Below are positions 1 through 64,000 of a stretch of DNA of 64,000 bases, piece after piece. Both the position numbers and the translations under genes were made by a program. The DNA lies in the NCBI GenBank assembly GCA_018823025.1, contig JAHJJI010000139.1, positions 1-64,000 of the forward strand, written 5' to 3'. Source of the DNA: Gammaproteobacteria bacterium (GTDB lineage: Bacteria > Pseudomonadota > Gammaproteobacteria > Burkholderiales > Sulfuricellaceae). The notes beneath the pieces are model-generated. The model searched no databases. It had not been told where the DNA came from and was given only the letters and a program-made list of their open reading frames with translations. Within the stretch, counting starts at the first letter, position 1, and each line of letters opens with the position of its first letter.

Positions 1-239
1 CCAAATTGGGTGGCTGCGCAACTCGCCCTAGCGGGGTGCACACCCCGCACTCCACCGCGGAGCTCGAACAGTGCTCGCCTTCATCCCAATTTGACCGTCA
101 AACCGAAGCGGCTCAGAAGGGGATTTGGGTTTTGTGGGCGATTCTCGCCGTTGCTCCCCCTCACCCCAGCCCTCTCCCCGCTGGGGTGAGGGGGTAGGGG
201 AAACACGGGGTCAAGTCTAGATTCGTAGCATCATTATTA
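1..239. other. Intergenic stretch, no gene seen
   Basis: No convincing gene. The one open frame here (6-197) has no Shine-Dalgarno and reads through a repeat. Positions 156-194 hold an inverted repeat whose arms, CCCCTCACCCCAG and CTGGGGTGAGGGG, are separated by a pyrimidine-rich loop. This resembles a widespread class of proteobacterial intergenic repeat. A terminator role for the downstream end of the toxin-antitoxin operon is possible, but no T-tract follows the stem. Confidence 0.5.
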
Positions 240-521
240 CTACGCCGCTTCAAGCTCGACATGCACGCGACGGCCAATCGCCGTGGCGATGTTCACCAGC
301 GCATCGAGGGAAAAGCGGGACACCCGGCCACGCAGCAGATCATTCATGCGCGGCTGGGTGACGCCACAGCGGGTGGCGGCCTCAGTTTGTGTCCAGCCGC
401 TTTCCTTCACGATGGCTGCGATTTGCTGCATAAGTTCGGCCCTGGCACGAAGGTTGGCTGCTTGCTCGGGCGTGTCGGCGATGGCATCCCATACGCTGGC
501 ATAAGTCTCGGTTTTTTTCAT
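240..521 (-). CDS. XRE-family antitoxin (HigA-like)
   Basis: A 93-residue DNA-binding protein that should neutralise the toxin encoded just upstream and repress the operon. Residues 43-64 (WTQTEAATRCGVTQPRMNDL) form a helix-turn-helix of the XRE type. The N-terminal 40 residues are helical, and the tail (GRRVHVEL) is typical of short HigA/COG5606 antitoxins. Its start codon overlaps the toxin stop by 4 bp, so the two are translationally coupled. Toxin-before-antitoxin order is the higBA arrangement. Family assignment is firm; the exact subfamily is inferred. Confidence 0.85.
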   Translation of the reverse strand: MKKTETYASVWDAIADTPEQAANLRARAELMQQIAAIVKESGWTQTEAATRCGVTQPRMNDLLRGRVSRFSLDALVNIATAIGRRVHVELEAA

Positions 522-844
522 TTGCGTCCTTTCATCAATTCACTGTAGCGAGCCTTGGCTATCTCAATATCATGCTTCGATGTGGCCTGCGTCTTTTTCT
601 GGAAGGCATGCAGCACATACACCGCCGCCGCAAGTCGCGCGGTGTACACCACTCGATAGGCGCCGGAGTCGTCTCGCACCCGGAGTTCTTCAACACCCTT
701 GCCAATCGCCGGCATGGGCTTGAAATCGTCCGGCTGCTCTCCGCGCTGCACCTTGTCAAGCTGGTATCCCGCATCCTGCCTTGTGTCCTCGGGGAAATCC
801 CGCAGGCACTTGAGCGAGTCACCGAGAAATCGCACTGGTTTCAT
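518..844 (-). CDS. RelE/HigB-type (Gp49-like) toxin
   Basis: A 108-residue protein of the phage Gp49/HigB toxin family, part of the RelE/ParE superfamily of ribosome-dependent mRNA interferases. Visible family features are the N-terminal segment with LRDFPEDTRQDAG, the core KGVEELRVRDDSGAYRVVYTA (two beta strands with basic and aromatic residues), and the C-terminal HAFQKKTQATSKHDIEIAKAR helix. Together with the following XRE gene it forms a type II toxin-antitoxin pair. No Shine-Dalgarno precedes the ATG; a promoter sits directly against it (see the regulatory entry), so the message may be leaderless. Confidence 0.85.
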   Translation of the reverse strand: MKPVRFLGDSLKCLRDFPEDTRQDAGYQLDKVQRGEQPDDFKPMPAIGKGVEELRVRDDSGAYRVVYTARLAAAVYVLHAFQKKTQATSKHDIEIAKARYSELMKGRK

Positions 845-846
845 AG

Positions 847-879
847 ACTGAACTATACTGAACTGGATATAAAATACAA
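847..879 (-). promoter_or_regulatory. Promoter and operator of the toxin-antitoxin operon
   Basis: Read on the minus strand, TTGTAT (879-874) and TATAGT (857-852) are separated by 16 bp, a plausible sigma-70 promoter. The expected start point is about 845, next to the toxin ATG at 844. The 8-bp sequence ACTGAACT occurs twice (847-854 and 857-864), one helical turn apart and covering the -10 box. This is a good candidate operator for the XRE antitoxin. Seen by eye only. Confidence 0.5.
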
Positions 880-1047
880 GTGGCGGAGCGTTTCATTCGT
901 GCAACAAACGTGGTGTCTGGTGTTGTAGGTCGGGCCAGGCATAATTAAATTTGGATGGAGTGAAATAGAATCCGGGGAAAAAGGGTGCTGCATTATAGGG
1001 GCGCTGCGCGCGAATATTTAGGTGCCGGGGGCAGCCCGGCACCTAAA

Positions 1048-1881
1048 TCAACCCCGCGAAGCGGACAAATCTAACGCAGCCAATTCAATCTCACTGAATC
1101 CCGCTGCCCGCCTTGCTTCAAGATTGAACGGACCGCGCATGACCGGCGCCTGGTACTCGGCGGCCAGGCGGGCGTAGGTGCTGACCGGCTCCAGACCGCG
1201 CTGCTCGCACAGCCATCCATACCAGCGGTTGCCGATGCCGACGTGACCAATTTCATCGCGCAGGATGATGTCGAGGATCGCCGCGGCAGCCATGTCGCCC
1301 GCCTGCGCCAGCTTTGCCCGCACCGGTGGGGCGGCATCGAGTCCGCGCGCCTCCATCGTTCTAGGCACCAGCGCGATTCGGGCCAGGATGTCGTCCTGGG
1401 TTTTGGCCGCCATCTCCCACAGGCTGTTATGCGCCGGAAAATCGCCATAAGCGTAGCCTAGTTCGTGCAAGTGGTCTGCAAGCAGGGAAAAATGCAGTGC
1501 TTCCTCCTGCGCGACCTGCAGCCAGTCCGCGTAATATTCGCGCGGCATGTCGGGGTAGCGCCAGAGAGCATCCAGCGCCAGATTAATGGCCGTGAACTCG
1601 ATGTGCACCAAGGCATGGATCAATATGGCGCGACCCTCCAGGGTGTTCATCGAGCGGTGCTTGACCAGGCGCGGCGATACCAGTTCGGGCTTGAGCGGCT
1701 GGCCGGGTATGGGAGATTGCGCTGACAAGGTGGCATGCGTGTCCAGCATGACTTCACCAGACTGCCATGCTTGCGCCAAGAGGCGCACCCCTTCGGCTTT
1801 GTGGGCGGGGACCGGCTCTGACAGCCAGAACAGTGCTGCCTGGCGTAGTTCTTCGGGTTCAGTGCTGTCAGGTGATTTCAT
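1048..1881 (-). CDS. DUF455 ferritin-like protein
   Basis: A 277-residue protein of the DUF455 family, which has a ferritin-like four-helix fold. The likely metal ligands are visible in order: HIE at 93-95, QEEALH at 125-130 and LRDEIGHV at 207-214, matching the paired E/ExxH pattern of di-iron carboxylate proteins. No signal peptide, so it should be cytoplasmic. Its biochemical role in bacteria is not established. It lies 31 bp downstream of rdgC on the same strand and may be co-transcribed with it. Full length for the family. Confidence 0.8.
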   Translation of the reverse strand: MKSPDSTEPEELRQAALFWLSEPVPAHKAEGVRLLAQAWQSGEVMLDTHATLSAQSPIPGQPLKPELVSPRLVKHRSMNTLEGRAILIHALVHIEFTAINLALDALWRYPDMPREYYADWLQVAQEEALHFSLLADHLHELGYAYGDFPAHNSLWEMAAKTQDDILARIALVPRTMEARGLDAAPPVRAKLAQAGDMAAAAILDIILRDEIGHVGIGNRWYGWLCEQRGLEPVSTYARLAAEYQAPVMRGPFNLEARRAAGFSEIELAALDLSASRG

Positions 1882-1912
1882 GCGTAAAGGTCAGAGCAAG
1901 CCTCAAACAGGG

Positions 1913-2818
1913 TCACGTTTGCTGAAGGTTCTCGCCACCCAGCGCCTCGACCAGATCGGCCAGTAAGCGGGCCAGTTCACCGGTCATGAGGGTAAAGTCG
2001 ATATCGAATAACTCGTCGGTGGTTTCAGCCTCGGATTCGGCTTCTTCCTTGAGGATGTCCAGAAAGGCGAGGCGCTTGATCTGGAGCTGTTCGGTGAGGA
2101 CGAAGGAGATTTTGTCGTTCCAGGTCATTCCCAGCCGGGTGGCACTCTTGCCGGCAGCAATGTGCGCACGGATTTCATCCCCCTCCAGGTCGTGGCGGAC
2201 ATAGCGGACCGTGGCCTTGCCTTCGTCGATGGAGCGGAGTTCCAGTTCGCGATCGACGGTGAACCCGGGCGGTGCTTCTCCTGCGGCCAGCCAGCCGGTC
2301 ATGGCTGCGACGGGCGAGAGTTTGGTATGCAACAGCTTGAGCGGCAGGTCGTCCAGAGTTTTGCCGAGCAGTTCCAGAACTTCATCCGCCTTGGCCGGGG
2401 AGGCCGCGTCCACAACCAGCCAGCCGTTGACCGGATCGATCCAGACGAAGGTTGAGCGTCGATGCGCGAACGCGCGGGGGAGGAGCTCGTCGGTGACACG
2501 TTCCTTGATCTCCTTCATCTCCTTGCGCCCGACGCGGTGGCCCTGCTGCGCTTCGAGCTCGGCGATGCGATCCTTGGCAAACTGGTTGATGATGGAGGCG
2601 GGCAGCAGCTTCTGCTCTACGCCCATGGCGATCAACAACTGCCGGTTCAATGCGTGGACGAAAGGCCCATTACCTTGAGGGGAAACCCAGCCACGGCTTT
2701 GCTTGTCCAATCCGCCGCAGGGCTGCAGCGGTTGGCGGGACAGCTTTTCCTCCAGCGTGGCGGCGTTTATGGCCAAGTCGGCAGGAAGGCGATAAAGGAA
2801 GATGCTTTTAAACCACAT
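1913..2818 (-). CDS. rdgC: Recombination-associated protein RdgC
   Basis: A 301-residue protein closely matching RdgC in length (E. coli about 303). RdgC is a ring-forming, nucleoid-associated DNA-binding protein that restrains RecA-driven recombination. The N-terminal MWFKSIFLYRL, the motif CGGLDKQSRGWVSP, and the C-terminal acidic end with LTEQLQIKRL are characteristic. The open frame extends 13 codons further upstream, but MWFKS is the conserved N-terminus, so the ATG at 2818 is chosen. The DUF455 gene follows closely on the same strand. Confidence 0.95.
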   Translation of the reverse strand: MWFKSIFLYRLPADLAINAATLEEKLSRQPLQPCGGLDKQSRGWVSPQGNGPFVHALNRQLLIAMGVEQKLLPASIINQFAKDRIAELEAQQGHRVGRKEMKEIKERVTDELLPRAFAHRRSTFVWIDPVNGWLVVDAASPAKADEVLELLGKTLDDLPLKLLHTKLSPVAAMTGWLAAGEAPPGFTVDRELELRSIDEGKATVRYVRHDLEGDEIRAHIAAGKSATRLGMTWNDKISFVLTEQLQIKRLAFLDILKEEAESEAETTDELFDIDFTLMTGELARLLADLVEALGGENLQQT

Positions 2819-2879
2819 GGCGGGGCACTCGAAAAAGGGGGCGATTATACAGCCCAAAAGTAAATAAACGGATGTGCTA

Positions 2880-3539
2880 TTAGCTTGCTATGGCGTAATC
2901 GGTTTCATCATAAACCTGCGTGAGCTGCACGCCGGCGTCTCTGATGGCCTGAAGCTGGTTCTCCAGTGCGGTTCGTATCGGCTCGTAATCCGCTTGCGGC
3001 GGCGGGTAGCCTTGCCATCCTTCCGGCGTGTGGGTGTCCAGGTTGTAATCGGCGTAAGGAGCGACCTTGTCTTCGATGTCTTCTGTCACGATAGTCAGCC
3101 GATAACCGCTGAAAGTGGCGGGTTCTTCCGTTTCGTGATGGACGACGCCGCCTTCGAAATCGATAAACTGGTTGTCCGTTTCTTGAATGTAACCCGGCAA
3201 TGAGGCAAGCAAATCCACAATTTGCAGATGCGTCAATTTCGCCACATGGGAGCTGGTCGCATGCAGGTAATCTTCGTAATTCATGTCCCATCGCGCAACG
3301 GGAACCTGCCGTTCATTTTCAACCTGGCCGGAAAACAGACCGCGAATATTCACCATGTCGGCAATATTCACGCAGAACATTTCAGGGGTCAGCCCTTTCA
3401 GGTCGAATCGGGCTAGCTCGGCAGAAGGCAAAACCTCAATATAGGTTGCCCAGCCAGAGCCTTTGCGCACCAGCCCATGCTTGACCTGGTAGTGTAGGAT
3501 CAGGGTCTTGCCCTGTATAGTGAGGAGTATTTTTTTCAA
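2880..3539 (-). CDS. Conserved hypothetical protein, 219 aa
   Basis: I do not recognise this family. The protein has no signal peptide or membrane segment, is rich in acidic and aromatic residues, and begins with a beta-strand-like MKKILLTIQGKTLILHYQ. The segment LPGYIQETDNQFIDFEGGVVHHETEEP in the middle is strongly acidic. It is transcribed alone, on the strand opposite to the MYG1-like gene that starts beyond it. Codon use resembles the neighbours, so it is likely a real gene rather than an open-frame shadow. Function unknown. Confidence 0.65.
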   Translation of the reverse strand: MKKILLTIQGKTLILHYQVKHGLVRKGSGWATYIEVLPSAELARFDLKGLTPEMFCVNIADMVNIRGLFSGQVENERQVPVARWDMNYEDYLHATSSHVAKLTHLQIVDLLASLPGYIQETDNQFIDFEGGVVHHETEEPATFSGYRLTIVTEDIEDKVAPYADYNLDTHTPEGWQGYPPPQADYEPIRTALENQLQAIRDAGVQLTQVYDETDYAIAS

Positions 3540-3708
3540 AACGATTTCTTCAAGTCAGGGATAATTTTCCGGCGGATATGATCTATATTACGTACCGGGT
3601 GGCTGAAGTATAAACAATGACTGGCGTCCAGTGTTGCCGGTTTCGCAACTTGATTTGCCATTCTGTAGGATACCGGCCATGGAACAACTAACAATTCAAA
3701 GAGGTAAC

Positions 3709-4626
3709 GTGTCGAATCTTTATACTATCATCCAGCGCCCCGGCGCCGTTGCAGCCACCCACTCCGGGTCCTTTCATGCCGATGATGTGTTGGCGGCGGC
3801 GACTTTACGCCTGGTCAACCCATCTTTGCCCATCCTGCGTACGCGCGATCAGGAGCAACTGGACGCAGCAGATGTCATATTCGATGTGGGACGTGTTTTT
3901 GACTCGGCGACCTGCCGTTTCGATCATCATCAACTGGAATACAAGGAAGCTCGCGAAAACGGCATCCCGTACAGTTCGTTCGGCCTGGTATGGTGTGAAT
4001 TGGGAGCGCAGCTTTGTGAATCGGCGGCTGCGGCGGCCAAGGTCGATCGCTGGCTGGTGCAAGGCGTGGATGCCATGGATTGCGGTATTACCTTAAGCAA
4101 GGAAACTCTGCCCGTCACGCTGATGTCCATTTCCACGGTCCTTGGAGGGTTCAATCCCGGCTGGCAGGATGTCACGTCCGCTTCAGCCAGGAACGAGGCC
4201 TTCGAACGTGCTGTCAGCATGGCAACCACCGTTTTGCAAAACACGATCAGGGACGCAAACGGATTTGAAAAGGCGCGCGCCGCTGTGGCGCAAGGGATAT
4301 TGCAGGAAGCAGGGCGGTTGATGGTGCTGGAGCACGACGTGCCGTGGAAGGATGCCGTATTGGGATCGTCTGAGTACGAGCATCTTCTGTACGTAATTAC
4401 ACCGGATGCCCAGGCGAAATGGCATGTGACCGCCGTTCCGGATCGCGCGGGAAGCTTCAATAACCGAAAATCTCTGCCTTCAGCCTGGGCCGGACTGGAT
4501 GGCGAGGAACTGGACGCCGTCGTCGGCATGAAAGACTGCGTGTTCTGCCACAGGGGTCGTTTTGTCGCAGGGCATAAGACGAAAGACGGGGCTGTTGAAA
4601 TGGCGCGGCTGGCTCTGCGGGATTAA
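3709..4626 (+). CDS. MYG1-family DHH-type nuclease/phosphoesterase
   Basis: A 305-residue member of the MYG1 (UPF0160) family. Eukaryotic MYG1 is a 3'-5' RNA exonuclease; the bacterial role is not known. Metal-binding motifs are visible: HADD at 23-26, DVGRVFD at 59-65 and FDHH at 71-74. Start choice: an ATG at 3631 and another at 3679 are in frame but have no ribosome site. A GTG at 3709 is preceded by AAAGAGG and fits the family N-terminus, so it is preferred. No signal peptide. It stands alone between an opposed unknown gene and a DUF3617 gene on the other strand. Confidence 0.8.
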   Translation: MSNLYTIIQRPGAVAATHSGSFHADDVLAAATLRLVNPSLPILRTRDQEQLDAADVIFDVGRVFDSATCRFDHHQLEYKEARENGIPYSSFGLVWCELGAQLCESAAAAAKVDRWLVQGVDAMDCGITLSKETLPVTLMSISTVLGGFNPGWQDVTSASARNEAFERAVSMATTVLQNTIRDANGFEKARAAVAQGILQEAGRLMVLEHDVPWKDAVLGSSEYEHLLYVITPDAQAKWHVTAVPDRAGSFNNRKSLPSAWAGLDGEELDAVVGMKDCVFCHRGRFVAGHKTKDGAVEMARLALRD

Positions 4627-4710
4627 AAAACGGCAGATGTAAGCCAGAGAGTTCGCCGAGATTCAAGATAATCAGGGCTGGACAGCTTGTCGCCCATCCC
4701 TGTGAGTTGC

Positions 4711-5262
4711 TTATTTCTGCTGTTTCAGCATCTCCCGAATTTTCGGATCCTTCATCATTTCATTAAAGTTCATATTTTTCATGTTCGGCATGATTACGTC
4801 ACCGGGTTTCTGGCCGGGTTTGCAGGGGCCGAGCCATTTGGCTTCCATGGTCATTTTCGATTCGCTTATGCCATGCATCGGCGGATTGTAGCGAATATTC
4901 ATGTCACCCTTGTAGGCTGAATCAAAAGTGCCGATAAACACGGCGTCGGTCGTGGCCGTGGTGCCCTCGAACTTGCAGACCGAATGCAGGGTGAACTTGC
5001 TGCCCTGAGTCTTGACGTCCATCACGCTGCAGTCGACTTTTTCCTTCTTTGCTTGCTGTTGCATAAGATTGTCGGTGTTCTGGTCGATGCACTGCTGCAT
5101 GGCGCCCATGTTGGGTATCCCCTCCATCTGCGTGTTTATTTCCCACAGACCCGACTTGCGTTTGGGCGTGTCGGCGGCAAGCGCACCTCCCGCCAGCGAG
5201 GCGGCAGCCAAGCCGAGCAGCAGCAGGGAGAAAATTCTACGGGTGTCGAATCTGTATTTCAT
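4711..5262 (-). CDS. Secreted DUF3617 protein
   Basis: A 183-residue exported protein of the DUF3617 family, whose function is unknown. It opens with a basic stretch and a hydrophobic core (IFSLLLLGLAAASLAGGALAA), a Sec signal peptide cut near residue 29. The mature part starts with KSGLWEINTQMEG, typical of DUF3617. It has three cysteines that could form a disulfide, and a methionine- and asparagine-rich C-terminus (PNMKNMNFNEMMKD). The ATG at 5262 has AAGGA upstream, so it is chosen over the longer open frame reaching 5307. Confidence 0.8.
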   Translation of the reverse strand: MKYRFDTRRIFSLLLLGLAAASLAGGALAADTPKRKSGLWEINTQMEGIPNMGAMQQCIDQNTDNLMQQQAKKEKVDCSVMDVKTQGSKFTLHSVCKFEGTTATTDAVFIGTFDSAYKGDMNIRYNPPMHGISESKMTMEAKWLGPCKPGQKPGDVIMPNMKNMNFNEMMKDPKIREMLKQQK

Positions 5263-5545
5263 GATTTTCCTTAGTGTAGAAAGTCGAGAATACAGGAATA
5301 GTCGCATCCGGGATATTAAGCTTAAATAAATACGGCGTCATCAGCGTGTTATCCCGTTTGACGGGTATGGCACAGCTTAGCGATCGAGATAACAGAGGAT
5401 AAGCCACAAAATGCATCCCAATGTTGATAAAGTCCATTGTTTCTACAGTAGAATTTAAGTGCAGGTGCGATAATTAGTGGTCATTACTCTGACAGATGAA
5501 GTATATTGGCTACATCAATAAGCAAAATGGCTTGATACTTATTCC

Positions 5546-7399
5546 ATGAGAAACAAGTGCTTCTATATATTTTTGCATCGCCAGATTCCGGTGTTCATGG
5601 CGCTTTCTCTCTTGCCCGGCCTGGGTTATCTCTTTCTCGGCTGGTTGAATGGGATTTTCGCTCCGGCTTTTGTCTGGTATTTGCTGGTCATTGCGGCGTC
5701 GGTCTGGGGGTATTCCCTTTACCGGGGTTTCGACTTTGACGCGATGAGCGAGAACCGGCGTGATCGCTGGTACCGACAGTGTTCATGGTTTTTCTACGCT
5801 TTCTTTCTGTTGTGGACATTGATTTTCCTGCTCTATGTCGGGCAGGACGCATACAAGCTCCACTACATCGCCATCTTCACCGAAATCGGCGCCTCGGTGG
5901 TGGCTTCCTCGCTGCTGGCCTCGGACCGGCGACTCTACCGGCCGACCATCCTGATTCTGATGATCCCGCTGATCATCTACTTTTTCTTCATCGGCGAGTG
6001 GTATGGCTATGTTCTCACTGTCTTCGCCTGCACCCTGACCTGGGTTCTGTTCTATGCCGCCAACAGCGCTCACCAGCTGCTGATGCAGGCGAACCATCAG
6101 GCCACGCACGACGCGCTTACGGGCTTGCATAACCGGCAATACTTTATCGAACACCTGCAGAAACGGATGAATTCCCTGAATGAGAGCGGCGAGTTCTCCT
6201 ATCTCCTGCTCATCGACCTGGATCACTTCAAGAATGTCAACGACTCCCTGGGGCACGATGTCGGTGATCGGCTCCTGCAAAGTGTCGTGTCGCGTCTTCA
6301 GGAACGTATTCCCCAAGGGTGTATTGTCGCGCGCCTTGGGGGGGACGAGTTCATCATTGCCGGAAGCAATTTTGTCGACCGGGAGGCGTGCGAGCGTGCC
6401 GCGCTAGAAATATCCGAGCAACTTATCGCCAAACTGAAAGAGACCTATGTGGTCGACCAGCATCATATGTACATCAGCGCCAGCATCGGCGTGAGCATCC
6501 TCAGCGGACGTAGCGCCAACGCCCACAGCTTCATCAAGGAAGCCGATATTGCGATGTACGAGGTAAAGGCGAAGGGGCGCGATGGCGTTTTCATGTTCAA
6601 TGAAGAAATGTCCAACCGGGTCGAGAGCCATCTGGAGATTGAACGTCTGCTCCACTTTGCTCTGGCCAACAATGAAATCACACTTCACTTCCAGCCGCAG
6701 TTCGATCGCGAGGGGCGCATCATTGGCGCCGAATCTCTGGCACGCTGGAACAATCCGACACTCGGTTCCGTTTCGCCCGCCCAATTTATTCCCATCGCCG
6801 AACAGACAGGACTGATTGTTGAACTGGGACACTATATCCTTGAAACAGGGTTCAGGACTCTGCGAGAGTGGCGAGATGAGGGTATCTGTCTTGATCAGTT
6901 CTCCATCAACATCAGCATGCGGCAGTTTACCCACCATGCCTTCGTGGAGCAGGTCGAAGATCTGGTTCAACGTTATCTCGACGAAGAATTGTGTCACAAG
7001 CTCATCTTCGAGATCACAGAGTCGATAGTGGCCGAGGATATCAAGCGCGTCATTTCGGTAATGAACAGGCTGAAGGAGTCGGGAATCCGTTTCTCCATGG
7101 ATGATTTTGGCACCGGCTACTCATCCCTCAGCTATCTGAACCGGCTTCCTCTTGATGAGATCAAGATTGATCGCGCCTTCGTCGGTGCGCTTGACCAGAA
7201 AGAGGGGGATAGGATGATGGTGGTGACTATTCTGAATATGGCTAATATTCTTAAACTGAATATTGTGGCCGAAGGCGTGGAAACGGCAGAGCAGCTCGAC
7301 TTTCTCCTCCGTTACGATTGCCACATATTCCAGGGGTATTACTATTCAAAGCCGCTGCCGAAAGAGCAATTCGACGCTTACTACCGTAGCCGGGCTTGA
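5546..7399 (+). CDS. Membrane GGDEF-EAL c-di-GMP enzyme
   Basis: A 617-residue protein with about six membrane helices (14-175) followed by a GGDEF diguanylate cyclase domain and an EAL phosphodiesterase domain. The cyclase motif RLGGDEF is intact at 263-269, but the RxxD inhibitory site upstream is absent (QGCI at those positions). The EAL domain keeps its catalytic residues: ESLAR (396-400, S for A), NIS, EITE, DDFGTGYSS (519-527), KIDR, AEGVE (575-579) and QGYYYSKP. Both activities are therefore possible. The N-terminal membrane region is not a sensor domain I recognise. Transcribed alone. Confidence 0.9.
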   Translation: MRNKCFYIFLHRQIPVFMALSLLPGLGYLFLGWLNGIFAPAFVWYLLVIAASVWGYSLYRGFDFDAMSENRRDRWYRQCSWFFYAFFLLWTLIFLLYVGQDAYKLHYIAIFTEIGASVVASSLLASDRRLYRPTILILMIPLIIYFFFIGEWYGYVLTVFACTLTWVLFYAANSAHQLLMQANHQATHDALTGLHNRQYFIEHLQKRMNSLNESGEFSYLLLIDLDHFKNVNDSLGHDVGDRLLQSVVSRLQERIPQGCIVARLGGDEFIIAGSNFVDREACERAALEISEQLIAKLKETYVVDQHHMYISASIGVSILSGRSANAHSFIKEADIAMYEVKAKGRDGVFMFNEEMSNRVESHLEIERLLHFALANNEITLHFQPQFDREGRIIGAESLARWNNPTLGSVSPAQFIPIAEQTGLIVELGHYILETGFRTLREWRDEGICLDQFSINISMRQFTHHAFVEQVEDLVQRYLDEELCHKLIFEITESIVAEDIKRVISVMNRLKESGIRFSMDDFGTGYSSLSYLNRLPLDEIKIDRAFVGALDQKEGDRMMVVTILNMANILKLNIVAEGVETAEQLDFLLRYDCHIFQGYYYSKPLPKEQFDAYYRSRA

Positions 7400-7474
7400 T
7401 TGCTGTGCGCGGGATACCCTGTTTGCGTGATTATTACGCGAATTTATGAAACATCCAGGCCAGTTCGCTTTACC

Positions 7475-8734
7475 CTAGCTCTTTCTTTCCATCACCGCAG
7501 CAAAGAATCCATCCGTGCCATGCAGATGTGGCGCGAGCTTGAAGTATTTGCCCGTGTCCAGCGGGATATTCTGCTGCGCCAGCACCTCGCTGGCTGCACG
7601 CAATTCGAATTCCGGATGCGTGGCGAGAAAGGCTTCGACGATCTGCTCATTTTCTTCTTCAAGGATGCTGCAAGTGGCGTACACCAGTCGTCCACCGATT
7701 TTGACCAGGCGGGCGGCGGCCGTGAGGATGGCGGCCTGTTTCTGCGTCAGCTCCACGATATCCTGAGGTTTCTGGCGCCATTTGAGATCTGGGTTGCGGC
7801 GCAGGGTGCCGAGCCCGCTGCACGGCGCATCGACCAGCACACGGTCGAGTTTGCCGGCGAGACGCTTGATCTTGATGTCGTTTTCGTTGCTGATCAGCTG
7901 GGGGTGCAGGTTGGACAGGCCGGAGCGTTTCAGGCGTGGTTTGAGCTGGGTGAGGCGCTTCTCCGACACATCGAAGGCGTAGATCCGCCCCTGGGAGTGC
8001 ATCAGCGCGCCCAGCAGCAAGGTCTTGCCGCCGGCTCCGGCGCAGAAGTCCGCGATCATCTCGCCACGTTTCGGCGCAACCAGGTAGCCGAGCAACTGGC
8101 TGCCCTCGTCCTGCACTTCGATCTTGCCGGTGAGGAACAGGGGATGGCGGTTGATCGCCGGCTTTTCCATGATACGCACGCCGACCGGGGAGTAGGGTGT
8201 CGCTTCGGCGGGGATGCCGTCACGCTTCAGAATTGCCAGCACTTCATCGCGGTTGGCGAGTAGGGTGTTGACGCGCAGGTCAAGTGGGGCGGAATGCTGC
8301 ATGCCGCGCGCCAAGGCGAGAATTTCCTCTTCCGGCATACGCGCGACCAGTCTTTCCGTCAGCCAGTCTGGGAAGTCCACTCGTACCGCCAATGGCAGAT
8401 TGTCCGTGGGCACCGCCTTGACCAGCTTCAGCCACTCGTTTTCTTCCTTGTGCAGCAGCGGCTCCAGTTCGCGCAGGCTCAGGCCCTGCACCTTCGCCAG
8501 CAAGGCCAGAATCAGGTGGCGCGGCGAGGTGTGGGGCGCGGCGAGGTGCTCCAGCAGGCGCTTGCGACGCAGCACGGCATAGACCGTTTCGGCGACAAAG
8601 GCGCGATCCTTGGGGCCCAACTCGTGGTTGTTGCGGAAATAGCGGCTCAAGCTCGCATCAGCCGGATGGTTCAGCGGCAGAATATCGATCAGGGCATGCA
8701 CGGCGTGGCCGAGACGGGTAGTGGAGAGTTGCAT
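7475..8734 (-). CDS. RsmB/NOP-family rRNA (cytosine-C5) methyltransferase
   Basis: A 419-residue SAM-dependent RNA m5C methyltransferase of the RsmB/Sun/NOP2 family. The N-terminal 130 residues are a helical NusB-like or RNA-binding region. The catalytic half carries the SAM motif FCAGAGGKT (230-238), the motif IV DAPCSGLGT (302-310, C305) and the motif VI YATCS (352-356, C355). These are the two cysteines used for catalysis and product release. It lies 119 bp after the second DUF3108 gene on the same strand, so it may belong to the purM operon. Whether it is the 16S C967 enzyme or a paralogue cannot be told here. Confidence 0.88.
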   Translation of the reverse strand: MQLSTTRLGHAVHALIDILPLNHPADASLSRYFRNNHELGPKDRAFVAETVYAVLRRKRLLEHLAAPHTSPRHLILALLAKVQGLSLRELEPLLHKEENEWLKLVKAVPTDNLPLAVRVDFPDWLTERLVARMPEEEILALARGMQHSAPLDLRVNTLLANRDEVLAILKRDGIPAEATPYSPVGVRIMEKPAINRHPLFLTGKIEVQDEGSQLLGYLVAPKRGEMIADFCAGAGGKTLLLGALMHSQGRIYAFDVSEKRLTQLKPRLKRSGLSNLHPQLISNENDIKIKRLAGKLDRVLVDAPCSGLGTLRRNPDLKWRQKPQDIVELTQKQAAILTAAARLVKIGGRLVYATCSILEEENEQIVEAFLATHPEFELRAASEVLAQQNIPLDTGKYFKLAPHLHGTDGFFAAVMERKS

Positions 8735-8853
8735 GGGCTATATCATTCCAGTGGGTAACGCTAATATTGGTTATTGTGAGGCGTGAGGGGTAAGGGGGAA
8801 AGTCAAAAGCCGCGCAGTCGCGTGTTTTCGCCTCACCCCTTACCGTTCACTTC

Positions 8854-9840
8854 TCACGGAGTTAATTCGATCTCGTTCGCCAGCAGCACCAGTCCATCGC
8901 CATCCTTGTCGATCTGGCTGATTTTGACCGGCAGGTAATGGTAGTCGGCGGCGAGCCAGACTTCGGTATCTTTTTCCCCTTCTTCGCGATGCTTGCCGAG
9001 GTGCAGTGTATTCAGCACCCCCATCGGGGTTTCCAACGCTTCTTCCACGACCCAGTAGGCATAGCCATCGAGTTTTCTGCCATTGGTCATCTGCAATTTC
9101 ACGGTGCTACTCTGCGGCGGGGCGAAAGCGAGCTGGTACATGAAGCTTAACAGATCCTGGGTTCCTTCCGGCAGTTTCAGTGTCTGTTTACTGCCTCCGC
9201 TGGCGAGGGTGAGTGTCATGGCATTCCAGTCGAACTGCGCGGTATCGGTCTTGTCCGCGCCGCCCTTTCCCCGTTCTACACGGTAGTTCGAGGGTTTTAG
9301 CCCGGCCGGCGTGATTTCCCCCTGGCTTTCCTGGACGAACTTGCCAGTAGCAAACAGAGAGAACAGGCCGCTGGCTTCAGCAATGCTGGAAATTGTATAG
9401 CGTTCTCCGTCGAGCTTCCAGACCTGCTCGGCACGACCCACACGGATGCCGTTCAGCCCCTTGAATACGGTGAATCGTGTCGTTACCCGCTGCGGCATGG
9501 TGGGCGAATCGGGAACGGTCGGTTCGGGCTCCACGGCAGGCGGCGGCGTTTCGGCGAGTGGTGGTGCGGTAGTATGGGGTTGGACCTCGGGTGCGGGCGT
9601 AGCTTCCACGGGTGGAGCTGAAGTTTTTTTCACGGGCTTGGGTTTGGGTTGAGAGGCACGCGGCGGCTTGGGCTTTGCCAGCCTCGCTGATGAAGGCGGA
9701 GGTGGGTTGAGCCTGGCTTCCAGAACTGGAGCGGGAGCCAGATTGACGGGCAGGGAGAAATGCGGGCCCAACAACAAGGCGAGGTGCGCCGCCAAGGAAA
9801 GCCCCAGCACCCAAAGAAGTATTTTTACCCGATCCGGCAT
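8854..9840 (-). CDS. DUF3108 protein, membrane-anchored, proline-rich
   Basis: A 328-residue envelope protein. Residues 7-25 form one membrane segment. They are followed by a proline- and lysine-rich linker (about 40-118), reminiscent of TonB-type periplasm-spanning regions, and then a DUF3108 domain (about 120-325). The domain is thought to be beta-rich and periplasmic; its function is unknown. It follows a second DUF3108 gene by 24 bp, and the two share the pattern of IRLF/YTISSIAEASG...LFSLFATGKF versus YQLESVTAAIG...YALFMKGKI. They are therefore paralogues, one anchored and one secreted. Confidence 0.82.
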   Translation of the reverse strand: MPDRVKILLWVLGLSLAAHLALLLGPHFSLPVNLAPAPVLEARLNPPPPSSARLAKPKPPRASQPKPKPVKKTSAPPVEATPAPEVQPHTTAPPLAETPPPAVEPEPTVPDSPTMPQRVTTRFTVFKGLNGIRVGRAEQVWKLDGERYTISSIAEASGLFSLFATGKFVQESQGEITPAGLKPSNYRVERGKGGADKTDTAQFDWNAMTLTLASGGSKQTLKLPEGTQDLLSFMYQLAFAPPQSSTVKLQMTNGRKLDGYAYWVVEEALETPMGVLNTLHLGKHREEGEKDTEVWLAADYHYLPVKISQIDKDGDGLVLLANEIELTP

Positions 9841-9864
9841 GGCTTGACGTGCCCGCCCACCGAA

Positions 9865-10563
9865 TTACTCACCCTCGAAGGTCAGGGAGGTCAGGTTCTG
9901 TTCCATCTTGCCGCCATTGTGTTCCTCGACGAGGATACGCACCGGGAAGAAATGACGTTTCTTCGCCAGCCAGATTTCCGTGCCATCCTCATCTCCCGTG
10001 CGCTGCTTGATCAGGTGTATCGTCTGGAACTGCCCTGCCGGTGTGGTGATTTTCTCTTCCCCGGCCAGTTTGTAATGGTAGAGGTTGAGTTTCTTGCCGG
10101 TGGTCATGAACAGCCGGATATCCTCTTTTACCGGAGGCGCGAACATGAACTGGTATTGCAGGCTGATGCGGTCCTGGCTGCCGGGTTCAAGGGCGACGTT
10201 CTCAGTTCTGCCGTCGAAGCTGTGGGCGAGATTCATCTTCTCCCAGTCGAAATCGGCCTGGACGGTCTTTGCTGGATCGGCGGCGCGGTGATGCTCGAAG
10301 TGCAGTGGGCGCAGGCCATGGTCGGTTACCTCTCCGCTGCTGATCAGGCGGATTTTCCCTTTCATGAACAGTGCGTAGATGCCGATGGCGGCGGTGACGC
10401 TCTCAAGCTGATAGCGGCCTTCTGTTTGTTTGAAGTTTTCCGTGACGGTGCCGATTTGCTGGCCTTGTTTGGAGAGGCTGTAGGTGGCAGTAACCTGATG
10501 CGGGGTAGCGGCCAGTGCTGCACCCATCCACAGGCTGCACAGTACGGCCAATAGTTTCTTCAT
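9865..10563 (-). CDS. Secreted DUF3108 protein
   Basis: A 232-residue DUF3108 protein with a Sec signal peptide ([19 protein letters not shown], cut near 19-20). The rest is the periplasmic DUF3108 domain, function unknown, paralogous to the downstream membrane-anchored copy. The ATG at 10563 overlaps the purN stop (ATGA), which fixes the start; the open frame beginning at 10575 is four codons longer. Tight coupling to purN is a gene-order habit of betaproteobacteria and does not by itself imply a purine role. Confidence 0.82.
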   Translation of the reverse strand: MKKLLAVLCSLWMGAALAATPHQVTATYSLSKQGQQIGTVTENFKQTEGRYQLESVTAAIGIYALFMKGKIRLISSGEVTDHGLRPLHFEHHRAADPAKTVQADFDWEKMNLAHSFDGRTENVALEPGSQDRISLQYQFMFAPPVKEDIRLFMTTGKKLNLYHYKLAGEEKITTPAGQFQTIHLIKQRTGDEDGTEIWLAKKRHFFPVRILVEEHNGGKMEQNLTSLTFEGE

Positions 10564-11212
10564 TGTGCTTCCCACGGCGAGCGCAGCGCGGACTCACGCA
10601 ACGCCATATCAACGGGTTGCTGGTCTTGCAGGATGACGTTGCCATCCGGGGTGACGGTCAGCCGGTCTTCGGCAAACCAGCGGATCGCCTGGGGATAGAT
10701 CTTGTGCTCCTGTTCCAGTACCCGTGCCCCCAGCGTCTCTTCAGTGTCGCCGGGCAGTACCGGCACGGCTGCCTGGACGATGATCGGCCCCTTGTCGAGG
10801 TTGGGAGTGACGAAATGCACACTGCAGCCATGGATTTTCACCCCCTCGGCCAAGGCGCGGGCGTGAGTGTTGAGGCCGGTGAAGGCGGGCAGTAGCGAGG
10901 GGTGGATATTGATCAGACGACCATTGTAATCATGGACGAATTTCGGCGTGAGAATACGCATGAAACCGGCTAGCATGACCAGATCGGGGTTGAATTCATT
11001 GATCCTGGCGGCCAGGGCGGCGTCGAATTCCTCGCGGGTTTCGTGGTCGCGGTGGTTCAGTGCATGGGCGGGAATGCCGTGCTGCCTGGCGATTTCCAGG
11101 CCGTGAGCGTTGGGGTTACTGCTGATGACTGCGGCGATTTTGACCGGCAGCCTGGTCTCCAGGATCGCCTGCATGTTGCTACCGCGCCCGGAGATGAGGA
11201 TGACGATGGACT

Positions 11213-11216
<4 letters not shown>
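10560..11216 (-). CDS. purN: Phosphoribosylglycinamide formyltransferase
   Basis: A 218-residue GAR transformylase. It transfers a formyl group from 10-formyltetrahydrofolate to glycinamide ribonucleotide, step three of purine synthesis. The N-terminal phosphate-binding GRGSN (9-13), the catalytic NIHPSLLP (Asn, His) and the LDKGPI segment carrying the catalytic Asp are all present. The ATG at 11216 overlaps the purM stop as ATGA, so the longer open frame starting at 11273 is rejected. Cytoplasmic. Part of the purM-purN-DUF3108-DUF3108 unit. Confidence 0.95.
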
Positions 11217-12262
<1,046 letters not shown>

Positions 12263-12306
12263 GGGAGGCTCCGCGTAAATTTGTAAATTGTGGTATTTTA
12301 ACCCAA

Positions 12307-13374
12307 ATGGACACGAAACGCCTTGAAGAACTCAATCTCCGACACCTGTGGTGGCTGTTGCCGGTCGTCGCGGTGGGCGGACTGTTTTACCTGCTCAGTC
12401 CTATCCTCGCGCCGTTCCTGTTCGCGGCTATTCTCGCCTATATCTGCAACCCGCTGGTGGACCGACTGGCTGGCTTGAAAATTCCCCGCACCCTCAGCAC
12501 AATTCTGGTCATGGTGTTCCTGTTTGGTTTATTTGCCGTGCTGCTGCTGATTATGATCCCGCTATTCGAGAAGCAGGTGTCATTGTTCATAGAGCGCTTG
12601 CCGGGTTACCTTGACTGGTTCAGGCAGCATCTGGCGCCTTGGCTGAAGGCCCGGTTCGACGTGGAATTACAGTTTGACAGTGCACAACTCAAACAGGCTT
12701 TGGTTGAACATTGGCAAAGCGCCGGCGGCTTCGCGGCGCAATTCCTGCCTTCAATTAAAAGCGGGGGGCTGGCACTGGTAGGATTTTTCGTCAATCTGGT
12801 GCTGGTGCCGGTGGTGCTGTTTTACGTGCTGCGCGACTGGAACCTGATCGTCGCCCGCATCGACGGGGTGATTCCGCGCCGCTGGCATGAACAGGTCAGT
12901 GCGGTAGTTCGGGAAGTGGATGACGTGCTGGGCAGTTTTTTGCGCGGCCAAATCTCGGTGATGCTGTTGATGAGCCTGTTTTACGCGATCGGTTTGTGGC
13001 TGGTCGGGCTGGAACTGGCATTGCCGATCGGAATTATCGCCGGCTTGCTGGTGTTCGTGCCTTACCTCGGCATGATCGTCGGTCTGACCTTGGCAACGCT
13101 GGCGGGATTGATGCAGTTCCAGAGTCTGGGCGGAATGATCCCAGTGTGGATCGTATTCGGCGCAGGTCAGATGTTGGAGGGAGTGGTAGTGACGCCCTGG
13201 CTGGTTGGCGATCGTATCGGTTTGCATCCGGTCGCGGTGATTTTTGCGATATTGGCATTCGGGCAGTTGTTCGGTTTTTTTGGTGTGCTGCTGGCATTGC
13301 CTATCAGCGCAGTGCTGCTGGTGGGCTTGCGGTTGTTGCGGAAGAGCTATCTGAAGAGCAGTTTGTACCGGTAG
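12307..13374 (+). CDS. AI-2E/PerM-family permease
   Basis: A 355-residue inner-membrane protein of the AI-2E (UPF0118/PerM) family with seven to eight predicted helices: a pair near 16-45, one near 60-82, one near 155-178, and a cluster at 215-345. The large soluble segment between helices three and four (about 90-150) is typical. Members are proposed exporters of autoinducer-2 or sodium/proton antiporters, so the substrate here is unknown. MDTKRLEEL at 12307 is preferred over the open frame beginning at 12241, which would run into the divergent purM start. Confidence 0.85.
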
Positions 13375-13422
13375 GTCGGCACAATACTACACCTCATTCC
13401 GTGGTGCATAGTACAAGTAAAA

Positions 13423-13450
13423 ACGCCCCGGAGCCGTGGCTCCGGGGCGT
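13423..13450 (-). terminator. Rho-independent terminator of the cold-shock gene
   Basis: A GC-rich hairpin with arms ACGCCCCGGAGC and GCTCCGGGGCGT and a four-base loop. On the minus strand it is followed by TTTTTAC. It sits about 20 bp past the cold-shock stop codon, and also lies downstream of the convergent permease gene. Confidence 0.85.
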
Positions 13451-13470
13451 AGCATTCAAGCGCTAAATAC

Positions 13471-13674
13471 TTAGGCGGCTTGGATGTTGGAAGCTTGCTT
13501 ACCCTTGGGGCCTTGGGTGATTTCAAACTGCACCTTTTGACCTTCTTTCAGGGTTTTGAATCCGCCCATCTGAATCGCGGAGAAGTGTGCGAACAGATCT
13601 TCGCTGCCGTCGTCCGGAGTGATGAAGCCGAAACCCTTGGAATCGTTAAACCATTTTACAGTACCAGTTGCCAT
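13471..13674 (-). CDS. CspA-family cold-shock protein
   Basis: A 67-residue single cold-shock domain, a five-stranded OB fold that binds single-stranded RNA and DNA and acts as an RNA chaperone. Both RNA-binding motifs are visible: KGFGFI (RNP1, 14-19) and the DLFAHFS region (RNP2). Length and sequence are typical of CspA/CspD-like proteins. A strong terminator follows. The 5' leader region upstream (13675-13800) is AT-rich, as in many csp genes, and may fold as a temperature-responsive leader, though I cannot show it. Confidence 0.95.
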
Positions 13675-13898
13675 TTACGTAGTCCCTTGCTAATAAAAAA
13701 ACGGGAAATCCCGCGAAAATGCCTGAATTCCAAGACTGCAAACGGCGAAACCGATAGTGCAAAAAACTTGAATCCAAACACCAGAGAGTTTTTACGCCTT
13801 ATATTTTGACAAGTCAAGCGATTATTAATCTGAACGATTTCATGGCTGGTCCTGGGGTGAAGTTTGTTTCATTTTGGCAGCAAGAAATAATAAGGGGG

Positions 13899-14216
13899 TT
13901 ATTGCATGAACCGGAACGGCTCCATTTCCACCGATTCAACACGTGCACCCAGCAATACGAGAGTGCCTTCCAGTCGGTTATCGCCGGTATCGCTGAATTC
14001 GAAATGGTAGGTCCGCCGGATTGCCAGTTGCCCCCCCGTGTTACGTTTCAGAGCCAAGGAGGTGACAGTGACTGTGTCGTCGAGAAATTGGACTCCTGCG
14101 CTGTTGCAGGCGCGTTTGCCCGCATTTCGTGCGGTTTCGAGGGCGCGCAGGCCATCGAGCCAGAATCCGGCGAGCGCGGCAAGCAACAGGATGAAAAGCA
14201 AATCCGTGAAATCCAT
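13899..14216 (-). CDS. DUF3301 protein
   Basis: A 105-residue protein of the DUF3301 family. It has one N-terminal membrane anchor (LLFILLLAALAGFWLDGL), then a conserved soluble part with ARNAGKRACNSAGVQFLDDTV and RRTYHFEFSDTGDNRLEGTLVL. Function unknown. MDFTDLLF (14216) is chosen as the start because it places the anchor directly at the N-terminus; the frame could begin 12 codons earlier. It diverges from hda, which starts 110 bp away. Confidence 0.75.
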   Translation of the reverse strand: MDFTDLLFILLLAALAGFWLDGLRALETARNAGKRACNSAGVQFLDDTVTVTSLALKRNTGGQLAIRRTYHFEFSDTGDNRLEGTLVLLGARVESVEMEPFRFMQ

Positions 14217-14326
14217 CGGCGAGAAAACAGGATGAATGAAACGCTGAATCATACCCGGTTTTTACAAACCGCTGCAGGCACTGCTCAAGCTGCTAAAATA
14301 CGGATAACCTGATTTTCCGTTAAAAA

Positions 14327-14998
14327 ATGAAACAGCTACTGCTCGAAATCTCCCCCGACTTCACCCCCACGCTGGACAATTTTGTTGCCGGGCGCAATGT
14401 GGAAGTGCTGCAAGCCTTGAGCGAAAGTGCTGCTGGCGCGCAATCGGAGCGTTTTGTTTACCTTTGGGGCGAGCCTAGTAGCGGCAAGACGCATTTGCTG
14501 CATGCGTTTGTGGAGGCCGTTTCGCGGCGCGGGTTGAAATCGGTTTACGTGCAGTGCGGTGCGGCGCTGCCGGATCATCTGGAAGGTTACGACGCAGTGG
14601 CGCTGGACGATGTCGGCCAGCTGGACGGTGAGGGTCAGATCGCGCTGTTCAATCTTTACAACCGGCTGCGCGAAGGACAGGGACGGCTCCTGACCAGCGG
14701 GCAGTGTGCCCCGGCACGGCTCCCGATGCGCCCGGATGTGGTGACCCGGCTCGGCTGGGGGCTGATATATCAAATTCATGGTCTCAGCGACGACGAGAAG
14801 GTGCAGGCGCTGCACGCCCACGCCGCAAGCCGCGGCTTCAGGCTCGGGGCTGGAGTGGCGGAATACCTGCTGCGCCACTGGCGGCGCGACCTGCCGTCGC
14901 TGCTGGGTGCGCTGGATACGCTCGACCACTATTCCCTCGAAACCAAACGCCCTATCACCGTGCCACTGTTGCGCGAAACTCTTCACCTCGACGTTTGA
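14327..14998 (+). CDS. hda: DnaA regulatory inactivator Hda
   Basis: A 223-residue AAA+ protein homologous to the DnaA ATPase domain but without the DNA-binding domain, the hallmark of Hda. With the loaded sliding clamp, Hda stimulates ATP hydrolysis by DnaA and prevents over-initiation. The N-terminal MKQLLLEI resembles the clamp-binding QL(S/L)L motif. Walker A is GEPSSGKTH (48-56), Walker B is AVALDDV, and the sensor region includes RLGWGLIYQI. The glycosyltransferase gene starts 11 bp past its stop and is probably co-transcribed. Confidence 0.92.
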   Translation: MKQLLLEISPDFTPTLDNFVAGRNVEVLQALSESAAGAQSERFVYLWGEPSSGKTHLLHAFVEAVSRRGLKSVYVQCGAALPDHLEGYDAVALDDVGQLDGEGQIALFNLYNRLREGQGRLLTSGQCAPARLPMRPDVVTRLGWGLIYQIHGLSDDEKVQALHAHAASRGFRLGAGVAEYLLRHWRRDLPSLLGALDTLDHYSLETKRPITVPLLRETLHLDV

Positions 14999-15008
14999 TT
15001 CCGATCTG

Positions 15009-16082
15009 ATGCCCCATCTGCTGGTCGATCTTTCCTATCACGGTTTCGGTCATATCGCGCAGACCGCACCGGTGGTCAGCGCGCTGGCAGAACGCCTGCC
15101 AAGCATGCGGGTGACGCTGCGTAGCGGGGCGCCATACGAGGTTCTGGCACGGCGTTTTCACTGCGATTTCACGCTGATTTCAAAGGCACTCGATTTCGGC
15201 ATGGAGATGGTGGATGCAGTGGCGGTGAATGAGGAGAAAAGCGCCGAGGCATACTGGAATTTTCACCGTGACTGGAAGGGCCGGGTGGCACGTGAAGCAG
15301 AGACCATGGCCGCACTCGCGCCTGATCTGTTGTTCGCCAACGTGCCCTACCTCAGCCTTGCAGCCGCAGCCAGTGCGGGAATCCCCTCGGTGGGGATGTG
15401 TTCCCTCAATTGGGCGGATATCTACGGACATTACTGCCATGACCGGCCGGAAGCGCCAGAAATTCACAGCCAGATGCTCGATGCCTACAACAGCGCGGCG
15501 TGTTTTCTCAGACCCCTGCCCGCTATGCCGATGGAGAATTTGACAAATAGTCGCGCAATCGGTCCCATCGCCCGACTGGGACGCAGCCGCCGTGACGAAA
15601 TGGCGGCCCGGCTGGGGATCTCGAACGACGACCGGCTGGTGCTGATCGCCATGGGCGGCATTGCCTTCCGCCTGGCACTGGATAGCTGGCCACGCATTCC
15701 CGGTGTGCGCTGGGTGGTGCAATCCTCATGGCAGGTGCGTCATCCCGACGCGGTGGAACTGGAATCCCTGGCCATGGATTTTACCGATGTGCTGGCTTCC
15801 TGCGATGCGCTGTTGACCAAGCCGGGCTATGGCAGTTTTGCCGAGGCGGCCTGCAATGGGGTGCCGGTGCTGTATCTCGATCGCAAGGACTGGCCGGAGG
15901 CGCCGTATCTGGTGGAATGGCTGAAGCGGCAGGGCCGTTGCATGGAAGTGGAGCGTGCCGCGCTGGAACAGGGTGCCATTGCCGCACAACTGGAGGCGCT
16001 GTGGGCGTTGCCGCCCACAGCGCCGGTCCAGCCCGAAGGGATAGCGCAGGCCGCGGATTTGCTGCAGAATTTGCTAGACTAG
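15009..16082 (+). CDS. GT-B-fold glycosyltransferase-like protein
   Basis: A 357-residue protein with the two Rossmann domains of GT-B glycosyltransferases, similar in layout to MurG/UDP-glycosyltransferase relatives. The N-terminal motif GFGHIAQTAPVVSALAER and the C-terminal donor-binding pattern LLTKPGYGSFAEAACNGVPVLYLDR are clear. Donor and acceptor are unknown. The open frame extends back into hda, but the ATG at 15009 starts the conserved MPHLLVDLSYHGFGH. Its 3' end overlaps the convergent thioredoxin gene by 4 bp. Confidence 0.75.
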   Translation: MPHLLVDLSYHGFGHIAQTAPVVSALAERLPSMRVTLRSGAPYEVLARRFHCDFTLISKALDFGMEMVDAVAVNEEKSAEAYWNFHRDWKGRVAREAETMAALAPDLLFANVPYLSLAAAASAGIPSVGMCSLNWADIYGHYCHDRPEAPEIHSQMLDAYNSAACFLRPLPAMPMENLTNSRAIGPIARLGRSRRDEMAARLGISNDDRLVLIAMGGIAFRLALDSWPRIPGVRWVVQSSWQVRHPDAVELESLAMDFTDVLASCDALLTKPGYGSFAEAACNGVPVLYLDRKDWPEAPYLVEWLKRQGRCMEVERAALEQGAIAAQLEALWALPPTAPVQPEGIAQAADLLQNLLD

Positions 16083-16450
16083 CTGCCCTTGGCTTCTTCG
16101 GCCGCGATCTGCTTATGCACTTCAACCATGTCGAGCCCCTTCACTTGCTCGATCAGTTGCTCCAGTCCGGAGGCAGGCAAGGCGCCAGCCTCGGAGTAGA
16201 TCACCACTTTTTCGCGAAACACCATCAGGGTCGGGATCGAGCGGATCTGGAAATAGCCGGCAAGATCGGTTTCTGCTTCAGTATTGACCTTGGCAAAGGT
16301 GATGTCGGGGTGTTTCTCCGATATTTGCTCGTAGGTGGGGGCGAAGGAGCGGCACGGGCCGCACCACGGCGCCCAGAAATCCACGATCACGATATCATTG
16401 CCAATGACGGTACTCTCAAAATTGCCCTGGTTAAGGTCAACTGTTGCCAT
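16079..16450 (-). CDS. Thioredoxin
   Basis: A 123-residue thioredoxin with the active site WCGPC (Cys30, Cys33) and the conserved cis-proline in RSIPTLMVF. It lacks a signal peptide, so it should act as a cytoplasmic dithiol-disulfide reductant. The C-terminal 15 residues (EVHKQIAAEEAKGS) extend beyond the usual fold. Convergent with the glycosyltransferase gene, and divergent from the thioredoxin-like/HEAT gene at 16592. Confidence 0.9.
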   Translation of the reverse strand: MATVDLNQGNFESTVIGNDIVIVDFWAPWCGPCRSFAPTYEQISEKHPDITFAKVNTEAETDLAGYFQIRSIPTLMVFREKVVIYSEAGALPASGLEQLIEQVKGLDMVEVHKQIAAEEAKGS

Positions 16451-16591
16451 ACTTGGTTTCTCCAGAAAAATGATGGGCGCCGAGGCAAGGGATTCTAGCT
16501 TCCAGGCGCAATTCGATAAAATATCATTAAATGCTAATATGATCTACTGTCGCATCAATTCTGCTTTCGAGACTGTTGTCAGGTGAACGCC

Positions 16592-17239
16592 ATGAATCAA
16601 AACGCTATTCCCGATGCCTTGCTGTTGCTTGCACCCGGTTGTCCGCATTGCCCAGCGGTGCTGGAAGGCTTGAGCAGCCTGCTCAAGGAGGGCGTTATCG
16701 GGCGGTTGGAAGCGGTTAATGTTGCTGTTCACCCAGAGCGCGCGTCAGAACTTGGGGTAAGGACGGTGCCGTGGACGAGAATCGGCCCATTCGAACTGGA
16801 GGGCGTGCAGCCCCCCGCCGAATTGCGCCGCTGGGCCGAACAGGCCGACAGTCTTGATGGCATGGCAGACTATTTCTTTCAGATGCTGACCAGCGGCCGT
16901 CGCGCCAGGGTCGAGGAGATGGCGCGGCAGGAGCCGCCACGGCTACGGGCACTGGTGCGCTTGATGGAACGGCCGGATACCAGCATGGCGGTGCGCCTGG
17001 GGATAGGTGCGGTGCTTGAAGAATTGCAGGGCAGTGGACTCGCCGAGGCGATGATCCCCGATTTGGGCGCGTTGACCAAAAATGGCGATGCGCTCACCCG
17101 GGCCGATGCCTGCCATTTTCTGTCGCTGATTGGCGGCCCGCAAGTGGCACCGTGGTTGCGCGCCTGTCTCGATGACGAAGACAAAGAGGTGCGCGAAATC
17201 GCCACCGAGGCACTGGAAGAACTGGAACAGAATAAATGA
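16592..17239 (+). CDS. Thioredoxin-like protein with HEAT-repeat tail
   Basis: A 215-residue protein. The first about 75 residues look like a thioredoxin/glutaredoxin fold with a CPHC motif (LAPGCPHC) and a cis-proline-like VRTVPWTRIG. The last about 110 residues are helical repeats of the HEAT type, ending with ACLDDEDKEVREIATEALEELE. The combination suggests a redox-active adaptor binding a protein partner; the partner is unknown. A GTG at 16583 is also in frame, but the ATG at 16592 has AGGTGA upstream. Overlaps greB by ATGA, so the two are co-translated. Confidence 0.7.
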   Translation: MNQNAIPDALLLLAPGCPHCPAVLEGLSSLLKEGVIGRLEAVNVAVHPERASELGVRTVPWTRIGPFELEGVQPPAELRRWAEQADSLDGMADYFFQMLTSGRRARVEEMARQEPPRLRALVRLMERPDTSMAVRLGIGAVLEELQGSGLAEAMIPDLGALTKNGDALTRADACHFLSLIGGPQVAPWLRACLDDEDKEVREIATEALEELEQNK

Positions 17240-17808
17240 GCAAAGCGTTTACCCGCGAGAACGACGATGCGGAAGAGGAAGAGATCGAACCGGCGCAGCA
17301 ACTCCCGCTGGGGCTGAAGAACTACATCACCCCGACGGGATATCAGCGCCTCAAGGACGAATTCGATCAGCTATGGAAGATCGAGCGTCCGGCGCTGGTA
17401 AAAACCATCACCTGGGCCGCCTCCAATGGCGACCGATCGGAAAACGGCGATTACATCTACGGCAAGAAGCGGCTGCGCGAGATCGACCGTCGCATCCGTT
17501 TTCTCTCCAAACGCCTCGACAACGCCGAGGTAGTCGACCCAGGTGAGCGCGAGGAATGCGACCAAGTGTTTTTCGGCGCCACCGTGACGGTGTGCGGTCA
17601 GGATGGAGAGGGGCACACCTACAGCATCGTCGGCGTGGACGAGGCCGATGCCGGACGGGGCATGATCAGCTGGGTTTCGCCACTGGCGCGGGCGTTGCTC
17701 AAGGCGCGCGAGGGCGACACGGTGACGTTGCGTACTCCAGGTGGGGTGGATGAGATGGAAATCCTTGAGGTGCGCTACGTGACGTTGAATACGAATTTGG
17801 CTGCCTAG
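17236..17808 (+). CDS. greB: Transcription elongation factor GreB
   Basis: A 190-residue GreA/GreB-family factor. It binds the secondary channel of RNA polymerase and promotes cleavage of backtracked transcripts. The coiled-coil domain contains ITPTGYQRLKDEFDQLW and the acidic tip ASNGDRSENGDYIYGKKRLREID. The C-terminal FKBP-like domain ends ISWVSPLARALLKAREGD. Compared with the about 160 residues usual for GreB it has an acidic N-terminal extension (DDAEEEEIEPAQQ) of about 30 residues. Confidence 0.9.
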   Translation: MSKAFTRENDDAEEEEIEPAQQLPLGLKNYITPTGYQRLKDEFDQLWKIERPALVKTITWAASNGDRSENGDYIYGKKRLREIDRRIRFLSKRLDNAEVVDPGEREECDQVFFGATVTVCGQDGEGHTYSIVGVDEADAGRGMISWVSPLARALLKAREGDTVTLRTPGGVDEMEILEVRYVTLNTNLAA

Positions 17809-18115
17809 GGAAATACTGGGCAAGTCCAATGTAATCTTTTGCCTGTTTCCCAATATCGTCGGGTTTTCTAACACGAATCTGACCGCAACTAGGCAGAACA
17901 TGTGATCACACCTGCGCGCCTGGAGGCTGAAAATGTCGCCATTGGTTTTAACATAAAATGCGTTCTCTGGGTCGTCAATACTAAGTATATAAAATTAAAT
18001 ATATTTAGAATCAATGAACTATATTAATATTTGTTGGTTTTTCTCAGCCTATCCAGGATGTCTTCCGTATGAAACCGTCGAGGGGACGGTGTTGTGAAAT
18101 ATTGCCCCTTCCATG

Positions 18116-18133
18116 GTGTCGGTTATTTTTACG
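18116..18133 (+). promoter_or_regulatory. GTGTCG box 1 (predicted enhancer-protein site)
   Basis: GTGTCG-N7-TTACG, about 80 bp upstream of the -24 element of the first PEP-CTERM gene. It has the same spacing as four other copies found only between 18 and 26 kb. The position fits a sigma-54 enhancer-binding regulator; PrsR is the natural candidate for PEP-CTERM genes, but no such gene is in this window. Confidence 0.55.
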
Positions 18134-18196
18134 TTTGGCACGTACCTAGGCGGTTATGTTGTTGTAACTATATGGTTTATATTAATAATTATTTTG

Positions 18197-18212
18197 TGGT
18201 ATGCCATTTGCT
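18197..18212 (+). promoter_or_regulatory. Sigma-54 (-24/-12) promoter, first PEP-CTERM gene
   Basis: TGGTATGCCATTTGCT matches the consensus TGGCACG-N4-TTGCW, with GG and GC correctly 12 bp apart. The predicted start is near 18223, giving a leader of about 55 nt before the ATG at 18279. Confidence 0.65.
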
Positions 18213-18278
18213 CTTATTGCAGATAAGAGGATCCACATCTCTTAACACGATAATGCAAGCGTGAAAGGAGTAATTAAA

Positions 18279-19250
18279 ATGAGACCAATTTCCATGAAAC
18301 ATATAGTGAAATCAGGGCTGTTGCTGTTCGGTGCGGGGGTAGCAGCGACTGCTTCTGCCGGGTACTTTGAGTTCTCATCCTATGGGGGTTCGGGTTCAGA
18401 GTATGACGTCGCATCCTATGGCAACACCGTTTACTGGGGCGGTCCCACGTCTATCTATTCGATTGATGTGGCCGTGGCCGACTTGAGTAAGAAGGAAGAG
18501 CCGAGGTTTCTTGCTGATGGTGTAACACTGAACCCCAATTACCAGACCCGGATTTTTACCAACCCGCAATCGATAAGCCTCACTGGGTCTCCCTTGTCGC
18601 TACAAGGCCTTAGCACGGGCGAGATGTACGTGAATGCCACCACTCTCTTCCGTCCGGCGAACAACAACAGCATCATGGCCTTTGACAAGGTTACGGGTGC
18701 CTATGATGCGAGCCAGACCCACTTCTACGCCTCAGGGCTTCCGGGTACCGGTTGGGGAATTGGTGCGACGTTTCTTTCCTACGGGGGTGGCAAGTGGTGG
18801 AGCGCCAATGAGAGCCGTAATACCTACAGCTCGACAGACGGCAGTAACTGGGTTTACGAGTTCACCTGGAACGCAACGCCGGGCGGCTCGCACGGCGATG
18901 GGCTGGAGTACGTAAACGGCTTCCTGTTCGTCTCGGATATGACCTCCAATTACATCGAGCAGTGGGGGCAAGGCGATAACCCTGCCACTCCTGGCGTGGA
19001 AACCGGATGGAACGAGTGGACCCGCTTTGACTACGCGGAGATCTTTGGCAGCGCCAAGGATGTGGAAGGGATGGGCTTCGGGGCGCTCGGCCATTTCTGG
19101 GCAGGTAGCGGAAGCGTTATCTATGAACTGGGCGGGGGTACCATTCAGGGGCAAATCGATCCGACCATTCCTGAGCCTGCCACGCTGCTTCTGCTTGCCG
19201 GAGGCTTGCTGGGCATGGGTGCTTCGCGCAAGTTTATGAAAAAGACATAA
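18279..19250 (+). CDS. PEP-CTERM exported protein
   Basis: A 323-residue protein with a Sec signal peptide (hydrophobic core GLLLFGAGVAATASA) and a C-terminal PEP-CTERM sorting domain: IPEPATL, a hydrophobic stretch, then SRKFMKK. PEP-CTERM proteins are processed by exosortase, often in exopolysaccharide-producing bacteria. The body is rich in Gly, Ser, Tyr, Trp and Asn with repeated aromatic patches (YGGSGSEYDVASYG, YGGGKWWSANES), perhaps a beta-propeller-like domain, but I recognise no family. The ATG at 18279 has AAAGGAG upstream; the GTG at 18261 overlaps that site and is rejected. No exosortase is present in this window. Confidence 0.88.
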   Translation: MRPISMKHIVKSGLLLFGAGVAATASAGYFEFSSYGGSGSEYDVASYGNTVYWGGPTSIYSIDVAVADLSKKEEPRFLADGVTLNPNYQTRIFTNPQSISLTGSPLSLQGLSTGEMYVNATTLFRPANNNSIMAFDKVTGAYDASQTHFYASGLPGTGWGIGATFLSYGGGKWWSANESRNTYSSTDGSNWVYEFTWNATPGGSHGDGLEYVNGFLFVSDMTSNYIEQWGQGDNPATPGVETGWNEWTRFDYAEIFGSAKDVEGMGFGALGHFWAGSGSVIYELGGGTIQGQIDPTIPEPATLLLLAGGLLGMGASRKFMKKT

Positions 19251-19271
19251 TATTTATGAGAACGCCGAATG

Positions 19272-19305
19272 AAACCCCTGCCTTGTGATCACAAGGCAGG
19301 GGTTT
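19272..19305 (+). terminator. Rho-independent terminator after the first PEP-CTERM gene
   Basis: Inverted repeat with arms AACCCCTGCCTTGTG and CACAAGGCAGGGGTT, followed by TTGTTT. It begins 22 bp past the stop codon. The arms are flanked by A-rich and T-rich runs, so it may work in both directions. Confidence 0.85.
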
Positions 19306-19396
19306 TGTTTATACAAGTCATTAGTCAGATATTTTCTAGTCCACCCAACAGGAAAGGCAAAAAAAACAAGTCCCAACTTTATAGATTTGAGCTTGA

Positions 19397-19414
19397 GTGT
19401 CGGGATTTTTTACG
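19397..19414 (+). promoter_or_regulatory. GTGTCG box 2
   Basis: GTGTCG-N7-TTACG, an exact match to the pattern. No good -24/-12 promoter follows within the next 500 bp, so it may act at a distance on the promoter at 19952 or be a relic. Confidence 0.45.
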
Positions 19415-19532
19415 GTTTCTCTGAGTGTGTTTCATGGCGCATGGTTATAAGGCGTGGTTAAAATAGTTGATACATTGTAATTACAGGGCAATATTTTTAT
19501 TGTTTTATGGGCATGGGTGATGTGTTATCTAT

Positions 19533-19550
19533 GTGTCGGCGCGACTGACG
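19533..19550 (+). promoter_or_regulatory. GTGTCG box 3, degenerate
   Basis: GTGTCG-N7-TGACG, one mismatch in the second half-site. It lies between box 2 and box 4, on the same strand. Confidence 0.3.
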
Positions 19551-19848
19551 CATTTGTCAGGCGTTGACCAGCGCATGAGCGTACATGTCTTAGGCCAAGT
19601 AACAGAAATGCATGGATCTCGGATGTGATGGTATACGCTCTGGACTCGGTTGCAATTGGTCTGTTGTAATGTCGGGACTTAGTTACATGCCGGATTGCCG
19701 GCGATCCGATATCTATCTTGTACGATGATCCAGATACGACTACATTTAAATTAATTAGCCGCGAATGTAAGGCATGGCCATGAACTCAGTGCCCTTTCGC
19801 CCAATCCGTCTCACCTTATTTGGACGACTTCTTTCCAAAAATAGGTGG

Positions 19849-19866
19849 GTGTCGGAAAAGTTTACA
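19849..19866 (+). promoter_or_regulatory. GTGTCG box 4
   Basis: GTGTCG-N7-TTACA. With the next base it forms GTGT-N11-ACAC, the most symmetric copy. It is about 100 bp upstream of the -24 element of the cysteine-rich protein gene, a usual distance for a sigma-54 activator. Confidence 0.55.
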
Positions 19867-19951
19867 CTGATTGAGGTATGATGCAAAATACGGAATCAAG
19901 CGTATACCTAATGCACTGATTATTTGGGTGATATGAGGTTACGTAGAGAAA

Positions 19952-19967
19952 TGGTACGAATTTTGCT
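19952..19967 (+). promoter_or_regulatory. Sigma-54 (-24/-12) promoter of the HPr-rel-A-type cassette
   Basis: TGGTACGAATTTTGCT has the correct GG-to-GC spacing and matches TGGCACG-N4-TTGCW at all but one of the fixed positions. The predicted start is near 19978. Confidence 0.7.
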
Positions 19968-20072
19968 AATATATTGAATAATTAGTACAATATTTACTCA
20001 TATCATGACTCATAGGCATACATGGCAAAGTACGCGGGGTTAGGAAGTGACCTTGATCAAGGAGAGTACGTC

Positions 20073-20768
20073 ATGACCACAAAAGAACATTCAAATGGCA
20101 AGATGGCAGATCAAAACCTGCCCCAAGATGCCACCTCTCCAGCGCAATCTGTTGATGAATCGCGCAGGCGCTTTGGCAAATCGGGGTTAGCCGCAGGAGG
20201 GGTGATTATTACCCTCGCCAGTCGGCCGGTGCTGGGCGCGTGGGCATGTCAGTCGCCGTCCGGTTTCCAGTCCGGCAATGTCAGCTCGCATGGGCAGCCC
20301 ACATTATGTGAAGGTCGTACGCCAGGTTACTGGCAAGCCAAAAAAGATTGGCCAAGTCCGTATGCGACAGGAACATGCACCAACAAAAAAAATATCTCGT
20401 CGAATAATCCTGTGGACTGGATAGGAGGAACCCCTTTTAGCGGGACCTTCAATTGCGGCGGAAATGGTGCTATTTATCAGAGTGCTTGCCTGCCAGTCAA
20501 GGACGCGCCCTGCAAACCGACGAACCCACTTTCGCTTATGCAGATACTTCTAATGGGCGGCAAGGACGACCGTTACCAGTTGGGCGCACACATCACCGCA
20601 GCGATCCTGAATGCAAAAAGGGGCTGGACGAGCCCCGTGCTGACAGAACAGGCCGTGAAAGCCATGTTTAACGAATGGGCTACTAAAGGCTATTTTGAGC
20701 CGAGCGCCGGCGTAAAGTGGTCAGGCGAGGATATCGTAACCTATTTGAAAACCACGATGACGCTTTGA
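20073..20768 (+). CDS. Exported six-cysteine protein with RR leader
   Basis: A 231-residue protein I cannot assign to a named family. A 30-residue polar leader is followed by RRRFGKSG (31-38) and a hydrophobic segment ending near LGAWA, resembling a twin-arginine signal. The mature part has six cysteines (59, 79, 102, 128, 139, 147) and the motif EGRTPGYWQ (80-88), related to the TPGYWKNH-type motif of other surface proteins. The C-terminal 80 residues are helical with no cysteine. The ATG at 20073 has AAGGAGA upstream; the frame is open from 20022. It heads a cassette with PqqD-like, HprK-like and nucleotidyltransferase genes, and could be the substrate of those enzymes (inference). Confidence 0.7.
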   Translation: MTTKEHSNGKMADQNLPQDATSPAQSVDESRRRFGKSGLAAGGVIITLASRPVLGAWACQSPSGFQSGNVSSHGQPTLCEGRTPGYWQAKKDWPSPYATGTCTNKKNISSNNPVDWIGGTPFSGTFNCGGNGAIYQSACLPVKDAPCKPTNPLSLMQILLMGGKDDRYQLGAHITAAILNAKRGWTSPVLTEQAVKAMFNEWATKGYFEPSAGVKWSGEDIVTYLKTTMTL

Positions 20769-20830
20769 CATATTCCTGAACTACTCCCCTTCGCAGAGAC
20801 ACCAGCGGTCGGCCCGTATTAAAATACTGA

Positions 20831-21121
20831 ATGCGCTTAAATCAGAAGTGGCAAGTAGCTGCCGAAAACGAACTGCTTTACCATTCCTGGGACGATGAGT
20901 TCGTCGTTTACAACGGCGCTACGGGAGATACTCATCTGCTCGGCCTGGTTGCGGCACAGGTGCTACTGAAATTGCAGCAAGCGCCTGCGGATACAGTAAG
21001 CCTGGCCGAATGGATTGCACCATTGCAGCAAATCGAGCCGGATGATGAGTTCGTATTTTTCATAGAACAAATTCTTACGGATTTCGATAGCCTTGGCATA
21101 ATCGAACATACTCAACTTTGA
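20831..21121 (+). CDS. PqqD-like protein of the HPr-rel-A system
   Basis: A 96-residue protein with the winged-helix fold of PqqD, the peptide-binding RRE element of many RiPP pathways. Visible features are the beta strands WQVAAENELLYHSWDDEFVVYNGATGDTH, the helix LGLVAAQVLLKLQQ, and the terminal helix FIEQILTDFDSLGIIE. The TIGRFAM description of a PqqD family protein of the HPr-rel-A system fits it, because the next gene is an HprK-related kinase. It probably binds a leader or partner protein. Its stop overlaps the TTG start of the kinase. Confidence 0.78.
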   Translation: MRLNQKWQVAAENELLYHSWDDEFVVYNGATGDTHLLGLVAAQVLLKLQQAPADTVSLAEWIAPLQQIEPDDEFVFFIEQILTDFDSLGIIEHTQL

Positions 21122-22032
21122 ATGTTTCTGCGTTAACACCCCCGGAGCTTTTTTCCCGGCTCAAAGAAGCGGGGTTATTTCTCCAGGCCGGCCCCTTCAT
21201 TACGCATATGCAAACCTCGATCCGCAGTGTGGCGGAGGGCATCGGTCTGCTCTATGCGGACTACCCGCTGGCTGAAGATACCGGCTTTGCGGATTTCCAC
21301 GTCCACCTCATCCCACCGGCAAACTTGCGGCGCTGGTTTCGCCCCCAGGTTCTGTTTTCTTTCGACGGTCGAATTCCCTTCAAGCCATTGCCGTTGGACC
21401 AAGCCTTCCCGATGCTCGAATGGGGAATGAACTGGTGCGTATCGGGGCATTCACATCAATATCTCATCCTGCACGCAGCGGTTATGGAAAAACAGGGTGG
21501 CGCCGTGATCATGCCGGCTCCGCCGGGCGCCGGAAAAAGTACCTTGTGCGCTGCTTTAATCAACCGTGGGTGGCGCCTGCTCTCTGATGAACTCGCCCTG
21601 ATCAATAAAGCGAGCGGGGCGCTCGTTCCGTTGTGTCGCCCCGTGAGCCTCAAGAACGAATCCATACACGTGATCCGGAGATTTGAGCCGTGCGCGGTAC
21701 TGAGCCGCGAGGTGCGCGACACGATGAAAGGCACGGTCGCGCACATGAAGCCGCCCGCCGGGAGCGTCACGCAAAGCCACGTAAGTGCTCGGCCTGCCTG
21801 GATTGTTTTCCCCAAGTACCAACCCGGAGCGGTCACGCGCCTGGAACCGCAACCCAAAGCCCGCGCTTTTATGCGCATGGTGGAGAGCGCATTTAACTAT
21901 AGCCAGCTTGGCCCTCAGGGTTTTCAAATGATGGAAAACCTGGTCGACGCGTGCGATTGCTATGAATTCACCTACAGCAACCTCGATGAAGCGGTCGCTG
22001 TCTTTGCCGACCTGAAGCTCCCCGTCCGATGA
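21118..22032 (+). CDS. HprK-related kinase A
   Basis: A 304-residue protein resembling the kinase domain of HPr kinase/phosphorylase. It has a P-loop PAPPGAGKST (133-142) and a following LLSDELALI (154-162) similar to the HprK DD motif. The N-terminal about 110 residues are not HprK-like. No HPr gene is nearby, so the phosphate acceptor is unknown. TTG at 21118 is the only start upstream of the conserved region that keeps the frame, and it overlaps the previous stop. Its own stop overlaps the next gene's ATG. Belongs to the TIGR04352-type family by my reading; no search was run. Confidence 0.8.
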   Translation: MNVSALTPPELFSRLKEAGLFLQAGPFITHMQTSIRSVAEGIGLLYADYPLAEDTGFADFHVHLIPPANLRRWFRPQVLFSFDGRIPFKPLPLDQAFPMLEWGMNWCVSGHSHQYLILHAAVMEKQGGAVIMPAPPGAGKSTLCAALINRGWRLLSDELALINKASGALVPLCRPVSLKNESIHVIRRFEPCAVLSREVRDTMKGTVAHMKPPAGSVTQSHVSARPAWIVFPKYQPGAVTRLEPQPKARAFMRMVESAFNYSQLGPQGFQMMENLVDACDCYEFTYSNLDEAVAVFADLKLPVR

Positions 22033-23108
22033 AGGCCGCCCACAACCTGGTGGCACAAGTGCTGCGGCACCCAGAAAGCGCTGTATCGCTGAGCCTCGCC
22101 GAGTGGGATCTGCTGATACGCCAGGCAAGGCATGCCGATTTACTGGCGCGCATCTACGCCCTGCTCGATGATCAAGGCCTGATCGACAGTATTCCGGCCA
22201 AGCCCTGCGCACACCTGGAATCAGCAGACACCGTGGTCAAACGACATGCTCAAGCGATACGGCGGGAAGTTCTCTGTCTTCGTAAGGCGCTGGCAACCAT
22301 CGACCTTCCAGTCATCCTGCTCAAGGGCGCAGCCTACCTCATGGCTGACCTGCCGCCGGCGAGGGGGCGCATTTTTTCAGATGTGGATATCCTCGTTCCC
22401 AAAGGCCAACTCAATCAGGCAGAGGCTGCGCTGCGCCTCCATGGCTGGGCCAGTAGCCATCACGATGCCTACGACCAGCGCTATTACCGGATCTGGATGC
22501 ACGAACTGCCGCCCATGATGCACCTTAAGCGCCAAAGCGTACTGGACGTGCACCACAATATCCTGCCGGAAAGCGCACGCGTTCATCCGGACCCCGTTAA
22601 ATTAATTGAAGCTGCCGTGCCGGTTGGGGAAGATCAGTCCGTTAAAGTGTTAGCGCCGGTAGATATGGTGCTACATAGCGCCACCCATTTGTTTCATGAA
22701 GGTGAGCTGGAACACGGGTTGCGCGACCTTGCCGACCTGAATAGCCTGCTGCGGCACTTCGGCGATTCGCCGTCATTCTGGTCGACTCTGGAGAGTCGAG
22801 CGCAGGAACTGGAGCTCACTCGCCCGCTTTTTTATGCGCTGCATTATGCCAATCTGGTACTTGGCACGCCCATCCCCGAATCTGTCTTTATAAATCAGAC
22901 AGTGTCCAAGCCATCTTGGCTATTGGTAGCCATCATGGACGCGCTTTATGGTCGCGCGCTCGCCCCAGTCCACCCGAGTTGTTCCGACTGGCTGACTGGC
23001 ACCGCCCGCTGGCTGCTCTATGTACGCGCACACTGGCTGCGCATGTCGCCTTGGCTGCTTGTTCACCACCTGTTCCACAAAGCTTTCCTGTCGCAAAAAA
23101 GCTCGTAA
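22029..23108 (+). CDS. Nucleotidyltransferase-family protein (NTP_transf_5-like)
   Basis: A 359-residue protein with the nucleotidyltransferase core LLKGAAYL...IFSDVDILV (97-123). The KG and the DVD metal-binding triad fit the PF14907 type of uncharacterised nucleotidyltransferase. A conserved HSATHLFHEGELEHGLRDLADL region follows. Substrate unknown; in this setting it may modify the exported protein or another cassette product. ATGA overlap with the kinase shows co-translation. The last codons and stop lie within a 222-bp sequence that is duplicated at 25.8 kb, so the natural C-terminus may have been replaced. Confidence 0.78.
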   Translation: MKAAHNLVAQVLRHPESAVSLSLAEWDLLIRQARHADLLARIYALLDDQGLIDSIPAKPCAHLESADTVVKRHAQAIRREVLCLRKALATIDLPVILLKGAAYLMADLPPARGRIFSDVDILVPKGQLNQAEAALRLHGWASSHHDAYDQRYYRIWMHELPPMMHLKRQSVLDVHHNILPESARVHPDPVKLIEAAVPVGEDQSVKVLAPVDMVLHSATHLFHEGELEHGLRDLADLNSLLRHFGDSPSFWSTLESRAQELELTRPLFYALHYANLVLGTPIPESVFINQTVSKPSWLLVAIMDALYGRALAPVHPSCSDWLTGTARWLLYVRAHWLRMSPWLLVHHLFHKAFLSQKSS

Positions 23109-23310
23109 GGCCCAATCTGGGCGGGGTGTCAAGAAGCGAAGTGTATTTGCGCACGGAACAACGGCGAACGACGGGGTCAGCACAATTATGTGGCGCTGAG
23201 CTTGAACTGCTCGGCGTTATATTGCCGATCGTCTGATCGAGGAAATCAATCAGCTCATCGGCGTGGTGCTCTGCCTCGCGGGAAGAGTCGTGGTCGCCGG
23301 CCAGGATCAG
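23089..23310. repeat. Direct repeat copy 1 (partial hydrolase 3' end)
   Basis: About 222 bp that match 25797-26019 in the same orientation with scattered substitutions and small indels. Both copies contain TGATCGAGGAAATCAATCA and end with CCAGGATCAG. In copy 2 the sequence includes the end of the alpha/beta hydrolase gene (minus strand), so copy 1 is a non-functional fragment of that gene plus its downstream flank. Confidence 0.85.
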
Positions 23311-23430
23311 AAAAGAATGGCGCCAGACAATAATCGTGTCTGAGAATCATCTGGCCGGCCTCCCACCGCGACCTGCGGTGGAGTAAAAAGTAAGGTGCGA
23401 ACTTTATTTTTACTCATGAAGGAGGCCGAA

Positions 23431-24191
23431 ATGAGATTCTGTGGCATAGACCTGCATTCCAACAATAGCGTAGTAGTAATTTCTGACGAAATGGACAAGA
23501 TACTCGCCAGTCGGCGTTGCCCGAACGACCTGAGAAAAATACTTGCGATGCTTGAGCCGCACCACGCCGAACTGGCCGGAGTGGTCATGGAATCCACCTG
23601 CAACTGGTACTGGCTGGTCGATGACCTGAAGGCTGCGGTCTACGAGGTCAAGCTGGCCAACACCGTTGCCATGAAGCGCTACGACGGACTCAAGCACAGT
23701 GATGACGAGGATGATGCCGCGCATCTGGCACACCTGCTACGGTTTGACATCCTGCCACGGGGTATATTCACCCGCCGACCGAATGGGCGCTATTCGATCT
23801 CGCCCGAAAGCGCATCCAGCTCGGGCGCTCGCGTACCCAACATGTGCTGGCGATTGTGATCATGCTGGAGACAGGCGACATCACACGTTTTGTCCGGGTT
23901 GGCAACTTCTCCTCCTACACAAGATGCGTGGATAGCGCCCGCTACTCCAACGGCAAGAAAAATGGCGAGGGCAATACTAAGAATGGCAATACCTACCTGT
24001 TGTGGGCATTCATCGAAGCGGCCAACTTTGCCCGGCGCTTCAACGCCGAGGCCAAACGCTTCTTCGAGAAGAGGAAAGAAAAAACGAACGGCGTGGTCGC
24101 CACCAAGGTGCTGGCACAAAAACTGGCGCGGGCGAGCTACCACATCCTGAAGGAGAAGCAGCCATTTGATGTAACGCGCTGTTTCGCCTGA
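23431..24191 (+). pseudogene. IS110-family transposase, frameshifted and internally deleted
   Basis: The start (GGAGG before the ATG at 23431) and N-terminal part MRFCGIDLHSNN...VMESTCNWYWLVD...RYDGLKHSDDEDDAAHLAHLLR are the DEDD domain of IS110 transposases. A one-base deletion near 23762 shifts the frame: the expected GYIHPPTEW continues in the next frame, through FDLARKRIQLGRSRTQHVLAI. That run then joins directly to IMLETGDITRF...CRCV-like sequence and the C-terminal serine-active domain (NGKKNGEGNTKNGNTYLLWAF...). About 100 middle residues are missing. Element ends were not identified. Confidence 0.85.
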
Positions 24192-24529
24192 AACGGTTAA
24201 AGTTGGCGACAGGTAAGCCAGTATAGGGGTCTGGACGCGAGCCAGCGAGTCTGAGTGGAGACTTGTCTGCCACCGTCTGCGTTGTAATCCGGGTCGTCTG
24301 CCGGGTGAGCCGGTTGGGGATTGGACGTGCAATGCACGAGCCACGGTTTCTGTGATCTTTAACCGGACACTTCGGCGGCACCAACGTTTCTCTGGGGCGG
24401 CTTACCGCCAGGGCGGCAACAGAATATCGGACACCGCTTGATCCATATGGGTGGCTGGCACGACTCGGTCGTAGCCAATAATGAGGAAACGGATTCGACC
24501 GGTTAAAACCAGGTCTGCAAAAAAGAAAA

Positions 24530-24554
24530 CCCTGCTGTCAAAAAAACAGCAGGG
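24530..24554 (-). terminator. Second terminator downstream of the minus-strand PEP-CTERM gene
   Basis: Arms CCCTGCTGT and ACAGCAGGG with an A-rich loop. On the minus strand the stem is followed by TTTTCTTTTTT. Confidence 0.65.
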
Positions 24555-24642
24555 AAAGTTGGGTTTCGCCCTTGACACGGGGCCGGCTAATGGGTGACCC
24601 CATTCCACATTCCATATTTGCGCTGACCTGAAAAGTGAGTGT

Positions 24643-24675
24643 AAAAAAAGCCGACGCATTGCGTCGGCTTTTTTT
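24643..24675 (-). terminator. Terminator of the minus-strand PEP-CTERM gene (bidirectional)
   Basis: Perfect arms AGCCGACGC and GCGTCGGCT with a three-base loop, flanked by seven A on one side and seven T on the other, so it can work on either strand. It is 16 bp past the PEP-CTERM stop codon. Confidence 0.88.
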
Positions 24676-24690
24676 GGTGCGATGAAGCAA

Positions 24691-25422
24691 TCAGACCGTT
24701 TTACGGCGGCGCATGGCGGCGAGGCCAGCCAGGCCAATCCCAAGCAGAGCCAGGGAAGCGGGCTCGGGAACGCCAGGCAGGCTGCCCTGTTGGAGCAGGG
24801 CGTACTTGACTTGCCCCCCCGCGACCAAGTACTCGCCCGAACCATTGCCCCAGAACTGGATTTTTGTGAATGTGCTCGAGTCGTCGAAGGCGGCGACGAA
24901 GATTTCAGTCACAAGAGCGCCGGCATTGTTCGGGAACAGTCCTTGGTTATAGTTCGCCGCAGACGCCACCAAGATGGGCGTGCCGTCGTTGAACGAGATG
25001 AACAGATCCGTTGTCGGATTGAAGCAGCATGTCGCCCAGTCACCGACCTCGAACCCGAAGGAGTTCACCGCGGTGTTAAACTGGAATGTGATGCCGCTGG
25101 CGATGGTGCCATTCTGTCCGGGAAAAGAGCCGTCGGGACTGATGTCGATAACTTGGCCGGACATCGTGCCATAGGTGGTCGGGAAGAAAGAGCCAGCGTT
25201 GTTCATCGTGACCGTGTAATCCGTCCGGACGAGGCTGGAGCCAGACGACAATCCAGTCCACGTGTCCGTAACGACCGTGCCTCCGGCGTTTGTCACGGTG
25301 GTGTTAAACGACGCCGAGCCGGCGGGGATGCCGTCGAACACGGTCAGGATGGTGGCGCTGGCGCTTGCTGCCATAAACAAGGCCGATGCGGCGAGAGCGT
25401 TGACTAGCGCGGTTTTTTTCAT
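24691..25422 (-). CDS. PEP-CTERM exported protein
   Basis: A 243-residue protein with a Sec signal peptide (MKKTALVNALAASALFMAASASA) and a textbook C-terminal PEP-CTERM domain (VPEPASLALLG, hydrophobic helix, MRRRK). The body is Ser/Thr/Asn/Gly-rich with FEVGDWATCCFNPTTDLFISF and FVAAFDDSSTFTKIQFWG. This resembles the extracellular domains of many PEP-CTERM proteins predicted to be jelly-roll-like. It is driven by a sigma-54-type promoter at 25557-25572 and ended by two terminators. Surface or EPS-matrix role inferred from family. Confidence 0.9.
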   Translation of the reverse strand: MKKTALVNALAASALFMAASASATILTVFDGIPAGSASFNTTVTNAGGTVVTDTWTGLSSGSSLVRTDYTVTMNNAGSFFPTTYGTMSGQVIDISPDGSFPGQNGTIASGITFQFNTAVNSFGFEVGDWATCCFNPTTDLFISFNDGTPILVASAANYNQGLFPNNAGALVTEIFVAAFDDSSTFTKIQFWGNGSGEYLVAGGQVKYALLQQGSLPGVPEPASLALLGIGLAGLAAMRRRKTV

Positions 25423-25556
25423 GATACGGCTCCTTGGTTTTTGGTTTAAAGGGGTATCCGTATAAGGAGGACCCCGACACTGAACAAAATATAAACGGGG
25501 CAGACTCGATTTCTATGTTTCCCTAATTGCTATTAATCTGCTCTCACCAATCATTA

Positions 25557-25572
25557 AGCATTACTCATGCCA
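25557..25572 (-). promoter_or_regulatory. Sigma-54 (-24/-12) promoter, second PEP-CTERM gene
   Basis: Read on the minus strand, TGGCATGAGTAATGCT, with GG and GC exactly 12 bp apart. The predicted start is near 25546, giving a leader of about 120 nt to the ATG at 25422. Confidence 0.62.
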
Positions 25573-25669
25573 GCAGAGAACATAAAAATAAAATCAAATA
25601 TAAATTCAGCATGTTAAATGTTATCGGTGTGGGCGGCAGCAGCTCGTCTGGAAAGTTTCAAAGCGAGAT

Positions 25670-25687
25670 TGTAAGAATTAACGACAC
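25670..25687 (-). promoter_or_regulatory. GTGTCG box 5
   Basis: On the minus strand GTGTCG-N7-TTACA, about 100 bp upstream of the -24 element of the second PEP-CTERM gene. Pattern, orientation and distance agree with boxes 1 and 4. Confidence 0.55.
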
Positions 25688-25796
25688 TTAAATGTGATAC
25701 TTCGGGCTTATCAATAACTCCGCCACCATCCCCACAATACTCGCCAGAAACCACGCAAACTGCAGCGTATAAATGGGGTCAGACCCTCATGGCACT

Positions 25797-26019
25797 TGTC
25801 GAAAAAACGCTTGTAAGGCCCAATCTGGGCAGGGTGCCAAGAAGTGAAGCGTATTGCGCACGGAACAACGGCGAACGACGGGGTCAGCACAATTTAGGTG
25901 GCGCTGAGCTTGAACTACTCGGCGTTTTTCTGGCCAATTGCCTGATCGAGGAAATCAATCAACTCATCTGCGTGGCGCTCGGCCTCGCGAGAAGAGTCGT
26001 GGTCGCCAGCCAGGATCAG
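25797..26019. repeat. Direct repeat copy 2 (contains hydrolase 3' end)
   Basis: Matches 23089-23310 in the same orientation. It covers the last about 35 codons of the alpha/beta hydrolase and about 115 bp beyond. This is the parental copy because the coding frame is intact here. Confidence 0.85.
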
Positions 26020-26796
26020 CAAACGAACCTGGTTGCCGGACCGCCGGGCGTAAATTTCCATGGCGTCCTCGACCGGCACGGTGACGTCGTCGCTGCCGTG
26101 AATCAGCAGCACAGGGCAACGGATCTGTCGGATGGTGTGGCGCGGGGCGATGTCGCTGAAGCGGTGGCCGATGGCGTGCTGGACGTAGCGCAGCACGGGT
26201 TGGCCGAGTGGGAAATAGGGAACGTGATGCTCGGCGAGGAATCGCCGCATCATGCTTTCCGGATCGGCAAAGGCGGCAATGCTCGCCACCGCGGCCAGAT
26301 CGCGGCGGCGCGACGCGACCAGAAGTGCCGCTGCTGCACCCACCGAATGCCCCAGCGCGGCCAGCCGGGTGGCCTCCACATCGGGCTGTAACGCCAGCCA
26401 GTCGAGTGCATGCTCCAGATCTTCGGCGAAGCGCGGCAGGGAAGAAAAGCCGTCGCTATCGCTGCGGCCATGGTTGCGCGAGTCGAGAAGGAGTACGGCA
26501 TAGCCGGCATTGTGCAGCGGTTGCGCCAGCGGCAGCATCATTTCGGCATTGCCGCCCCAGCCATGCAGCACGGCCACAGCCGGAGCGGGTCCGGCAACCG
26601 GAGGCGGGACGAACCAGGCGAACAGATGTTTGTCATTCTCGGTCGGGATCGAGACTTCCCGGAACGCCAGACCGTATTGTTCCGGGCTGTTCTGTTCGAT
26701 GAGGCGTGGTGCGCGGAAGCCGATACGGACGAGCAAGGGGAAGACGGCGACCATTGCGGCAATGATCAGCAATACGGTGGTCGCCAAAATGGTCAC
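25915..26796 (-). CDS. Alpha/beta hydrolase, membrane-anchored
   Basis: A 293-residue serine hydrolase with one N-terminal membrane helix (residues 3-25). The nucleophile elbow is GHSVG (149-153, Ser151). The oxyanion region is HGWGGNAE, and the acid and base are in HGSDDVTVP and AGDHDSSRE. The substrate is unknown; the fold is shared by esterases and peptidases. A GTG start at 26796 overlaps the TGA stop of the preceding lipoprotein gene, so the much longer open frame reaching 27135, a shadow of that gene, is rejected. Its 3' end is the source of the duplicated fragment at 23.1 kb. Confidence 0.82.
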   Translation of the reverse strand: MTILATTVLLIIAAMVAVFPLLVRIGFRAPRLIEQNSPEQYGLAFREVSIPTENDKHLFAWFVPPPVAGPAPAVAVLHGWGGNAEMMLPLAQPLHNAGYAVLLLDSRNHGRSDSDGFSSLPRFAEDLEHALDWLALQPDVEATRLAALGHSVGAAAALLVASRRRDLAAVASIAAFADPESMMRRFLAEHHVPYFPLGQPVLRYVQHAIGHRFSDIAPRHTIRQIRCPVLLIHGSDDVTVPVEDAMEIYARRSGNQVRLLILAGDHDSSREAERHADELIDFLDQAIGQKNAE

Positions 26797-27197
26797 AGTG
26801 ACGGCAGCCCGTACAGCTCCAACATGAAATTGGTGAATGCCGGGGTCTTGCCGGGTTTGCCTGGGCTTTGCCGGTAGCGGGCGCGCACCTCGGCCAGTTT
26901 TTTTTGCATCAGCGATTGGGCCTCGTCCTGGTTGATGCGCTTGCGGTCGCGCTCCCCGGCAAGATGACGGTAATAGGCGAACACCTCGTCGTCGTAGGGG
27001 TTCTGGCCGATCAGATTGATGCGCTTGATGTTGAGCCGATCCGCAGCCTGCACCTTGTTGATCTTGTTTTTCTTGACCAACCCGGCCAGGTATCCCGCCT
27101 CCTGCCGCAGCGCGTCCTCCCGCGTGTCGGTCCACGGCATGGCCGCGCAGCCGGACAGGGTCACGATCAGAATGAGGGATTTTATGGTCCTGAGCAT
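26793..27197 (-). CDS. Small putative lipoprotein
   Basis: A 134-residue protein with a lipoprotein signal peptide ending in LSGC (Cys17), so probably lipid-anchored in the envelope. The mature part is charged and helical (TREDALRQEAGYLAGLVKKNKINKVQAADRLN...). I do not recognise the family. It is 9 bp downstream of the ABC exporter gene and overlaps the hydrolase start by 4 bp, suggesting a three-gene operon. Confidence 0.7.
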   Translation of the reverse strand: MLRTIKSLILIVTLSGCAAMPWTDTREDALRQEAGYLAGLVKKNKINKVQAADRLNIKRINLIGQNPYDDEVFAYYRHLAGERDRKRINQDEAQSLMQKKLAEVRARYRQSPGKPGKTPAFTNFMLELYGLPSL

Positions 27198-27206
27198 GAT
27201 GTCCGA

Positions 27207-28985
27207 TCAGTGTTGAAGCCGCCCATACAACCGGCTGTAAAGCCCATCACCCTTGATCAGTTCCTCGTGCACACCTTCCTCGATGATATGGCCGTCGTCG
27301 AAGACATAGGCCCGGTCGGCCTGTTTTACTGCGGAGAGGCGGTGGGCGATGATCAAGGTGGTGCGGTTTTTCAGAAACGAGCGTAGCGCGTCATGCAGTT
27401 TCGCCTCGGTTTCTGCGTCGAGCGCCGAGGTGGCCTCGTCCAGGATGACGACTTGAGGGTCGGACAACACCATGCGCGCGATCGCCAGGCGCTGGCGCTG
27501 GCCGCCGGAGAGGCGCACGCCCTGGCGGCCGACGATGGTGTCGAGGTCGTGCGGCAACTCGCGCACGGTATCGGCCAGCTGCGCCACTTCCAGCGCCTGC
27601 CATAGTTGTTCGTCGGTGAGTTCGCGTCCCAGAGTCAGGTTCATGCGCACGGTATCGTTGAATAGTGCCGGATGTTGCAGCACGGTGGCGACGTGGCTGC
27701 GTACCACTTCCATGCCGATTTCGGTCATCGGCACGCCATCGAAATTCACCGTGCCTGAGTCGGGTGGATAGAGACCGAGGATCACCTGCACCAGGGTTGA
27801 CTTGCCGCCGCCGGAAGCACCTACCAGCGCCACTTTTTCTCCCGGCTGGATGGTCAGGCTGACGCCGTTGAGCACTGGCGTTTCACCATAGCTGAAGCAG
27901 ACGTTCTCCACCTCGACGCCGACCGTGTTTTTGCCGGCGAAGGGATTCTTCAGGTGAGGATAATGCGGCTCTTCCTTCAGTTCGAGCAGGCGGTTGATGC
28001 GCCCCAGAGCGGCCTTGGCAGCGTAAAAAGCGTACTGGATGCCGAGGATTTCCTGCACCGGACCCATCATGAACCAGAGGTAGCCGAACACTGCCATCAT
28101 CTGGCCGATGCTGAGATTGGAATACACCACCATCAGCATGCTGATGGCGCGGAATACGTCGAAGCCGAACAGAAATACCATGAACGACAGCCGTCCGGCT
28201 GCATCGCTTTTCCATGAGAAGGCGGCGGCATGGGTGCGGATGTCGCGCGCCGTGTCTATTACCCGGCTAATGTAGTGGCGTTCGCGGTTGATGGCGCGGA
28301 TTTGCTGGATGGCATCCAGGGTTTCGGTGAGCGCCTGCTGGAACAGTTCGAAGGCATTGTTTTCACGCTTTTTCAAATCCTTCACGCGCTTGCCCAGCAC
28401 CGTGGTGAAATAGATCACCGCCGGATTGAGCAGCAGGATGAACAGCGCCAGCTGCCAGTGCATCCACAGCAGGATGATGGCGGTGCCAATGATGGTCAGC
28501 AGCGCCACCAGAAATTTGGACACCGAGGTGCCGATGAAATTGTCCACCGCATCGAGGTCTTTGACGAAGTGGGAAGCGACTGCACCGCTGCCCAGCGTTT
28601 CGTACTCCGACATGGCGATGCGGCTCAAACGCAGCAGCATCTGCTCGCGCATGCGGAAGACCACATCCTTGGCAATCAAGGTGAAGCTGCGGCCTTGCCA
28701 TACGCTCAGGATCAGCGCTGTCAGCCGCAGCACCAGCGTCAGCGCCAGTACCCCGCCGATATACAGTGTCGGTCCGTGCCAAGTGGGGGCGAAATGGCCG
28801 TTCAGCCATGCCACCATTCGACCGGGTTGGTGCAACAGCACTTCGTCCACCAGCAGCGGCATCAGAAGCGGAATCGGTACGCTCGCCACCACTGCCAGGA
28901 TGGCGACGATATGGGCGATGATCAGATCCTTCTTATGCTCGCGGACGATGCCGAGGATGGAGGGCCAGGTATAGGCGGCAGACAT
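27207..28985 (-). CDS. ABC exporter, fused membrane and ATPase domains
   Basis: A 592-residue half-transporter of the MsbA/MDR type. Six membrane helices lie in residues 20-310, followed by the ATPase: Walker A GASGGGKST (389-397), signature LSGGQ (492-496), Walker B VVILDEATSALD (512-523) and the switch histidine in IIAHRLS. It should act as a homodimer exporting a lipid, peptide or drug; the substrate cannot be read. The lipoprotein and hydrolase genes follow on the same strand. An inverted-repeat element lies upstream (29040-29107). Confidence 0.9.
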   Translation of the reverse strand: MSAAYTWPSILGIVREHKKDLIIAHIVAILAVVASVPIPLLMPLLVDEVLLHQPGRMVAWLNGHFAPTWHGPTLYIGGVLALTLVLRLTALILSVWQGRSFTLIAKDVVFRMREQMLLRLSRIAMSEYETLGSGAVASHFVKDLDAVDNFIGTSVSKFLVALLTIIGTAIILLWMHWQLALFILLLNPAVIYFTTVLGKRVKDLKKRENNAFELFQQALTETLDAIQQIRAINRERHYISRVIDTARDIRTHAAAFSWKSDAAGRLSFMVFLFGFDVFRAISMLMVVYSNLSIGQMMAVFGYLWFMMGPVQEILGIQYAFYAAKAALGRINRLLELKEEPHYPHLKNPFAGKNTVGVEVENVCFSYGETPVLNGVSLTIQPGEKVALVGASGGGKSTLVQVILGLYPPDSGTVNFDGVPMTEIGMEVVRSHVATVLQHPALFNDTVRMNLTLGRELTDEQLWQALEVAQLADTVRELPHDLDTIVGRQGVRLSGGQRQRLAIARMVLSDPQVVILDEATSALDAETEAKLHDALRSFLKNRTTLIIAHRLSAVKQADRAYVFDDGHIIEEGVHEELIKGDGLYSRLYGRLQH

Positions 28986-29039
28986 CGGTTATTTCAAGTT
29001 CTGTTTCAAAGAAGCAACTTCCTTATGTAAAAACTTTCT

Positions 29040-29107
29040 ACCGCAAAGGACGCAAAGGTTCGCGAAGGACGTCTTAAGACCTTGCTTTCCTTTGCGTCCT
29101 TTGCGGT
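29040..29107. repeat. Inverted-repeat element, copy A
   Basis: Perfect 19-bp arms, ACCGCAAAGGACGCAAAGG and its complement, enclosing about 30 bp. Related copies lie at 37601-37732 and 47627-47732. Found only between genes. Confidence 0.85.
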
Positions 29108-29134
29108 TAATCGGCTTTTGCTTTAGAACCGGTA

Positions 29135-29701
29135 TTACGGTAGCAGCTTAACATCCTCGATCACCACATTCTCCATCGGCACATCCGAGGGCAGGGGATC
29201 GCGTGGCCCGGTTTTGACCTTGGAAATTTTCATCACCACGTCCTGACCTTTCACCACCTTGCCGAACACTGCGTAGCCCCAGCCTTGCATTTTGGGAACG
29301 GTATGGTCGAGGAAGGCGTTATCCTTCACGTTGATGAAGAACTGCGCCTTGGCGGAATGCGGGTCATTGGTGCGTGCCATGGCGATGGTGTAAGTCTCGT
29401 TTTTCAGGCCATTGGTGGCCTCGTTCCGGATCGGGTAAAAAGTTTCCTTTTCCATTAGCTTGGTATCGAAACCGCCGCCCTGGATCATGAAGTTATCGAT
29501 CACGCGGTGGAATACCGTACCTTTGTAGAAGCCGCCCTTGACGTATTTGAGGAAGTTTTCGACCGTCTTCGGCGACTTGTCCGGGTAGAGTTCGAGGGTG
29601 AAGCTGCCAAGATTGGTTTTCATCTCTACCATGGGATTGGCGGCGTAAACATTCAGGCTGAGCAGCAGCCCGAAAACGAGGGTAATCAGGCGTATTTTCA
29701 T
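29135..29701 (-). CDS. Periplasmic cyclophilin-type peptidyl-prolyl isomerase
   Basis: A 188-residue cyclophilin similar to PpiA. A Sec signal peptide (LITLVFGLLLSLNVYA) directs it to the periplasm, where it speeds cis-trans isomerisation of proline bonds during folding. Core motifs FHRVIDNFMIQGGGF and NDPHSAKAQFFINVKDNAFLD are typical of bacterial cyclophilins, including the active-site Arg in FHRVI. Lies 31 bp after the M48 protease gene on the same strand and may share its transcript, giving an envelope quality-control group. Confidence 0.92.
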   Translation of the reverse strand: MKIRLITLVFGLLLSLNVYAANPMVEMKTNLGSFTLELYPDKSPKTVENFLKYVKGGFYKGTVFHRVIDNFMIQGGGFDTKLMEKETFYPIRNEATNGLKNETYTIAMARTNDPHSAKAQFFINVKDNAFLDHTVPKMQGWGYAVFGKVVKGQDVVMKISKVKTGPRDPLPSDVPMENVVIEDVKLLP

Positions 29702-29732
29702 TGATTTTCTCTCCAGAGTTGGTTGAAAAAAG

Positions 29733-30575
29733 TTAAGGCTTCAGGCGGTAGAAGCGATTGTCCAGGGTCAGCCCCTTCAACCCGTCGAAACGGCTTCCTA
29801 CCGCATCGCCGAGTTTGCTCAGACGTTCGTCGGGGTGGGGGTGGGTCTTGAACAGCAGCGCCACACTGCCACTGTTGCCGGTAGCAGAATGGCCGATTTC
29901 CTGCAGAACTTCAGGCAGGCCGAAGGCGTCGTAGCCGGCGCGCGCCGCCAGAACCACGGCGATGCGGTCGGCTTCGAATTCGGCGTTCTTGTCGAGCGAG
30001 CGCGAGACGATCTCCGCGCCGCTGCCGATCAGGTTGTGGATTTTTTCGTCGCCGCCCACCTGCTTCGCCAGCAGTTTACCGCCCAGATCTACCAGCTTGC
30101 TTTGCTGCAGGATTTTCAGGTGGTGCTTGCGGATGACGTGGCCGATTTCGTGCGCCAGCACGCCCGCCAGTTCAGCTTCGTTGTCGAGCAGTTGGTACAG
30201 CCCGCGGGTGACGAAGATGTAGCCGCCGGGCGCAGCGAAGGCATTGATGTCTTTCGATTCGATCACGCCGAAGTGCCAGGCGAGATCGGGCCGTTCGCTT
30301 TGGCTGGCGACCCAGCGACCGACATTGTTGATGTATTTCTGTAGCTGCGGGTCTTTCACCAGCGGCGCAGCGCCGAGCAGGCTGCCGGCAATCTGGCGGC
30401 CGATGGCGGTTTCTTCCTCCTCGGAATACCCGCCCAGCTCCGCTGACTTGCCCGGTTTTTGTAACGCCTCCGCCGCATTTCTCAGCTCCTGGCCGAGATT
30501 GAAGCCGTGTGCGGCACCGAGGCACAGCAGCAGTCCAAGCCCGGTCAGCCCTCTGATGACTATCATGCGGTTCAT
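29733..30575 (-). CDS. M48-family metalloprotease
   Basis: A 280-residue periplasmic zinc protease of family M48 (BepA/LoiP-like). The signal peptide lies within the first 24 residues (GLTGLGLLLCLGAAHG). The zinc site is HEIGH (142-146), with the third ligand in NAEFEADRIAV. Without the TPR domain of BepA it is closer to YggG/LoiP. Relatives cut misfolded outer-membrane proteins, and a similar role is inferred. Its start overlaps the SH3-protein stop by ATGA. Confidence 0.88.
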   Translation of the reverse strand: MNRMIVIRGLTGLGLLLCLGAAHGFNLGQELRNAAEALQKPGKSAELGGYSEEEETAIGRQIAGSLLGAAPLVKDPQLQKYINNVGRWVASQSERPDLAWHFGVIESKDINAFAAPGGYIFVTRGLYQLLDNEAELAGVLAHEIGHVIRKHHLKILQQSKLVDLGGKLLAKQVGGDEKIHNLIGSGAEIVSRSLDKNAEFEADRIAVVLAARAGYDAFGLPEVLQEIGHSATGNSGSVALLFKTHPHPDERLSKLGDAVGSRFDGLKGLTLDNRFYRLKP

Positions 30576-31099
30576 GGCTGTTCTCCTTCAGCCGGGTCGG
30601 GCAGGTAATCCAGCTTGCGCGCCGTCAGTTTGCCTTTGGCTGCGAATTTTTTCGCCTCCGCCCGGCTGGTGAGGCTGGATTCAGCCAGCTTCAGTTCAGT
30701 TTCGTTGTATTTGGCGGCCTTGAGTTCTTCCTCGTTGAGGCCGCGGATGCCTGTGGTGGCGACTACCCGCCCAGTCCCGGCCCGGCCCGAAGCGAGGCCG
30801 GCCAGTCCAGCGATTTCACTGCCTGTCGAGGCCTTGCGCGATACGCCGCGGCGGATGCTGAGCATGCGCACCCAGCCGTTGCCCCGGGCGCTTTTTACCT
30901 GGAACCAGCCGCCGTCCTTCTTCAGGATCTCCACCTTGTCGCCGGCAGTCAGTTTGCCGACGGTTTTTGCGTCACGGAACGGTTCAGCTTTCAGTTCATC
31001 GGCCTTGACTGCGGCGCTGCCCTCGCCGGCGTGGGCGATGGGTGCTGCCAGCAGAACGGCGGCCAGCAGTATATGAAGATAGCGTGTCGAGTGCATCAT
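30572..31099 (-). CDS. Bacterial SH3-domain exported protein
   Basis: A 175-residue protein with a Sec signal peptide (HILLAAVLLAAPIAHA) and an SH3b domain: VKADELKAEPFRDAKTVGKLTAGDKVEILKKDGGWFQVKSARGNGWV. SH3b domains commonly bind peptidoglycan. The C-terminal half is low-complexity with helices rich in Lys, Ala and Glu. It overlaps both the upstream CHASE2 gene and the downstream M48 protease by 4 bp, which argues for a single function in the envelope. Confidence 0.8.
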   Translation of the reverse strand: MMHSTRYLHILLAAVLLAAPIAHAGEGSAAVKADELKAEPFRDAKTVGKLTAGDKVEILKKDGGWFQVKSARGNGWVRMLSIRRGVSRKASTGSEIAGLAGLASGRAGTGRVVATTGIRGLNEEELKAAKYNETELKLAESSLTSRAEAKKFAAKGKLTARKLDYLPDPAEGEQP

Positions 31100-32805
31100 G
31101 ATTTCCTTTTTTCCGTCTCTTTCCAGCGTAGCAGTGTTTCTGCGAACAGTGTGCGCCAGCTGTCAGGTGCTTGCTCTCCGCCGGTAATCGACCCTTCGTG
31201 GACGAACCAGTTCACCTCATTATCCGCAGTTGCAGCGTGTTTTTGCAAGAGAGATCCGGCCACTTGTACGATCGTGTTGATGTCACGGACGATGCGTAGC
31301 CGATTGTCCTCGTCATCTGCCGGGCGTAGCCAGGAAATTGCCAGGGTGTTCTCAAACAGATTCCAGATACCTTTTTGCCGGCCATTCAGGATCTCCACGC
31401 TCTTTGCTGCACTGCCGGTTTTTTCCAGTTGCCTGCGGATTGTTTCGCGCGCGCCTTCGCTCAGAGTATCTGCCTTTACTCCAAGGCGGATCAGCATCAG
31501 CACGCCATGAAGTTCTCCGTCGCGCTCCTGCGAAGTCCGTACCGTGCTTTTCTCCAGCGCCCTGCCGGTAGCGAAGGCGTACATCCGGGCGAAAGTGAAG
31601 TAGGCCAGACCGAGGGTGACCGGGCCGGTCAGGTTGATGTAGGTGGTGGTGAAGTTGATACTGGCGTAGGAGACGGCCAGAAGAATGAACTGCGAAGCGC
31701 CGAACATCCTGTCGAATTTGTCCTGGCCAACGCTGCGGTAGAACCCCCAGGCAGTCGCCCACACAATGGAGAGCGTCAGCAGCAGGTAGGCGATGCGGGC
31801 ATCGGGGAAGCGCAGGTAGTCACCGTGCTTGAAATTGTCGATGGCGGTGGCGAGAATTTCCACACCGGGATGCATGCGGCTGAGCGGCGTCGGCTTGATA
31901 TCGAACAGGCTGGGTGCGGTCGAACCGATGATCACGATCTTGCCGGTGAATTCGTCTGCCGGACGCTGTTTGTTTTTGCTGGTCAGATCAGCAAAAACGT
32001 CACTGAAGCTTACCGAGTGGTAGGTAAATGGTCTGCCGCGCCAGTTGAGCAGCACCCGCTGCGCCTCGGGCTGGGGAAACTTCAGTTGCTGGGCAATCCG
32101 TAGCGGCAGAGAGGGGATTTTCCAGCCGTAATCGTCGCGGTAAACCGGGTACTGGCGGGCGATACCATCGGTATCTGGGTAGATATTGTGCAGCCCGAGC
32201 CGGCCGCCATCCAGTATCGCTTTGAAGTGCGGCAGCACCATCGCCACCGTGGCATCGCGCTGTGCCTCGTCGCCCAGCGCAACCACGCCCGGTATCATGG
32301 CTGGCTTGATCTGGCTCAGGGCGTCGTCGGCCGGGTCAAGCCGCAGCATCGGGAAAAAAGTGTTGCTGGTGGCGGCGATGGCGGCATCGAAATAGGCGTC
32401 GCTGTCCGGGTTGTACACATCCGGGTCGCTGAACAGAATATCGAACACGATGGCTTTGGGTCGCTGCTTTTCGATCTGTTCGACAAACTCTCCCAGTACC
32501 TGTCGCGGCCACGGCCAGCGGCCGTAGTCTTTCGCCATCGCGGCCAGGCTCGCCTCGTTGATGTCGATGATGACGATATCGGGGTCGGGCTTGGGCACGA
32601 CAACGCGGTAACGCACCATCATGTCGAACGCCGTCTGCTTCATGTCGGTAGCGAGATGCAGAAACAGCGCGTCGACCGTGATCAGGAGGGTAAAAATTCC
32701 GGCCAGATAGAGATAGAAGCTGCGCTTCCATTTTTTCGCCAGCAAGGCGGAAAGGCGGATTCGGGTGCTTCTCAACCAGTGTGAAAGGGAGTCGATCAGG
32801 TTCAT
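31096..32805 (-). CDS. CHASE2-domain membrane protein without output enzyme
   Basis: A 569-residue protein: one N-terminal membrane helix (about 30-52), a periplasmic CHASE2 sensor domain (about 60-345, with VIIDINEASLAAM and FTGKIVIIGSTAPSLFDIKPTP), then three membrane helices (about 345-430). CHASE2 proteins normally end in a cyclase, kinase or phosphatase domain; here the cytoplasmic 150 residues match none that I know. The tail is helical and charged. It is followed, with overlaps, by the SH3 and M48 protease genes, so sensing may be tied to cell-wall or outer-membrane maintenance (inference). Confidence 0.8.
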   Translation of the reverse strand: MNLIDSLSHWLRSTRIRLSALLAKKWKRSFYLYLAGIFTLLITVDALFLHLATDMKQTAFDMMVRYRVVVPKPDPDIVIIDINEASLAAMAKDYGRWPWPRQVLGEFVEQIEKQRPKAIVFDILFSDPDVYNPDSDAYFDAAIAATSNTFFPMLRLDPADDALSQIKPAMIPGVVALGDEAQRDATVAMVLPHFKAILDGGRLGLHNIYPDTDGIARQYPVYRDDYGWKIPSLPLRIAQQLKFPQPEAQRVLLNWRGRPFTYHSVSFSDVFADLTSKNKQRPADEFTGKIVIIGSTAPSLFDIKPTPLSRMHPGVEILATAIDNFKHGDYLRFPDARIAYLLLTLSIVWATAWGFYRSVGQDKFDRMFGASQFILLAVSYASINFTTTYINLTGPVTLGLAYFTFARMYAFATGRALEKSTVRTSQERDGELHGVLMLIRLGVKADTLSEGARETIRRQLEKTGSAAKSVEILNGRQKGIWNLFENTLAISWLRPADDEDNRLRIVRDINTIVQVAGSLLQKHAATADNEVNWFVHEGSITGGEQAPDSWRTLFAETLLRWKETEKRKS

Positions 32806-33141
32806 TGTCAGGCTGAGCTAATCAGGAGGCATCATTATGCCCCATAGCCAGTGCATAGCCCATGCTGGTCCATGGGTTTCCAGCGCCAAGCTGTTTTCTT
32901 GCACTATTTTTCGCATGGTCTACCTTGATAAATGGGTTAGGTAGAAGTTTTATTGGAAAGATCGATCTGCCCCGTTTACAAAACAGGGGCAAGTCGTCCG
33001 ATTATATGTCGCCTGACCACACACAGGAGCCAATGGCTGTATATCGGACTTGTTTCAGCCTGTGGCTATTTCTAGCAGCAGAGGTTACGGCTTGGGCTTT
33101 TCCTTGGCCAGTCCCTCAAATTTGGTACGTCAGGGGGTTAT
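32806..33141. other. Intergenic region, nothing identified
   Basis: 336 bp between divergent genes. The open frame 32862-33200 has no ribosome site and overlaps the start of the DUF995 gene, so I do not call it. No repeat or structural RNA seen. Confidence 0.5.
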
Positions 33142-33576
33142 ATGCTTCGCTCTATCCTTGTATCTGTTTTGCTCACATTTTCCTTGGCTGCTCAAGCTGA
33201 TGGCTTGGTTCTAAATGATCTTAAGGCGCAGAACGGGGTTCAGCTGTCTGCAGACGAGCTAAAGCAGCTTATGCCGAATGCCAAAGTCGTCAGTCATTCC
33301 AAGGAAGGGAGCACTCGCCGTTGGACGAACGAACCCGGTGGCAAGTTCGTGGCTTCAAGTGATGTTCGTCGTGATATCAGCAAGCTGGGGAGGTCATCAA
33401 ACGGTCAAGGCACATGGCATGTTGGTGACAATGGAACTTATTGCGTTTCGCTTGATTGGCCTAAACGATCTGAAAATTGGTGCCGGTACATGTTCAAGGT
33501 AGGTGAGAAATATTACGGCGTTAAAACTGTCAGCGATGGAGCAACAATCGCGCATGAGTTTGAGTTTTCAAAATAA
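33142..33576 (+). CDS. Secreted DUF995 protein
   Basis: A 144-residue protein with a Sec signal peptide (MLRSILVSVLLTFSLAAQA). The mature domain matches DUF995: GTWHVGDNGTYCVSLDWPK...ENWCRYMFKVGEKYYGV, with two cysteines that probably form a disulfide. DUF995 is a small beta-rich extracytoplasmic domain of unknown function. A GGGGG-rich stretch precedes the ATG as a weak ribosome site. Transcribed alone. Confidence 0.75.
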   Translation: MLRSILVSVLLTFSLAAQADGLVLNDLKAQNGVQLSADELKQLMPNAKVVSHSKEGSTRRWTNEPGGKFVASSDVRRDISKLGRSSNGQGTWHVGDNGTYCVSLDWPKRSENWCRYMFKVGEKYYGVKTVSDGATIAHEFEFSK

Positions 33577-33632
33577 CGCCTGACATTTATGTAGCCCTCG
33601 CTTATCGATGGGCAATAGAATAAACCGTTGTG

Positions 33633-34187
33633 CTAGCCCAGAAATGCTTCCTTCGAAGCTAGATACTCGATTTCCTTGGGAGTGCTTTCCCGCCCAAGTA
33701 TGCCGTTGCGATGAGGAAAGCGACCGTATTTCCGGATCAGTTCCCGATGATGTTGCGCAAAACGCAGGTTGCTTTCGAGCTTCGCCGCTGCAAACAGCTG
33801 GACTGAAAGATCTTGGTCGGCAAGGTTCTCGCTGTGCATCAACGGCATGTACAGAAAGGCCAAGTGCTCTGCCGGCAAGTGCAGGTTATAGCCTTGGCCG
33901 ATAGCGTGCTTGGCAATTTCGACCGCCTGTTGCTCGGTGCTGAAGCTCTCCGCCTTGCCGCGAAACATGTTCAGCGGCAACTGGTCGAGCACGATGATCA
34001 AGGCCAGGCAGCCCTCGGGCATCTCTTTCCAGCCGTCGAGTTCCCCTGTGGCGGCTTTGCGCCACAACGCCTCGAATTTCTCCCGTATCTCATCATCCAG
34101 TGCCGGTGTGGATGAAAACCAGCGGCTTTGCATTTCCTTCGAGTACCAGAAGTCGAGAATGTTTTGGGGGCTTATCTGACTAGACAT
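33633..34187 (-). CDS. DUF924 family protein
   Basis: A 184-residue cytoplasmic protein of DUF924, an all-helical family with TPR-like packing and no established activity. Family motifs visible are ILDFWYS, RWF, LALIIVLDQLPLNMFRGKAESFSTE and FLYMPLMHSENLADQDLSVQLF. The ATG at 34187 matches the family N-terminus; the frame also has a GTG six codons earlier. Neither start has a strong Shine-Dalgarno. Confidence 0.85.
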   Translation of the reverse strand: MSSQISPQNILDFWYSKEMQSRWFSSTPALDDEIREKFEALWRKAATGELDGWKEMPEGCLALIIVLDQLPLNMFRGKAESFSTEQQAVEIAKHAIGQGYNLHLPAEHLAFLYMPLMHSENLADQDLSVQLFAAAKLESNLRFAQHHRELIRKYGRFPHRNGILGRESTPKEIEYLASKEAFLG

Positions 34188-34232
34188 TTTTTCTGCATTC
34201 TTCACCCCGGATGTTTCTCGGTCTCGGTGTTT

Positions 34233-34523
34233 TCATTTCAGCGGCGAAGTAAATTGTTTCTGATCAACGACTTCCCCTATGGCTTTGCCTGGTCTGACTT
34301 TGCCCTGATACCGGAGATAGTATCCATCAGGAATCCGGCCAACGGGGGGTGTTGAAACCCACTCCCAGAGATAGCCCTCTTTTGTGTCGATGATGACGAC
34401 TGACTGTGATATGTCATTGTTGGCCCTGGGGAGCGGAATGGCCTGGTATCGTCCAACCTCATCTGCTGCACTCGCCGCATGCGCGGCAATCGACAATAGA
34501 ACTGCGACCGATAAATTTCGCAT
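34233..34523 (-). CDS. Small secreted hypothetical protein
   Basis: A 96-residue protein with a signal peptide (MRNLSVAVLLSIAAHAASA) and a mature part of about 75 residues (VGRYQAIPLP...SVVIIDTKEGYLWEWVSTPP...GYYLRYQGKV), probably a beta-rich fold with no cysteine. Family not recognised. The ATG at 34523 has GGGAGG five bases upstream, so the longer open frame from 34652 is rejected. Lies 45 bp upstream of the DUF924 gene on the same strand. Confidence 0.7.
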   Translation of the reverse strand: MRNLSVAVLLSIAAHAASAADEVGRYQAIPLPRANNDISQSVVIIDTKEGYLWEWVSTPPVGRIPDGYYLRYQGKVRPGKAIGEVVDQKQFTSPLK

Positions 34524-34715
34524 ACATCCTCCCTGATTTGAAACAGGCATCATGAATCCGCCTATTTGGACCAACATCCACATGGATTCAGCAGGTCGCT
34601 GAATACGGCTTCTCTCAGTAAACCAGAACAACCCGTGCGCAAAAAATTCCATGTCGTTTGGGTTTAACGCGTTTATTTCTTTCCCGGCAAGCGACCGGTT
34701 GCTACCATGGGCAGC

Positions 34716-35132
34716 ATGATACGGATTACTTCATGGCTCGCCATCAACGAGAACGAAATCGAATTGCAGTTCATCCGCGCTTCCGGGCCGGGCGGACAGA
34801 ACGTCAACAAGGTGTCGACTGCGGTGCAGTTGCGCTTTGACGTGGCCCGTTCTCCTTCGCTACCCGAGGATGTGCGTGCCCGTCTGATGAAGCTGGCGGG
34901 CAACCGCCTGACCAACGAGGGCGAACTGCTGATCGAGGCCAAGCGCCATCGCACCCAGGAGCGCAACCGGCAGGACGCAATCGCTCGCCTGGTGGAACTG
35001 ATTCTTCACGCCACCGAAAAACCCAAGCCGCGCATTGCTACCAAGCCGACCAAGGCGTCGAAAAGACGCAGGCTGGAAACCAAGAAGCAACGTAGCGAGA
35101 CCAAGCAGGCGAGAGGAAAAGTCGCGGACTAG
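34716..35132 (+). CDS. arfB: Ribosome-rescue peptidyl-tRNA hydrolase ArfB
   Basis: A 138-residue release-factor-like protein. ArfB (YaeJ) frees peptides from ribosomes stalled without a stop codon. The catalytic GGQ is at 26-28 (SGPGGQNVNK), and the C-terminal tail (KPTKASKRRRLETKKQRSETKQ) is the basic segment that enters the empty mRNA channel. Length equals the E. coli protein. An ATG three codons earlier (34707) is also possible. Its end overlaps the convergent nitroreductase gene by 4 bp. Confidence 0.92.
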   Translation: MIRITSWLAINENEIELQFIRASGPGGQNVNKVSTAVQLRFDVARSPSLPEDVRARLMKLAGNRLTNEGELLIEAKRHRTQERNRQDAIARLVELILHATEKPKPRIATKPTKASKRRRLETKKQRSETKQARGKVAD

Positions 35133-35740
35133 CCCTTTACCGGCACGCCCCAGTCACCTTCGAAAAAGTGTACGCCGAGCGGAGTTCTGGCGCGAGCCGC
35201 CAGTTCCAGTTCCTTGAGTTCCTCATTGTCGTTAAGCACTTCCGGCTCGCCCTGGTAGCCCACCGCGATCATCGCCATCAATGCGAATTCCTTGGGAATG
35301 TTGTAAGTGCTGCGAGTTTTCTCTTCATCGAAACCGCCCATCTGGTGTGCCATCAGGCCCGAGGCCACGGCTTGCAGACATAGATTCTCGGCGGCGGCGC
35401 CGGTGTCGTACTGGCCCCAGCGGTTGGGGTTGCCGTTCTTGCGGAACAGGCTGTTGGCGGTGGTCAGTATCAGCACCGGCGCGTTTTTCACCCAGTTCTG
35501 GTTCCATTCCCCCAGACAGTCGAAGGCTTTCTGCCAGGCAGCGGCGTCGCTGTTCTTGTCCCAAACGATGAAGCGCCACGGCTCGTCGCCGAAGCAGGAG
35601 GGCGACCAGCGCGCGGCTTCCAGCAGGGCGACGATCTGCTCCCGGCTGACCGGTTTGCTTGCGTCGAAGGCGCGGCAGCTCCAGCGTCTGGAGATGATGT
35701 CGTGAACGTCGACCTGGGTTGAGGCGGTTTTGGTTTGCAT
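35129..35740 (-). CDS. Nitroreductase-family flavoprotein
   Basis: A 203-residue FMN-dependent oxidoreductase of the nitroreductase family. It has SRRWSCRAFD near the N-terminus (FMN phosphate binding), ARWSPSCFGDEPWRFIVW, and the C-terminal NIPKEFALMAMIAVGYQGEPE typical of the family. Cytoplasmic; the substrate could be quinones or nitro compounds. It follows the alkene-reductase gene by 17 bp on the same strand, and the pirin gene lies upstream, so the three may form a redox or stress operon. Confidence 0.88.
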   Translation of the reverse strand: MQTKTASTQVDVHDIISRRWSCRAFDASKPVSREQIVALLEAARWSPSCFGDEPWRFIVWDKNSDAAAWQKAFDCLGEWNQNWVKNAPVLILTTANSLFRKNGNPNRWGQYDTGAAAENLCLQAVASGLMAHQMGGFDEEKTRSTYNIPKEFALMAMIAVGYQGEPEVLNDNEELKELELAARARTPLGVHFFEGDWGVPVKG

Positions 35741-35757
35741 TGCTGTTCCTTGATGTT

Positions 35758-36837
35758 TTAAGAGAGAAACGGGTAGTCGGTATAGCCCTTTTCGTCGCCG
35801 CCGTAGAAGGTGTTTGGGTCGGCTTCGTTAAGCGCGGCATCTTTGGCGAAGCGCTCCGGCAAATCCGGGTTGGCGATGAAAGCCACGCCGAAGGCCACCA
35901 GGTCGGCATAGCCTGTGGCCAGGGCTTCCTCGGCGAGCGCCTTGTCGTAGCCGCCGTTGGCGATGTAGGTGCCCTTGAAGGCGCGCCGGAAGGGTGTGAA
36001 ATCGAAATCCTGCGGGGCATGCTTGCTCTCGCCGATGGTGCCTTCCATGCCGTGCAGGTAGGCCAGGCCGAAGGAACCCAGCGCCGCCGCCACGTACTCG
36101 AAGGTCTTCTGCGGGTTGGAGTCGTGCATGTCGTTGAACGGGTTGAGCGGGGAAAGTCGTACGCCGACGCAGTTCGCACCCCATACATCGGAAACGGCCC
36201 GGGTGACTTCGAGAAGCAGGCGGCAGCGATTTTCCAGCGAGCCGCCGTAGGCATCGGTGCGCTGGTTGGATCCATCGCGCAGGAACTGGTCGAGCAGATA
36301 GCCGTTGGCGGCGTGGATTTCAACGCCGTCGAAGCCCGCCTCCAAGGCGTTCTGCGCCGCCTTGCGGTAGTCCTCGACAATGCCGGGCAACTCGGATGCT
36401 TCCAGGGCGCGCGGCGTGACGAAGGGCTGCAATCCCCGGTAGGTGAAAGCCTGTCCATCCGGCTTGATGGCCGAGGGCGCAACCGGCAGCGTTCCGGTAT
36501 CCAGCAGCGAGGGGTGGGAAATCCGGCCGCAGTGCCACAGTTGCAGGAATATGCGCCCGCCGCGGCCATGCACCGCATCGGTCACCCGCTTCCAGCCGGC
36601 GATCTGCTCAGGGCTGTGGATGCCGGGCGTGGCGGGGTAGCCGACAGCAGAGGGCGAAATCTGCGAGCCCTCGCTGATGATCAGGCCGGCCGAGGCGCGC
36701 TGGCGGTAATATTCGATATTCATCGGCTGGGGTACATTGCCGGCGCCTGCCCGGTTTCGGGTCAGCGGCGCCATGACGATGCGGTTGGCCAATGTATAGG
36801 GACCCATTTGCAGCGGTGTGAAAAGATGTGTGGTCAT
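35758..36837 (-). CDS. Old-yellow-enzyme-type alkene reductase
   Basis: A 359-residue flavin oxidoreductase of the OYE family (NemA-like) with a TIM-barrel. Typical elements are LANRIVMAPLTRNRA, ASAGLIISEGSQISPSAVGYP, FLQLWHCGRISHPS, DGVEIHAANGYLLDQFLRDGSNQRTDAYGGS (catalytic and FMN residues) and VRLSPL. It reduces activated C=C bonds using NAD(P)H. Likely co-transcribed with the following nitroreductase gene. Confidence 0.92.
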   Translation of the reverse strand: MTTHLFTPLQMGPYTLANRIVMAPLTRNRAGAGNVPQPMNIEYYRQRASAGLIISEGSQISPSAVGYPATPGIHSPEQIAGWKRVTDAVHGRGGRIFLQLWHCGRISHPSLLDTGTLPVAPSAIKPDGQAFTYRGLQPFVTPRALEASELPGIVEDYRKAAQNALEAGFDGVEIHAANGYLLDQFLRDGSNQRTDAYGGSLENRCRLLLEVTRAVSDVWGANCVGVRLSPLNPFNDMHDSNPQKTFEYVAAALGSFGLAYLHGMEGTIGESKHAPQDFDFTPFRRAFKGTYIANGGYDKALAEEALATGYADLVAFGVAFIANPDLPERFAKDAALNEADPNTFYGGDEKGYTDYPFLS

Positions 36838-36868
36838 GTGATTTGTTCCGTGGCGTGTGGGTTTATGG

Positions 36869-37567
36869 TCAGGCTAGATCGAACAGCAAAATTTCTGCCG
36901 AACTATTAGATTCTAGACGAATTTTGCTTTCACTCTCGATGCGTGCTCCATCGCCCGCTTTCAGAGCTTCCCCGTTGAGGCTGGTCGCGCCCCGGGCGAC
37001 GTGGAGATAGGCGCGTCGACCCGGCGGCAGAGTGTGCTCGGCTGGGTGCTCGGGATCGATCAGGCCGGCATACAGCTTCGCGTCCTGGTGGATAGTCACC
37101 GAGCCTTCTCTGCCGTCGGGCGAGGCGACCAGGCGCAGCCTGCCGAGTTTTTCGGCGGCATCGAAGAATTTCTGTTCATAGCTCGGCGTCAGGTCGCTAC
37201 GCTCCGGCATGATCCAGATTTGCAGCAGATGCACTTCCTCGCTGGTCGAGGCATTGAACTCGCTGTGCCGGATGCCGGTGCCCGCGCTCATGCGCTGCAC
37301 TTCGCCGGGGCGGATCACGGTGCCATTGCCCATGCTGTCCTGGTGTTCCAGTGCGCCAGACAGGACATAAGTCACAATCTCCATGTCGCGGTGGGGATGG
37401 GTAGGGAAGCCGCCGCCCGCCGCTACCCTGTCGTCGTTGATGACGCGCAGGCTGGAATAGCCCATCTGCTCGGGATCGTAGTAATCGGCGAAAGAGAACG
37501 TATGCCAGGTGTTCAGCCAGCCGTGGTCGGCATGGCCGCGTTCATGGGCTTTGCGGATGTTGATTAT
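36869..37567 (-). CDS. Pirin-family protein with AUA start
   Basis: A bicupin pirin (YhhW-like; quercetin dioxygenase activity has been reported for relatives). The first cupin has LRVINDDRVAAGGGFPTHPHRDMEIVTYVLSGALEHQDSMG, with the metal ligands HPH and the later E/H. Conventional start rules would give an ATG at 37465, but that loses the family's conserved N-terminus. Upstream and in frame the sequence reads INIRKAHERGHADHGWLNTW...FADYYDPEQ, matching pirins. The first codon of this block is ATA at 37567, with GGAGG five bases before it and an in-frame TAA just upstream. No ATG, GTG or TTG lies between. Length 232 with this start, normal for the family. Confidence 0.85.
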   Translation of the reverse strand: MINIRKAHERGHADHGWLNTWHTFSFADYYDPEQMGYSSLRVINDDRVAAGGGFPTHPHRDMEIVTYVLSGALEHQDSMGNGTVIRPGEVQRMSAGTGIRHSEFNASTSEEVHLLQIWIMPERSDLTPSYEQKFFDAAEKLGRLRLVASPDGREGSVTIHQDAKLYAGLIDPEHPAEHTLPPGRRAYLHVARGATSLNGEALKAGDGARIESESKIRLESNSSAEILLFDLA

Positions 37568-37600
37568 GACTGCCTCCGGTTATCCTAGAAAAATCTGTTG

Positions 37601-37732
37601 AACCGCAAAGGACGCAAGGGACGCGAAGGAATTCAAAGACTTGAACGACTTAACAGGCTCACCCGATGGGTGATGTGGATTAATTCATTAACTCATTGTT
37701 CTACCTTGCGAACCTTTGCGTCCTTTGCGGTT
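37601..37732. repeat. Inverted-repeat element, copy B
   Basis: Left arm AACCGCAAAGGACGCAAGGG (37601-37620) and right arm CCTTTGCGTCCTTTGCGGTT (37713-37732), with one mismatch, about 90 bp apart. Same family as 29040-29107 and 47627-47732. Lies between the divergent pirin and gluQ genes. Confidence 0.85.
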
Positions 37733-37771
37733 AAATGCCGTTTTTAGGGTTATTGTTTGTTATGATCTGAA

Positions 37772-38707
37772 ATGGGACTGAACCCCATGATTTTCAAGAT
37801 GCCAGAAGATAAACCCCTTACTCATTACCGCGGTCGCTTCGCGCCTTCACCAACCGGTCCGCTGCATTTTGGCTCGCTGGTGGCGGCGGTCGGCAGCTTT
37901 CTCGAAGCGCGCAGCCGCGGCGGCGAGTGGCTGGTGCGGATGGAGGATCTCGATCTGCCCCGCACGGTGCCCGGTGCGGCGGACGACATCCTGCGTACGC
38001 TCGACGCCTTCGGCTTGCACTGGGATGGGGAGGTGATGGTCCAGAGTGCCCGCAACGAAGCTTACCGCGCCGCTCTGGATGAACTGGAAAAACTCGGCGC
38101 GGCCTACCCTTGCGCCTGTACCCGCAAGGAGATCGCCGATTCTGCCATCAGCGGCATCGATGGCCCGGTATACCCCGGCATATGTCGGGCCGGCTTGCCG
38201 GAAGGTCGAGCCCCACGTGCGGTGCGAGTGCGCACTGACTCCACGCCGGTCGGCTTCGAAGATGCGCTGCAGGGGCGTATCAGCCAGATTCTGGAATCTG
38301 AGGTGGGCGACTTCGTAGTCCGTCGTGCCGACGGCCTGTTCGCCTATCAGCTCGCAGTGGTGGTGGATGATGCCGAGCAAGGGATCACTCACGTCGTGCG
38401 CGGCGCCGATTTGCTCGATTCCACTCCGCGCCAGATCACCCTGCAAAAATTATTGAGTCTGCCTACCCCGGCTTACCTGCACTTGCCAGTGGCAGTGAAT
38501 GAACGTGGCGAAAAGCTCAGCAAGCAGACCCTCGCGCCGGCGGTGAACATGGCTAACCCGGTGGCGCAATTGTGCGAGGTACTGGCATTCCTCAACCAGG
38601 CTCCGCCGGCGGAATTGAAAGAAGCCGATCTGGATGATTTCTGGAAGTGGGCGATCGCTCACTGGCGGGCGGATAAGTTGCCAGAGGTCAGGGCAATAAC
38701 AGCGTAA
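37772..38707 (+). CDS. gluQ: Glutamyl-Q tRNA(Asp) synthetase
   Basis: A 311-residue truncated glutamyl-tRNA synthetase (GluQRS/YadB). It attaches glutamate to queuosine in tRNA-Asp rather than charging tRNA-Glu. The class I signature is FAPSPTGPLHFGSL (HIGH-like). The KMSKS-like motif is EKLSKQ, and YPCACTRKEI holds part of the zinc-binding cluster. No anticodon-binding domain follows, as expected. ATGs at 37787 and 37799 are also in frame and could be the true start; no clear Shine-Dalgarno decides. Confidence 0.9.
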   Translation: MGLNPMIFKMPEDKPLTHYRGRFAPSPTGPLHFGSLVAAVGSFLEARSRGGEWLVRMEDLDLPRTVPGAADDILRTLDAFGLHWDGEVMVQSARNEAYRAALDELEKLGAAYPCACTRKEIADSAISGIDGPVYPGICRAGLPEGRAPRAVRVRTDSTPVGFEDALQGRISQILESEVGDFVVRRADGLFAYQLAVVVDDAEQGITHVVRGADLLDSTPRQITLQKLLSLPTPAYLHLPVAVNERGEKLSKQTLAPAVNMANPVAQLCEVLAFLNQAPPAELKEADLDDFWKWAIAHWRADKLPEVRAITA

Positions 38708-39419
38708 ACACCGCCCCGCCAAAACTGCCGCCGTTACTCAGCGCTATGCGCCCGGAATTGTCCTTGTTGGTGTGCAGTCGGGCACAGACCGAGGAGAAAT
38801 ACAGGCCGAGGCCGGTCTTGCCGCCGGAGAGGTCGAGGCTTTTCATGCGCCCACCGTTTTCCATGATTCCCTGCGGGAAGCCGTCGCCATCATCTTCCAC
38901 GCGGATCGCGAGGAAGCCGTTTTCCACCGCGGCACTGAGCCGGATTTCCGATTTTGCGCATTGAAGTGCATTGTGTATGGCGTTGTTGAGCACGCCGGCG
39001 GCGAGGTCGCGGTCGAAAAACCAGCACAGCCCCGTTTCGACATCGCTGCTGATGGCGATGGATCGGGCGCCAAGCAGCGGTTTGGCTTCGGCGACGACTT
39101 CTTCGATCAGGTCTTCCACCGGGCGGTAGGCGATGTCGATCACATACGGCCCCTGTGCGAAGCGGAACAGGGAAAGCATCTGGATCAGCTTGTCGTTGAT
39201 CAGCTGGCCGTTGTATTTCAGCAACGCCAGGTTGGACGGCTCTTCGTCGTTGGTCCCGGAACTGGCGCGGTAGTTGTTCAGGGTCTCATCGAGGGAATTG
39301 AGCAGCAGGAACAGGAGGTTCTTGAGGTCGTGGATTTGTGCCGCGAACAGGGCGGCAAAGTCGATGGCATCGAGTTCCTCGTGAGTGGCCATCTGGCGTT
39401 TCCCTTCCTGGGAGGTCAT
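38688..39419 (-). CDS. Small sensor histidine kinase
   Basis: A 243-residue cytoplasmic kinase with no sensor or membrane domain. The probable phosphorylation site is IHDLKNLLFLLLNSLDET (His30, an HDLKN-type H-box like that of PrsK-related kinases). The C-terminal ATP-binding domain shows NNAIHNALQCAK (N box), EDDGDGFPQG and GGKTGLGLYFS. Its start overlaps the stop of the REC-TPR gene by ATGA, marking the two as a pair. The 3' end overlaps the convergent gluQ end by 20 bp. Confidence 0.85.
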   Translation of the reverse strand: MTSQEGKRQMATHEELDAIDFAALFAAQIHDLKNLLFLLLNSLDETLNNYRASSGTNDEEPSNLALLKYNGQLINDKLIQMLSLFRFAQGPYVIDIAYRPVEDLIEEVVAEAKPLLGARSIAISSDVETGLCWFFDRDLAAGVLNNAIHNALQCAKSEIRLSAAVENGFLAIRVEDDGDGFPQGIMENGGRMKSLDLSGGKTGLGLYFSSVCARLHTNKDNSGRIALSNGGSFGGAVFTLLLP

Positions 39420-41119
39420 ATCTGGAGTCCGTGATTTTTTGCGGTTTCCTTGAACAGATCTGACAGCATCAGGTATTTCTGGTTGTCGGGATCCTGGTTC
39501 TTTACGGTAGTCAGGTATTCTTTCGCCGATTTTCCCAATTCCTCGTCCCAGCCATGCGTCTGCATATAAGCCAGAATGGCATGGACGGCGTTGAGCACGA
39601 TGACCGTGTTTCCCTGGTATTTCGCCACTGCCTGCATCAACAGTTCCACCGAGCCTCTCAGGTCGCCCGCCTGTGCCATCCGGACGGCCTGGTTGTTGAG
39701 GGCGATGACTTCGCGCGAGGAATTGGTAATGATCTCCTTGCCCTTGTCGTGCATGCCGATTTTTCTGAACATGTCTTCGGCATGGAGGTGGATTTTCTTG
39801 TCGTCATGATTGGTCTGGATGAAATCCGCGACGACTTTTTTTCCGGTGTCCTCGTCCCCGAGCTGGAAGCAGGATCGCGCGATGTCCAGGGATACGCTGC
39901 CCTGCTTGTTGTCACAGGCCTCGAAGTGCTCCAGCGCCTGCTTCAGCGCTTCTTCGGCCGCTTCCGTGTTGCCCGATTTCTGGTAAGCCAGGCTGTCCAT
40001 GACGGCACCATGCAGCAGAGATTCCGGCGAGTTTTTAAAGGTTTTACGGGCGTCCTTCATCACCGTCATGGCCTGATCGCACTTGCCCTGGTCGATGTAT
40101 ACCCGGCTCAGGTTGGCATAGTCTTCCGGTGAAGTGAGGGCGGAGTTCTTGCCGAATTCGAGTATCGCTTCATAGGAGTCTTGCGCTGTTTCCAGGTCGT
40201 CGTTGCGGTAGGCAATTTCACCGAGCGTCTTGCGCCGCGCCAGCATGCGCGGCGATTTTTCCGCTGCCGCCATCAGAGTCTGTTGAGCGGCTTCCTCGTC
40301 GCCGGCAGCGGAATAAGACTTTGCCAGCCAGTCGTATGCTTCCATGTAATTCGGAGTGCTTTCCGTGACCTTCTTGAAGGTTTCCACAGCAGCGCCGAAA
40401 TTGTTTTGGTGGAACATGGATTTGGCAAGACCCATGCGCGCCCAGGGAATCTCTCTGATTGCCAGGATTTGCTCGTACAGTTTGCCGGCGATGCCGTAGT
40501 CGCCTAGCAGCAGGCAGATTTCAGCCTTCAGACGCATCAGGTCGATCTTGTACTGGTTGGGAGAATTCAGCAGTTTGTCGCAGACCTGGATTGCGCGGCG
40601 GTAATCCTGTGCATCCATGAGGGCGAACACGGGTGAGAAATAGGTTTTTTTCTGTAACAAGCGCTCCAGTCGTAGGCGCAGGACCTCGCCGGCGAACGGC
40701 TTGATCAGATAATCGTCGGGCGCCAGTTCGGCGGCGCTGACGACTTTCTCGTAGCTGCGCTCGGCTGTCACCATCATGAAAATGGTGGAGTTCTTGATCA
40801 GCTTGCGGCGCTTGGTTTCCTCCAGCAATTGTTGACCATCTTTGCCGCTACCCAGATCATAGTCGCACAGGATGATGTCATAAACGCGCTGTTCCAGGCG
40901 GTTGATGGCCTCGATGCCATTCCCCGCCATGTCAATGCGCGTGCCGCCCAGGGTGCTGATGGTGTTGCGCAGGGAAGAGCGCATGCTGACGACGTCGTCT
41001 ATGACCAGAAAAGTCTTTTCCTGGAAATTGATGGGTGCACTATCCGTGCTGGATGTCTTGGCTTGGAAGTTTTCCGCGTTCATGGCTTGATTTGGCGTCT
41101 CTGCGGCCTTATTTATCAT
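39416..41119 (-). CDS. REC-TPR response regulator
   Basis: A 567-residue protein: an N-terminal receiver domain (about 30-150, VIDDVVSMRSSLRN, phospho-acceptor in DIILCDYDLG, KP in DDYLIKPF) followed by a long array of TPR repeats (about 170-560; e.g. RMGLAKSMFHQNNFGAAVETFKKV). No DNA-binding or enzyme domain. Output is probably by protein-protein binding through the TPRs. The small histidine kinase gene follows with an ATGA overlap and is the likely partner. Confidence 0.87.
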   Translation of the reverse strand: MINKAAETPNQAMNAENFQAKTSSTDSAPINFQEKTFLVIDDVVSMRSSLRNTISTLGGTRIDMAGNGIEAINRLEQRVYDIILCDYDLGSGKDGQQLLEETKRRKLIKNSTIFMMVTAERSYEKVVSAAELAPDDYLIKPFAGEVLRLRLERLLQKKTYFSPVFALMDAQDYRRAIQVCDKLLNSPNQYKIDLMRLKAEICLLLGDYGIAGKLYEQILAIREIPWARMGLAKSMFHQNNFGAAVETFKKVTESTPNYMEAYDWLAKSYSAAGDEEAAQQTLMAAAEKSPRMLARRKTLGEIAYRNDDLETAQDSYEAILEFGKNSALTSPEDYANLSRVYIDQGKCDQAMTVMKDARKTFKNSPESLLHGAVMDSLAYQKSGNTEAAEEALKQALEHFEACDNKQGSVSLDIARSCFQLGDEDTGKKVVADFIQTNHDDKKIHLHAEDMFRKIGMHDKGKEIITNSSREVIALNNQAVRMAQAGDLRGSVELLMQAVAKYQGNTVIVLNAVHAILAYMQTHGWDEELGKSAKEYLTTVKNQDPDNQKYLMLSDLFKETAKNHGLQI

Positions 41120-41233
41120 AATCAGGAAATCTTACCATGCAGCATGGATAACACAAGGAAGCGTATCGACTTGCCTGTGGTCACAAGCCCGTTATAATTC
41201 ATTTATTACTCAAGACACTGTCAGGAGCTTCAC

Positions 41234-41461
41234 ATGCCCTATTTCGTTTATAAAATCACTCCGCCCTTCAAACAACTGGAGAGAATCGATTCCTTCCCCA
41301 ATTTCAAGGAAGCCAGTGCGTTTGCCAAAACGGTGCGCACCGGCATGGCAAAGACCGATAACTACGCCGTCAAGGTGATTTTTGCCGAGAACGAGTTGGA
41401 AGCCGAGGACTTGCTGACTCAAGTACGTGAGCCGGAACCGATGACCGGCGAAGATTATTAA
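41234..41461 (+). CDS. Conserved small hypothetical protein, 75 aa
   Basis: Starts MPYFVYKITPPFKQLERIDSFPNFKEASAFAKTVR with AGGAGC upstream. The rest is rich in Glu and Asp (FAENELEAEDLL). No membrane segment or cysteine. Family not recognised, but the ribosome site, codon use and close spacing to the next gene (21 bp) support a real gene. Confidence 0.65.
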   Translation: MPYFVYKITPPFKQLERIDSFPNFKEASAFAKTVRTGMAKTDNYAVKVIFAENELEAEDLLTQVREPEPMTGEDY

Positions 41462-41482
41462 GTAATCGACGGATCAGGCATT

Positions 41483-41938
41483 GTGGACGAGCGAGCTTTT
41501 CAGGATGCTTACCGGGCGACCAATCCGCTCGCCTGCCCGTTCGAAAAGGCGATCCTGATCTGCCGTTGTGCCTGCCGCGAAGCCAGGCGCGTCAATATCG
41601 CGGAGCGGGACACCGTGAACTGCCTTGACGCCCAGGCGCAGGGGGATTGCTCGTTGCTGGTCGGGATGCTGCGGCATAACGCGGCATTCGCGCTCAAGGT
41701 GACCCATGCCGATGCGGTGCTGCCCCATGCCAAGTATGTGAAAGTGCAATGCGGCGGACTGCTCGGTCTGCAGGCCGCACTGCAACCGGAGTATGCCGGG
41801 GAGGCACGGGTGGAGGATATCCGTGGTTTGGTGCTGGAAGCGCAGGAGCGGTTTGGCAGCCTGCAGGATCTGCCTTACAGCGAGATCGTCAGAGGTATTG
41901 CCGGATTTGAGTTCAGGCGCAGGTCAGGGCCGAAATAA
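41483..41938 (+). CDS. Conserved hypothetical protein, 151 aa
   Basis: A protein with a cysteine-rich N-terminus (ACPFEKAILICRCACREARR, Cys at about 18, 27, 29, 31 and CLDAQAQGDCS). A helical part follows with KVQCGGLLGLQAALQPE. The cysteine pattern could bind a metal cluster or zinc, but I recognise no family. GTG start at 41483. It runs in series with the 75-aa gene and converges on the 78-aa gene at 41943. Confidence 0.6.
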   Translation: MDERAFQDAYRATNPLACPFEKAILICRCACREARRVNIAERDTVNCLDAQAQGDCSLLVGMLRHNAAFALKVTHADAVLPHAKYVKVQCGGLLGLQAALQPEYAGEARVEDIRGLVLEAQERFGSLQDLPYSEIVRGIAGFEFRRRSGPK

Positions 41939-41942
41939 ACGC

Positions 41943-42179
41943 TTACCAGCAGGTGCCGTTTTCCTGATAGACAGCCATAATGGACTTGAGCTCATTCAGA
42001 ACAACCTGGCGTTCGTCCTCGTTGAGTTCCTGTACCTCTGCCATGGGTTCTCCCCGCTCCAGGGCGAGAATAACCAGGGAAACCTCCTTGCAGCCTTTCT
42101 GGCACAGAACTTCGATGCAATGGGCGATTCTGGATTGGTTCATATTCAAGGCGTTGGGGTCAAGGCTGTAGAATGACAT
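41943..42179 (-). CDS. Conserved small hypothetical protein, 78 aa
   Basis: Starts MSFYSLDPNALNMNQSRIAHCIEVLCQKGCKEVSLVILALERGE. Three cysteines (about 21, 26, 30) and a C-terminal Cys-Trp are notable in so short a protein. The middle is acidic. Family not recognised. It diverges from hslO, whose TTG start is 38 bp away. Confidence 0.55.
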   Translation of the reverse strand: MSFYSLDPNALNMNQSRIAHCIEVLCQKGCKEVSLVILALERGEPMAEVQELNEDERQVVLNELKSIMAVYQENGTCW

Positions 42180-42217
42180 GATTTTAAAGCAAATGCATTT
42201 TTGCCACGAGGAATAAT

Positions 42218-43096
42218 TTGAAACAATCTGACAGTCTGCAACGGTTTATGTTCGAGCACGCCGCAGTTCGTGGAGAGATCATTCATCTGGATGCGACCTG
42301 GAAGGCGGTGCTGGAGCGGCGCGATTACCCGCTGGCGTTGCGCACCGTGCTCGGCGAGCTGATGGCGGCCGCCGCGCTGCTTTCCGCCACACTTAAATTT
42401 TCGGGTTCGCTGATCATGCAAATTCAGGGAGGCGGGCCGGTCAGGCTGCTGGTCGTGGAATGCGGAGCCGACCTGACGATGCGGGCCATGGCTCACTGGG
42501 ATGGCGATTTGGCCGAAGGAGCGGCACTGCCCGAACTGGTGGGTGAAGGGCGGTTCGTGATCACCATCGATCCGAAGAAGGGTCGACAGACTTATCAGGG
42601 CATTGTCGACCTGGAAGGCGGCAGCGTGGCAGCAGTGCTGGAAAACTACATGCAGCGCTCCGAGCAGCTCGATACGCGGATCTGGCTCGCTGCCGACAGC
42701 CACGGCGCGGCGGGCATGCTGTTGCAGAAAATGCCCGACGGTCCGGAGGCCGATACAGATGCCTGGAATCGCGCCGTGCATTTTGGCGCTACCATCAAGT
42801 CCCGGGAACTGCTGGATTTGCCAGCACGCGAGATCATCCACCGCCTGTACCATGAGGAAGATATCCGCCTGTTCGACAGCACGCCCGTGCATTTCGGCTG
42901 CACCTGCTCGCGCGAGCGGGTTGCCAATACCTTGCGCATGCTGGGCTACGACGAAGTCCGCTCCCTGCTGGATGAAATCGGCTACATTGAGGCCGACTGC
43001 GAGTTCTGCAACCAGCATTACGTGTTCGACGCGGTGGATGCAGAGCAGGTATTCGCCAGTGACGTTGCCGGCCCGGCTGGCCACACCCGGCACTGA
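42218..43096 (+). CDS. hslO: Redox-regulated chaperone Hsp33
   Basis: A 292-residue protein, the same length as E. coli Hsp33. This cytoplasmic holdase is switched on by oxidation. The zinc-binding cysteines are FGCTCSRE (CxC) and DCEFCNQH (CxxC) near the C-terminus. When oxidised they form disulfides and release zinc. The start is TTG at 42218 with GAGG seven bases upstream; no ATG fits the conserved N-terminus. The next gene starts 1 bp after the stop. Confidence 0.95.
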   Translation: MKQSDSLQRFMFEHAAVRGEIIHLDATWKAVLERRDYPLALRTVLGELMAAAALLSATLKFSGSLIMQIQGGGPVRLLVVECGADLTMRAMAHWDGDLAEGAALPELVGEGRFVITIDPKKGRQTYQGIVDLEGGSVAAVLENYMQRSEQLDTRIWLAADSHGAAGMLLQKMPDGPEADTDAWNRAVHFGATIKSRELLDLPAREIIHRLYHEEDIRLFDSTPVHFGCTCSRERVANTLRMLGYDEVRSLLDEIGYIEADCEFCNQHYVFDAVDAEQVFASDVAGPAGHTRH

Positions 43097-43097
43097 C

Positions 43098-44435
43098 ATG
43101 AGCGCCGCCCGGAAAGCCGTGATTCTCGGCGCGGCAGGGCGAGACTTCCACAATTTCAACGTATTTTTTCGTGACCACACTGGTTACGAGGTGGTCGCGT
43201 TCACCGCCACCCAGATTCCCTACATCGAACATCGCACCTATCCCGCTACCCTGGCGGGGCCGCGCTATCCTGCCGGCATCCCGATTTTTCCGGAAAGCGA
43301 ACTGCCAGACCTGATCTGCCGCTTCGGCGTGCAGGACGTGTTTTTTGCCTATAGCGACGTCCGTCACGAACAGGTGATGCACCTTGCTGCGCTGACCTTC
43401 TCTTGCGGCGCCTCGTTTCACCTGCTCGGACCCAACGATACCATGCTCAAGGCCAGCAAGCCGGTGATCGCGGTGGTTGCGGCCCGTACCGGTGCAGGCA
43501 AAAGCACGGTCACGCGCTATCTGCGCGCTGCTTTTGCCGCGTCGGGCCGGAAGGCGGTGGCGGTGCGCCACCCGATGCCCTATGGCCGCTTCGACAAATC
43601 GGTCGAGCGCTACGCCACGACGGAGGACGTGATTCGCTCCGGCATTACCGTCGAGGAAATGGAGGAATACCAGCAGCACGTCGATGAGGGCGGCGTGGTT
43701 TTCGCCGGCGTGGATTATGGCCAGGTGCTGGCGCGCGTCGAGGCCGAGGCTGATGTCATTCTGTGGGACGGCGGCAACAACGACATGGCCTTCTACCGAC
43801 CCGACCTGACCGTTACCGTGCTTGACCCGCTACGGCCAGGAGAGGAAGCGGGTTATTTTCCAGGAGAGGCCAACGTCCGCGCGGCAGACATCATCGTCAT
43901 CAACAAGGTCAATGCCGCATCCAGGGCCGATGTCGAGCGCGCCATGGCGGCCGCGCATGCGCTCAACCCCGCTGCGCCGGTGGTGTTGATGGCCTCGCAA
44001 GCGACGCTGGATCGGCCGGAACTGGTGCGCGGCAAGAATGTGCTGGTGGTGGAGGATGGCCCATCGGTGACGCACGGCGGCCTGACCGAGGCAGTTGGAG
44101 CCTGGGCGGCGCGCCGCCTCGGTGCGCACCTGGTGGATCCGCGCCCTTACGCCGTAGGCTCGCTGCGTGAAGTGTATGAAAAATATCCGCAGCTGGGTTC
44201 GGTGCTGCCCGCCCTGGGTTACAGCGCCGGGCAGTTGGAGGAACTGCGTTACTCCATCGATCAGGTGCCGTGCGATGCGGTGGTGTTGGGTACACCGGCC
44301 AATCTGGCTGCGGTGGTGGAGATAACAAAACCGGTGGCGCGGGTCAGGTTCGTGGCCGAAGACATCTCGCACCCCACGTTGCAGGCTCTCGTCATTTCCC
44401 GCTTTGGTGGAAGCGGCATTCGTGAGCAACCCTGA
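43098..44435 (+). CDS. Cyclic 2,3-diphosphoglycerate-synthetase-like GTPase
   Basis: A 445-residue protein resembling archaeal cyclic 2,3-diphosphoglycerate synthetase. The N-terminal Rossmann part begins KAVILGAAGRDFHNFNVFFRD. The P-loop is AARTGAGKST (about 127-136), and the nucleotide region includes VILWDGGNNDMAFYRPDL and INKVN (NKxD-like). Bacterial members have no proven product; cyclic DPG itself is known from methanogens. The long open frame reaching back to 42603 is a shadow of hslO; the ATG at 43098 is the real start. Co-transcribed with hslO. Confidence 0.75.
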   Translation: MSAARKAVILGAAGRDFHNFNVFFRDHTGYEVVAFTATQIPYIEHRTYPATLAGPRYPAGIPIFPESELPDLICRFGVQDVFFAYSDVRHEQVMHLAALTFSCGASFHLLGPNDTMLKASKPVIAVVAARTGAGKSTVTRYLRAAFAASGRKAVAVRHPMPYGRFDKSVERYATTEDVIRSGITVEEMEEYQQHVDEGGVVFAGVDYGQVLARVEAEADVILWDGGNNDMAFYRPDLTVTVLDPLRPGEEAGYFPGEANVRAADIIVINKVNAASRADVERAMAAAHALNPAAPVVLMASQATLDRPELVRGKNVLVVEDGPSVTHGGLTEAVGAWAARRLGAHLVDPRPYAVGSLREVYEKYPQLGSVLPALGYSAGQLEELRYSIDQVPCDAVVLGTPANLAAVVEITKPVARVRFVAEDISHPTLQALVISRFGGSGIREQP

Positions 44436-44533
44436 AGAAGAACGCAAGCTAACAGATGACGCATATCAGGAAAAAATGGCCGATGCGATTCTTTCCGGCA
44501 TAATCCTATGTATGCCAAATAAGAGTAATTAAA

Positions 44534-46336
44534 ATGGAATCCACTCAAGAACAGCTATCCATATATAAGGCCCTGTTACTGGCTACCAAAAGCCTGGCTC
44601 AGGGAAATACGCCCGAGGAAGTTTTGCGGGCGGCCTGTGATGCGATTGTCGCGGCTTCTGAGCATGTTTGCCTGGCATGGATGTACTTGGGTAATCCAGA
44701 TTCTGAAACGATCAGACCTTCTTATTCAGTAGGAAGAGCTTCCGAATATACTCGTGACCTGGTGGTTGATCTTTCTCCGGAAGCGATGAATGGTCCTGGC
44801 AGGCGTTCCCTGGCAAAAAATGAGCCTGTTCTGGTACAGATCGATTCTGATCCAAGCTTTGGTATCTGGCGTGAAAAGGCGATTCGATTCGGTTTGCAGG
44901 AAGGGCTGACCTTGCCGATTGGTGACCCGGATCAGCCCTTCAGGGGACTGATTGTGGTTTTCGTCGATACACGGGAATACTTTGAGCAGATCGGGATGGA
45001 GCCTTTCATTGCTTTTGCCCAGTTAGCTACTGTGGCCCTGGATCAGGCACGATTGAAAGTTTCTCTGGAAGAAATGGCTTCGATTGATCCTTTGACTAAC
45101 CTGCTTAATCGGAGGGCGTTTCAAGAGGTGGTCAACCGTGAGTATGCGTGCGCAAAAAGATCGGGAAAACCTTTTAGCATGCTTCTGTTCGATCTGGATC
45201 GGTTCAAGATGCTCAACGACAATTATGGTCATGATATCGGTGATAAGATTTTGCTCGGAGTCAGTGACACTGCAAAAATTACGTTACGCACAACCGATTG
45301 GTTGAGCAGGTGGGGCGGCGAAGAATTTTTGGCTATCCTGCCAGACACGGATGAGAGAGGCGCATTCAAGATTGCTGAACGGCTAAGGGGAGAAATCGAA
45401 AAATTCTCAATTCAGCTCAATAATCAGAAAATTAAAACCACTGCAAGCATCGGGATAGCCAGCTATCCCCGTGATGGTGACACCCCGGATTTTCTGCTGA
45501 AGGCAGCAGATGCGGCACTTTATGAAGCCAAGAAATCCGGACGAAATCGTGTGGTGGAAGCCAGGGATAAGCGCGAGGTTTATTCCATCGCGGCTAAACT
45601 TAACACTGCCATTGAAAGTAACAGGCTGATGCCGGCATATCAGGTGATTGTAGACCTGAAAACCGGAAAGCCGGTTGCTGAAGAAGCGTTGGCCAGATTG
45701 ATTGATGAATCCGGAAATGTGATTGAGGCTACCGACTTTATTTCGGCGGCGATGGAATTGCAGCTAACACACCTGGTCGATTACCAGATCATTAGACAAA
45801 CCATGAGTCACTGTGCCGCTAATATTGCCAGCGGTGGCCAAGATATAGCACATTTCGTCAATATCTCGGCGGACCTTTTGCTTCATCAGGATTTGGTTCA
45901 GGGTTTGTTTGCCGAAGCTCAGGCAGCCTGCATATCGTGCGGGGTGGATTTGGGCCCCACCAAGCCTATGGTGCTGGAAATTACAGAAAGACAATTGCTC
46001 GGTGATGCCAATGCAGTCAAAGCCAAGCTTGCCCCTTTCATTGATTTTGGAATGCGCTTGGCCATTGATGATTTTGGCAGTGGCTATTCTTCATTCCAGT
46101 ATCTGGCCGACTTGCCGATTTCGTTTCTAAAAATCGAAGGAAGCCTCATTAAACAGTTGAAAGACAAACGCGTCAGGCAGATTGTCAAACGGATTAGCGA
46201 TATCGCAAAAGACCTGCAGTTGACCACGATAGCCGAGTTTGTCGAAGATGCCGATACCGCTGAAATTCTCTGTGAACTGGGAATAGACTGGGCACAAGGC
46301 TATTTCTTTGGGCGCCCTGTTCTGTCAAAACAATAG
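44534..46336 (+). CDS. GAF-GGDEF-EAL c-di-GMP protein
   Basis: A 600-residue cytoplasmic protein. It has an N-terminal GAF-like sensor (about 10-170), then a diguanylate cyclase domain with RWGGEEF (259-265) and an upstream inhibitory I-site RTTD (252-255). The EAL domain has EAL (384-386), NIS, EITE (482-485), DDFGSGYSS (512-520) and LKIEG. The usual AEGVE appears as AEFVE. Both domains look active or nearly so, with product inhibition of the cyclase. The HDOD protein gene follows 41 bp later. Confidence 0.92.
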   Translation: MESTQEQLSIYKALLLATKSLAQGNTPEEVLRAACDAIVAASEHVCLAWMYLGNPDSETIRPSYSVGRASEYTRDLVVDLSPEAMNGPGRRSLAKNEPVLVQIDSDPSFGIWREKAIRFGLQEGLTLPIGDPDQPFRGLIVVFVDTREYFEQIGMEPFIAFAQLATVALDQARLKVSLEEMASIDPLTNLLNRRAFQEVVNREYACAKRSGKPFSMLLFDLDRFKMLNDNYGHDIGDKILLGVSDTAKITLRTTDWLSRWGGEEFLAILPDTDERGAFKIAERLRGEIEKFSIQLNNQKIKTTASIGIASYPRDGDTPDFLLKAADAALYEAKKSGRNRVVEARDKREVYSIAAKLNTAIESNRLMPAYQVIVDLKTGKPVAEEALARLIDESGNVIEATDFISAAMELQLTHLVDYQIIRQTMSHCAANIASGGQDIAHFVNISADLLLHQDLVQGLFAEAQAACISCGVDLGPTKPMVLEITERQLLGDANAVKAKLAPFIDFGMRLAIDDFGSGYSSFQYLADLPISFLKIEGSLIKQLKDKRVRQIVKRISDIAKDLQLTTIAEFVEDADTAEILCELGIDWAQGYFFGRPVLSKQ

Positions 46337-46377
46337 TCGCTGGTCCTGGAGCGAATCAGAGAGAGGATGGCGTAATC

Positions 46378-47604
46378 ATGGGGAGCCAGACTTACATCGG
46401 CCGACAGCCGGTACTCGACCGGGAACGCAAGATCATCGGCTACGAGCTGTATTGTCAGGACAATCCAGAATCCATAGCCGTCAAGGCGGAAGACAGCCTG
46501 AGCGCCAGCGCACAAATCCTTGTCAGTTTGCTTAACAGCCTTGATTCGGGATGGTTGCCGGAAGGCAAGCTGGTTTTTATCAACGTCGACATTGCCATGT
46601 TACTGGACTCCGATTTTCTGGCGCTGCTGCCGGACGGGCACATCGTGCTGGATATCTATGGCAAGGCCTCCGTTACCCCGGAACTGCTTGCTGCTTGCGA
46701 TGATTTGCGTGCCCGCCACATTGGCGTGGCACTGGACGATGCCGGTCTGCTCCAGGAAGACGATGCACTGCTTGGCAAGGCCGATTTCTTCAAGGTCGAC
46801 GTCAACGAGTACGATGCGACCCAGCTATTCGAGGTATTGGGCCGGCTGGAGAAATTCCCGGCCCGGCGGGTTGCCAAAAAGGTCGAAACCGGGCGTGATT
46901 TCAAGTTCTGTCACGATGCCGGCTTCGATTGTTTCCAGGGTTATTATTTCGCCCGTCCGGAAACGGTGTCGGAAAAGGCGATCAACCCCGGCCAGATGAA
47001 TCTGACCGAGTTGCTCAACCTGATCGGACGCAATGCTGAGGCGGCAGAGATCGAGGCGGTATTCAAGCGCGATCCGGTGTTGATGGTCAAGCTGCTGGGT
47101 TATATCAACTCACCTGCGATGGGGCTGTCGCGCAAGGTGACGGCGATCCCCCAGGCGCTTGCCCTGGTCGGCTACCGCCAGCTTTATCGCTGGGTGGCGC
47201 TCCTGCTTTACACCGCGGGCAGCAGCGTCATTCCGCCTGCACTGACCCTGACCGTGCTGACCCGCAGCCGGTTCATCGAATTGTTGGGCAAGACCAAACT
47301 GCCCAGGCAGGAACAGGACAACCTGTTCATCGTCGGCATGCTGTCCATGCTCGGAATTATTCTGGAAACGCCGCTGGAAAATGTGGTCGATAAACTGCAT
47401 GTCCCGGAGTCGATTTCACAGGCATTGTTGAAGCACGAAGGCGTTTATGGGCCTTATCTCGAACTGGCTGAAGCCTGCGAGAATTGCGACGCGCAGCGCA
47501 TGACCAAACTTGCTGTTGGACTGGGGCTTACGGCTGAAGATGTTAATGGTGCTCACCTGGCAGCCATTTCCTGGGCGGAAGCCCTGATCGGTAGCTCGGT
47601 CTGA
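46378..47604 (+). CDS. EAL-HDOD signalling protein
   Basis: A 408-residue protein of the YuxH type. It has an N-terminal EAL-like domain (1-200) that begins YIGRQPVLDRERKIIGYELY and ends GFDCFQGYYFARP, but lacks the usual EAL and DDFG catalytic residues, so it is probably a non-catalytic c-di-GMP binder or protein-protein module. A C-terminal HDOD domain (about 205-400) has LLNLIGRNAEAAEIEAVFKRDPVLMVKLLGYINSPAM. The adjacent c-di-GMP enzyme suggests a shared pathway. Confidence 0.87.
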   Translation: MGSQTYIGRQPVLDRERKIIGYELYCQDNPESIAVKAEDSLSASAQILVSLLNSLDSGWLPEGKLVFINVDIAMLLDSDFLALLPDGHIVLDIYGKASVTPELLAACDDLRARHIGVALDDAGLLQEDDALLGKADFFKVDVNEYDATQLFEVLGRLEKFPARRVAKKVETGRDFKFCHDAGFDCFQGYYFARPETVSEKAINPGQMNLTELLNLIGRNAEAAEIEAVFKRDPVLMVKLLGYINSPAMGLSRKVTAIPQALALVGYRQLYRWVALLLYTAGSSVIPPALTLTVLTRSRFIELLGKTKLPRQEQDNLFIVGMLSMLGIILETPLENVVDKLHVPESISQALLKHEGVYGPYLELAEACENCDAQRMTKLAVGLGLTAEDVNGAHLAAISWAEALIGSSV

Positions 47605-47626
47605 GTTTTCAACTTGAAAGACATTT

Positions 47627-47732
47627 GCCGCAAAGGACGCAAAGGTTCGCAAAGTAAACCAACTTCAAGTAATGCATAAAACGAGATCGATCTGATTGCT
47701 TTCCCTCGCGTTCCTTTGCGTCCCTTTCGGTG
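47627..47732. repeat. Inverted-repeat element, copy C
   Basis: Left arm GCCGCAAAGGACGCAAAGG (47627-47645) and a right arm with a few mismatches, TCCTTTGCGTCCCTTTCGGTG (47712-47732). Same family as copies A and B, but more decayed. Confidence 0.75.
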
Positions 47733-47742
47733 AAAGGATTTA

Positions 47743-48147
47743 ATGAATAGCTCCACAACTGAAAGCGGCGCAGAGCGGTTGCGCATCGACAAGTGGCTGT
47801 GGGCGGCGCGTTTTTTCAAGACGCGTTCGCTGGCGTCGGAGGCGGTCGATGGCGGTAAGGTGCATCTCAACGGGGTACGCGTCAAACCGGCGAAAGCAGT
47901 CAGCACCGGCGACACGCTCGAAATCAGGATCGGCCCGTTCCAGTTTATCGTCGTCGTATGCGGTCTTTCCCCTCGCCGCGGCCCGGCCAGCGAGGCGGCG
48001 AAGCTTTACCTGGAAACAGAAGAAAGCCGTTCTGCGCGCGAGGCGCTGGCGGCGCAATTGAAGGCGGAGGCCGTTCATGGCGAGGAGCGTCAGGGCCGCC
48101 CCACCAAGCGCGATCGGCGGCATATCACGCGGTTTACCGACAGCTAA
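47743..48147 (+). CDS. hslR: Heat-shock protein 15 (S4 RNA-binding)
   Basis: A 134-residue protein with an S4 domain (RLRIDKWLWAARFFKTRSLASEAVDGGKVHLNGVRVKPAK). Its basic tail (RQGRPTKRDRRHI) matches Hsp15, which binds 50S subunits that carry nascent chains after heat stress. Length equals E. coli Hsp15 (133). A copy of the inverted-repeat element lies just upstream. Confidence 0.9.
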   Translation: MNSSTTESGAERLRIDKWLWAARFFKTRSLASEAVDGGKVHLNGVRVKPAKAVSTGDTLEIRIGPFQFIVVVCGLSPRRGPASEAAKLYLETEESRSAREALAAQLKAEAVHGEERQGRPTKRDRRHITRFTDS

Positions 48148-48148
48148 T

Positions 48149-48205
48149 GTAGGGTGCGTCTCACGCACCATTTCGTTATGTTTTGGTGCGCGCGGCGCAC
48201 CCTAC
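48149..48205. repeat. REP pair upstream of the RAYT gene
   Basis: Two REP palindromes: GTAGGGTGCGTCTCACGCACC (48149-48169) and GGTGCGCGCGGCGCACCCTAC (48185-48205), in opposite orientation, 15 bp apart. The GTAG head and GGTGCG..CGCACC stem are the classical form of REPs mobilised by Y1 transposases. Located 2-58 bp past hslR. Confidence 0.85.
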
Positions 48206-48256
48206 TATTTGTAAGTCGCGCCCCACACGCCAAGCCAATCATGGTTAAATTCCTCC

Positions 48257-48778
48257 ATGCCTGAATATCGACGAGCCGACACCAAAGGCGGAACCTATTT
48301 CTTTACCGTCAACACCCACCGACGGCAACCGGTGCTGACCAATGAGGCGGTAAGAGTCGCACTGCGCGAAGGCATAACCCGGACCCGTGCGGCATATCCA
48401 TTCCAGGTGCTGGCCTGGGTGCTGTTGCCGGATCATCTGCATTGCATCTGGACCTTGCCGGAAAGCGATGCGGATTTCGCCAAGCGCTGGGGCATGATCA
48501 AACGCCACGTCAGTCGTCAATGCGGCGATCAGTTGAACCGCGAAGAATGGCTCAGCGCCTCGCGGCGCAAGCGGGGCGAAAGCAGTTTGTGGCAAAGGCG
48601 CTACTGGGAACACCAGATACGGGATGAAGCCGATCTACAGCGGCATGTGGACTACATACATTGGAACCCGACGAAACATGGCTTGGTGCAGAAGGTCGCG
48701 GATTGGCCTTATTCGACATTTCACCAGCAAGTGGCTCGAGGGATTTATCCGCAGGATTGGTGTGGGGATTTTGAGTAA
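48257..48778 (+). CDS. REP-associated tyrosine transposase (RAYT)
   Basis: A 173-residue Y1 transposase of the IS200/IS605-like RAYT type, which handles REP sequences. The HUH motif appears as LLPDHLHCIW (about 55-64). The catalytic Tyr helix is in RDEADLQRHVDYIHWNPTKHGLV. The protein looks complete, with no frameshift. It is bracketed by matching REPs at 48149-48205 and 48818-48840, so it is a likely active or recently active unit. Confidence 0.88.
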   Translation: MPEYRRADTKGGTYFFTVNTHRRQPVLTNEAVRVALREGITRTRAAYPFQVLAWVLLPDHLHCIWTLPESDADFAKRWGMIKRHVSRQCGDQLNREEWLSASRRKRGESSLWQRRYWEHQIRDEADLQRHVDYIHWNPTKHGLVQKVADWPYSTFHQQVARGIYPQDWCGDFE

Positions 48779-48817
48779 GGGGAAGGTAATGAACGGTTTG
48801 GGGAATAGAGGGTGGAG

Positions 48818-48840
48818 TTGGTGCGCATGGCGCACCCTAC
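48818..48840. repeat. REP downstream of the RAYT gene
   Basis: A single REP: TTGGTGCGCATGGCGCACC followed by CTAC. The GGTGCGC..GCGCACC stem and CTAC tail match the upstream REPs. Confidence 0.85.
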
Positions 48841-48872
48841 CTTTGCTTACTAGGTCGGGTGGCTGAAGCCGT

Positions 48873-50444
<1,572 letters not shown>

Positions 50445-50886
50445 GGCAACAGGCTGTTTTGGAAAGAAAAGAGCGGAATTATAGCGTTTTATCAGGTTGA
50501 TAGACAGCCCACATGAGACTATATTTAAAGCTGAGAGTTCAGAGGATTTAGTGATGCGTTTTGTGACAAGCTTGCCGTCGCCCCCATCGCCGGTTGAAGG
50601 AGAAGAACCCGGACCTGTGCGCGCCATTCGGCCCTCCCGGCCCGTGGGTCCGCGCACGCTCGTGCCACGGGTTATTCAACATTTCGAGCAAAAAACAAGA
50701 GCTGAGGGGAGTGCTGGCGGTCCCATGGCTGGGCGGCGGGAGCAGCGCACAACAAATGATCGTCGTGGATTATGTCGTCGACTGCAGCACGGGGATCCTT
50801 TTTTGGACACCCGCACCGCCGAGGAGAGGCGGACGAGAGGGAGGCGCGATAACGATATCGCCACCACTCTGGATGAAGAAGGCTAA
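50445..50886. other. Intergenic region, no credible gene
   Basis: About 440 bp between prfC and the PilZ gene. The plus-strand frames 50497-50886 and 50594-50926 overlap each other, lack ribosome sites and have Pro/Arg-rich content unlike the neighbours, so I do not call them. A GC-rich part at 50600-50660 is set next to an AT-rich part, hinting at a junction or relic. No known repeat recognised. Confidence 0.4.
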
Positions 50887-51279
50887 CTATTCACGGATTT
50901 TCAAAATTGCCGTGCCGATTTCATAACTGCGGCTGGAGTCCAGCTTGACGCAGCGCCTGACCTGGACCAGTGCGCGCAACGGCTTGATGGTCGAGCCTTG
51001 TGGCGGCAGTACGTGGATGTCGAGCAACTGGCCGAAGCGCGGGACATAGTCGGTAAGCAGTGAAACGCCGTCGACACTCAGATCCTTGGTGGTCCCGTAA
51101 ACGGTTTCGCCGCTTTCCGTAACCCGGATTTTTACCTGGCAGTTGATGGGGATGCGTCGCGCATTACGCATCTCGCCTTTGTGTTGCCGTCGCCCGCCGG
51201 GAAGGAGTCGAAGTTTGGCGGGTTGGTCTTCCTGTGCGGACGATGTTTCTTCCGCGAAAAATGCCTTGGGTTGTGCCAT
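50887..51279 (-). CDS. PilZ-domain c-di-GMP receptor
   Basis: A 130-residue protein with one PilZ domain. The c-di-GMP-binding motifs are RNARR (39-43) and DLSVDGVSLL (67-76), matching RxxxR and (D/N)xSxxG. The first 35 residues are a flexible polar arm. It should bind c-di-GMP and act on a partner protein. It is the natural receptor for the GGDEF-EAL proteins elsewhere in this window, but no partner is next to it. Confidence 0.85.
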   Translation of the reverse strand: MAQPKAFFAEETSSAQEDQPAKLRLLPGGRRQHKGEMRNARRIPINCQVKIRVTESGETVYGTTKDLSVDGVSLLTDYVPRFGQLLDIHVLPPQGSTIKPLRALVQVRRCVKLDSSRSYEIGTAILKIRE

Positions 51280-51435
51280 AAAACTCCTCCATGGTTGATT
51301 TTATTTGTTATTTCCTGACCACAATATATGGGTAGGACGTTTGTAGTTATATCAACATATGGTAGTAGAGTCTAAAACAAAATAAACCATCCGGCAATAT
51401 GCCGAAGTGTTTATTTTTCGGGCAGGAAGGCTGAG

Positions 51436-53568
51436 TTACTTGGAACGGCGGGTTGCTCTTGGTCGATCCAGGGTGTGCTGGGTACGGGCAGTGCCTCTGC
51501 CGGTTTCGGGGCGGTGGTTGCTGGCGGGCGTGCGGCCCGTTCCCACAGGCTGCCAGGCCGGCACCAGGTGCTTTTTGCTGGCGCCGATCAGATCGGTGCG
51601 GCCCATCTGCTTAAGCGCTTCACGCAACAGCGGCCAGTTCTCGGGATCGTGGTAGCGCAGGAAAGCTTTGTGCAGCCGCCTTGCCCTGCCGCTCTTCGGG
51701 ATGGTCACTTCTTCGCCTTCGCGGCTGATTTTTCGTAGCGGGTTCCTGCCGGTGTGATACATGGCGGAGGCCATCGCCATCGGCGTGGGGGTGAAATTCT
51801 GTACCTGATCCAGGCGGAAGCTGTTGGCCTTGAGCCACAGCGCCAGTTCCAGCATGTCCTCGTCGGTGGTGCCGGGGTGGGCGGAGATGAAGTAGGGGAT
51901 CAGGTACTGTTCCTTGCCGGCTTCCTTGGAAAACTTCTCGAACAACTCCTTGAACTTGTAATAGGCGCCCATACCCGGCTTCATCATCTTCGACAAAGGT
52001 CCTTCGGCGATGTGCTCTGGCGCGATCTTTAGATAGCCACCGACATGGTGGCTGACCAGTTCTTTGACGTATTCCGGTGACTTAGTCGCGAGGTCGTAGC
52101 GCACACCCGAGCTGATCAGAATCTTCTTGATGCCGGGCAGCGTTCGTGCCTTGCGGTAGAGTTGGATCAGCGGGCCGTGGTCGGTGCCCATATTTTCGCA
52201 GATGTCAGGGAAGACGCAGGAAAGCCGGCGACAGGAGGACTCGATTTTGGGGTCGCGGCACTTCAGCCGGTACATGTTCGCGGTAGGGCCGCCCAGGTCG
52301 GAGATGATGCCGGTGAAACCTGGTGTCTTGTCGCGGATTTCCTCGACCTCGCGCAGGATCGAGGCTTCCGAGCGATTCTGGATGATGCGTCCTTCGTGTT
52401 CGGTGATAGAGCAGAACGTGCAGCCGCCGAAGCAGCCGCGCATGATATTGATCGAAAAGCGGATCATTTCGTAGGCTGGAATCTTCGCTTCGCCGTAGAT
52501 CGGGTGCGGGCGGCGGTTATAAGGCAAGTCAAAGACGCCGTCCATTTCTTCGGTGGTCAGCGGAATCGGTGGCGGGTTGATCCACACGTCGCGATCGCCG
52601 TGAGCCTGCACCAGCACGCGGGCGTTGCCGGGGTTGGTTTCAAGATGCAACACACGGTTGGCGTGGGCATACAGCACCGGGTCGTCCCGCACCTGTTCGA
52701 ATGAGGGCAGCCGGATCACGCCCTGGGTGCGATCCGCCCTCTTCGGCGGGTGAAACTGCACTGGTTGGGTTTCGCTCTGATTTTCACCTTCGGTTGCACA
52801 GGCGGCAGCAGATGTTTCTGCGTAAGGATTAACATGCGTTCCCACTTTGCCTGGCGTATCCACCGAGGTCGAATCGATGACTTGCCGGCCTTCGGGAATG
52901 CCTTTGAGCAAGATGGCCGTGCCGCGCAGGTCGGTGATGCTGGCGATAGGTTCGCTCTTGGCCAGACGGTGGGCCAGCTCCACCAGCGCCCGTTCGGCGT
53001 TGCCATAGAGCAGGATATCGGCCTTCGAATCCGGCAGGATGGAACGGCGTACCTTGTCCGACCAGTAGTCGAAGTGGGCGATGCGGCGCAGGGATGCCTC
53101 GATGCCGCCGATCACTACCGGTACATCGGCATAGGCCTCGCGGCAGCGCTGCGAATAAACGATTACCGCCCGGTCGGGGCGCTTGTTGCCTTCGGCGTTG
53201 GCCGTATAGGCGTCGTCGGAGCGAATCTTGCGGTCGGCGGTGTAGCGGTTGACCATCGAATCCATGTTGCCGGCCGTAACGCCGTAAAACAGGTTGGGTT
53301 TGCCAAGCGTCTTGAAGGCGGCCGGGCTGTGCCAGTCGGGCTGGCTGATGATGCCGACGCGGAAGCCTTGCGCCTCCAGCAGCCGGCCGACCAGCGCCAT
53401 GCCGAAGCTGGGGTGGTCGATATAGGCGTCACCGGTGACCAGGACGATATCGCAACTGTCCCAGCCGAGTTGATCCATCTCGGCGCGCGACATCGGCAGC
53501 ACGGGGGCCGTGCCAAAGCGCTTGGCCCAGTATTTGCGATGGGAAAAGATGTTGTGGGCGGTTTCCAT
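51436..53568 (-). CDS. YgiQ-family radical SAM protein
   Basis: A 710-residue protein. It has an N-terminal cobalamin-binding-like region (about 20-90, [33 protein letters not shown]) and a radical SAM core with the cluster motif [27 protein letters not shown] segment follows. The C-terminal tail is basic and proline-rich ([17 protein letters not shown]), as in YgiQ. Function of YgiQ is not established. The conserved tail runs [27 protein letters not shown]. Transcribed alone. Confidence 0.87.
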
Positions 53569-53654
53569 GGGGAGCTATTTTACGCGGGTAATGGCAACGG
53601 CGATATGGACACGCCAGTTTCGACTAGGTTCCGTTGCCCAGAAGTGAAACTCGC

Positions 53655-53752
53655 GAAGCGAGACTTCGTCCCTCTCGCCCTCTGGGAGAGAGTTAGGAGA
53701 GAGGGAAACGGTCATGACGAATCGCTGTTTGGCGGCGATTCGTCATGACCGT
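53655..53752. repeat. Intergenic repeat and perfect palindrome
   Basis: First a purine/pyrimidine repeat CCCTCTCGCCCTCTGGGAGA (53664-53683), like many proteobacterial intergenic sequences. Then a perfect inverted repeat: ACGGTCATGACGAATCGC (53708-53725) and its complement (53735-53752), with a 9-nt loop. The last base of the right arm is the last base of the histidine kinase stop codon. No T-run follows, so the palindrome may be a processing or regulatory hairpin rather than a standard terminator. Confidence 0.8.
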
Positions 53753-55143
53753 CAGGTCGTTGTTTCAGGCAGGGAGTCGGATCGAACGGGGAAAATCACC
53801 CGCATCAGCGTGCCCTGACCGGTTGGCGGGGTTTTCGACTCTGCCAATGCGTTGTGAGTATGGGCGATTTCTCTGACGATGGCCAACCCCAGGCCGCAGC
53901 CGTCGCCAGGACTGCCCTTGATCCGGTAAAAACGTTCGAATACCGCGTCAGTATCGCTTGCCGGAATGCCGGGACCGTTGTCCTCCACTTCCAGCACCGA
54001 TGCATGGGCTTGCGCTATGGTGCGCACGGTAATGTTCCCTCCCGCCGGCGTGTAGCGGATGGCGTTGTCGAGCAGGTTGGCGAGCAGTTCGCGGATCAGC
54101 AGCGGAATGCCGATAATTCGTGCGGGTTCCAGTTCGAAGCCAAGGTCAATGTTCTTTGCCAGCGCCCTTGTTACCCATTCTTCGGCACATTCCTGCGCGA
54201 TCTGGCTCAAGTCAACTGACTGCATTTCACCCGGCAGGTGTCCGGCAGGTTCCGCGCGCGCCAGCGTCAGCAGCTGGTTGGCGAGATGGACGGTGCGTTC
54301 TGTGGCAGCAAACAGATGTTGCAGCGTCAGGCGCAGGTCACCATCGTTTTTCTGGTGCAGTGCAAGGTCAACCTGGGTTTGCAGAGCGGCCAGGGGAGTG
54401 CGCAACTGGTGGGCGGCGTCGGAGATGAAGCGTTGCTGGGCACTCATTACCCTGCCCAGTTTTTGCAGCAGGGTGTTCAGCGCTTCCACCATCGGTTGCA
54501 CCTCGGTCGGGGCCTGTTCTCCCTGAACTGGGCGCAGGTCATGCTGCGAACGTGCGGCAATTTCATTGCGCAAGCGCTCGATGGGAGCAAGGCCGCGCTT
54601 GACGCCAAACCACACCAGCCCGATGGTTGCGGCCACCAGCAGGACTTGCGGCGCCAGCATGCCCAGAAGGATTTCCCAGATCAGCTTGTTGCGCTTGACC
54701 AGGGTTTCCCCCATCAGCACGTGAACCTGGCCGGTTTCGGAGGGAACGAACAAGGCTGCGATGCGTACCTTCTCGCCATGAAAAAATCCATCGTAGTAGA
54801 TTCGGTTCTCTTCTAATGGTATTCCCACAGGCAGGGGAAGCCCCCTGTGGCCGGCAATGAATTCACCGTGCGACCCCTGCACCAGGTAATAAATATGGTC
54901 GTATTTGTCGGTGAGCAACACCTGCTGGGCAACCGGGGGCAGGTCTAGAACGATCTGGCCGTTCTCGACTCTGATTTGCTTGGCGAGGGCGAGTGCACCG
55001 TCCAGCAACGCCCGATCATAAGCTTGCGTGGCGGCGCTCAGGGTGATCTGATAAGCGGCTATCGCCCCTGCCACCAGTAATAGAACCAACGGTGGCAGCA
55101 ACCAGCCAAGCAATAACTGGCGCAGGCTACGGCCGGATTTCAT
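53752..55143 (-). CDS. Sensor histidine kinase (QseC/TctE-like)
   Basis: A 463-residue membrane kinase. Two helices (about 10-32 and 160-182) enclose a periplasmic sensor of about 125 residues. A HAMP-like linker (IERLRNEIAARSQHDLRPV) and the H-box FISDAAHQLRTPLAAL (His in AAHQL) follow. The ATPase domain has NLLDNAIRYTP, EDNGPGIP and GDGCGLGLAIV. MKSGRS at 55143 is the start; the open frame to 55266 lies within the response regulator. Overlaps the regulator by 17 bp and diverges from the metal-efflux operon, which it may control. Confidence 0.9.
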   Translation of the reverse strand: MKSGRSLRQLLLGWLLPPLVLLLVAGAIAAYQITLSAATQAYDRALLDGALALAKQIRVENGQIVLDLPPVAQQVLLTDKYDHIYYLVQGSHGEFIAGHRGLPLPVGIPLEENRIYYDGFFHGEKVRIAALFVPSETGQVHVLMGETLVKRNKLIWEILLGMLAPQVLLVAATIGLVWFGVKRGLAPIERLRNEIAARSQHDLRPVQGEQAPTEVQPMVEALNTLLQKLGRVMSAQQRFISDAAHQLRTPLAALQTQVDLALHQKNDGDLRLTLQHLFAATERTVHLANQLLTLARAEPAGHLPGEMQSVDLSQIAQECAEEWVTRALAKNIDLGFELEPARIIGIPLLIRELLANLLDNAIRYTPAGGNITVRTIAQAHASVLEVEDNGPGIPASDTDAVFERFYRIKGSPGDGCGLGLAIVREIAHTHNALAESKTPPTGQGTLMRVIFPVRSDSLPETTT

Positions 55144-55810
55144 GGTTCGGTTTTTCCAGCAGGTAACCCAGTCCGCGCACGGTGCGAATATGTACCCCTG
55201 CCGGTTCCAGCTTGGCGCGCAGGCGCGAGATATAGGCTTCGACAGCATTAGTGCTGATTTCCTCATTCCAGCCGCATAGCGATTGCAAAATCTGTTCCTT
55301 GCTGACGATGCGCCCTGCGCGCGAAAGCAGGAATTCCAGCACGCTCCATTCCCGCGCTGGCAACTCCAGGGGAACGTCGTTTAGCCACACCCGCTTGGCT
55401 GAGCTGTCGAGCAGCAACGGGCCGTGGCTAATCTGAGGGTTGCCGCCAGACTGGCCGCGCCGGATCAGCGCCCGTATCCTCGCTTCCAGTTCGGCCAGGG
55501 CGACAGGCTTGATGATGTAGTCGTCGGCACCCAGATCAAGGCCCGCCACCCGATCCTGCAGAGCGTCGCGCGCCGTCAGGATCAACACCGGAATAGTTAG
55601 CCCGCGCCGCCTCAGCTTGCGCAGCACTTCGGTGCCGTCCAGTTTGGGCAGGCCAAGGTCGAGGATGGCCAGGTCATAGTGCTCATGCGCCAGCCAGGAG
55701 TCAGCCTGCTCGCCATTCTGGGCGTGATCTACGGCATAGCCGGCCTGCTTGAGGTAACCAGTGATGCCATCGGCCAGCAGGGTGTCGTCCTCGACAACGA
55801 GAATTCGCAT
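55127..55810 (-). CDS. OmpR-family response regulator
   Basis: A 227-residue regulator: a receiver domain (1-120, VVEDDTLLADG, acceptor Asp in LAILDLGLP, TARDALQDRVAGLDLGADDYIIKP) and a winged-helix DNA-binding domain (about 130-225, ending NAVEAYISRLRAKLEPAGVHIRTVRGLGYLL). Followed by its kinase with a 17-bp overlap. The promoter region to the divergent efflux operon (60 bp) contains two 11-bp direct repeats, a good match to OmpR-type operators. Confidence 0.93.
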   Translation of the reverse strand: MRILVVEDDTLLADGITGYLKQAGYAVDHAQNGEQADSWLAHEHYDLAILDLGLPKLDGTEVLRKLRRRGLTIPVLILTARDALQDRVAGLDLGADDYIIKPVALAELEARIRALIRRGQSGGNPQISHGPLLLDSSAKRVWLNDVPLELPAREWSVLEFLLSRAGRIVSKEQILQSLCGWNEEISTNAVEAYISRLRAKLEPAGVHIRTVRGLGYLLEKPNHEIRP

Positions 55811-55817
55811 TTGTTGT

Positions 55818-55839
55818 CAGTTTCCAGTCAGGTTTTGTG
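55818..55839. promoter_or_regulatory. Direct-repeat operator between regulator and efflux genes
   Basis: GTCAGTTTCCA and GTCAGGTTTTG, two adjacent 11-bp repeats in the 60-bp gap between the response regulator and the TolC-like gene. Spacing of one helical turn suits an OmpR-family dimer. Likely bound by the neighbouring regulator (inference). Confidence 0.45.
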
Positions 55840-55870
55840 ATGACAATAGCGCGCTTGGAGAAAGGTCGCA

Positions 55871-57154
55871 ATGAAAGATAATTACCGCAATTTTATACCG
55901 ATTTGGCTCATCGTGGCCATGCTCCTGCCGGGTGCAGCGCTGGCGGTTGGGCCTGCGCCGGCGCTGGCCTGGCTGTCGCTCTCCGGCGCGGAGGCGCTAT
56001 GGGCAGAGCGCAACCGCGAATTGAAACTTGCCCGCGGTGCCGTGGAAGGCGCCGAGGCGGACAAGATCGGCGCGGCCCAGCGCCCCAATCCGGCATTTTC
56101 CACGCAGGTTGGGGCGATCAGCCGTAATCCCGGAATCGGTGCCGGCGGAGTGCGCGACAAGATGGTGGATACGACCATCGGTATTAGCCAGTTGATCGAG
56201 CGGGGCGACAAGCGGGAGCATCGCATGCGCGGCGCACAATCGTTGCTGGATGCGACACGGCAGGATTTGTCCGATACTCTGCGCAGCCAGCGCATGGCCA
56301 TGCACCAGGCTTACTACGACTTGGTTCTTGCCCAGGAGAAAAGCCGCATTCTTGAAGAAAGCGCTGCGCTTTACCGGAAGTCGGTGGAAGCATCGCAGTT
56401 TCGGCACCGTGCCGGTGATATCCCGCTTTCGGAGTTGTCGCGCATCCGTGTAGAGGCGCTGCGCGCTGAGAACGAAGCACGCCAGGCGGTGAATGACCTT
56501 GCCCGCGCCCAACTGAGCCTGGCCTACCTGATCGGCCAGGAGGCCGTTGCCGGAACGATCCGTGCAGTGGATGGCTGGATGCCTGTCACCGATACAGTCG
56601 CTGGCATTGTGCTGGACATCGACCGCAGGCCGGACGTTCGGGCGGCATTGAATCGGGTGCGGGCGGCAGAGGCGGCGCGCGACTTGGCCAACTCCCTCAA
56701 GGCCCGGGATATCACCGTGGGACTATCGTTCGAGCATAACCCCTCGGGATCCACCTGGGCGAACAATAGTGTCGGAGTTAGCGCGAGCGTGCCGCTGTTC
56801 GTCAATTACGGATACGAGGGCGAGATTCGGCGGGCCGAAGCCAATTTGCAGGTGGCGCGGGATCAACTCGAACAGGTACGCGCCATGGCATGGGTGGATG
56901 CGGCACGTGCCAGAAGCGATCTGGAAGCGGCGGCGCAGCGCAGCAAACGTTATGAGGAAGAATTGCTGGCCGAAGCCGAGCGTGCTGCACGCGCCGCCGA
57001 ATTCGCCTACAAACAAGGCGCCCTGGGCTTGATGGACTTGCTGGATGCGCGTCGCATCTACAAGGCCACCCTGATTGATGCCGTGACGGCGAGTGCCGAC
57101 TATGCCAAGGCGCTTGCCTCCTTGCGCGCCGCTACACAGGAAAATTTGCAATGA
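55871..57154 (+). CDS. Outer-membrane efflux protein (CzcC/TolC-like)
   Basis: A 427-residue outer-membrane factor of a tripartite efflux pump. It has a signal peptide (PIWLIVAMLLPGAALA) and the paired coiled-coil repeats of TolC-type proteins (e.g. LSGAEALWAERNRELKLARGAVEGAEADKIGAAQRPNPAFS, and LEAAAQRSKRYEEELLAEAERAARAAEFAYKQGALGLMDLLDARR). First gene of a czcCBA-like operon, with an ATGA overlap to the adaptor gene. Confidence 0.88.
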   Translation: MKDNYRNFIPIWLIVAMLLPGAALAVGPAPALAWLSLSGAEALWAERNRELKLARGAVEGAEADKIGAAQRPNPAFSTQVGAISRNPGIGAGGVRDKMVDTTIGISQLIERGDKREHRMRGAQSLLDATRQDLSDTLRSQRMAMHQAYYDLVLAQEKSRILEESAALYRKSVEASQFRHRAGDIPLSELSRIRVEALRAENEARQAVNDLARAQLSLAYLIGQEAVAGTIRAVDGWMPVTDTVAGIVLDIDRRPDVRAALNRVRAAEAARDLANSLKARDITVGLSFEHNPSGSTWANNSVGVSASVPLFVNYGYEGEIRRAEANLQVARDQLEQVRAMAWVDAARARSDLEAAAQRSKRYEEELLAEAERAARAAEFAYKQGALGLMDLLDARRIYKATLIDAVTASADYAKALASLRAATQENLQ

Positions 57155-58296
57155 AAAAACGCAGTCTGATTTTATGGGTTGTCGCTACGGGTGCGATCAT
57201 CGCCGTATTTCTCGGTTACAACCGGTTTACCTCTCCTCCTGTTGAGCGTAAACCCGATGTGGCGACGCCTGCACAATTCAGCAACCGGATTTTACGTTAT
57301 CCGGTTGGTGCGCCTCAACTCGCCTATCTGCGTGTCGAAAAGGCGGAAGCATCGCCTGTGCCTTCCCTGGAGCCGCTGCACGGCCGCATTGCTTACGATG
57401 ATAACGTGACTGCGCGGGTCAGTTCGCCCATCGCCGGACGGGTGGTGAAAATCGGTGTACAGGCAGGGGACAAGGTGGTGGCGGGCCAGCCCCTGCTGTG
57501 GATGGATTCGCCGGATTACGGCCAGGCGCTGGCAGACCTGCACAAGGCCGAGGCCGACATGCGGCTGAAGAAGCTTGCCTATGGACGCGCTAGAACGCTG
57601 TTTGAAAATGAGGTGCTGGCGCGCAAGGATTTAGAGGTGGCGGAGAACGACGAGCATCAATCGGCGGCTGAAACGGAAAGGGCGCGGGCGCGCTTCCATA
57701 ATCTCAATCCAGGGGGGGCGGGCAGGGAGGGCTTTGCTCTGCGCGCCCCGCTGGCCGGTGTCGTTACTGAGCGACAGGCCAATCCCGGCTCCGAGGTGCG
57801 CCCCGATGCGCCTGCTCCGCTGTTTGTGGTTACCGACCCGGCCCGCTTGTGGGCCATTGTCGATCTGCCTGAAAAGGACCTGGGGAAGGTGCGAGCCGGC
57901 CAGCCGGTTTCGGTTGAAGTGGATGCCTACCCCGGCGATCGTTTCCCGGCAAAAATTCTGGCCATCGGCGACGTGGTCGATCCTGCAACCCGCCGCGTGG
58001 TGGTGCGCTGCCAATTGTCCAACGACAAGCGCCTGCTCAAGCCGGAAATGTACGCCCGCATCACGCCGTCTGCCGAGGGCGCTGCGCTGCCGCGCGTGCC
58101 CAATCCGGCGCTGGTGACTGAAGGCCTGCATACTTACCTGTTCGTCGAGACCGAGCCTGGCGTGCTGGAGAAACGACAGGTCGTGCTGGCTTTCCGTGGT
58201 CAGGCGGCCAGCTACGTGAAGGAAGGGCTGGCAGCCGGTGAGCGGGTGGTGACAGCCGGCGCTTTGCTGCTTAACGCCGAACTGGCGGGCAATTGA
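57151..58296 (+). CDS. RND efflux periplasmic adaptor (CzcB-like)
   Basis: A 381-residue membrane-fusion protein linking the RND pump to the outer-membrane channel. One N-terminal membrane helix (SLILWVVATGAIIAVFLGY) is followed by a beta-barrel/lipoyl domain (ARVSSPIAGRVVKIGVQAGDKV), an alpha-helical hairpin, and the second half-lipoyl GFALRAPLAGVVTERQANPGSEV. No methionine-rich or histidine-rich metal-binding extension is obvious. Overlaps the TolC-like gene by ATGA and ends 1 bp before the pump gene. Confidence 0.9.
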   Translation: MKKRSLILWVVATGAIIAVFLGYNRFTSPPVERKPDVATPAQFSNRILRYPVGAPQLAYLRVEKAEASPVPSLEPLHGRIAYDDNVTARVSSPIAGRVVKIGVQAGDKVVAGQPLLWMDSPDYGQALADLHKAEADMRLKKLAYGRARTLFENEVLARKDLEVAENDEHQSAAETERARARFHNLNPGGAGREGFALRAPLAGVVTERQANPGSEVRPDAPAPLFVVTDPARLWAIVDLPEKDLGKVRAGQPVSVEVDAYPGDRFPAKILAIGDVVDPATRRVVVRCQLSNDKRLLKPEMYARITPSAEGAALPRVPNPALVTEGLHTYLFVETEPGVLEKRQVVLAFRGQAASYVKEGLAAGERVVTAGALLLNAELAGN

Positions 58297-58297
58297 G

Positions 58298-61200
58298 ATG
58301 ATTGATCGCCTGATCACTTTTGTCCTGCAACAACGCGCCTTTATTATTGCTGGCGCATTGGCGCTGATTGCGGTCGGCTGGTATTCGGTCAATAACGTGC
58401 CGGTGGAAGCTTTTCCCGATGTGCAGGATGTGCAGGTGCAGATCGTGACACAAATGCCGGGTACAGCTCCCGAAGAGGTCGAGCGCATTCTCAGCCTTCC
58501 GATCGAGCGTGAAATGAGCGGCGTGCCGCGCATGACCCAGCTGCGTTCGGTATCGATCACCGGCCTTTCCGTTGTGACCCTGACTTTCTCCGATGGCACA
58601 GACGACTATTTTGCCCGTCAGCAAGTGTTGGAAAAACTGCAGAACATCAGCCTGCCTCCGAATGTGCAGCCTTCCTTGGCGCCGCTTTCCACCGCGGTGG
58701 GAGAGGTCTACCGCTATGTGCTGGATGTTCCGGCCGCCATGCCGCTGTACGAGATTCGCGCCTTGCAGGATTGGGTGATACGTCCCTCTTTGCGCCACGT
58801 GCCGGGCGTGGCGGATGTGGTGAGTTTCGGCGGTACGGTCAAGGAATACCAGATCAAGGTCAATCCCTATCTGCTGAAGAAGCACGGCGTCAGCATCGAC
58901 CAGGTGGCGCAGGCACTGATCAACAATAGCGCCAATTCGGGCGGCGGGCTGATGAAGCGCGGCGACGAGGCGCTGGTGATCCGCGGGCTAGGACTGATCG
59001 AACGACTTGAGGATATTGGCCGGGTCACGGTATCGGTCAAGGACGGTAGGCCGGTTCTGGTGGGTGATATTGGCGAGGTGGTGATCGGCCCGCGCACCCG
59101 TTCCGGAGTGGTTTCCTATAACGAGCGTGATGACGTGGTGCTAGGCATCGTGCAGATGACCAAAGGGCAAAACCCGACCAAGGTGGTGGCGGCATTGAAG
59201 GACAGGATTGCTGAAGTTGCGCAGAAACTTCCGCCGGGTGTGCGCATCATTCAGGTTTATGACCGGACCGAACTGGTCAGCCATACCGTGCATACCGTGA
59301 GCGAGAACCTGATTGTCGGCGCGGTGCTGGTGGTGGCGATCCTGGTGCTGTTCCTGCGCTCGGTTTATGCGGCGGTCGTGGTTGCGGTGGTCATTCCGCT
59401 GTCGCTGCTGGTGGCCTTTGCACTGATGTATTTCAAGGGCGTGGCAGCCAATCTGATTTCGCTCGGCACGGTGGACTTCGGCATTATCGTCGACGGTGCA
59501 GTGGTGCTGGTAGAGGCGCTGATGGTCAAACTTGCCCTCGGCAAACAGGACGGGTCTCCTCATCATGCCGGCTATTCCTGGCGGATGCACACGCTCAAGA
59601 CCACCGCCGTGGAAATGGGCCATCCCATCCTGTTTTCCAAGGTCATCATCATTCTTGCCTTCCTGCCGATTTTTACCTTCGAGCGGGTGGAAGGAAGAAT
59701 TTTCACCCCCATGGCGCTCACCTTGAGTTTCGCCATTCTCGGCGCGATCTTGCTGACCTTGACGCTGGTGCCGGCGCTGCTGTCCTTCATCCTGAAAAAT
59801 CATGACCTGGCTGAAAAGCACAGCCCGTGGATGCACCGGCTGCAGGAGAAATACAAAGCGCTGCTGATCTGGGCGCAGGCCAAGCGCGGCAAGATCGTTG
59901 TCGTTTCCGTGGGGCTTCTTGCTCTGGCATTAGCTCTTGCGCCACAGCTGGGCAGTGAATTCCTCCCCAAACTGGATGAAGGCAACATCTGGCTGACCAT
60001 CACTCTGCCGCCCGCGACCCATATCGACAAGACCAAGGAAATCGAGCTCCAGGTGCGTGGAATTCTGCGCGCGTATCCCGAAGTGACCAAGGTGATCAGC
60101 CATGTCGGCCGGCCAGATGATGGTACCGACCCGAAGGGTCCAAACAACCTGGAAATCTTCGCCGACTTGAAGGCCAAGGGAGCCTGGCGCTTTGCGGACA
60201 AGGAAGCACTGATCGCTGACATGACGCGCAAGATCCATACCCTTCCCGGCGTACCGACCAATTTCTCGCAGGTGATTGAAGATAACGTCGAAGAATCCAT
60301 CAGCGGCGTCAAGGGCGAGATCGCCATCAAGATTTTCGGTCCTGACCTGGATATTCTCGAAGACAAGGCGGAGCAGGTCGCTGCCATCCTGAACACCATA
60401 CGCGGTGCGGCCGATGTGGCCGCGATCAAGGTGCATGGCCAGACCGAGCTGGATATCGCGCTCAACCGCGAGCGCATGTCGCGCTATGGCATCAATGTCT
60501 CGGATGTCAACGCGACCATCCAGACCGCGCTGGCGGGAGCGGTGGTCAACACCTTCTATGAGCGCGACCGGCGCTTCGATATCACGCTGCGACTGCAGAA
60601 GCCGTTCCGCGATGCGGTGGACGACGTTGCCGAACTGCCGGTGGCGCTGCCTGGCAATGGCGGCAACATCCCCCTCGGATCGATTGCCGATATCGAGGTC
60701 AAGCAAGGTCCCACCCGTATCACACGGGAAGCCGGCGGGCGCTACGTGGCGGTCAAGGCCAACCTGCTTGGGCGAGATCAAGGCGGTTTTGTTGCCGAAG
60801 CGATGGAGAAGGTCAATGCCAAGGTCAAGCTGCCACAGGGGTACAGCATGACCTGGGGCGGCCAGTTCGAGAACCAGCAGCGGGCGATGAAGCGCCTGGC
60901 GGTGATTGTGCCGCTTTCGGTATTGGGGATTTTTGTCCTGCTGTTCTGGGCCTTCCGTTCCATGAGTTTTGCGGCGCTGGTGCTGTTGATGGTGCCGTTT
61001 ACCTGGATCGGCGGGCTGGCGGGCCTGGCGTTGTCCGGCATGCACCTGTCGGTGTCGGCGGCGGTCGGGTTCATCGCCGTGGCCGGCATTTCGGTGCAGA
61101 ACGGCGTGATCATGGTCGAGCAGTTCATGGAAAATGTCCGCAATGGTACGGAACTGGCAGAGGCCGTGCTGGAGGGTGCAACCAGCCGCCTGCGGCCGAT

Positions 61201-61399
61201 CCTGATGACGGCGCTGATGGCCGGGTTGGGCCTGCTGCCGGCGGCACTGTCGCATGGCATAGGGTCGGAAACACAGCGCCCATTCGCCGCTGTGATTGTC
61301 GGCGGGATTGTTTCCGCAACCATTTTCACCCTGCTTCTTCTGCCCCTGCTGTTTCCGGTTTTCTGCCGCGAAGGATCAGGGGAAGAGCCCAATTCCTGA
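58298..61399 (+). CDS. Heavy-metal efflux RND pump (CzcA/HME type)
   Basis: A 1033-residue inner-membrane proton antiporter of the HME-RND family, twelve membrane helices with two large periplasmic loops. The proton-relay helix TVDFGIIVDGAVVLVE (Asp393, Asp399, Glu406) is of the CzcA type (Zn/Co/Cd) rather than the CusA type, which lacks this pattern. The second half has SVSAAVGFIAVAGISVQNGVIMVEQFMENV. Third gene of the operon. Metal identity should be read as divalent cation, with zinc, cobalt, cadmium or nickel possible. Confidence 0.92.
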   Translation: MIDRLITFVLQQRAFIIAGALALIAVGWYSVNNVPVEAFPDVQDVQVQIVTQMPGTAPEEVERILSLPIEREMSGVPRMTQLRSVSITGLSVVTLTFSDGTDDYFARQQVLEKLQNISLPPNVQPSLAPLSTAVGEVYRYVLDVPAAMPLYEIRALQDWVIRPSLRHVPGVADVVSFGGTVKEYQIKVNPYLLKKHGVSIDQVAQALINNSANSGGGLMKRGDEALVIRGLGLIERLEDIGRVTVSVKDGRPVLVGDIGEVVIGPRTRSGVVSYNERDDVVLGIVQMTKGQNPTKVVAALKDRIAEVAQKLPPGVRIIQVYDRTELVSHTVHTVSENLIVGAVLVVAILVLFLRSVYAAVVVAVVIPLSLLVAFALMYFKGVAANLISLGTVDFGIIVDGAVVLVEALMVKLALGKQDGSPHHAGYSWRMHTLKTTAVEMGHPILFSKVIIILAFLPIFTFERVEGRIFTPMALTLSFAILGAILLTLTLVPALLSFILKNHDLAEKHSPWMHRLQEKYKALLIWAQAKRGKIVVVSVGLLALALALAPQLGSEFLPKLDEGNIWLTITLPPATHIDKTKEIELQVRGILRAYPEVTKVISHVGRPDDGTDPKGPNNLEIFADLKAKGAWRFADKEALIADMTRKIHTLPGVPTNFSQVIEDNVEESISGVKGEIAIKIFGPDLDILEDKAEQVAAILNTIRGAADVAAIKVHGQTELDIALNRERMSRYGINVSDVNATIQTALAGAVVNTFYERDRRFDITLRLQKPFRDAVDDVAELPVALPGNGGNIPLGSIADIEVKQGPTRITREAGGRYVAVKANLLGRDQGGFVAEAMEKVNAKVKLPQGYSMTWGGQFENQQRAMKRLAVIVPLSVLGIFVLLFWAFRSMSFAALVLLMVPFTWIGGLAGLALSGMHLSVSAAVGFIAVAGISVQNGVIMVEQFMENVRNGTELAEAVLEGATSRLRPILMTALMAGLGLLPAALSHGIGSETQRPFAAVIVGGIVSATIFTLLLLPLLFPVFCREGSGEEPNS

Positions 61400-61506
61400 G
61401 CGGATTTTGGGGTGAATCACAGGTATTCGTCAGATTCACGTCAGTTATGAAGGGTAGGATGCGAAAAATTCGGTAACTGATTTGAGCATTTATAAGGTAG
61501 AAAAAC

Positions 61507-62775
61507 TTGGAAGAATTTCGTGAAATCGACACATGGTTGCAATCGCAGCATGCCCACCATGAGATCCCCAGTGCAAGCACATTGCCGGACCCAACGTTCG
61601 TCAGTGAAGGCCGGCAATATGTTTCATTCAGTACCAACAACTATTTGGGGCTGGCAACCAGCCAGAGATTGATAGGCAAGGCGCGGGAAGGTCTCGAGCA
61701 ATTCGGCGTGGGCAACTGCGAATCCCGTTTGCTGGGCGGCGACCTGGATATCTATCGGGATCTGGAAGCGAAGCTGGCAACCTTGAAGCACAAGGAATCC
61801 GCTCTGCTATTCGCCACCGGCTACCTGACCAACCTGGGGGTGTTGTCTGCCCTGGTGAAAACTTCCCAGTTGGCGCGGTTATATGGTTTCAAGCCGGTAC
61901 GCCGCTACAGCTATACCTACTTTTCGGACGAATACAATCATATCAGCATACGCGAGGGCATCCGTATGTCGGGTGCCGATAAAGTGTCCTATCGCCACCT
62001 TGATCTCGATCACTTGGAAAGCAAGCTGAAAGCCTGCGTTGACCGGGAAAAGATCATCGTCAGTGACGGCGTGTTCAGCCAGGATGGCGACATTGCACCG
62101 CTGCCGGGATTGCTTGAACTGGCCGAGCTTTACGATGCCACGGTGTATATCGACGACGCGCATGGTACCGGCGTGCTGGGCGAGCATGGCGGCGGCACTT
62201 CGGAATACTTCAACGCTTACAGCCCAAGGCTGATCCAGATGGGAACCCTGAGCAAAGCGTATGGAGCAATCGGCGGATTCATTGCGACGGAAAGTCATAT
62301 TTCAGAAATTCTAAGGCTGACCAGTTCCGCTTATGGCTTTACTTCGACCTTGCCGCCAGACCAGGCCTTTGCCGTCTCTGAAGCAATCGATATGTCTCAG
62401 GATGAGCCTGAGCGCAGGAAGCGGTTGTGGGAGAACCAGCGCTATTTTGTCAGCCGAGTTGAAAAATCGGGTTATCACATCGTTTCCAAAGCGACTCCGA
62501 TTGTTCCCGTATTCATTGGTGATGAAAGAAAATGTGATCGGATGGCCGCATTGCTGAAAGATGAGGGTATCCACGTAGATGCGGTCAAGTTCCCGGCGGT
62601 AGGGCTGAAACAGAGCCGCTTGCGTTTCATTATGAACGCTAACCACACACGAGCGCAGATCGACAAGCTGGTTGAGGTTCTTGAGTCATTGGCACAAACC
62701 TTCGCAATGTCTGAGGAATTGCGGTCGAAGAAGAGCCATCGTGTTGATGCCGCACTGGCTGTGGATATCGAGTAG
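61507..62775 (+). CDS. Alpha-oxoamine synthase (PLP enzyme)
   Basis: A 422-residue fold-type-I PLP enzyme of the AONS/KBL/serine palmitoyltransferase group, which condenses an amino acid with an acyl thioester. Visible: STNNYLGLATSQ, GSRLLGG-like NCESRLLGGDLDIYRDLE, the aspartate in YIDDAHGTGVLGEHG, and the PLP lysine in TLSKAYGAIGG. It lacks the biotin gene neighbourhood, so KAPA synthesis is not implied. Start is TTG at 61507 with AAGGTAG upstream. About 110 bp after the efflux pump, so probably its own transcript. Confidence 0.82.
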   Translation: MEEFREIDTWLQSQHAHHEIPSASTLPDPTFVSEGRQYVSFSTNNYLGLATSQRLIGKAREGLEQFGVGNCESRLLGGDLDIYRDLEAKLATLKHKESALLFATGYLTNLGVLSALVKTSQLARLYGFKPVRRYSYTYFSDEYNHISIREGIRMSGADKVSYRHLDLDHLESKLKACVDREKIIVSDGVFSQDGDIAPLPGLLELAELYDATVYIDDAHGTGVLGEHGGGTSEYFNAYSPRLIQMGTLSKAYGAIGGFIATESHISEILRLTSSAYGFTSTLPPDQAFAVSEAIDMSQDEPERRKRLWENQRYFVSRVEKSGYHIVSKATPIVPVFIGDERKCDRMAALLKDEGIHVDAVKFPAVGLKQSRLRFIMNANHTRAQIDKLVEVLESLAQTFAMSEELRSKKSHRVDAALAVDIE

Positions 62776-62840
62776 CCGGTTGATTAAATATAGTCGTTAA
62801 TACCCTATATATGAGTCTTGAGGATTTCAGGAGATACCAA

Positions 62841-63686
62841 ATGTTTCGAAAAATAATTAATCGTTTTTTATTGTTAATCGCAATGACTTTCTTGAATGGA
62901 ATCGTATTTGCCGATGGCGGTCCAACGCTCCATATGGTTTATCAGGCAGCCCAGGCAGGTAAGCTGGACGAAGCCCAAGGCATGATGGAAAAGGTTTTGA
63001 AAGAGCACCCCAATAGCGGTAAGGCACATTTTGTGGAAGCCGAGATTTTGTCAAAGCAGGGGCGATTGACGAGTGCTGAAATGGAGCTGAACACCGCTGA
63101 ACGACTTGAACCCGGACTTTCTTTTGCCAAGCCTCAGTCAGTACAGGAACTCAAATCAAGGATTGCCGCTTCTCATCAGAGTCAGTCCACGGTGAACAGC
63201 GTTCACGCAAAAACAGCCAGCGATTTTCCGTGGGGTATGTTGCTGCTGGGCATCGGCTCTATTGCGGTGATCACCATGGTGATGCGGGCAATAACGTCCC
63301 GCAATGCGGTGACATCCGCTGGTAGCTATCAAATGGGACCGTCGGGAGGAGCAGGGCAATCCTATGCCCCTGGTCAGACTTATGCAGGCGGCGGCGTCGC
63401 ACCTATGGCAGCTGCTGGTGGGGGCATAGGATCAAGTATCGTTTCCGGTCTTGCAACAGGAGTTGCCGTCGGCGCGGGGGTGGTTGCGGGCGAAGCGCTT
63501 GCCCATCACTTCCTGGACGGGAATCGTAGTGGAACTAATGCCGTTTCGCCTGCTGCAGGCTCTTGGGATTCGTCTTCCAATAACATGGGCGGTGCAGACT
63601 TTGGTATTGCCGATAATTCTTCCTGGGGCGACAACTCAAGCTTTGCCGATAGTGGCGGTGTTGGTGGTGGGGACGACTGGAGTTAA
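62841..63686 (+). CDS. TPR-containing membrane protein with Gly/Ser-rich tail
   Basis: A 281-residue protein. It has a signal peptide (INRFLLLIAMTFLNGIVFA), a TPR-like pair (about 30-95, VYQAAQAGKLDEAQGMMEKVLKEHPNSGKAHF), one membrane segment (WGMLLLGIGSIAVITMVM, about 132-150), and a glycine-, serine- and asparagine-rich C-terminus ending SGGVGGGDDWS. The tail resembles the low-complexity ends of several membrane-anchored proteins of unknown role. The ATG at 62841 has AGGAGA upstream; the open frame to 62811 is longer. Function unknown. Confidence 0.7.
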   Translation: MFRKIINRFLLLIAMTFLNGIVFADGGPTLHMVYQAAQAGKLDEAQGMMEKVLKEHPNSGKAHFVEAEILSKQGRLTSAEMELNTAERLEPGLSFAKPQSVQELKSRIAASHQSQSTVNSVHAKTASDFPWGMLLLGIGSIAVITMVMRAITSRNAVTSAGSYQMGPSGGAGQSYAPGQTYAGGGVAPMAAAGGGIGSSIVSGLATGVAVGAGVVAGEALAHHFLDGNRSGTNAVSPAAGSWDSSSNNMGGADFGIADNSSWGDNSSFADSGGVGGGDDWS

Positions 63687-63794
63687 TGGTTAAGATCTAT
63701 GAATTAGCCTGCAGGAAATTAATGCTGGGCTGATTATCGAGTCGCTTTGTTTTCAGCTGATTGAATCGCATCGGGGTATAAAATTGGGGTGTCT

Positions 63795-64000
63795 ATGGCA
63801 GAGGAAAAGAAAGAATCGTGGCTAAACCACCTGGCGCTGACAACCGTGATATTTGCGGTGTGCGCTACGCTCTCCACATTCAAGGGTGGCGGTTTTTCAA
63901 CCCGTTCTGTGATGAGCCAATCGCAAGCCTCCGATCAGTGGGCGTACTATCAAGCAAAGAAAATCAAATCCTACCTCTACCAATTGCAGGCAGATAAGTT
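63795..64000 (+). CDS. DUF4337 protein, truncated by the window edge
   Basis: Starts MAEEKKESWLNHLALTTVIFAVCATLSTFKGGG, then SQASDQWAYYQAKKIKSYLYQLQADK up to the end of the window. This is the conserved N-terminus of DUF4337 (membrane helix, then QASDQWAYYQAK). Its remaining part lies beyond 64000. Unknown function. Confidence 0.8.
   Translation, partial: MAEEKKESWLNHLALTTVIFAVCATLSTFKGGGFSTRSVMSQSQASDQWAYYQAKKIKSYLYQLQADK

Follow-up and report, generated by a model that had tools for sequence, protein, structure and literature searches.

The locus considered here raises the question of which regulator is served by a short DNA element recurring ahead of -24/-12 promoters, and which genes that regulator would control. 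The window, meaning the whole 64,000-nucleotide stretch analyzed from a Gammaproteobacteria bacterium of the Sulfuricellaceae, carries the element upstream of two PEP-CTERM genes and of a cassette of putative modification enzymes. The element itself is already published as the PEP-CTERM box, which Haft et al. assigned to PrsR in 2006 (PMC1569441, in the part of that paper available). When this assignment is placed alongside the comparisons below, it is highly probable, as far as sequence can tell, that PrsR and sigma-54 turn on PEP-CTERM proteins plus a putatively Tat-exported, probably modified surface protein.

The pattern GTGTCG-N7-TTACR occurs four times exactly in the window, with three of the four copies ahead of good sigma-54 promoters: box 1 (18116-18133, + strand; 22.7 bits; core 17-mer at 18117-18133), the box of the cassette (19849-19866, +; 25.1 bits; also found in two relatives), and box 3 (25670-25687, -; 20.5 bits). 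The fourth, a distal box (19397-19414, +), is strong and has a counterpart in Sulfuricella sp. T08; no sigma-54 site of at least 8/12 consensus positions lies at 40-109 nt from it. Chance would supply a mean of 0.03 exact copies (maximum 1) in 400 simulated windows of the same dinucleotide make-up, and a box of at least 15 bits with a sigma-54 site of at least 9/12 at 40-109 nt was found in none of the 400, against three observed. The repeated box ahead of three -24/-12 promoters that an earlier note had described is thus confirmed, as is the GTGT-N11-ACAC dyad of its best copy, at 19849-19866. Its count of five copies is reduced to the four exact ones, as the stretch at 19533 (GTGTCGGCGCGACTGACG) does not reach 8 bits and was discarded. 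Its statement that there are none elsewhere in the 64 kb stands for exact copies and misses a box-like stretch at 24640-24657 (-), which was itself rejected as part of the intrinsic-terminator hairpin of a PEP-CTERM gene. By alignment with relatives, judged by eye, the box-like relic at 19670-19687 (+) is one base too long, and one relative (G243) has an intact 17-mer at that position. An Rfam scan of 17500-26000 gave no matches.

On sequence, the core of the box is the 17-mer TGTCG-N6-TTTACA. The consensus TGTCGRAAWTTTTTACA is a 17-bp dyad, TGT-N11-ACA, with TTTACA at its 3' end; window copies end in TTTACR or CTTACA, and the first G of GTGTCG is variable, present in 27 of the 73 boxes from cassettes. 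To train the position matrix, 67 of 92 box-promoter pairs were used, excluding the five of this genome and those preceding HPr-rel-A cassettes, with the remaining rows barred by eye as chance-like or near-duplicate. NifA, a sigma-54 activator of the Fis type, has the upstream activator sequence TGT-N10-ACA. Both are short TGT...ACA dyads, but the box is one base longer and has a conserved CG adjoining its left TGT. Motif, order, spacing, PEP-CTERM genes, and PrsK/PrsR are all the same in the window element and in the box of Haft et al., whose logo was compared by its text; in the part of the paper available, the box is given as a 17-nt motif ending in TTTACA, sometimes repeated, and upstream of 99 of 167 PEP-CTERM genes (PMC1569441).

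The three promoters are TGGTATGCCATTTGCT for the box 1 unit (18197-18212, +; gap 63 nt; 10/12 consensus positions), TGGTACGAATTTTGCT for the cassette (19952-19967, +; gap 85 nt; 11/12), and TGGCATGAGTAATGCT for the box 3 unit (25557-25572, -; gap 97 nt; 10/12), where the gap runs from the end of the box to the TGG of the sigma-54 site. All have GG-N10-GC in a TGGCAC/TTGC context, so that the correct -24/-12 spacing read earlier holds. Weak sigma-54 matches are as frequent in shuffled sequence. The outer promoters precede genes for PEP-CTERM proteins of 323 aa (18279-19250, +; TIGR02595 / PF07589) and 243 aa (24691-25422, -; TIGR02595). The common promoter type proposed for three units is therefore upheld, with the middle unit being an HPr-rel-A cassette rather than a PEP-CTERM gene. 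In Aquincola, pepA is RpoN-dependent; its RpoN promoter has been mapped, and the predicted enhancer sequence is reported to lie farther upstream (PMC9850573, in the part available).

Across the whole genome, the exact pattern occurs 11 times and the reversed pattern twice. A scan of this kind had been proposed in the earlier note, and the expected enrichment at PEP-CTERM genes is found, with the pair at most 1.5 kb upstream of 8 of the 17 PEP-CTERM genes and of none of 51 controls. The expected sigma-54 partner is found less consistently: among the seven exact copies outside the window, a site of at least 9/12 lies at 50-100 nt in three and at 186 nt in one, and the other three have weak sites or none. 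Thirty sampled pair loci gave a PEP-CTERM-like end next, by pattern, in 16, the Tat gene of a cassette in 4, and other genes or nothing convincing downstream in 10.

We infer that the protein binding the box is PrsR. The genome encodes two PrsR proteins over the cut-off, a PrsK over the cut-off adjoining each, and one RpoN over the cut-off; a TPR frame, as a candidate PrsT, reaches 119.6 bits against TIGR02917, below the cut-off of 312.2. Among 250 sampled genomes of the order, the strict box plus sigma-54 pair is present in 49, PrsR over the cut-off in 58, and both in 39 (Fisher p 4e-22, with ancestry ignored); the reversed pattern, as a control, marks 10 genomes, of which 4 have PrsR (p 0.25). 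HprK_rel_A is present in 40 of the 250, and 36 of these 40 have PrsR. A single enhancer-binding regulator with PrsR as candidate, as first suggested from the window, is supported by this co-occurrence, and Haft et al. predicted the same (PMC1569441). It could be argued instead that a different enhancer-binding protein of this class occupies the box, or that two PrsR paralogues split the targets between them. Such an arrangement would suit the further PrsR-related response regulators that this genome encodes besides its two PrsR, and the 10 of 49 pair genomes without PrsR over the cut-off (19 of 58 PrsR genomes, in turn, lack the strict pair); one of the cassette genomes, G005, has both pair and cassette but only lower-scoring PrsR-like proteins. 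We regard it as unlikely, given how strongly the box is tied to PrsR genomes and given the other three of the four cassette genomes in which no PrsR passes the cut-off: in G092 the match to PrsR is limited to positions 1-272 of 445, the G137 assembly is a 90% complete draft, and G115 lacks the box as well.

The middle promoter, with PrsR as its probable activator, is predicted to drive the HPr-rel-A cassette. Its first gene (20073-20768, +) encodes a 231-aa protein, the candidate substrate, with a Tat-type (RR) signal and a core for which there is no known fold match. It is followed by genes for a PqqD-like peptide chaperone of the HPr-rel-A system (20831-21121, +; TIGR04353), HprK-related kinase A (21118-22032, +; TIGR04352, 418 bits), and a nucleotidyltransferase (NTP_transf_5; 22029-23108, +; PF14907). 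The HPr-rel-A system (TIGR04352, TIGR04353), a set defined here by family names and neighborhood, likewise has kinase A, a PqqD-like protein, and an adjoining nucleotidyltransferase; the window cassette adds the Tat-type first gene and the PEP-CTERM-box/sigma-54 promoter. No paper naming HPr-rel-A or an HprK-related kinase, and none placing such a cassette under this promoter, was found in the literature searched, which lay outside subscription journals. As a recurrent box-preceded class, the cassette goes beyond the part of Haft et al. available (PMC1569441). The nucleotidyltransferase was found in all 117 cassettes collected and the PqqD-like partner in 73 (by single-sequence tblastn); the kinase has a weak sequence match to HPr kinase structures (1jb1, E 8.5e-4), and His, Lys, and Asp are invariant in 17 aligned cassette kinases.

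The link between cassette and box recurs widely. Among the 114 cassettes with 1 kb or more of upstream sequence, the pair precedes 76 (controls, 1/342) and a Tat-type gene precedes 106, and all 76 pairs fall among these 106. In seven of the other eight, the Tat-type gene lies downstream of the kinase with the pair before it (controls, 0/24; gaps 51 nt in five and 63 nt in two). In one of these (L217) it precedes the second of two downstream Tat-type genes, and the eighth cassette (G210) has neither Tat gene nor pair. An alternative is that the cassette has its box only through lying in, or deriving from, an exopolysaccharide locus, the box being functionally unrelated to the modification enzymes; this might be read from at least 13 of the 40 cassette genomes (by eye), whose kinase and PrsR genes share a contig and are about 10 kb apart or less. 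That reading is very unlikely in view of the seven downstream Tat-type genes, of both PrsR genes in this genome being on contigs other than that of the window and its cassette, and of 48 of 74 further cassettes, drawn from many genera, in which the pair precedes the Tat gene. These 74 remain from the 80 top-ranked of 194 relatives, ordered by similarity to the kinase of the window, after three duplicates and three with too little upstream sequence were set aside, and the rates therefore hold for near relatives. Another 30 cassettes have the Tat gene without the pair, Methylomonas and Methylobacter (methane oxidizers) among them, and another regulator can therefore serve the cassette.

A functional tie between box and cassette, which we favor, directs attention to the Tat-type protein. 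A Tat leader has a motif of approximately S/T-R-R-x-F-L-K followed by a hydrophobic stretch. Among the 106 leaders here, 102 have RR and 4 have RK, a count partly by construction because R[RK] served to locate the leader, and 81 have F or L at +4; one protein (L233), its leader missing, was dropped from the count. By a stricter hand rule, 62 Tat genes were recognized in the 117 cassettes, and an HMM built from these gave the 106 of 114. The proteins are mostly 140-250 aa, and that of the window belongs to no family in Pfam or NCBIfam, with no NCBIfam match at E 0.01. Searches with a structural model of it (pTM 0.70) left it unmatched in the PDB, the best Foldseek E being 3.8, and gave no Z of at least 2 among 92 chains compared.

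The following sequence of events can be hypothesized. The kinase PrsK would control the response regulator PrsR, which would bind the 17-bp dyad and from there make contact with the polymerase carrying sigma-54 at the -24/-12 promoter. In the window, this would switch on both PEP-CTERM proteins as well as the HPr-rel-A cassette. The first gene of the cassette would yield a Tat-exported surface protein, probably modified in the cytoplasm, before export, by the PqqD-like protein, the HprK-like kinase, and the nucleotidyltransferase, and made alongside PEP-CTERM proteins during the building of an exopolysaccharide matrix. We infer that this protein is both exported and the substrate of the enzymes, with a place in the matrix. 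A more specific and tentative version, which we think possible though somewhat doubtful, is that the cassette serves the matrix as a protein-modification system under PrsR control. In it, a leader-binding PqqD-type protein, the HprK-like kinase, and the nucleotidyltransferase would between them phosphorylate and then decorate conserved serines of the Tat-type protein (in the window protein, Ser63 and Ser67 are candidates), and this protein would fold in the cytoplasm before being exported alongside PEP-CTERM proteins. If true, the route would be RiPP-like, its export leader well conserved and its core changing fast, and it would act on a folded surface protein. The combination of kinase and nucleotidyltransferase resembles lasso-peptide tailoring, where the kinases PadeK/ThcoK, and PsmK/PsmN with a nucleotidyltransferase, act on a ribosomal precursor, and the invariant His, Lys, and Asp recall the published His-Lys-Asp-Asp motif (PMC9266682, in the part available); the candidate precursor differs in being Tat-type and, in the window, 231 aa long. 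The cassette as a lasso peptide or classical RiPP was rejected, no lasso peptidase or cyclase family having matched the genes of 20073-23108. PMC3023750 mentions PqqD and PEP-CTERM once each. The enzyme cassette, which 40 of the 250 sampled genomes of the order carry, is tied to a known regulon and a candidate substrate, and its function is therefore testable.

The distance between box and promoter offers a final line of evidence. Haft et al. give the spacer as a range of 32-92 nt with a mean of 62.8 and an s.d. of 10.6 (PMC1569441, in the part available), which the window gap of 97 exceeds by 5 nt; here the gaps instead form discrete steps of about 11 bp, a ladder at about 52, 63, 74, 85, and 97 nt that was absent from the literature searched, subscription papers lying outside that search. 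It was spotted by eye on the 92 pairs and tested on the same 92 (R 0.72; 0/2000 for each of two nulls), and two sets of other data show it again: with the phase preset, 48 cassettes gave u 4.7, with 29 of them no more than 2 nt from a peak against about 21 expected, and 135 sites outside the order gave u 11.7, with 111 within 2 nt against 59 expected. The latter come from 53 of 76 matching genomes, among the matches listed, after removal of three genomes of the order itself, and no control match appeared among those listed. That A+T-rich intergenic DNA merely lies beside sigma-54-like sequence, as the terminator hairpin at 24640 and the weak matches equally common in shuffles might suggest, has a negligible probability against a ladder unexplained by base composition, the lack of control matches among those listed outside the order, and the near-empty simulated windows and controls. 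Gaps of 101-161 nt gave only five matches in the 58 PrsR genomes against two controls, and the box-promoter pair is therefore short-range. A composite pattern with the -24/-12 spacing off by one, a rough control for wrong spacing since its box also differs slightly, gave 7 matches in 6 of 250 genomes against 5 for reversed controls, none of them in this genome. With a gap of just 50-100 bp or so, the box would have to keep to a fixed side of the helix, so that functional gaps would come in steps of about 11 bp; the phase of the ladder would then reflect contact across short DNA. The ladder could serve as a base-level rule for PrsR promoters that sharpens genome-wide prediction of the regulon, and as a natural data set on the phasing of short enhancer-promoter DNA in cells. 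Its best-fit period varies by set (11.4, 10.7, and 11.1), and the in vivo helical repeat fitted from LacR data is 10.95-11.60 bp (PMC1762422, in the part available).

The box GTGTCG-N7-TTACR is present in four exact copies in the window, at 18116 (+), 19397 (+), 19849 (+), and 25670 (-), against a mean of 0.03 and a maximum of 1 in 400 simulated windows matched to it in dinucleotide make-up. Sigma-54 sites matching 10, 11, and 10 of 12 consensus positions follow three of these boxes in the same direction, with gaps of 63, 85, and 97 nt between box end and TGG, and pairs like these occurred in none of the 400 simulated windows. The earlier note claimed five copies; four are exact, and the fifth, at 19533, scores below 8 bits on the position matrix and was rejected. 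The copy at 19397 is a strong box, shared with Sulfuricella sp. T08 (the nearest named relative among the best 80 of 194 kinase relatives), with no sigma-54 site within range. A second box-like stretch, at 24640 (-), was also rejected; it consists of the right arm plus the T run (GCGTCGGCTTTTTTTACA) of GCCGACGC-AAT-GCGTCGGC, the intrinsic terminator of a PEP-CTERM gene (24640-24675, -), and terminators of this kind can mislead box scans. A third, at 19670-19687 (+), is one base too long but intact in a relative (G243), and is perhaps a decaying extra site.

The window element is the PEP-CTERM box of Haft et al. 2006 (PMC1569441). Among the matters treated in that paper are a proteobacterial 17-nt motif 1 with a 3' end of TTTACA, repeated in some cases, a sigma-54 motif that follows it at 62.8 nt on average (s.d. 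10.6, range 32-92), the presence of these motifs ahead of 99 of 167 PEP-CTERM genes, and the prediction of PrsR as the protein that binds motif 1 (PMC1569441). Box and promoter were already known, as was the proposal of PrsR as regulator. Alignment of 73 boxes from HPr-rel-A cassettes (described below) gives the consensus TGTCGRAAWTTTTTACA, with TGT-N11-ACA as the best dyad center; the leading G of the GTGTCG start proposed earlier is kept in just 27 of the 73.

When the source assembly of the window (3.35 Mb, 145 contigs) is considered, 11 exact boxes are found versus 2 copies of the reversed pattern. The expectation that boxes elsewhere would precede -24/-12 promoters is borne out in part, as a good sigma-54 site follows three of the seven boxes outside the window at 50-100 nt and a fourth at 186 nt, and the remaining three have a weak one or none. 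The expected position upstream of PEP-CTERM genes is supported, with a pair in up to 1.5 kb of upstream DNA for 8 of the 17 PEP-CTERM matches over cut-off and for 0 of 51 controls. This genome encodes one RpoN and two PrsR proteins over cut-off, each PrsR adjoined by PrsK, on contigs C80 (L012) and C31 (L013). On C31, prsR has a PEP-CTERM gene some 2.7 kb away that carries a box of its own; this contig also encodes a TPR protein that resembles PrsT but scores under the PrsT cut-off.

Across 250 Burkholderiales genomes, the strict pair was detected in 49 (92 matches), the reversed pattern in 10 (11 matches), and PrsR over cut-off in 58. Pair and PrsR occur together in 39 genomes (Fisher p 4e-22, shared ancestry ignored), compared with p 0.25 for the reversed pattern and PrsR, which strengthens the case for PrsR as candidate. 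Ten genomes have the box without PrsR over cut-off, and 19 have PrsR without a strict pair. The former ten and two cassette genomes were searched again at E 1e-100; PrsR over cut-off was found in 0 of the 12, lower-scoring relatives in ten, and none in G137, while the match in G092 spans positions 1-272 of 445. Inspection of 30 of the 92 pair loci showed that the frame after the pair ends PEP-CTERM-like in 16 and is the Tat gene of a cassette in 4; the other 10 have a different frame or none that convinces.

The predicted middle promoter (19849/19952) drives transcription of the four-gene HPr-rel-A cassette, which consists of a Tat-type gene (20073-20768, no family), a PqqD-like gene (20831-21121, TIGR04353), the HprK-related kinase A gene (21118-22032, TIGR04352, 418 bits), and a nucleotidyltransferase gene (22029-23108, PF14907). 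TIGR04352 is present in 40 of the 250 order genomes, 36 of which also have PrsR. DNA upstream of the cassettes was scanned with a matrix whose training set of 67 boxes excluded those in front of HPr-rel-A cassettes. The scan included 74 cassettes from named genomes (the best 80 of 194 kinase relatives, less 3 duplicates and 3 short entries), which span Massilia, Thiobacillus, Candidatus Nitrotoga, Rhodoferax, and some Gammaproteobacteria such as Thioalkalivibrio. A pair precedes 48 of the 74, with 0, 0, and 1 on three control strands. In the full sample of 114 cassettes that have 1 kb or more of upstream DNA, its named-genome share again from the best 80 of 194 relatives, the Tat-type gene is first in 106 and a pair lies upstream of 76 (controls, 1/342), all within those 106. 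The nucleotidyltransferase is downstream in 117/117 cassettes, and single-sequence tblastn detected the small PqqD-like protein in 73/117. The cassette as a recurrent regulon member was not found in the papers searched, all of them open without subscription; earlier mention elsewhere is possible.

The gaps of the 92 order matches cluster near 52, 63, 74, 85, and 97 nt, and intermediate values are rare (R 0.72, reached by 0/2000 uniform and 0/2000 jittered nulls), and 75 distinct family-gap pairs give R 0.69 (0/5000) and a bootstrap period of 11.05-11.6 bp. With the phase fixed from the order set beforehand, the 48 cassette gaps yield a V-test u of 4.7, 29 of them lying within 2 nt of the peaks where about 21 are expected; their own best period is 10.7. 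Class-wide, the pair occurs in 79 of 369 genomes, with no control matches seen among the matches listed. Outside the order, the 135 matches among those listed (53 genomes) give u 11.7 and a best period of 11.1 (10.85-11.35), with 111 gaps within 2 nt of predicted peaks (59 expected). In vivo helical repeats fitted to LacR looping data include values of 10.95-11.60 bp (PMC1762422). Beyond 100 nt the pair is nearly absent (5 matches in 58 genomes). As the spacers differ by whole turns, they point to selection for a fixed helix face, of which contact between PrsR and polymerase across short DNA would be the natural cause. Quantized box-promoter spacing was not found in the papers searched, all of them open without subscription, and earlier mention elsewhere is possible.

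In eight cassettes the Tat gene is not in first place. Of six such genomes searched with a profile, five have it in a downstream position on the cassette's contig, with a pair directly before it: G005 (a weak match) at a gap of 63 and G088, G129, G167, and G201 at gaps of 51 each; in G210 neither Tat gene nor pair was found there. At locus L210 a pair precedes the downstream Tat gene at a gap of 63, and L217 carries two consecutive Tat-type genes, 2.0-3.5 kb past the kinase start, of which only the second has a pair before it (gap 51). A pair thus precedes a downstream Tat gene in seven of the eight cassettes (controls, 0/24), all seven gaps falling on the ladder of peaks, and the box accompanies the Tat gene.

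The Tat-type family is absent from Pfam and NCBIfam, and the cassette's Tat-type first gene was not found in the papers searched, all of them open without subscription; earlier mention, also in the text behind the NCBIfam entries, is possible. An RR(R/K)(F/L) leader and hydrophobic stretch are common to 106 proteins. In 651 of 700 pairs drawn at random, similarity is higher in the leader than in the core, a comparison tilted somewhat toward the leader by its narrow composition. In the window protein, Ser63 and Ser67 fall at positions that do not vary across 26 aligned members picked for a recognizable core; a loose form of this motif is present in 86 of the 106 and is therefore missing from some subfamilies. 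A high-confidence structure model of the core (about residues 81-230) has no PDB match. Positions 74-183 of the profile, its C-terminal portion, have further matches within very long open reading frames, one of 2888 aa at L246 (G088:C22) and one of 1597 aa at L244 (G067:C65), and the core domain may therefore occur in giant surface proteins.

In lasso peptides, as one paper has it, a kinase and a nucleotidyltransferase act on a ribosomal precursor, the kinase modifying the C-terminal Ser and PsmN adding hexoses (PMC9266682). The HPr-rel-A cassette contains both kinds of enzyme and, by analogy, may work like such tailoring. Membership among the lasso peptides was rejected, since none of the four cassette genes matches a lasso cyclase or peptidase.

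An apparently broken IS110-family transposase, split over two overlapping frames (PF01548, PF02371; 23395-24191, +), separates the cassette from the second PEP-CTERM gene. Similar same-strand reading frames (MLTPSFAVVPCA...) at about 23050-23240 and 25790-25930 suggest a direct repeat flanking this remnant and the PEP-CTERM gene.
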